Position numbers and translations under genes: made by a program
The notes under the pieces: model-generated
Told to the model about the DNA's origin: nothing
What the model saw: the letters and a program-made list of their open reading frames with translations, nothing else
Database searches by the model: none
Shown here: piece by piece, positions 1 through 20,694 of the stretch
Position numbering within the stretch: position 1 is the first letter of the stretch
Layout of the letters: each line of letters begins with the position of its first letter
Source: a virus
Length of the DNA: 20,694 nucleotides
Strand: one strand, 5' to 3'
Virus record (IMG/VR): IMGVR_UViG_3300044673_000583
Location: 1-20,694 of that record

Positions 1-528
1 CAGGTCCTGGACCTCCCAGGACCCGATGATGCTGTCGGCCTTGTCGGCCCCTTCTTTCTCGACCAGGTAATCGCGGATTTTCATGATGACCCTGCCGATG
101 GTGCCCATGCGCCAGTCACAGAACTCATAGGTGACCGCCTCCCCCTTGCCGGCGTCACTGAACTGGAAATCGGGCAGTCCCTTGATCGCCGGGGGCATGG
201 CACCCAGGTAGCCGATATGGCGCAGGGAGCCGTCCGGATAAACGGCGATGGATTTCTTTTTGAACATCCCTTTGCGGTTCCATTCCTTGAACTCGTCAAC
301 CACCTGCTTGTATTTCAAGTACAAGCCATCGCCCACCCGCTTGATACCCTCGACCCAGCCGAAGGCAGGGGCATTGTCCGAAGGGTGGCCGATCACCAGG
401 GGGGGCTCGTGAAACTGCGGGTCGAAGCTTGACACCATCCTATCCAGATCTCCGGTGGTCCAGAGCTTCTTGTTGCCTTTCGAGTCGGTATGCCAGCCGG
501 CGTTAAAAACCAGATCCCATTCTTCCAT
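1..528 (-). CDS. Mu-like protease/scaffold protein (gp I family), N-terminal part
   Basis: The gene begins with ATG at 528 and runs off the left edge; 176 residues are visible. The product is expected to be the head maturation protease, whose C-terminal product usually acts as the scaffold of the Mu-type capsid. The visible part has the family's characteristic stretch PLVIGHPSDNAPAFGWVEG around residues 43-61 (His and Asp/Gly-rich), followed by a lysine-rich segment and a later region with GYLGAMPPAIKGLPDF. The start is supported by a strong Shine-Dalgarno (AAAGGAG, about 8 nt upstream). It lies downstream of the gpG-type gene after a 199-bp gap holding a late-promoter candidate, which matches Mu, where I starts its own late transcription unit. 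The catalytic residues cannot be fully judged because the gene is cut. Family call confident, activity inferred. Confidence 0.85.
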   Translation of the reverse strand, partial: MEEWDLVFNAGWHTDSKGNKKLWTTGDLDRMVSSFDPQFHEPPLVIGHPSDNAPAFGWVEGIKRVGDGLYLKYKQVVDEFKEWNRKGMFKKKSIAVYPDGSLRHIGYLGAMPPAIKGLPDFQFSDAGKGEAVTYEFCDWRMGTIGRVIMKIRDYLVEKEGADKADSIIGSWEVQDL

Positions 529-543
529 TTACTTGCTCCTTTC

Positions 544-564
544 TATGGTGCGTACCGCACCATA
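544..564. repeat. Perfect 9-bp dyad in the protease leader
   Basis: Arms TATGGTGCG and CGCACCATA are separated by 3 bases (TAC). The dyad lies 16-36 nt upstream of the protease ATG and overlaps the hexamer TATGGT suggested below as a -10. It could be an operator for a dimeric regulator or a 5'-leader hairpin just before the ribosome binding site. Perfect symmetry is seen; function is not known. Confidence 0.6.
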
Positions 565-605
565 TCCCCCGGTATTCGTCTTGTTCAGTTGAAACATTTC
601 AAAAA
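559..605 (-). promoter_or_regulatory. Candidate late promoter PI with activator dyad
   Basis: On the minus strand the core at 605-581 contains GAAATGTTTC, a GAAA-N2-TTTC dyad, then ACTGAACAA. Sixteen bases further is TATGGT (564-559), a weak -10. The same core with four changes occurs upstream of the lysozyme gene. The position, between the gpG gene and gene I, is where Mu has PI, which is activated by the C protein. The dyad centre would sit near -43, as expected for an activator bound upstream of a poor -35. Promoter identity is inferred from the conserved element and its placement. Confidence 0.5.
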
Positions 606-628
606 AAGAACTCAGCTCTTTTGAAACC

Positions 629-650
629 AATTTAAAACCCCTTTTAAATT
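629..650. repeat. Perfect AT-rich inverted repeat in the gpG-protease gap
   Basis: Arms AATTTAAAA and TTTTAAATT flank a CCCC spacer. This is a 9-bp perfect repeat in an otherwise GC-richer phage, upstream of the candidate PI core. It might be a second regulator site or an AT-rich upstream element. It is not a convincing terminator because the stem has no GC pairs. Confidence 0.5.
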
Positions 651-683
651 CCCTTTCAGACGGTCTTGAATGCAGTGTCTGTA

Positions 684-707
684 TGTAGCCCCTCTGAAAC
701 GGCTACA
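684..707. repeat. Inverted repeat after the gpG-type gene
   Basis: TGTAGCC (684-690) pairs with GGCTACA (701-707) around a 10-base loop, 20-44 nt after the stop of the gpG-type gene. On the minus strand no T-run follows, so it is at best a weak or factor-assisted terminator, or an mRNA 3'-end stabiliser. Confidence 0.4.
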
Positions 708-727
708 GGGCAAATTTGGGCGTTTAA

Positions 728-1258
728 TCACCCCATCAAATAATCGCCCGCCGTAGCCAGCAATTCTTCCTCATCCGCCTTGCTCACCCCCAGGAAGGGA
801 CGGGGCGGCATCTTGATCGTCCGGTTGACCGTCTTGGTACGGTCTCCCTGGCCCTTTTTGGCGAAGCGGGTATTGCGTCCGCTCCCCTTCAGGTGGAGGG
901 TCACCCCTTCCTGCTTGATCTCGCCACCCAGCTGGTGGATGGCGCCGTAGGGTGAATCGCTCCCCACCAGTAGGGTGTCGTTGCCATCAAGCTGATCGCT
1001 GATCCCGTCCCGGAGCTTGGTGGACTCGGTCAGGATCTTCGGGTTCTTCTTGCGCTTGCGGGTGGCCGGCTTGACATCCTGCCACTTGTTTCCTTTAGGA
1101 TCTTCCTGCTTGCTGAAGCGCTCATCGGTGGAAAGGACCAGGACCTTACCCATGGCCTTCAGCGCCGGGGCGGGGCTGCCGGTGCGCTGGGCGATCCTCG
1201 CCAGGGCCTTCTGCGCCTTGGGGAGGTCGTGGGTGATCTTGATCAGCTCGTCGGTCAT
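728..1258 (-). CDS. Phage virion morphogenesis protein (Mu gpG-like)
   Basis: A 176-residue protein of the phage virion morphogenesis family (Mu G, gp31), which acts in assembly of the head-tail joining region/tail completion. Recognisable family features are the N-terminal helix of conserved charged and Ala residues, the segment RFSKQEDPKGNKWQDVKPAT near residues 48-67, the basic KRKKNPKILTESTKLRDGI run near 69-87, and the SPYGAIHQLGGEIK block near 101-115. The C-terminus carries MPPRPFLGVSKADEEEL, typical of the family. The start at 1258 lies 2 nt after the stop of the small cysteine protein gene and has no strong ribosome site, so translation is probably coupled. It is the last gene before the protease promoter gap. 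Close to full length for the family. Confidence 0.85.
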   Translation of the reverse strand: MTDELIKITHDLPKAQKALARIAQRTGSPAPALKAMGKVLVLSTDERFSKQEDPKGNKWQDVKPATRKRKKNPKILTESTKLRDGISDQLDGNDTLLVGSDSPYGAIHQLGGEIKQEGVTLHLKGSGRNTRFAKKGQGDRTKTVNRTIKMPPRPFLGVSKADEEELLATAGDYLMG

Positions 1259-1260
1259 GG

Positions 1261-1452
1261 CTACCGTTCTTTCTTCAGGTCATCAACGGACCTAAGTTGC
1301 GGCACGGCGCGGAATTCGGCGATGCCGCACTTTTCGCAGACCCGCCGCTGGCAAACCTGGAAGTAGCCAATGGCATCGGGGCTTTTGCAATAAATCCCAT
1401 TGACCGGCGCAGTCCATTTTTCCCAGCTATGCCACCCGAGCTTGCAGAGCAT
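1261..1452 (-). CDS. Small cysteine-rich protein, zinc-ribbon-like, unknown function
   Basis: A 63-residue protein tucked between the portal-MuF gene and the gpG-type gene. It has four cysteines: Cys3, Cys22, then VCQRRVCEKCG, in which the last CxxC (around residues 39-42) looks like one half of a zinc knuckle. Aromatic residues (three Trp/Tyr near the N-terminus) suggest a small folded zinc-stabilised domain. The start at 1452 follows AGGA with short spacing and comes 6 nt after the portal-MuF stop; the gpG ATG follows 2 nt after its own stop. Mu has a small zinc-finger translational regulator (Com), but I see no mom partner here, so equating the two is not justified. Function unknown. Confidence 0.65.
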   Translation of the reverse strand: MLCKLGWHSWEKWTAPVNGIYCKSPDAIGYFQVCQRRVCEKCGIAEFRAVPQLRSVDDLKKER

Positions 1453-1458
1453 GGCGTC

Positions 1459-3837
1459 CTACTTCTCCTTTTGGGCGATCTCGGCCCGGACCTTCCTGGC
1501 GATCTCCAGCGGCAACCGGTCGATCCGCTCGTTCAAGATGTCCCTAGACTTGTTGGCGGCGGTGCCGGGGTTGTACTGGAAGCCGGGATCGATGCCGTTG
1601 GGGATCTCGAAGGAACGCCCCTGCTTGTCGGTCCAGGTGTAGCTGCCGTCGTTGGGTGCGGTGCGCTTGGCCTTGGCCCCCAGCCGGGTGATATCCCGCT
1701 CACCGGCGGAGAAGACCTTGCACTTGCAGCCCCAGCCGTTCTGGGGGTAATGGGTTGACCACCAGGAGTCATCCGCCGGGAGCACCGTGCCGTCCCAGGA
1801 CAGATGCAGCACCCTGGGGTGAACGGAATCGCCATGCTTGTAGAGCAGATAGGGGCGGGTGGCAAGCACGTCCGGGTCGGTGATCCCCTGCCAGCGACCG
1901 GCGTTGTATGCCTGCCGGGTATTGGTCTCGTAAACGACACGGGTCCGCCAGTTGCGCCCACCGACGTATTTCCAGCCGTAGCGCTCGACAATGGTGTCCC
2001 ACTGGTTGCGGAAGTCGGCGAGAGTGAGCCCCTGGGCGATGGTCTGATCGACCGCCTCGCGCAGATCGGCGAGCAGCTCCCCCTTCATCGCCCCGGCGAT
2101 CATGAATCCTTTGGCATGGGCATCGAGGAAGAGATCGTTCCACTTCTCGGTGGGGATGTTGACCTTGCCCCGGAAGAAAGCGATGGCCTCGGCAAAGGGG
2201 AGGCGCAGGGCGGAGGTGATCGGCGACTCGGCAAAGGAGTAGCGGGAGAACTCGGCGAAGGAGGCGCCCGCTTCGGAAGCGGCTATTTCGTCCTGGACCT
2301 CGGCCCGGCCAAGCAGAGTGGATAAAAGCAGGGCATCACGGACGTGGGCCGCCATGGGGGCGATATCGAGCTTGGCCGACTGCTTGAGTAGATCGTCGCG
2401 CAGGTCGATCAGGTTGCCGGCGCCGTCAACGATCTTTCTGGCTGCCTGGATCCATTTGTTGAGGAGCGGCTCGGCTGCCGTTTCGGCCTGGACGGCAAGG
2501 AGGTCGGCATTGTCGGGGGTGGCGTCGCCATTGTCGCCAGGCTCGGCAAAGGCGCTCTGGTCATCGACGATGGGGGTATCCTTCGGCGTTGGCGCGGGGG
2601 GCACCTCCTTGGCCGGGGCCTCTTCCACATCCCCCTGCTCCAGGTTGTAGGTGCGCTCGAAGTAGGCGCTTGACAGCCGCTTGCCGCTCCGCGCCAGGGA
2701 GGCGGTCAGCTTGTCGTCACGCTCGGCCTGCTTGAGGTCCACCTCCTTTTCGATGATGAAGGTGAAGCGGGGCGCCCCTTCGCTGGAGCCCCAATTTTCC
2801 TCGCAGATGTAATCGATGACCTGGTTGTAGGCTTCCTCCACCAGGCGGACGTCGGCGTCACGGATATCCTGGCGCACCTCGATGGAAAGCTTGTCATCCC
2901 CCAGCTTGCCCCCCGAGGTGGATTCACCCACCCCGGCATGGCCGAGCCAGACGGTTGAGATGGCGCTGTTGGCCTCCTGGATGATGCCGCGATGCAGATC
3001 GCTGGTTGCCCCCTTGGAGCCGCTCTCCTTCAACTCGACGCTGCCGTCGTCGGGGATCACCGCCACGCCGTCCTGGATCATCCTTTCAAGGATGTCGAGA
3101 AAATCGTTGATCTGCTCTTGGCTGGCGCTGCGGGGCAGCTTGCCGATGGGCCAGGTCTGGCCGAATTTTTCGGCATACTGGACCAGGTAGCGCCAGCCCC
3201 CCCGTTTGAAGGTCACCGGCCAGAAACAGCGGCTATTGAGGCCGAGGCCGTAGGGGTTCTCGTAGCTCGCCTCATTGGTTGGGCAGATGAAGCGCCGCTT
3301 GGGGAGCTCCTCACCCGACAGCAGGTTGGTGCGGGTGAGGAAACGGAGCTGGTTTTCCTGATTGAAGACGAACCAGCGCGGCGGCTTGGGCACGATGTCG
3401 ATGGGGATGTTGATCCCCTGCCACGGAGCCACCAGGATCTCGGTCGGGCAGTAGCCATAGGCGCGGGCGCCGCGAATGAGTTGCTCGGTGATCCTCGTTA
3501 ACGGCAGCTTGGTGAAGATCTCCTTGATAGCTTTGGCCTGCCGGTTCTTGGCCTTGCCCTGGTCGATGTCCCAGGCGAGTGCCAGGGTGGCGTTGATCCT
3601 GTTGGTGATGCCGCCGGCAACCCGGTCATCGGTCATCAGGTCGCTGTAGACCCGGATGTCCCGCCCCTGGGCCTTGAGGATCGGGTCGGGGTTGGGAAGA
3701 TAGAGGTTGGTCAGGCCGAAGTAATCGAGGGTGCGGGAGCGGACCGCCAGCTCCTGGGAGAGGGAGGTCGGCTGGGCCGGATCTTCGGCAAACTGTACGA
3801 ACTCGCGTTCGTTTATCCAAAGGCCGTTACGCCGCAT
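1459..3837 (-). CDS. Portal (DUF935, Mu gp29-like) fused to MuF head protein (Mu gp30-like)
   Basis: One open frame of about 790 residues joins two proteins that are separate in Mu. Residues 1-430 are the DUF935 portal: a conserved start (NGLWINEREFVQF), the IRVYSDLMTDDRVAGGITNRI block, the KFGQTWPIGK segment and a GHAGVGESTSGGK loop. Around 415-440 a Pro/Ala/Asp-rich linker (EEAPAKEVPPAPTPKDTP) leads to a helical region, and residues 630-710 hold the MuF/SPP1 gp7-like core: YETNTRQAYNAGRW, then HPRVLHLSWDG, then GWGCKCKV. Start 3837 has AGGA seven bases upstream; an ATG six bases earlier (3843) is also possible. Either overlaps the terminase stop. The portal forms the DNA channel and MuF is a minor head protein of the same complex, so fusion is structurally sensible. 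Reading frame is intact throughout. Confidence 0.88.
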   Translation of the reverse strand: MRRNGLWINEREFVQFAEDPAQPTSLSQELAVRSRTLDYFGLTNLYLPNPDPILKAQGRDIRVYSDLMTDDRVAGGITNRINATLALAWDIDQGKAKNRQAKAIKEIFTKLPLTRITEQLIRGARAYGYCPTEILVAPWQGINIPIDIVPKPPRWFVFNQENQLRFLTRTNLLSGEELPKRRFICPTNEASYENPYGLGLNSRCFWPVTFKRGGWRYLVQYAEKFGQTWPIGKLPRSASQEQINDFLDILERMIQDGVAVIPDDGSVELKESGSKGATSDLHRGIIQEANSAISTVWLGHAGVGESTSGGKLGDDKLSIEVRQDIRDADVRLVEEAYNQVIDYICEENWGSSEGAPRFTFIIEKEVDLKQAERDDKLTASLARSGKRLSSAYFERTYNLEQGDVEEAPAKEVPPAPTPKDTPIVDDQSAFAEPGDNGDATPDNADLLAVQAETAAEPLLNKWIQAARKIVDGAGNLIDLRDDLLKQSAKLDIAPMAAHVRDALLLSTLLGRAEVQDEIAASEAGASFAEFSRYSFAESPITSALRLPFAEAIAFFRGKVNIPTEKWNDLFLDAHAKGFMIAGAMKGELLADLREAVDQTIAQGLTLADFRNQWDTIVERYGWKYVGGRNWRTRVVYETNTRQAYNAGRWQGITDPDVLATRPYLLYKHGDSVHPRVLHLSWDGTVLPADDSWWSTHYPQNGWGCKCKVFSAGERDITRLGAKAKRTAPNDGSYTWTDKQGRSFEIPNGIDPGFQYNPGTAANKSRDILNERIDRLPLEIARKVRAEIAQKEK

Positions 3838-5245
3838 CGTCATATCCTTTCAGTATTTTTGTGGAATTGCGCGGCGACCGAGACCCAGCCCACGTTGGAC
3901 CAGCGTCGGTACCAGCAGCATGTATGGCCAGGGCTAGCGCCCAAAACCGGTCGGCGTGCCCGTTTTCGCTGCGCTCAGCAGTAAAACGGATATTCCCGGC
4001 GGCCGTGGTTTCTTTGGTCACTGCGCGGAGGTCGGCGCGGATCTCGGGCTTGTAGGGGATGCGCAGCTTTTTGTCTTCCATATGGCCGCGCACTGGATAG
4101 GCCAATTCTTCCTTGACCCTGGTGTTAAAGGTAATGTTCTCGTAGCGGTACTGGCCGTACCGTTTCTGGGCATCGTCGCCCCAGCCAATCCCGAGACCGG
4201 TGTAATCCTGACAGGTGCGGCGCATGTAATCGAGCCAGGGCCACAGCACCTTTTCCTGATCGGGCTTGGACATGTTGCGCAGCTCGAGCACCTTGCGGGT
4301 GTAGAGCACGTCCCCCAGAAGTTCCAGGAGCCAGAGGACGGTGAGGTCTTTCTTGCGGCCGATATCGATGCCGACGAAGATCTGCTTGCCCCTGCAGTCC
4401 TCTGGACTGTCGAATTCCCATTGTTCCTGGCTGCCGTATTCGCAGCCGGCGATCAGGTCGTACTCGAGGAAGGCGCTGGCATCATCTGCCGGCACGCACA
4501 TGTACTCCTGGAGAAACGATTCTTCATCGGCGCAGCCCCCCTTAATGAAGTCGAAGTATTTCGCTTCGTCCATCTCCTGGACTTCGTGGTCGGCGGGGAG
4601 CGACTGCTGCAATTTATAGAGGAAGCCCTGATCGAGGGCATCCTGGAGAGTGACCCGGTGCAGGCTGATCTTTTTCGGATTTTTGTGCTCGCGGATCTCT
4701 CGGACCAGCTGATTGAAAAAGTTGGCGCTGCCTCGATGGGTGCTAATAACTTCCATATTTCCGCCCCAGGTAATACCGGGGTAGGCGATGGACCAGAGCT
4801 TACGAGGATCTGGATGCAAGGCGAATTCGTCGAGGATACGACCTCCACGTTTTCCAGCCTGAGCATCAGGGTTGCTAGACATGCTGTGGATTCGTCTTCC
4901 ATTAGCAAAATGAAGTACGTAGGCACTTATCTTTTTCTCCTCATCGATAACCTTGAAGCCCAGATCCTCAGCGGCAATCTGCAGCACCTTAGCAAACATC
5001 TTGCAGTCTTCGATGACTAGGCGGGCCTGCAGGTCATCGCGGGAACTGATCCACTGGTCCCATTTGGCCCCGGCCTCAGCGGTGCGCTCATCGGCGGCAT
5101 AGGCTGTGGACCAGGAGAGGCCAATCTGGCGAGCCTTTTCCATGAGCTTCAATCGGGAGCGATCGACGATCCATTTCTCCTGGTAGGGAAGAAAGAGCCC
5201 GGCGGGATTGGCGGGTATGCATTGGGCTTTGACTGGTTTCATCAT
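3827..5245 (-). CDS. Terminase large subunit (Mu gp28-like)
   Basis: A 472-residue DNA-packaging motor that cuts the phage-host junction and pumps DNA into the prohead. The ATPase half shows the variant Walker A of terminases, EKARQIGLSWS (residues 36-46), and a Walker B with catalytic acid, RILDE (136-140). The RNase H-like nuclease half begins at IFVGIDIGRKKDLTVLW (D294, D300) and ends with the conserved acidic block HADRFWALALA (D432). It starts at 5245 inside an ATGA overlap with the DUF3486 gene and ends inside the portal gene start, so small terminase, large terminase and portal-MuF are translationally linked. Length fits the family (Mu gp28 is about 550 residues, so slightly short). 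Family call is strong. Confidence 0.92.
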   Translation of the reverse strand: MMKPVKAQCIPANPAGLFLPYQEKWIVDRSRLKLMEKARQIGLSWSTAYAADERTAEAGAKWDQWISSRDDLQARLVIEDCKMFAKVLQIAAEDLGFKVIDEEKKISAYVLHFANGRRIHSMSSNPDAQAGKRGGRILDEFALHPDPRKLWSIAYPGITWGGNMEVISTHRGSANFFNQLVREIREHKNPKKISLHRVTLQDALDQGFLYKLQQSLPADHEVQEMDEAKYFDFIKGGCADEESFLQEYMCVPADDASAFLEYDLIAGCEYGSQEQWEFDSPEDCRGKQIFVGIDIGRKKDLTVLWLLELLGDVLYTRKVLELRNMSKPDQEKVLWPWLDYMRRTCQDYTGLGIGWGDDAQKRYGQYRYENITFNTRVKEELAYPVRGHMEDKKLRIPYKPEIRADLRAVTKETTAAGNIRFTAERSENGHADRFWALALAIHAAGTDAGPTWAGSRSPRNSTKILKGYDDAA

Positions 5246-5811
5246 TCTGCCATCATCAGCACGTCGCGGCGGATCATCTGGATTGCCTCGGGGGTGACGC
5301 CGGCGGCGGTTGCGGTTTTCTCAATGGTCTTCGCAGCTTCTTCCAGGGCCTGTTTCTTGATCTCAGCAGCCCGTTTGACGTTGATGGTTGCGGACTGTTC
5401 CAACCGCTGGGTGGCAAGGGCCAGGGCTTTGACCTGGTCGATGGTGGCGGAAAGTGTTTCGGGATCCTGGATGTCGGCATCCTGTATCTTTAGGGTGATA
5501 TCGAAGGCCAGAGTGCGGAGGATCTCGTTGATCAAGAGGCCCGTCTGCCCCTGGGGCGCAGCGCCGACCTTGGCAATGAACATCTCGGATATCTCGCGGC
5601 TTTGCCGTAGCTTCTGGCCCACTTCCTCCATGCGCATTGAATAGCGGTTGACAGCGCTTTTGCTGATGCGGTCGTCATGCCCTTCTTCCTCCAGGAGCGC
5701 ATTGATCTTTTCCGTTACCTCCAGCTGGGTGACGCGGGGATCCTGGAGGAGACGCTGCAACTCGCTCTTGATTTCGGGGGGTAGTTTTTCAATGCTTGAT
5801 GTCTGGCCCAT
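5242..5811 (-). CDS. DUF3486 protein (Mu gp27-like), probable small terminase
   Basis: A 189-residue, mostly helical protein that matches the DUF3486 family (Mu gp27), thought to be the small terminase subunit that recognises the packaging site. The N-terminus has the family pattern SSIEKLPPEIKSELQRLL followed by a helix-turn-helix-like stretch (VTQLEVTEKINALL...ISKSAVNRYSMRM, about residues 27-62). The rest is long amphipathic helix, probably the oligomerisation part, with an Ala/Lys-rich coiled coil near 135-170. I chose ATG 5811 because GGAG lies seven bases upstream and it comes one base after the preceding stop. A longer frame to 5901 exists but has no ribosome site and lies inside the upstream gene. 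Ends in an ATGA overlap with the large terminase. Confidence 0.85.
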   Translation of the reverse strand: MGQTSSIEKLPPEIKSELQRLLQDPRVTQLEVTEKINALLEEEGHDDRISKSAVNRYSMRMEEVGQKLRQSREISEMFIAKVGAAPQGQTGLLINEILRTLAFDITLKIQDADIQDPETLSATIDQVKALALATQRLEQSATINVKRAAEIKKQALEEAAKTIEKTATAAGVTPEAIQMIRRDVLMMAE

Positions 5812-5812
5812 A

Positions 5813-6109
5813 TCAGCTCCGGGGACTCGGGCGCTTAACGCCGGGGATGGTGGCGCAGCCGGTGGCCACGTCGATGCCGCGCTGGTTGATGGTGGCCACA
5901 TAGATGCCGGCCACTTCCTCCAGGCTCAAAAGCCCCTGCTCCTCAAGCCAGCGCAATTCAGTTTTGACGCGGTCACGGCTGATGGAGTGGCCGAACTTGC
6001 CGACGATCACATGAATGATGGATTCATTGCAGCTGTAGCCATTGGTCTCCTCCAGCGTGCGGAGGATGATCAGGCGGATGTCTTCGGTAGCCACGTCTTT
6101 GAAATTCAT
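5813..6109 (-). CDS. Mu gp26-like protein (VpaChn25_0724 family), winged-helix-like
   Basis: A 98-residue protein found in Mu-like phages just before the small terminase. It begins MNFKDVATEDIRLIILRTLEETNGYSCNE and contains a winged-helix-like arrangement: helices around 8-22 and 23-37, then SRDRVKTELRWLEEQGLLSLEE (about 44-65), in the position of a recognition helix followed by a wing. This suggests nucleic-acid binding, perhaps as an accessory to packaging, but no function is established for the family. The start is in an ATGA overlap with the preceding DUF2730 gene and has GGGAGG upstream. Its stop is one base before the DUF3486 ATG. Confidence 0.75.
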   Translation of the reverse strand: MNFKDVATEDIRLIILRTLEETNGYSCNESIIHVIVGKFGHSISRDRVKTELRWLEEQGLLSLEEVAGIYVATINQRGIDVATGCATIPGVKRPSPRS

Positions 6110-6477
6110 TTCTTGCCTCCCTGGTTGAGGAGAAACTCGTTGATTAGTTGGCCGGTGTGCTTGATGCCGTCCAAGCCCCCTTCGATCTTGCCGACGCTCG
6201 ACTTAATGTCGGCAATGTCCTTGTGGAAGCTCTCCAGGCGATGGAAGATGATCTTGTCGTTTTCTTCCATGCGCCCGTGATTGTCGCAGGCGGGGCGCTG
6301 TTCCCGCAGTTTCTGCTTGAGGTGCTTGATTTCCATGTCCTGTTCGAGCTTGCTGTTTTCCAGCTGGGTAAAGCGGTCGTTGGTGACCTTGTTGCGACTG
6401 CTCCACAAAACAGCAATGGTCAGGATCAGCTGGATGATGGTCAGGACAATCTGCCAAACGGGATAGTTGAGGGTCAC
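6106..6477 (-). CDS. DUF2730 protein (Mu gp25-like), membrane-anchored coiled coil
   Basis: A 123-residue protein with one N-terminal membrane segment (residues 7-26, VWQIVLTIIQLILTIAVLWS) followed by a long coiled coil (about 35-110; heptad-like RFTQLENSKLEQDMEIKHLKQ). This is the layout of the DUF2730 family of Mu-like phages. A spanin-like or other envelope role is possible but not shown. It starts with GTG at 6477; the GTGA overlaps the stop of the DksA-type gene, and GGAGG stands five bases upstream, which decides this unusual start codon. Ends in an ATGA overlap with the next gene. Confidence 0.75.
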   Translation of the reverse strand: MTLNYPVWQIVLTIIQLILTIAVLWSSRNKVTNDRFTQLENSKLEQDMEIKHLKQKLREQRPACDNHGRMEENDKIIFHRLESFHKDIADIKSSVGKIEGGLDGIKHTGQLINEFLLNQGGKK

Positions 6478-6695
6478 GCAGTCCTCCAGAGAGATAAAAT
6501 TTCATGCTGCTCTTGGCAGCCAATACAGCGGCGACAGCCGGGCATGGCCTGTCGCCGTTCTTCCGGAATTTCTTCACTGCAATCTTCGCAGTGAGTCAAG
6601 CTTTCGCCTCTTGGCATACAACGCTGGTGGGCTTCCAGGGTAAGATCGAGGAACGTTTCAGTAATGGCCTGAGCCCTGTCCATATCATCAGCCAT
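6474..6695 (-). CDS. TraR/DksA-family zinc-finger protein
   Basis: A 73-residue protein with the DksA/TraR zinc finger: CEDC, a 17-residue spacer containing IPEERRQAMPG, then CIGC, all four cysteines present, followed by QEQHE. TraR-like phage proteins bind the secondary channel of RNA polymerase and mimic DksA plus ppGpp, altering host promoter choice. The N-terminal helical part is short, as in TraR rather than in full DksA. ATG 6695 was chosen because it comes five bases after the preceding stop; the longer frame to 6731 is only overlap with the upstream gene. It sits in the lysis-packaging cluster, so expression is expected late. Family call strong; effect on transcription inferred. Confidence 0.85.
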   Translation of the reverse strand: MADDMDRAQAITETFLDLTLEAHQRCMPRGESLTHCEDCSEEIPEERRQAMPGCRRCIGCQEQHEILSLWRTA

Positions 6696-6699
6696 CGGC

Positions 6700-7329
6700 T
6701 CACCACTCGTAGATGATGCCGGCCAGGGCATGGCCGCTGCCGTCGGTGGTGCCGTCCGCCTTCAAGCCCAGGTGAACGTCTTTGATGCGGAGAAACTTCC
6801 AGGTCAGCTCCCCCTGGGCGATCTGCTGCAGGTGAATGTCCAGCCCGTACCAGAGTCCCACCGTGCCGGTGTTCTCCAGGCGGAACCAGGGGGCTTCCTT
6901 TTCCTGCACCACCGGGATGGTGACCCCGGTATCGGTATTGACGACGGTGACCACCTGGTAGCCGTTTCTGCTTTCGGGCAGATCGGCGGTGGCGGTGGGG
7001 TGCAGGGTGGTCGCATCGCCCTCCACCGGGGCCGGGGCTGCCGGGTCGCTCAACCAGGGCATGTCCAGCTCACCGGCAATCTCTTTCTTGTCCAGGGCGA
7101 CCAGCCCTTGCTCGGGGCAAGTAACATAGACCCTTTTCACGTCGCGGACGGTCCTGATCTCCGCCACCCGCTTGAACTCCTTGGTGGTAATGGTCCTGAC
7201 CTGGGGCATGAAGTACTGCCACAGGGCGGCATAGATGGCGAAGATCAGGCCGATCAGGAGGATGGTGCGGGGCCAGTCGGTCTTTCGCCAGTCGCTGGTG
7301 AAGCGCTCCTTGAGCGTTGCCGGAATCAT
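6700..7329 (-). CDS. Membrane-anchored protein of unknown function in the lysis cluster
   Basis: A 209-residue protein with a positively charged N-terminus (KERFTSDWRKTDWPR), one membrane segment at residues 23-40 (TILLIGLIFAIYAALWQY), and a predicted periplasmic domain of about 165 residues. That domain ends in a repeated beta-like pattern (LENTGTVGLWYGLDI, WKFLRIKDVHLGLK). I do not recognise the family. Its location directly after the holin-like gene (ATGA overlap, with AGGAGG upstream) suggests a role in host lysis or envelope disruption, but a structural role cannot be excluded. No signal-peptidase motif and no lipobox are seen, so it is probably anchored by the N-terminal segment. Confidence 0.6.
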   Translation of the reverse strand: MIPATLKERFTSDWRKTDWPRTILLIGLIFAIYAALWQYFMPQVRTITTKEFKRVAEIRTVRDVKRVYVTCPEQGLVALDKKEIAGELDMPWLSDPAAPAPVEGDATTLHPTATADLPESRNGYQVVTVVNTDTGVTIPVVQEKEAPWFRLENTGTVGLWYGLDIHLQQIAQGELTWKFLRIKDVHLGLKADGTTDGSGHALAGIIYEW

Positions 7330-7676
7330 GGCGCCTCCTGGGTACCCAAGCCGGGGCGGATGGCAGGGGGCGGAGTGTAGAGATCGGGCCGGCCCCCTTC
7401 CTGGGTTCCGAAGCCGGGTCCCCTGACAACAGGGACATCGTCAGAGACTGTCGGCGACGTGGCGAGCAGCTCGGTTTTCTTGGCGCTCCCCTCGCTGGAG
7501 CCGAAATAGTAGCCATAAACATCCTTCACCAGAGTGACGAGGCAGCCGAGGAGGATGAGCAGGATGTCCTTGACTGTCGGGTTGATGCCGGGGGAATAGA
7601 TGAGGATGAAGACCACGGCAAAAAAGCCGGCGATGACCAACAAACCCAGTAGTGCTTTGAAGTCGAACTTTTTCAT
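7326..7676 (-). CDS. Holin-like membrane protein
   Basis: A 116-residue protein with two hydrophobic segments (about residues 8-28, LLGLLVIAGFFAVVFILIYS, and 34-52, VKDILLILLGCLVTLVKDVY) and a YGYYFGSSEGS turn typical of small phage holins that follow the endolysin. The long polar tail contains two near-copies of a PGxGTQE motif (PGFGTQEGG and PGLGTQEAP). A holin would form membrane lesions that release the endolysin. Start 7676 has a strong site (AAGGAGG, five bases before ATG) and follows the lysozyme gene by 20 bases. It ends in an ATGA overlap with the next gene. Assignment rests on topology and neighbourhood. Confidence 0.65.
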   Translation of the reverse strand: MKKFDFKALLGLLVIAGFFAVVFILIYSPGINPTVKDILLILLGCLVTLVKDVYGYYFGSSEGSAKKTELLATSPTVSDDVPVVRGPGFGTQEGGRPDLYTPPPAIRPGLGTQEAP

Positions 7677-7696
7677 CGAAACCTCCTTGATGTTGG

Positions 7697-8173
7697 CTAG
7701 GCGAGACCCGACCAGAGCTTTGCCTCCCGAGCCCGGCGTTCTTCCAGGTCGTCACAAACCTGGCCATCGACATAGACCCAGCGGGCCATCTGTTTCGGCA
7801 CGGCATCATACTGGCCCTTGTTGAGCAGCTTCAGCATCGTGCTGTTGGTAAAGCCGCCGGTACCGGCGTTGAAGGTAAAGGAGACCAGGGCGTCAAACTG
7901 GTTTTGAGAGAGCGACACCTTGACGCCGTTTCTGACCGCGTCCTCTGCCGGGTGCAGGTCCTGGGCAAGAAGGTCCATGGCCTGCTGGGTGGTAATGCCG
8001 TCGCCGTATTTGATTGCCGTGCCGTTGATGACGATCTTGCCAGAGCTGAGTTCCGCCTTGGTGAGGAGGTGACCGACCCCGATCGTCGGCAGCCCGGCCT
8101 GATCCTTGTAGACGTGCAAGACGCATCCTTCTTCATTCTTCAGGGCTACCAGCCCCTTGCTGCTCATGTTCAT
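7697..8173 (-). CDS. Endolysin, T4-type lysozyme (glycoside hydrolase 24)
   Basis: A 158-residue muramidase that cuts the peptidoglycan glycan strand at the end of the lytic cycle. The catalytic triad of the T4 lysozyme family is present with correct spacing: Glu15 (NEEG), Asp24 (VYKDQAG) and Thr30 (PTIGVGH), then HLLT. The later block QNQFDALVSFTFNAGTGGF (about residues 84-102) is also diagnostic. I chose ATG 8173 because GGAGAGGG lies about five bases upstream; the upstream ATG at 8200 has no ribosome site. No signal peptide or signal-anchor segment is seen, so release by the holin is expected. It is the first late gene, downstream of a candidate Plys. Confidence 0.9.
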   Translation of the reverse strand: MNMSSKGLVALKNEEGCVLHVYKDQAGLPTIGVGHLLTKAELSSGKIVINGTAIKYGDGITTQQAMDLLAQDLHPAEDAVRNGVKVSLSQNQFDALVSFTFNAGTGGFTNSTMLKLLNKGQYDAVPKQMARWVYVDGQVCDDLEERRAREAKLWSGLA

Positions 8174-8189
8174 AGAACCCTCTCCCCAG

Positions 8190-8214
8190 CCCTCTCCCAT
8201 AAAGGGCGAGGGGG
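8190..8214. repeat. GC-rich hairpin upstream of the endolysin start
   Basis: CCCTCTCCC (8190-8198) can pair with GGGCGAGGG (8204-8212) with one mismatch around a five-base loop. It lies just before the endolysin ribosome site. CT-rich repeats of this general look occur between genes in many bacterial genomes; whether this is such a dispersed element cannot be told from one copy. Confidence 0.4.
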
Positions 8215-8400
8215 CTTTAATTTTGGACCGGGGCGGGGTCGGGTTGTAAGCCCTCCCCGCCTGGTGTCGGCACTATTGCCGCCGGTCGTTGCTGCTACAG
8301 GTGGCCTGGTCTTGCCCGGTAGTTTTTTAAAGAGTTGCCCCGGCGCCGGGAGACTAGTCCGGACACCGGGGGTGCAAAGGAGGAACTTCGATCGGGTATG
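8201..8400. other. Non-coding leader between candidate Plys and endolysin
   Basis: About 200 bases with no supportable gene on either strand. It holds the 12-bp palindrome CCCGGCGCCGGG (8339-8350) and other GC-rich short dyads. If Plys is where proposed, this would be a long 5' leader of the lysis transcript, which is unusual and could hold RNA structure. No tRNA or known riboswitch pattern was recognised. Confidence 0.45.
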
Positions 8401-8447
8401 AACTTACTAAATGGGGGAGGGTTTGATCAGTGGAAATGTTTCAAAAA
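8401..8447 (-). promoter_or_regulatory. Candidate late promoter Plys with activator dyad
   Basis: On the minus strand 8447-8423 matches the element upstream of the protease gene at 21 of 25 positions, including TTTTTGAAA, TTTC, ACTGA and CAA in the same register. Sixteen bases downstream is TAAGTT (8406-8401), a weak -10, at the same spacing as in the other copy. In Mu the C-activated Plys lies before lys, as here. Function is inferred from conservation and position; the -10 is the weakest part of the claim. Confidence 0.5.
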
Positions 8448-8481
8448 GAAAAGCCCCTGAACCGTGAAGGTCAGAGGCTTT
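8443..8481 (-). terminator. Intrinsic terminator of the ParB-like/methyltransferase operon
   Basis: On the minus strand AAAGCCTCTGA (8481-8471) pairs at 10 of 11 positions with TCAGGGGCTTT (8460-8450) around a 10-base loop, followed by TCTTTTT. It lies 53 bases after the methyltransferase stop. No T-run follows on the plus strand, so it works in the gene direction only. Its T-run is shared with the candidate Plys activator element. Confidence 0.8.
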
Positions 8482-8533
8482 ATAGAGGAAATAAAGTGCC
8501 TTATATACTGAGAAAAGATAGTTGTAAAGAATA

Positions 8534-9415
8534 TTATGCGGCTACGATACCAAGCTTTTCATAAACTGGTGGAGGGATTTCAATGTTGGAAATCAGTAGT
8601 TCCTGTGCTCTTCTGCTGGTGCGAACTTTATAGTCTAGGTATATGGGCTGGATTTCATTTGCAGAGTAAAATTCTCTTATTTTCGGATGGTCATCATAGC
8701 TTATTAACCATGGGAAATTTTGGGCTCGAATAAAAAATGCTAAGTCCTCATGTTGCCTGTCGTTATAAAAATAGCGATAGAGCTCTTTCCCTTGTACATA
8801 GTATGGCGGGTCTACGTAAACAAAGTTAAATCCAGAAGAAATCCGCCTTACATTGTTGTCCATAAACGAAATCGCATCCCCATAATGCAATTCTATACGA
8901 TCTGAGTATCGGGCTATGTTTTGTATTTGAGTTATAAGCCTGTCTTTCTTGAATCTACAATCGATCCCATAGTTTGATGATTGATTCCTTCCGCCGATTG
9001 GTCCAGCTTTTAAAATGCCAGAGAAATTAGTTCTGTTGAAAAAAAGTCCAGCCAATCCAAAGAGGAGTAGTTCATGTAAATCGTTGGGCGGATCAATTGC
9101 CCGTCTATAATCTTGATAAGAATCCCATGTTTCTAGAGACACATCTAGGTTGTAGATTTCCTCACAAAGTTGTTCGTTCATTCGTAAAACGCTATACCAG
9201 AAAGCATAGATGAGAGGATCTCTTTCGAGCCAAATTGCATTGGCAATAAAACCTTTATTAAAGAGGTCAAGTGATACCGAAGCCCCTCCTACATACGGCT
9301 CATAAAAAGTGCAGCCAATCAGGAGGTGTGCTTCCATAACATCAGCAATGTAATTTGATAATAACGTTTTCCCTCCAGGATATCGCAACGGGCTAATCGG
9401 GTTACCGTTAAACAT
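8534..9415 (-). CDS. D12-class (Dam-like) DNA adenine N6-methyltransferase
   Basis: A 293-residue enzyme transferring methyl from S-adenosylmethionine to adenine N6 in DNA. All main motifs of the D12 class are in order: RYPGGK (residues 11-16), EPYVGGAS (39-46, cofactor loop), FFNRTNFSG (125-133) and the catalytic VDPPYY (201-206, DPPY motif). Length fits Dam/DpnM-type enzymes. The target sequence cannot be read from the protein; GATC is one possibility for the class. The ATG overlaps the end of the ParB-like gene by 8 bases, so the pair is co-translated. Base composition is clearly more AT-rich than the flanking phage genes, suggesting separate acquisition. The role may be phage DNA protection (as Mom in Mu), control of the cassette, or the modification half of a defence system. 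Confidence 0.9.
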   Translation of the reverse strand: MFNGNPISPLRYPGGKTLLSNYIADVMEAHLLIGCTFYEPYVGGASVSLDLFNKGFIANAIWLERDPLIYAFWYSVLRMNEQLCEEIYNLDVSLETWDSYQDYRRAIDPPNDLHELLLFGLAGLFFNRTNFSGILKAGPIGGRNQSSNYGIDCRFKKDRLITQIQNIARYSDRIELHYGDAISFMDNNVRRISSGFNFVYVDPPYYVQGKELYRYFYNDRQHEDLAFFIRAQNFPWLISYDDHPKIREFYSANEIQPIYLDYKVRTSRRAQELLISNIEIPPPVYEKLGIVAA

Positions 9416-10901
9416 CAGCTACTTCCTCCACAGGCTCATTTTGTCCGGCCAAGATATGATTGATAATAGGACGGAGACATTTAGCAGCTCTTTCTATTAC
9501 CTCAGGGGAAGCTTCCGCCCACCGTCCATGGACAACGAAGTCCAGTTGGTCTTTAAGGCCGGTACTCCTGAAATTGGTGAGCTGATCACAAATCCGGGGG
9601 ATCAAGAAAACATCATTGTTTTTGTTTGCGCAAAATCGCATCAAGGCTTCCAATCCAACATCCTTGAGTTTCCCCTTGTTATTGTCTTTTATAAATTGAT
9701 GGAGTGCTGATGTTTTCTTTGCAACCTTAATCTGGAAGTCTAGTGCCGATTCAAAAAGCCCACGTAGTAACATTGCAGCAGCTACTGGCATGTCTTTATG
9801 ATCTATTCGAGTAATTTCACCAGTAATGGCGATTAATCGGTCATCTTGAACCGAGCATACTAGATTTTCAAAAAATACAGAGGCTGTGGCACTCTTGGGG
9901 GCACTGGGCTTATTTGCCTTAGATGATGACTTCCGATCAGTCGAACTGTTTGAATTTTTAGGCGGAGGTGATGATTCATCTTTACGATGAGATGAAGGTG
10001 GCTGGTTTTCCTGTTTGCTAGTATTGACTACGATGGTTGTATCAGAAACTGGAAATGCATCAAAAATTTCTTCTTTAGTGGTCCTGGTATTGGCTATCGG
10101 CTTGTTATGATTGCTCCTGTCCGGCAGGAGAAAGCTCCTGGCTATATGCCGCATGTATTGATTGAATAGAGTTTTATCAAGTATCGTCTGCGGCCACTCT
10201 TGTTCATCAAAACTAAGTCCAAGTTTTTCTTTAACACCTTTGATGTTGAAAAATCGTGTATAGGGGTTGGTCTTTAAGACTTGATCAGTGAGGATTTCAT
10301 TTTCCTTATGATCCCAGCAATCGAGATCAATTATATATCTCACCAGATGGTGGTTTCTAATATCTTCGCGTACCTTGCCTTTGCTACTCGATAATTTTTC
10401 AGCAATCTGTTCGATGTCGTAACCTGTAGCGAATAGTCGAGAGGCTCGTCGCATTTTGGCAGTGGTATTCCATTTAATAATACCCTGCTCCGTATGTCTT
10501 TTTGTGATTACAGGTTCTGCATCATCCCGCGATGGTGCTATATCCACTTTTATTTCGGTCAGCGCTAAGATAAGGTCTTTACTAGATTTGCGGATACTTT
10601 TGCGATACTTTTCTGGGATCAACTCAGATTTCAGTAGAAGTTGACAGGCACAAGTACGGCGATTCCCCTCTAGGACCACATATTTATTGTTTTCCTTGGT
10701 GACAATAATCCTTTCGCCAGGCAGCAGGCTTCCATAATCCGCAATATCCCTCGCCAACTCGACAACTCGCTCATGCGCCAGCAGCTTAAGGCGGATTTCC
10801 TCCTGTGATGCGCCATTTGCAACTTCAATGCGGGGGTTTTGGATATCCAATAGTATCCTCAGAGGATTAAGCTTCGTTTCCTTCCAACCAGTTTGCGGCA
10901 T
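9408..10901 (-). CDS. ParB/Srx-domain protein with C-terminal helical (possibly HEPN-like) domain
   Basis: A 497-residue protein of three parts. Residues 8-125 form a ParB/sulfiredoxin-like domain: LNPLRILLDIQNPR, then a helix with LAHERVVELARDI, and the nucleotide-binding box VVLEGNRRTCACQLL (75-89), where ParB proteins have GERR. Residues 145-192 look like a helix-turn-helix (RRASRLFATGYDIEQIAEKLSSS...VREDIRNHHLVRY). Residues 292-340 are a Ser/Lys/Pro-rich linker, and 341-485 a helical domain with MLLRGLFESALDF and LDFVVHGRW, resembling the LxxxxH pattern of HEPN-type domains. ParB folds bind or hydrolyse CTP, or act as nucleases in some phage and defence proteins. Strong ribosome site (AAGGAGG) before ATG 10901. 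Paired with the methyltransferase. Specific function unknown. Confidence 0.75.
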   Translation of the reverse strand: MPQTGWKETKLNPLRILLDIQNPRIEVANGASQEEIRLKLLAHERVVELARDIADYGSLLPGERIIVTKENNKYVVLEGNRRTCACQLLLKSELIPEKYRKSIRKSSKDLILALTEIKVDIAPSRDDAEPVITKRHTEQGIIKWNTTAKMRRASRLFATGYDIEQIAEKLSSSKGKVREDIRNHHLVRYIIDLDCWDHKENEILTDQVLKTNPYTRFFNIKGVKEKLGLSFDEQEWPQTILDKTLFNQYMRHIARSFLLPDRSNHNKPIANTRTTKEEIFDAFPVSDTTIVVNTSKQENQPPSSHRKDESSPPPKNSNSSTDRKSSSKANKPSAPKSATASVFFENLVCSVQDDRLIAITGEITRIDHKDMPVAAAMLLRGLFESALDFQIKVAKKTSALHQFIKDNNKGKLKDVGLEALMRFCANKNNDVFLIPRICDQLTNFRSTGLKDQLDFVVHGRWAEASPEVIERAAKCLRPIINHILAGQNEPVEEVADV

Positions 10902-10936
10902 CTTATCCTCCTTACCACTGAAGCTAAAATGTCACA

Positions 10937-10966
10937 ATTTTACATTAATTTACTCTATGTTAACAA
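10937..10966 (-). promoter_or_regulatory. Candidate promoter of the ParB-like/methyltransferase operon
   Basis: On the minus strand TTGTTA (10966-10961), an 18-base spacer and TAAAAT (10942-10937) stand about 35 bases before the ParB-like ATG, in an 88-base AT-rich gap after mor. This would place the start site near 10930 with a short leader containing AAGGAGG. There is no terminator between mor and this gene, so read-through from the middle operon is also possible. Confidence 0.5.
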
Positions 10967-10989
10967 GGAAAATCATTAAAGAAATTGAC

Positions 10990-11340
10990 TTACGTAGGTT
11001 TTAAAAAGCTGTCGAAAAGCCCCTTCTGATCCCGAGCCTGGGCAATAGGGCGGATGATGCGGATCCTGTTTCTCACCTGGCGGCCGGTGAGGTCAAAAGC
11101 TTTGCCTACCTCATCATAGTTGCTGCCGTTGAACATCTCCCACATCTGCCAATCGCGGTTGTCCAATGTGTCGCTTTTGGGTATGTAGAGGCTTTCGCAG
11201 CCCCCCCATTTTTCGCGGATAACGCCGACGACGCAGTGGGCAATGGAATTGGCCTCAGCAATGGGCTTGCCCAGTTCTTCGACCAGGGCAGCAATGAAGT
11301 GCTCGCGGATCTCGGTGAGGGTTTCGGATTTCTTGGCCAT
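10990..11340 (-). CDS. mor: Mor/C-family transcription activator
   Basis: A 116-residue member of the Mor family, the dimeric activators of Mu middle (Mor) and late (C) promoters. The dimerisation part has the family hallmark CVVGVIREKWGGCESLYIPK (about residues 36-55), and the C-terminal helix-turn-helix is NYDEVGKAFDLTGRQVRNRIR (about 74-94). It is the last gene of the early/middle operon: its ATG overlaps the gemA stop (TAATG) with AGGAGG eight bases upstream. Only one member of the family is in the window, so this protein is the best candidate to activate the shared late elements near 581-605 and 8423-8447. Whether it corresponds better to Mor or to C cannot be decided from sequence alone. 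Confidence 0.88.
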   Translation of the reverse strand: MAKKSETLTEIREHFIAALVEELGKPIAEANSIAHCVVGVIREKWGGCESLYIPKSDTLDNRDWQMWEMFNGSNYDEVGKAFDLTGRQVRNRIRIIRPIAQARDQKGLFDSFLKPT

Positions 11341-11780
11341 TACTTGGTCCTCCTGCCGTGCCGCTTGGCGTCATAGGTAAGGGCGGCGACGATCCTCTTC
11401 AGCTGCTCGGGCTGGCACCATTCGACCTTATCCACCTTGAACATGTTCCTGGCGATGCCGGTGGCATAGTCCCAGGGGCGCCCGGCTTCGGCGAGCAGCG
11501 CCTCGATCTTTTTCAGCAGCGCCTTGCGGTCGCCGCTTTCCATGTTGCGGGGCCGGCCGGGGTAGCGGCCTTTTTGCTGCAGCTTTACCCCCATCAGCTC
11601 TTCGATATGCTGGATCAGCTGCAGGAGCTGCCGTTCGGTGAGCTTTGATTTTGACTCGACTTGGAACTGCACCCAGAGGATGTCCCGGTAGCGGTCATCA
11701 TCAATGCCAGCCTCTGCCAACAGGATGTGAATTCGACCGTAAAGCTTCAGACGGGGGGATTTAAGTGCTGCTTTAGTCAT
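11340..11780 (-). CDS. gemA: GemA-like regulatory protein (Mu gp16, DUF1018)
   Basis: A 146-residue DUF1018 protein, the family of Mu GemA (gp16), which modulates host gene expression during lytic growth. Typical features are the N-terminal LKLYGRIHILLAEAGIDDDRYRDIL (residues 11-35), the SKLTERQLLQLIQHIEELMG helix (54-73), the basic KGRYPGRPRN turn, and the C-terminal repeat of helices ending WCQPEQLKRIVAALTYDAKR (120-139). The ATG overlaps the preceding HTH gene by ATGA with GGGAG eight bases upstream; the stop overlaps the mor ATG. Immediate neighbourhood to mor matches Mu gene order. Confidence 0.85.
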   Translation of the reverse strand: MTKAALKSPRLKLYGRIHILLAEAGIDDDRYRDILWVQFQVESKSKLTERQLLQLIQHIEELMGVKLQQKGRYPGRPRNMESGDRKALLKKIEALLAEAGRPWDYATGIARNMFKVDKVEWCQPEQLKRIVAALTYDAKRHGRRTK

Positions 11781-12031
11781 GGCTTATACTCCCTGGCGAT
11801 CTTCGCCTCTATGGCCATCATTATCCAGCGGTCTTTCTTCTCCAGCAGCTCGACGGCAATTGTGCAAATGCCTGGGATGCGGCGGCCACCATTCTCCCAT
11901 TCCTGATAGGTCCGGTAGGGGGTGCGCAGCTGCGTGGCCATTTCGGCCATGTTCAGCCCGAGACGTATCCGCGCCGCCCTCAACTCGGCCGCTGTCAGAT
12001 TTTCAATTTTATTCGCTGTTTCTGTACGCAT
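11777..12031 (-). CDS. Small helix-turn-helix protein (XRE-like)
   Basis: An 84-residue protein with an XRE/Cro-type helix-turn-helix: LTAAELRAARIRLGLNMAEMATQLRTPYRTYQEWENGGRRIPG (about residues 12-54), where LNMAEMATQLRTPYRTYQEWE has the usual pattern and the ENGxRRIP ending. The C-terminal helix is lysine-rich. Such proteins in the early operons of transposable phages are presumed DNA-binding regulators. There is no strong ribosome site before ATG 12031, which lies eight bases after the preceding stop; translation is probably coupled. It overlaps gemA by ATGA. Target unknown. Confidence 0.75.
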   Translation of the reverse strand: MRTETANKIENLTAAELRAARIRLGLNMAEMATQLRTPYRTYQEWENGGRRIPGICTIAVELLEKKDRWIMMAIEAKIAREYKP

Positions 12032-12039
12032 GGTGTGTA

Positions 12040-12237
12040 TTACCGTCTGTAAAATTCCCGGAGCATGCTTTTATATTCCGGTTCGATCAGGTTCATCTGC
12101 TCAGGCTCAGCGCCCCGGCCATCGCTGATTTTCTTTGCCCGGCGTTCCGCCTCGCTTCTGTCGACGCCCCCATAGTATTCGATGATGGCGGCCCGCTCCT
12201 CATAGGTTATTTGTTCGTCGGCTGTTAACCTCGGCAT
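12040..12237 (-). CDS. Small early-operon protein, unknown
   Basis: A 65-residue, highly charged protein beginning MPRLTADEQITYEERAAIIEYYGGVDRSEAERRAKKI; helical in character, no recognised motif. The ATG stands directly after the stop of the preceding 50-residue gene (no gap), so translation is presumably coupled to it. Codon use resembles the neighbouring phage genes. Reality as a gene rests on tight packing in the operon and the absence of any alternative frame on this stretch. Confidence 0.6.
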   Translation of the reverse strand: MPRLTADEQITYEERAAIIEYYGGVDRSEAERRAKKISDGRGAEPEQMNLIEPEYKSMLREFYRR

Positions 12238-12390
12238 TTAACCATTGCCCGCTTCACGCTGATCACGAATCTGTTTGATCAGCTCCAGGTGCTTGATCTT
12301 CAGTTCTTTGTTTTCCTCTAGGAGCTGGTCAATCTGGCCAAGGAGGCTATCTTCAAATTGCCGGGTTTTGCGGTGCAGATCTTCGATCAT
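12238..12390 (-). CDS. Small coiled-coil protein, unknown
   Basis: A 50-residue protein made almost wholly of a coiled coil: regular Leu/Ile spacing in LLGQIDQLLEENKELKIKHL (residues 16-35) and again to LIKQI. The ATG overlaps the preceding stop by ATGA and GAGGT lies about seven bases upstream; the stop is followed directly by the ATG of the next gene. It probably works as a dimer or oligomer and may partner a neighbour. Function not recognised. Confidence 0.6.
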   Translation of the reverse strand: MIEDLHRKTRQFEDSLLGQIDQLLEENKELKIKHLELIKQIRDQREAGNG

Positions 12391-12842
12391 GGTAAGACCT
12401 CATTCAAAATGACAATGGCCTGGGCGTTACCTCGTTTTGCCATGAATCGCAGCATTTCCTTCATCTGTGGCTCAAGCTCCCGTTTTGAGGAGGGTGCGGC
12501 ACTAAAAACCTTTTTGCGGCATTGTGTGCGTATCATTATTGGGTTCTGCCGCCAGGGGCTTTCCGGATTATCTCCCTTGCGGCGCTTGACTGTTCGTGCC
12601 GGCAGCGCCGCCATAGATTCATGCTTTTCCTGGGTGCATTTACCGCAGAGGTAAAGGCCATTGGCCCGGTTCCGCTTGCACTGTTCCGGCCCGATCCGAG
12701 CGGACAATGCCTGGCAGAGGAAGGTGTTGTGTGCCAGAAAGACTTCTGCCATAGCATCAGACACAGTTGCCCGGTTGGGATCCGGGCGCGGATCCACAAA
12801 GCATCGTTCGTCTATTTGAAAACCACCGGCTAATGTTCTCAT
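12387..12842 (-). CDS. Cysteine-containing early protein, unknown
   Basis: A 151-residue protein with a central zinc-binding-like region: CKRNRANGLYLCGKCTQEKH (about residues 55-74), that is Cys-x11-Cys-x2-Cys with a following His, plus earlier Cys14 and Cys43. The C-terminal part is basic (RTQCRKKVFSAAPSSKREL) then helical (MKEMLRFMAKRGNAQAIVIL). A nucleic-acid-binding role is plausible but unproven. The start at 12842 has GGAGG 12 bases upstream, longer than ideal, overlapping the end of the preceding small gene. It ends in an ATGA overlap with the coiled-coil gene. Confidence 0.6.
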   Translation of the reverse strand: MRTLAGGFQIDERCFVDPRPDPNRATVSDAMAEVFLAHNTFLCQALSARIGPEQCKRNRANGLYLCGKCTQEKHESMAALPARTVKRRKGDNPESPWRQNPIMIRTQCRKKVFSAAPSSKRELEPQMKEMLRFMAKRGNAQAIVILNEVLP

Positions 12843-12849
12843 GTTAGTT

Positions 12850-13008
12850 CTATTCCTCCCGATACTGGTCGCAGGTCATGTCGTACCTGATCTGCTGGCC
12901 AGTCACCTCACACCAGTCGTAGGGTACGGCCTGCTTTTGAATGCAGAAGGGGTAGGCGCGGGAGTCGAGAGCCTTGCGGTAGCCGTTGGTTTCGGCTTTA
13001 CTTGCCAT
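12850..13008 (-). CDS. Small early protein with three cysteines, unknown
   Basis: A 52-residue protein (starts MASKAETNGYRKALDSRAYP) with Cys22, Cys33 and Cys46 and several tyrosines, filling the gap between the DUF3164 gene and the next cysteine protein. ATG 13008 is preceded by a purine-rich GGGGAAGAG ribosome site. Its stop lies seven bases before the following ATG. No family recognised. It is supported by position, ribosome site and an uninterrupted frame where otherwise a 180-base hole would exist. Confidence 0.55.
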   Translation of the reverse strand: MASKAETNGYRKALDSRAYPFCIQKQAVPYDWCEVTGQQIRYDMTCDQYREE

Positions 13009-13021
13009 TGTCTCTTCCCCC

Positions 13022-13639
13022 CTACAGCGCCGCTATATCAAGCGGCACAGCGATGTATTCGCCGACTTTATTGCGCTCGTAGAGACGGACGTATTGCTTG
13101 CTGCCTACGACCATGATGGCATCGCCGATGGCCTTCATGGCCTGGCGCCAGTCTTCGTTGTCGATGTTGTAGCGGCGAAGTGAGAGGATGCGGCCGACGT
13201 TGACGTTGCCGGAGGCATCGACGTCGAAGGCGGCGTTGACGATGGTGCGCAATTCGACGCCGGAGTTTTCGGTCCAGCTATGCAGGCAGTCACAAATGAG
13301 CTGCTGGGCGGCCTGCAGTTCGGGGCCGAAACTGATGCTGTCGGCAACGGCGACGATCAGTTTGTAACGGCCGTCGTAGCTGAAGATCTGGACGTTGCCC
13401 TTCTTGCCCCCTTTTTTGACGTTGTACTTCTCGGCGATCAGGTCGAGCAGTGCCTGGACGTCGCCGAAGACTTTGGCCTTGAAGGTGCGGACCAGGGTCT
13501 GCAGCTGGATCCAGTTGGCGGCGGTCTCGACTACGAATTCGTCGATGGCCAGGTCGGAGGGGCGGATGGTGGCTTCCGGTACCCAGTGCCCTTTGGCGTT
13601 CTGCCTATGGCCGGGAAAGGTTTCAGTTGCTTGATTCAT
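13022..13639 (-). CDS. DUF3164 family protein
   Basis: A 205-residue protein of the DUF3164 family, common in the early operons of Mu-like phages. Recognisable parts are the N-terminal GHWVPEATIRPSDLAIDEFV (about residues 17-36), the central YNVKKGGKKGNVQIFSYDGRYKLIVAV (70-96), and the C-terminal segment RILSLRRYNIDNEDWRQAMKAIGDAI near 152-177, ending KQYVRLYERN. The family's biochemical function is not established; some databases attach a misleading sulfate transporter label, for which there is no membrane segment here. ATG 13639 has GGAG seven bases upstream and overlaps the preceding gene by 17 bases. Confidence 0.8.
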   Translation of the reverse strand: MNQATETFPGHRQNAKGHWVPEATIRPSDLAIDEFVVETAANWIQLQTLVRTFKAKVFGDVQALLDLIAEKYNVKKGGKKGNVQIFSYDGRYKLIVAVADSISFGPELQAAQQLICDCLHSWTENSGVELRTIVNAAFDVDASGNVNVGRILSLRRYNIDNEDWRQAMKAIGDAIMVVGSKQYVRLYERNKVGEYIAVPLDIAAL

Positions 13640-13883
13640 TGGATATCTCCTTTTGTAGTCTCAATTGTTCGGCCAGGTCCATGACCGGCTGGACGATGTC
13701 GCCGAGTGCCATCAGCAAGCCGGCATGGTCGTCGAATTCCTGCTCGTCTTTGAAGTTGCCCCGGTAGCAGTCGTAACCCTTCGGCCCCCGCAGGTAGCTT
13801 TCTTTGATGGCGACACCATCCTGGGTATAGGCGGTGATCTCGAAGCCGATCGAGGTGATGGTGACACAAGTCTGAATGATCAT
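13623..13883 (-). CDS. Small early-operon protein, unknown
   Basis: An 86-residue protein beginning MIIQTCVTITSIGFEITAYTQDG, with a beta-rich N-terminal half and a helical C-terminal half (LLMALGDIVQPVMDLAEQLRLQKE). Start 13883 is preferred to the ATG at 13895 because it makes an ATGA overlap with the 49-residue gene just upstream, the pattern used through this operon. No family recognised. It overlaps the DUF3164 gene by 17 bases at its 3' end. Confidence 0.6.
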   Translation of the reverse strand: MIIQTCVTITSIGFEITAYTQDGVAIKESYLRGPKGYDCYRGNFKDEQEFDDHAGLLMALGDIVQPVMDLAEQLRLQKEISNESSN

Positions 13884-14029
13884 GGCCGCCACCATGAGGA
13901 GAAGCGTGGGGGCTGGAGGCTGCCCGAGCAGACCAGCTTGGTGGCGAGGCTAACCTTGCGGTAGTCGCTGATTTTCCGGGCCTGCTGATCTTTGCGTCTT
14001 TTCAACCATTTAAAGATGCGTTTAAACAT
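13880..14029 (-). CDS. Small basic protein, unknown
   Basis: A 49-residue, strongly basic protein (MFKRIFKWLKRRKDQQARKI at the N-terminus, an amphipathic cationic helix), with a C-terminal part rich in Ser, Pro and Trp. ATG 14029 has a strong GGAGG eight bases upstream and the stop overlaps the next ATG by ATGA. The cationic helix could bind membranes or nucleic acid; in Mu, small early proteins such as Kil occupy this kind of position, but no sequence similarity can be claimed. Confidence 0.55.
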   Translation of the reverse strand: MFKRIFKWLKRRKDQQARKISDYRKVSLATKLVCSGSLQPPRFSSWWRP

Positions 14030-14042
14030 CGTTTACCCTCCT

Positions 14043-14381
14043 TTAACAGCGGCCTTCGCCGCCGAGAAATGGGATGATCCTGTTCTTGATCGAGCGTGGC
14101 CGGCCGGCCAGATCCGGGTGGAGACGGACGACGTTGCGGCGGATCTCCTCGTTGAGGAGAACGGTGTCCGATTGAGGCGGTTCGGACTGGCGCTTGATGG
14201 CCTCACCCATTGCCTGGGACAGTTCCTTGATCTTCGCTTCTTCCTCAGCTGTCAGCTTTATGGCCGAATGTTTCCTTTGACGGAACTTTCTCACTTGCAT
14301 TAAGATCAGGGCGGTCAGGGAGCCACCAAGGCCAACGCCTGCCCAGAAGATCGGCAGGATCCAGAATAGCGATACCTTCAT
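14043..14381 (-). CDS. Single-pass membrane protein with charged tail, unknown
   Basis: A 112-residue protein with an N-terminal hydrophobic segment (residues 4-28, SLFWILPIFWAGVGLGGSLTALILM) followed by a basic stretch (RKFRQRKHSA) and a charged helical tail. The orientation is probably N-out with the tail in the cytoplasm, by the positive-inside rule. No family recognised. The start at 14381 is in an ATGA overlap with the preceding gene and has GGAGG seven bases upstream. A membrane protein in the early operon might be involved in superinfection or host takeover; that is only inference. Confidence 0.6.
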   Translation of the reverse strand: MKVSLFWILPIFWAGVGLGGSLTALILMQVRKFRQRKHSAIKLTAEEEAKIKELSQAMGEAIKRQSEPPQSDTVLLNEEIRRNVVRLHPDLAGRPRSIKNRIIPFLGGEGRC

Positions 14382-14707
14382 GGCTTACCTCCATTGTTTG
14401 GACATTTCTGGCAAGCCAATCGCTGCCGGCTGTATTCCGCGCTGATCATGAGGAACGGTTTTTTCCGTTCCTCGGCACACGTTGCCAGGGGAATGGATCC
14501 CGTGGACGGGCAGTCAACCAGCAGCCCCCCATATACCTCGATGACTCGCTTCAGAACGTTTTCAATGCGCCCTTTGTAAGTACCGTGCAGCACCTGGTTA
14601 ATTGCGGACGTTGAATAGCCGAGTTCCTCGGCGGCCCTGACCTGACCTCCTTCGCCATATTCAGCAACCTTGTTGCGGAGCAGCTCCAGTTTATCGGCCT
14701 GTGTCAT
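14378..14707 (-). CDS. Helix-turn-helix regulator with C-terminal CxxC
   Basis: A 109-residue protein. Residues 1-60 look like a helix-turn-helix: LLRNKVAEYGEGGQVRAAEELGYSTSAINQVLHGTYKG, where the AAEELGYSTSAINQVLHG stretch fits the recognition module of lambda-repressor-like proteins. The C-terminal part carries Cys residues, including a final ACQKCPNN motif. Start 14707 was chosen over 14731 because it gives an ATGA overlap with the preceding gene and has GGAGG seven bases upstream. Transposable phages of this type often carry such a protein after the B gene; target unknown. Confidence 0.7.
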   Translation of the reverse strand: MTQADKLELLRNKVAEYGEGGQVRAAEELGYSTSAINQVLHGTYKGRIENVLKRVIEVYGGLLVDCPSTGSIPLATCAEERKKPFLMISAEYSRQRLACQKCPNNGGKP

Positions 14708-15315
14708 TCGGCACCTCCGATCTCGCTCCACACCACCTTTTTGAGGTTGGGGTCATACAACTGGCGTACACGCTGGATCATTGGTGGTTTTGGACCGGTC
14801 CATTTGGCCGGATTCATACGGTAAAGAGATGGGCGTCCGCCCGTGCCTTTTTGCACCAGCAGCAGGTAGTCTGCCTCGGCCAGGTAGCGGATGTAATGTT
14901 TAGCATCGGCATCAGCCACCGGTGATTCATCGGTCGAAGAGTAGAAACACAGGTCTTTGTAGGTGAAGGTGGTGCCTTTCTGCCCAAGAATACCGAGAGC
15001 ACGCCACATCTGCTCCCGGCCCTTGCCCATGGTGACTTCGGTGCCGTCCTTGCGGACCCTGGGGGCATCCACTCCGCAATCATTTTCCAGCCTGTACTGT
15101 AGGGCAGCGAAGGTACTGGATCCCGGCTCCGAGATCTTCACTATAAATCCGGCATTGCAGAGCCCCGTTATGTAGTCTCTCACGGTGTCAACATGGAGCA
15201 TGGTGGAGTAGGCAATGCTCTTGATGGTAAAGCCCCCGGCCTGCTTCCGGATCTCCGCCCAGACAGCATCCCGGCTCTCTTCAGGCCGCAGTTTATTGAC
15301 CGGCTTTCTGCTCAT
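14704..15315 (-). CDS. Tandem winged-helix protein, unknown regulator
   Basis: A 203-residue protein with two probable winged-helix units. The first spans about residues 10-60 (RDAVWAEIRKQAGGFTIKSIAYSTMLHVDTVRDYITGLCNAGFIVKI) and the second about 100-165 (REQMWRALGILGQKGTTFTYKDLCFYSS...IRYLAEADYLLLV). Each has the helix-helix-turn-helix-strand pattern of DNA-binding winged helices. It is probably a regulator or replication accessory, placed directly after the transposition ATPase. ATG 15315 forms an ATGA overlap with the B-type gene and follows GAGGG; the longer frame to 15366 is overlap only. Confidence 0.65.
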   Translation of the reverse strand: MSRKPVNKLRPEESRDAVWAEIRKQAGGFTIKSIAYSTMLHVDTVRDYITGLCNAGFIVKISEPGSSTFAALQYRLENDCGVDAPRVRKDGTEVTMGKGREQMWRALGILGQKGTTFTYKDLCFYSSTDESPVADADAKHYIRYLAEADYLLLVQKGTGGRPSLYRMNPAKWTGPKPPMIQRVRQLYDPNLKKVVWSEIGGAE

Positions 15316-16061
15316 AGAACCCTCGCTTTTGGAGGCTCGCCGGTGTTGAAGGAACGGTTTCCCCACTCGGTAAGGCCAATTTCTTTAATACCGAGCTGGG
15401 CAGCTTCCCTGGCGGCACTGTCCAGGTTGGCACAGATCCGGCGAGCGACGCCTTTGGTATTGACGTTGATGGCGCTCAGGAGGTCCTCGCCGATCTGCAG
15501 CTCGGGATAGTAGAACTGGGCGAGAATCCTGGTATCTTCCAGGTCGGCAGGCAGTGCCTGGTACCAAGCCAGGATCCGGTTGTGGAATCGCTCATACTTC
15601 GAAAGTTTGTACGGCAGCCGCTCTTCGCCGATGATGATCACGGCACCCTGGGAACTGTCGGCAATATCTCTGACCAATTCGATGAAGTCTCCGGGCTTAG
15701 CACGGTCGACAATGTTATCAAATTCATCAATGATCAGCGGCCGGCGTGACAGCAACAGCTGCTGGCTGACCAGCGTCGTTTTCTGGGCGATATCGAGCTT
15801 GTCATAGGGGATGCCCATCTGGTGCAGGATGGCTTCGAGGAAATGCTTGCGCTGCCATACCCGGCGGACTTCGACGTAGTACGCCTTGTACTGCTGCGCC
15901 ACGTAGGCTGCGGTCATTGATTTACCGAGTCCGCTATGGCCGGTAAAACAAACGAGACCGGGAAGGTGATCACGGCGGCCGATGGCCACCTCTGCTGCTT
16001 CGAGCCCCAGGGTGATGTTGGTGAGCGCTGCCGTCTTGACGTTGAGTCTGATCTGTGTCAC
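15312..16061 (-). CDS. Transposition ATPase (MuB-like, AAA+)
   Basis: A 249-residue AAA+ ATPase that in Mu binds target DNA, activates the transposase and confers target immunity. Walker A is GHSGLGKS (residues 41-48), Walker B LIIDEFD (109-115, catalytic E113), and a sensor-like IIIGEE follows near 140-150. Only about 35 residues precede the Walker A, whereas Mu B has a longer N-terminal DNA-binding region, so this version looks short at the N-terminus. It starts with GTG at 16061, supported by GGAGG eight bases upstream. Neighbour of the DDE transposase gene, as in Mu. ATPase family certain; the MuB role is by gene context. Confidence 0.88.
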   Translation of the reverse strand: MTQIRLNVKTAALTNITLGLEAAEVAIGRRDHLPGLVCFTGHSGLGKSMTAAYVAQQYKAYYVEVRRVWQRKHFLEAILHQMGIPYDKLDIAQKTTLVSQQLLLSRRPLIIDEFDNIVDRAKPGDFIELVRDIADSSQGAVIIIGEERLPYKLSKYERFHNRILAWYQALPADLEDTRILAQFYYPELQIGEDLLSAINVNTKGVARRICANLDSAAREAAQLGIKEIGLTEWGNRSFNTGEPPKARVL

Positions 16062-16102
16062 AATTATTCCTCCTTCGTTTAGTAGTGGGCAAAAGCCCCA
16101 AG

Positions 16103-16135
16103 AAGCCCTGCCGTGCCACCGGCTGGGCTTTTTTT
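16103..16135 (+). terminator. Intrinsic terminator between transposase and ATPase genes, plus strand
   Basis: AAGCCC-T-GCCG (16103-16113) pairs with CGGC-T-GGGCTT (16120-16130) with one internal mismatch around a six-base loop, followed by a run of seven T (16129-16135). The T-run favours plus-strand transcription, that is against the early operon; on the minus strand the hairpin is followed by CTTGGGGC, not by a T-run. It overlaps the transposase stop codon. Confidence 0.65.
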
Positions 16136-18362
16136 ATTGCGCGTTGTACATCATGGCGAAACTCTTCCAAGTTGGCGATTGGCGGAAACTGGTATAAAAC
16201 TGGAGCTCCTCATCTAGCATGTAATCTTGGGACAGGATCCGGTTGTGCAACTCATTCCATAAATCCCACCGCTCTTTTCTTCCCTCTGGTACCGCAAAAC
16301 CTGCCGGTTTGACCGGCAGCTGCACCACCTTGCGCTGTTGTGGCTGTGGGGCCTCCACATTCGTTTCTGCCATAGTGGCAAGCGCTGCGCGTTTGGCTTG
16401 CAGCTCGGGCGAATGCTCGATCGGAGTCTTACCGTTACCCATAAGCGCTGCCGCTGCCTGACTGGCGGCTACCAGTCCGGCGCTGGTATGTTCGGACGTG
16501 GGGCGTGGGAAATAACTGACCGTGGTCTCTGCAGCCTGCTTTTCCCGGTACTGCATGACTGCAGTGACAACATCGACCCCTTTGAGGGTCTTTTTCGCCT
16601 CTCGAGCGTGATGGGCCATTGCCGCTTTGTGTTCTTTCTGGCGTGCCTTGGCAGCCATTGCTACTTCATAGCGGGATATTCCGGTGCGCTCGGGATCCTC
16701 GGCGATGCAGCAGAATTCGAAGACGCCGTGCTCATTGAGGGTATGGACGATAATCCGCCCGAGGTCGGCGGGATCGTAGAGAACCCGGACCTGCTCCCCG
16801 ATATGATCGGCCAGCAGCGGGTGGATGTAGCAGCCCTTGTCCAGAATGATGCCTTTTTTCTGCACGGTAGGCAGCTTGCCGCGACGTTGGGGAGCCTCGC
16901 ACAACAGCACGTCCAGTGCTCGCACATCATTTATGGTGTAAATGGGGTGCGGCCACTCGGACAGTGCCTGGTTGGGTGATTTACCCAGACCAGAGTGTTT
17001 CTGGTTGTGGTAGGTGGCGCACCAGTGATCACAGAATTCCTGCAGATCTTCGGCGGTCATGCTGAATTCGATCACCTCGCCTGGAGTCATCATCCGTTTT
17101 GCAAAAGATTTCCGGGCTTCTATCGCTTTACGCTCGGAAACATTGTGACCGCAGAAGCCGGGCATCAGTTCAACCAGGTCGTGAGAGAATGTGTGGAAAC
17201 TACGCTCGATGTGGGGCTTCTCATCACCGGAGAATGGCTTGCAGAAGCGTTGATCGATGTCTAGGTCGTCCATGACCCGCATGAAATGATCGGAGGAATA
17301 GGATGTGCCGTTGTCGGTCTTGAAAATGCCGTTCCTAGGGACTCCAAAGGTTAATATGGCGCGGCGGACGACTGCCGCGTTGTCAACGGCCCGCTCGGTC
17401 CTGGTCACTTGCAGGATCAGCCGCCGAGGGCCGACGTCGATCAGACCGATGATCTTGTGGCGGCCATCAACGAGTAGTAGATCGGCGGGCGTAGCATCGA
17501 TCTCCCACAACTGGTTGGGGCCTTCGATGCCTTCGGATCGTGATCCGAAAGCGGCCTGATAACGGTTCTTGTAATCATCCGGATTGGTGGCCAAAGCGAA
17601 TTCCTGGGGGTGGTCTTGTTTCCACTGTTTGATGTAGCGATCGACGCTCTTGATACTGACATAGGGTCCGGCCGGGGTGATGGCGAGCAGCGACTCCTGA
17701 ACATGTTTCGGTTGGATCCACGGCTTGTCGAGGAGCAGGGCGAGCACTCGCTCCTTATAGGGAGGGTAGGTTTCGATCTTGCTCTGCCCTTTGCGATTGC
17801 CGTACATATCGACTAGCCCCAGCATGCCGAGCTCGTATTCCTCGTTGATCCAGGTACGCAAGGTGCCTGGATGGAAGTCACGGATCTCATCGTATACCCA
17901 GGGAGCAACATCGGCCCGGCCTAGGCTGTACTCGTGGGCAAAAGCATCCTGACCGGCGATCTTGGCAAGCTTGTTGGTCATGATGAAATTATTGCAAGCC
18001 TTGATAATCTCCAGTTTGGCCTTGGCACCCCGCTGCTGCTGCTCGGGTAGGCGGCTGAATGTGGCCAGGCTCTGCTCCCGAGCTTCCAGGCGAAGGCGCT
18101 CTTTTTCGGCGGCCTCGGCTTCACGCTCGGCTGGTGATGCTACGATTCGAAGATGACTGCCTTTGCGGCGGTTATCCCAAGTGCGGCAGATCTTGCGCTC
18201 TTTGTAGGTGAGGGGTATCTCGTCGATGTCGAAACAATCAGGGCCGGACCCGTTGACCGTTGGCCACGCCTGGGACAGTTTCCGCTTGTTTACCGCGACT
18301 CGACTGATTTTTAGGGCTTCTGCAATCTCGGATACTTTAAGAATTATGCGCTCTTGCTCCAT
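16134..18362 (-). CDS. DDE transposase (MuA-like)
   Basis: A 742-residue transposase of the Mu A family that nicks the phage ends and joins them to target DNA. Order of domains: an N-terminal Mu-type winged helix (ILKVSEIAEALKISRVAVNKR, residues 6-26), further helix-turn-helix end-binding domains (about 70-260), and the catalytic core with the DDE triad Asp289 (LWEIDAT), Asp350 (FKTDNGT) and Glu386 (KPHIERSFHT). The last two are 35 residues apart, as in DD35E enzymes. The C-terminal domain is charged and should contact the ATPase. ATG 18362 has AGGAGG nine bases upstream; an ATG 21 bases earlier lacks a ribosome site. The stop coincides with a plus-strand terminator. Confidence 0.92.
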   Translation of the reverse strand: MEQERIILKVSEIAEALKISRVAVNKRKLSQAWPTVNGSGPDCFDIDEIPLTYKERKICRTWDNRRKGSHLRIVASPAEREAEAAEKERLRLEAREQSLATFSRLPEQQQRGAKAKLEIIKACNNFIMTNKLAKIAGQDAFAHEYSLGRADVAPWVYDEIRDFHPGTLRTWINEEYELGMLGLVDMYGNRKGQSKIETYPPYKERVLALLLDKPWIQPKHVQESLLAITPAGPYVSIKSVDRYIKQWKQDHPQEFALATNPDDYKNRYQAAFGSRSEGIEGPNQLWEIDATPADLLLVDGRHKIIGLIDVGPRRLILQVTRTERAVDNAAVVRRAILTFGVPRNGIFKTDNGTSYSSDHFMRVMDDLDIDQRFCKPFSGDEKPHIERSFHTFSHDLVELMPGFCGHNVSERKAIEARKSFAKRMMTPGEVIEFSMTAEDLQEFCDHWCATYHNQKHSGLGKSPNQALSEWPHPIYTINDVRALDVLLCEAPQRRGKLPTVQKKGIILDKGCYIHPLLADHIGEQVRVLYDPADLGRIIVHTLNEHGVFEFCCIAEDPERTGISRYEVAMAAKARQKEHKAAMAHHAREAKKTLKGVDVVTAVMQYREKQAAETTVSYFPRPTSEHTSAGLVAASQAAAALMGNGKTPIEHSPELQAKRAALATMAETNVEAPQPQQRKVVQLPVKPAGFAVPEGRKERWDLWNELHNRILSQDYMLDEELQFYTSFRQSPTWKSFAMMYNAQ

Positions 18363-18400
18363 GGGAGCTGCCCTCCTGGCCATTCATAACAAATGCAGTG

Positions 18401-18877
18401 TTACTTCCTTTTGCCTTCTAGTTCCTGCAGAAACATCTGCCGTTTTTTCTTCTCTGCCTGCAGCTCTTTGGTCTGCTCATCCAGTTTCTGTATCTCGGCC
18501 CGCAGGGCATCCGGTCCCGGCAGGGTAAAGACGCCGACTGCCTCGGCCTGGATCCGGACTAGTTCATTGTCACCGGTGGCCACGCAGAAGGCCGCATAAA
18601 ACCGGCCGGGCATGTCGTGGGGGTGACTGTCGGCAGTCCAGTTATTGATCATCTGCACGGTGATTCTTTCACCGGTGTACTCGGTCATTTCATCGGCAAT
18701 GGTTTCTCTGCTTTTGGGAGCATTGCGTATTGCGTTTTTTATCGCGGAATTGATTTGAGCAGTGAGATTGAGGCGGCCAGATCGACACGACTGACGCTCG
18801 GATTGTTCCTGGCGCAAAAGATCGAAAAGACTGAGCTGATCTTTGTGTGCGACTATATTTTTTTTGCTCTTTGTCAT
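18401..18877 (-). CDS. Early regulator with C-terminal coiled coil, unknown
   Basis: A 158-residue protein between ner and the transposase gene. It starts MTKSKKNIVAHKDQLSLFDL, has a central block resembling a helix-turn-helix (SRETIADEMTEYTGERITVQMINNWTADS, about residues 56-84) and a C-terminal coiled coil (LRAEIQKLDEQTKELQAEKKKRQMFLQELE, near 125-154). A DNA-binding regulator that dimerises is the simplest reading. The start is uncertain: ATG 18877 has only a weak GGGAC upstream and ATG 18916 has none. An 81-base gap separates it from ner, more than elsewhere in the operon; no clear promoter is seen in it. Confidence 0.65.
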   Translation of the reverse strand: MTKSKKNIVAHKDQLSLFDLLRQEQSERQSCRSGRLNLTAQINSAIKNAIRNAPKSRETIADEMTEYTGERITVQMINNWTADSHPHDMPGRFYAAFCVATGDNELVRIQAEAVGVFTLPGPDALRAEIQKLDEQTKELQAEKKKRQMFLQELEGKRK

Positions 18878-18958
18878 TGTGCTGTGTCCCAAAACTGGGT
18901 TATATTCACATCGCAATTTGAATACATTAGTGATTTATTCATTCACTTTTGATGATTG

Positions 18959-19186
18959 TTACGCAGCGTAGCGTTCAGGCCATATTTTTTCCGGCCTCTT
19001 GCCGATCTTTTTGGCGATCACTTCTTCCCACTTTGGTGATGGCTGGATGGTTACCAAGTGGACGGCCTGGCGAGTCACTTTGTGCTCCCTAGCAATGGCT
19101 GAAAAAGACGAACCGACCATATGTAACTGGTAATTGATCCATGCCCGACGTTGTTCGGGATTTTTTGGTATTCGCTGCCTTGACAT
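18959..19186 (-). CDS. ner: Ner-like DNA-binding protein
   Basis: A 75-residue protein of the Ner family, the Mu negative regulator of early and repressor transcription and the first lytic gene. It keeps the family pattern: RRAWINYQLHMVGSSFSAIAREHKVTRQAVH (helix-turn-helix, residues 14-44) and the C-terminal IAKKIGKRPEKIWPERY (56-72), which is nearly diagnostic. Size equals that of Mu Ner. ATG 19186 was chosen because AAGG lies eight bases upstream and the longer frame to 19297 crosses the operator region. A good -35/-10 pair ends just before this ATG, so the mRNA may be leaderless or nearly so. Confidence 0.88.
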   Translation of the reverse strand: MSRQRIPKNPEQRRAWINYQLHMVGSSFSAIAREHKVTRQAVHLVTIQPSPKWEEVIAKKIGKRPEKIWPERYAA

Positions 19187-19193
19187 GTCTAGC

Positions 19194-19222
19194 CTTATAA
19201 ACCCATTTATTGACCCAGTCAA
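19194..19222 (-). promoter_or_regulatory. Early promoter (Pe) candidate
   Basis: On the minus strand TTGACT (19222-19217), a 17-base spacer and TATAAG (19199-19194) match sigma-70 boxes closely. Transcription would begin near 19187-19186, at the ner ATG itself. The promoter abuts the operator cluster (nearest site 19234-19244), consistent with repression from there. TTGAC-CCA-GTCAA (19210-19222) is also a short dyad. Confidence 0.7.
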
Positions 19223-19233
19223 TATAATATTTG

Positions 19234-19393
19234 GGTTTACAATTTTTGTATTTGTGAATTGTAAACCTCGATGCACAAGAAATTGCATTTTCTGCAATAA
19301 GCACAGCTAGTTCTTGGAATTGTAAACCTCAGGCTTTATCGATGTGGCAGGTTTACAAAATCAATAAATTGCCTTGACAGTAAATTGTAAACT
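19234..19393. promoter_or_regulatory. Operator array, five GGTTTACAATT-type sites
   Basis: Sites: GGTTTACAATT at 19234-19244, AATTGTAAACC at 19257-19267, the same at 19318-19328, GGTTTACAAAA at 19350-19360 and AATTGTAAACT at 19383-19393. The first two form a perfect 11-bp inverted repeat with a 12-base spacer. The array fills the gap between the divergent ner and repressor genes, so it should bind the repressor, Ner, or both. In Mu, this region also serves as the transposition enhancer; whether it does here is unknown. Confidence 0.75.
19314..19342 (+). promoter_or_regulatory. Possible repressor promoter
   Basis: TTGGAA (19314-19319), a 17-base spacer and TATCGA (19337-19342) precede the repressor ATG by about 65 bases and overlap the operator at 19318-19328, as expected for autoregulation. 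Boxes are moderate only. Confidence 0.35.
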
Positions 19394-19406
19394 TTGGGAT
19401 CCAAAA

Positions 19407-20093
19407 ATGGACTTTGGCGGCAGATTGAAATTGATAAGAGGGGATCTGAAGCAAGAGGATTTCGCGCGAATGATCGGCTGCAGCAAGTCTACTTACGGTA
19501 ATTGGGAAAGGGGAAGCCAGTATCCGAACGCTGAAGATATCGCTAATATCTTAAAAGCCTTCCCTGATATTAACGCTACGTGGCTTTTGATCGAAGAAGG
19601 GCCAATGAGGCGATCAGATCTGCCGGTTTCCGCGGACCACCTTGCCCATTATGCGGCTACAGAGGAAATAGAGCAGGATTACGTAATGGTGCCACGCTAT
19701 GATGTAAAGGCTAGTGCTGGCGGTGGTGCCGTAATCCAGAGCGAGCAGGTTGTCGATTATCTGGCCTTTAAATCAGAGTGGGTTAAGAACTCCCTCGGCA
19801 TTTCAAAAGACCATCTAGCGCTTATTTCGGTCCTTGGCGATAGCATGGAGCCAACCTTGAGCAACGGTGATCTGATTCTTATCGACTTGCGCGCAACTCA
19901 CATCCAGGACAACGCCATTTATGTCCTATCATTCGACAGCGCACTAATGGTGAAGCGGATCCAGCAGAAGCTCGACCGTACGGTTATAGTGAAGAGCGAT
20001 AATGCGGTATATGAACCGGAGATCATTACACCGGATAAGGTGGAGCAATTAACGATTGTTGGCCGTGTAGTGTGGTGTGGACGGAGAATGTAA
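19407..20093 (+). CDS. LexA/CI-type phage repressor (XRE HTH plus S24 peptidase)
   Basis: A 228-residue repressor that should hold the prophage silent. Residues 4-60 form an XRE helix-turn-helix (LKQEDFARMIGCSKSTYGNWERG). A linker contains a self-cleavage site, VKASAGGGAV, with Ala104-Gly105. The C-terminal S24 peptidase has catalytic Ser146 (LGDSMEPTL) and Lys183 (LMVKRI), 37 residues apart as in LexA. This means RecA-dependent self-cleavage and SOS induction are likely. ATG 19407 was preferred to the TTG at 19374, which has no ribosome site and would add residues inside the operator. Only a weak GGGA lies upstream. Transcribed divergently from ner and followed by a secreted-protein gene. 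Confidence 0.9.
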   Translation: MDFGGRLKLIRGDLKQEDFARMIGCSKSTYGNWERGSQYPNAEDIANILKAFPDINATWLLIEEGPMRRSDLPVSADHLAHYAATEEIEQDYVMVPRYDVKASAGGGAVIQSEQVVDYLAFKSEWVKNSLGISKDHLALISVLGDSMEPTLSNGDLILIDLRATHIQDNAIYVLSFDSALMVKRIQQKLDRTVIVKSDNAVYEPEIITPDKVEQLTIVGRVVWCGRRM

Positions 20094-20103
20094 AGGAGAG
20101 GGT

Positions 20104-20694
20104 ATGAGAAAAAGATTAGTGATGTTAATCTGCCTGCTAATCACGGGTACCAATTTATGGGCGGCTGGGCTCGGTGAAAGGTTCTCCGTTTTCGAAAAAA
20201 AATGGAACAAAGGCTTCCGTCAGGAGTTTTCTGTAGGCGGGGCATATACTGATGTCTACATTGGGAGTGATAAAAAGCATTCAGTTGCTTATTCTAAGGG
20301 CGGGTGGAATGACTTTGACGGGCGGATCGGCACAATCCATGGCGAGACGTGGGGCATGTTCGGTGTTCCGGGAAACCAGTTGCCGACCACGCGGCAATTC
20401 CTTACCGGCATAAAAGCCATGATGCCTGCAGATAGTAAATTAATAAGCAAATTTGCGAGTAGTAAAGCTGGATACCTTACGGAGGTGTATTTATTCAAAT
20501 CGGTCTCTCTGTCAAAATTACCCGGCATTGCCAAGTCCACGGCATATGATCAGGAGACCAAGTCCATCGGCAGATTTGTACTCATTGTCAACCACAATAT
20601 CGATGACAGTAACTACGTCATAAATTATACGCTCACCCTGGGTAGTGGTGAAAGCGACATTTGGGGTATGAAAAAAGTTAAAACTGGATTGTAA
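20104..20694 (+). CDS. Secreted protein of unknown function (possible lysogenic moron)
   Basis: A 196-residue protein with an N-terminal signal peptide (MRKRLVMLICLLITGTNLWA, cleavage likely after WA near residue 20) and no lipobox. The mature part is rich in aromatic and Gly residues, beta-like, with repeated polar/hydrophobic alternation (VGGAYTDVYIGSDKKHSVAY, FVLIVNHNIDDSNYVINYTL). It would be exported to the periplasm or beyond. The ATG is 10 bases after the repressor stop with AGGAGAGGG just upstream, so it is co-expressed with the repressor in lysogens, the usual setting for a lysogenic-conversion gene. The stop is the last codon of the window. I do not recognise the family. Confidence 0.7.
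   Translation: MRKRLVMLICLLITGTNLWAAGLGERFSVFEKKWNKGFRQEFSVGGAYTDVYIGSDKKHSVAYSKGGWNDFDGRIGTIHGETWGMFGVPGNQLPTTRQFLTGIKAMMPADSKLISKFASSKAGYLTEVYLFKSVSLSKLPGIAKSTAYDQETKSIGRFVLIVNHNIDDSNYVINYTLTLGSGESDIWGMKKVKTGL

Follow-up and report, generated by a model that had tools for sequence, protein, structure and literature searches.

Genes A and B of a Mu-like prophage, situated at the junction between mor and the endolysin gene, belong by their sequence profiles to PD-lambda-5, an already described anti-phage family. Membership in this family, the operonic pairing of the two genes, their foreign base composition and a site that in sister phages holds either nothing or other genes were established by sequence comparison, and the domain anatomy of A by structural modelling. 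Taken as a whole, it is probable that the pair forms a PD-lambda-5 cargo which protects the lysogen through a methylation-sensing A protein with an HEPN-like effector domain, and a lysogen-expressed defence of the RM+Abi type is its most likely role.

The window, i.e., the whole stretch of DNA analysed (20,694 nucleotides), is a fragmentary 20.7 kb IMG/VR virus record (IMGVR_UViG_3300044673_000583). Its genes follow a Mu-like order (transposase, MuB-like ATPase, GemA, Mor, lysozyme, terminase, portal), the terminase being assigned via its position and sister-phage matches. An S24/HTH repressor is encoded on the plus strand at 19374-20093, followed by an ORF with no Pfam match (20077-20694), which runs off the window end. 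No Rfam RNA was found within 7600-11600.

The first-pass annotation, made from the sequence alone, had described A and B as two genes overlapping by 8 bases, more AT-rich than the flanking phage genes and placed between mor and the lysozyme promoter, with an intrinsic terminator and a promoter of their own. Both ORFs were found as described on the same strand, and the Pfam matches of the two border genes confirmed their placement (Table 1). The GC content was 0.431 for A and 0.398 for B vs. a length-weighted 0.578 for the remaining window genes (z of about -3.6 and -4.4, respectively) and the GC3 values were 0.40 and 0.37, no other large gene of the window being as AT-rich; a short gene at 18959-19297 is likewise AT-rich (GC of 0.437). 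The terminator hairpin (about 8450-8481, followed by a T run) had a folding energy of -19.3 kcal/mol vs. a shuffle mean of -10.7 (z = -3.6), its stability being matched by 1 of 200 shuffles. It was absent from the list produced by the consensus scan, whose limit on loop length it probably exceeds. The promoter fared worse: the 9/12 match exists, but when those 88 bases were shuffled 2000 times, 617 of the shuffles, about one third, scored equally well, and the promoter count across the region was not above expectation, so that a promoter belonging to the cassette is unproven.

Table 1. Coordinates of the A–B gene pair, its borders and the predicted domains and residues of A in the window.
Feature	Position	Strand	Basis
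Gene A, PD-lambda-5 A-type protein, 497 aa	9408..10901	-	PADLOC, PHROG, AlphaFold, structural matches
Gene B, PD-lambda-5 B-type predicted D12 class N6-adenine DNA methyltransferase, 293 aa	8534..9415	-	Pfam, PADLOC, PDB, motifs
mor, upstream border of the cargo site	10990..11340	-	Pfam Mor, 4.5e-12
Phage lysozyme, downstream border of the cargo site	7697..8200	-	Pfam Phage_lysozyme, 1.6e-41
Intrinsic terminator 3' of B, hairpin of 11-13 pairs, then T run	8443..8481	-	Folding vs. shuffles
Candidate sigma-70 promoter 5' of A, TTGTTA-18-TAAAAT, weak	10937..10966	-	9/12 consensus match, not above chance
Predicted ParB/Srx-fold domain of A, residues 7-137	10491..10883	-	Invariant residues, KorB/ParB matches with Z 8-10
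Predicted helical/helix-turn-helix region of A, residues 146-258	10128..10466	-	AlphaFold, KorB 8qa9
Predicted disordered Ser/Pro/Lys-rich linker of A, residues 293-339	9885..10025	-	pLDDT <50
Predicted C-terminal HEPN-like domain of A, residues 350-490	9432..9854	-	Domain model, HEPN structural matches
R380 of A	9762-9764	-	Invariant
H458 of A	9528-9530	-	Invariant

The identity of the pair was revealed by the PADLOC models, in which the matches of A and B to both PD-lambda-5 components lay far above all alternatives. For B, PD-Lambda-5_B was matched at 5.9e-89 over residues 7-283 and beat every Type II MTase model. For A, the best PD-Lambda-5_A match reached 1.5e-39 over residues 9-406, with two dozen models of this component in agreement, and PHROG 9592 was matched at 4.4e-75. 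The methyltransferase assignment of B was backed by Pfam MethyltransfD12 (2.3e-14), by the PDB entries 7m6b (1.4e-12) and 2dpm, the DpnII methylase (9e-5), and by the motifs PLRYPGGK, EPYVGG and DPPY, whose columns are invariant. Nothing reliable was found in A by Pfam, and its sequence gave only chance PI3-kinase matches in the PDB. An A-type ParB-like protein, a B-type D12 methyltransferase and operon adjacency, the features of PD-lambda-5, are thus all present. The first-pass annotation was right in calling A ParB-like and B a D12 methylase and mistaken in regarding the pairing as one that could not be named. PD-lambda-5 is an E. coli system found by experimental phage-resistance selection, which gives broad protection and was described by its discoverers as an RM+Abi system in compacted prophage form (Vassallo et al. 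2022, PMC9519451). No mechanistic study of it was found in the literature searched.

A conserved pairing outside the phage had been proposed as a check, and it was indeed observed. A profile built on A picked up 80 loci in bacterial and archaeal genomes and another 71 in viral contigs, and a D12 methylase starting at most 150 bases downstream on the same strand was present in 60 and 44 of them, respectively, some of the unpaired loci being contig ends. Among 80 control loci found through lysozyme, neither A nor B was detected. Judged by gene neighbourhood, the pairing of A with B is the rule, the opposite of the refuting condition named in the first-pass annotation (homologues usually occurring apart). 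The dependence is weaker in the reverse direction, since among 40 viral loci with a strong B match A was adjacent in 22, near in 5 and missing in 13, which shows that B-like methylases occur on their own as well. When A, B or Mor was used as a single query sequence against viral contigs, no relatives came up, whereas profile scans succeeded. The closest full-length homologues (52-54% identity) came from Geobacter, Sulfuricella, Aquitalea and Nitrosospira genomes, where the pair likewise exceeds the flanking DNA in AT content; further pairs were present in Marinobacter phage AS1, Paracoccus phage Pkon1 and plasmids of Vibrio and Kosakonia, and the nearest annotated phage homologue shared about 24% identity with A. 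In the Aquitalea genome (L164, G004:C1:125570-129486), a second A-like gene was seen at a distance of about 1-2 kb, which hints at two PD-lambda-5-like units side by side.

An AlphaFold model of A built with 60 homologues (pLDDT of 88) resolved the protein into the parts listed in Table 1, the helical/helix-turn-helix region reaching to about residue 285. N22, R24 and the P-motif G79-N-R-R82-x-x-A85 were invariant in 60 diverse homologues. KorB (8qa9) aligned to residues 7-289 with a Z of 10.1 over 192 residues; the P-motif, the fold and the structural matches to ParB, KorB and Srx assign this half to the ParB/Srx (ParB-CTPase) fold, and it is predicted to act as a ParB/KorB-like NTP switch. 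A role in plasmid partition was considered and rejected, as no ParA gene was found among the window proteins scanned and the genomic context is wrong.

The C-terminal domain, modelled alone (pLDDT of 92.9), resembled HEPN proteins: Csm6, AbiA, sacsin HEPN and HEPN-MNT toxins were the top-ranked matches with Z of 7.2-9.5, values made less certain by the middling Z that helical bundles give by chance, with unrelated bundles starting at a Z of about 5 in this search. Foldseek E-values for the domain alone were weak (0.2-6). Since sequence searches and a profile of the domain gave nothing convincing, the HEPN call rests on predicted structure. Outside the P-motif, the best-conserved residues of A include R380, E384 and H458; E384 was also listed as invariant, and R380 and H458 were kept in 58 of 58 sequences otherwise sharing little. 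H458 ends the helix preceding the last one, which is the position of the HEPN catalytic histidine (PMC3710099). The Rx4-6H motif was not found in A, as no conserved arginine lies 4-6 residues upstream of the invariant H458; the invariant R380 sits in an earlier helix. Lack of the canonical arginine is a variation described for the PaREP1/8 HEPN family, represented by PDB 2q00 (PMC3710099), and 2q00 was among the top matches of the domain. According to the model, the domain has the HEPN fold, subject to the helical-bundle caveat, and RNase activity is plausible, the uncertainty arising from the missing arginine of the motif while the histidine is kept.

The unpaired A homologues were mostly short (about 355-390 aa) and devoid of the C-terminal domain. 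Of the short A genes, 28 adjoined a gene for a member of the gp96 family of phage Wphi, whereas 133 long A proteins had the HEPN-like domain and no separate gp96-like partner; the two occurred together in none, several of the short-A/gp96 loci being near-duplicates and their counts not independent. The methylase beside the gp96-like gene was m5C in 16 loci and D12 in 9, usually on the opposite strand. Three-gene cassettes of this kind were noted in phage Wphi (gp98/gp96/mth, L003:96-3266), at L007:4977-8136 and in 27 similar loci. The gp96 family keeps a D254...Q274 motif, and its single PDB profile match is a restriction endonuclease entry (4f0p, E of 0.02), which we take to be MspJI. The combination of a short ParB-like protein, a gp96-like protein and a methylase of the m5C or m6A type appears to be a sister system to PD-lambda-5, and the simplest reading of the split of 28 vs. 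133 suggests a shared ParB-like sensing half with exchangeable effectors. More tentatively, the ParB-like half and the methylase may form a modular platform for self/non-self discrimination, probably an NTP-loaded clamp reading DNA modification, with interchangeable effectors (a fused HEPN-like RNase or a separate MspJI-like nuclease of the Wphi gp96 type) and m6A or m5C methylases; we regard this extension as possible, with doubts prevailing. That the A-type protein either carries the HEPN-like domain itself or is accompanied by an endonuclease-like protein offers a testable clue to how PD-lambda-5 works.

The cargo site was examined in 80 sister phages collected by a terminase search (62-87% identity; mor included in 23). 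A was present in none of these 80 loci, many of which are fragments. In at least six of them (L325, L326, L335, L351, L369 and L384), the endolysin gene, belonging to four different enzyme families in these phages, follows mor after 130-250 bases, and on gene order these junctions are empty sites. In L330 (IMGVR_UViG_3300029959_001625, 2516-5850), the junction holds a two-gene cargo on the opposite strand with a GC content of about 33%, whose 945 aa and 164 aa products match PADLOC candidate PDC-M28 A, B and C; it is another candidate defence operon. Antirepressor-like genes (Bro-N, Rha or AntA) lie between Mor and the endolysin in L342, L355, L358, L337 and L387. The empty sites, the L330 cargo and the antirepressor-like fillings indicate that the junction is a cargo site in which defence genes can reside, much like the known hotspots of P2. 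In L372, a papain-family (Peptidase_C1) gene occurs shortly after mor (5093-5833), and L342 carries a different D12 methylase beyond the terminase (13711-14469), cut by the locus end and with no A gene. No direct repeats flanking the cassette were found, so the insertion mechanism is not visible, and the nucleotide alignment with sister phages was too diverged for base-by-base insertion borders. The proposal that the pair is a moron cassette gained support from the foreign composition, the lack of A in the sister phages and the empty sites.

In the likeliest mechanism, B would methylate adenines of the lysogen DNA, marking it as self, and A would serve as a ParB/KorB-like NTP-dependent DNA sensor, whose N-terminal half would remain inactive on self DNA carrying the methyl mark. 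Incoming phage DNA, unmethylated or evading methylation, would switch the state of A and thereby release or assemble the HEPN-like domain. This domain would probably cleave RNA and stop phage production or the growth of the infected cell, so that the prophage would shield its host against competing phages. The coupling of the methylation state to A is proposed on the grounds of the pairing.

The first-pass annotation had offered several interpretations, among which a moron with lysogen-expressed defence is supported by the composition, the sister phages and the PD-lambda-5 match, while the anti-restriction and toxin readings stand as unproven rivals. Classical restriction-modification, with the ParB/Srx domain of A acting as a DNase and the C-terminal domain just dimerising or binding nucleic acid, is unlikely. 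Some ParB/Srx proteins nick DNA (cited in PMC12839542), the methylase motifs of B are intact and the sister architecture swaps the C-terminal domain for a protein with a restriction-enzyme-like D..Q motif, possibly a DNase. However, sequence searches of A against Pfam, NCBIfam and the PDB matched no restriction-endonuclease or HNH domain, which still leaves room for a DNase of the ParB fold, and the conserved R380, E384 and H458 lie in the HEPN-like fold. Moreover, clones with an RM escape phenotype were dropped from the Vassallo screen, in which PD-lambda-5 was retained (PMC9519451).

Orphan D12 methylases are frequent in phages, the site adjoins the late genes and, as noted above, close B homologues without A occur in viral contigs, which would suit an anti-restriction moron, with B methylating the DNA of the phage itself against host restriction, as mom does in Mu, and A being a regulator or packaging partner. 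A homologous system, however, protects cells from phages (PMC9519451). Such a role is also at odds with A being longer than B, retained with it and equipped with an effector-like domain, and with the presence of the pair on plasmids and bacterial chromosomes, which renders it very improbable. Restriction-modification systems can be addictive, and the pair might be a selfish one, in which a toxin A would be held back by B's methylation of the chromosome and the prophage would be stabilised in place of cell defence. HEPN domains are common as toxins (PMC3710099), but the characterised relative came from a phage-resistance selection (PMC9519451), and we give this option very little weight; addiction and defence are compatible with each other.

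The cassette adds a divergent phage-borne copy to PD-lambda-5 and points to testable residues (R82, R380, H458 and DPPY); the value of the analysis lies in the naming of the pair, the HEPN-like domain with its residues, the exchange pattern and the cargo site. With PD-lambda-5 (PMC9519451), the pair shares both components, with strong profile matches, their adjacency, the D12 methylase and the prophage location, but the window copy is very divergent in sequence, is carried by a Mu-like phage at the mor–endolysin junction and its activity is predicted only. The Wphi gp98/gp96/mth cassette, which overlaps PADLOC PDC-M38A, resembles the pair in its ParB-like N-terminal half and in having a DNA methylase close by, but lacks the HEPN-like domain, uses the separate gp96-like protein with D254/Q274 and often carries an m5C methylase on the opposite strand. 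Fusions of ParB with HEPN, and HEPN operons that also encode a ParB nuclease and a DNA methylase, were already listed in comparative work (PMC3710099), as were HEPN-containing loci linked to R-M: Saro_3948 joins ParB and HEPN in one protein as in A, and the MAE_28990 operon combines a ParB nuclease, HEPN and a DNA methylase. Both are likened to the pair by domain content, and the window domain is devoid of the R of Rx4-6H. PrrC–PrrI is comparable in its way of working, as a modification system joined with an HEPN suicide effector, but PrrC is fused to an ABC ATPase, is guarded by a Type I R-M complex and is not homologous over the sensor part of A.
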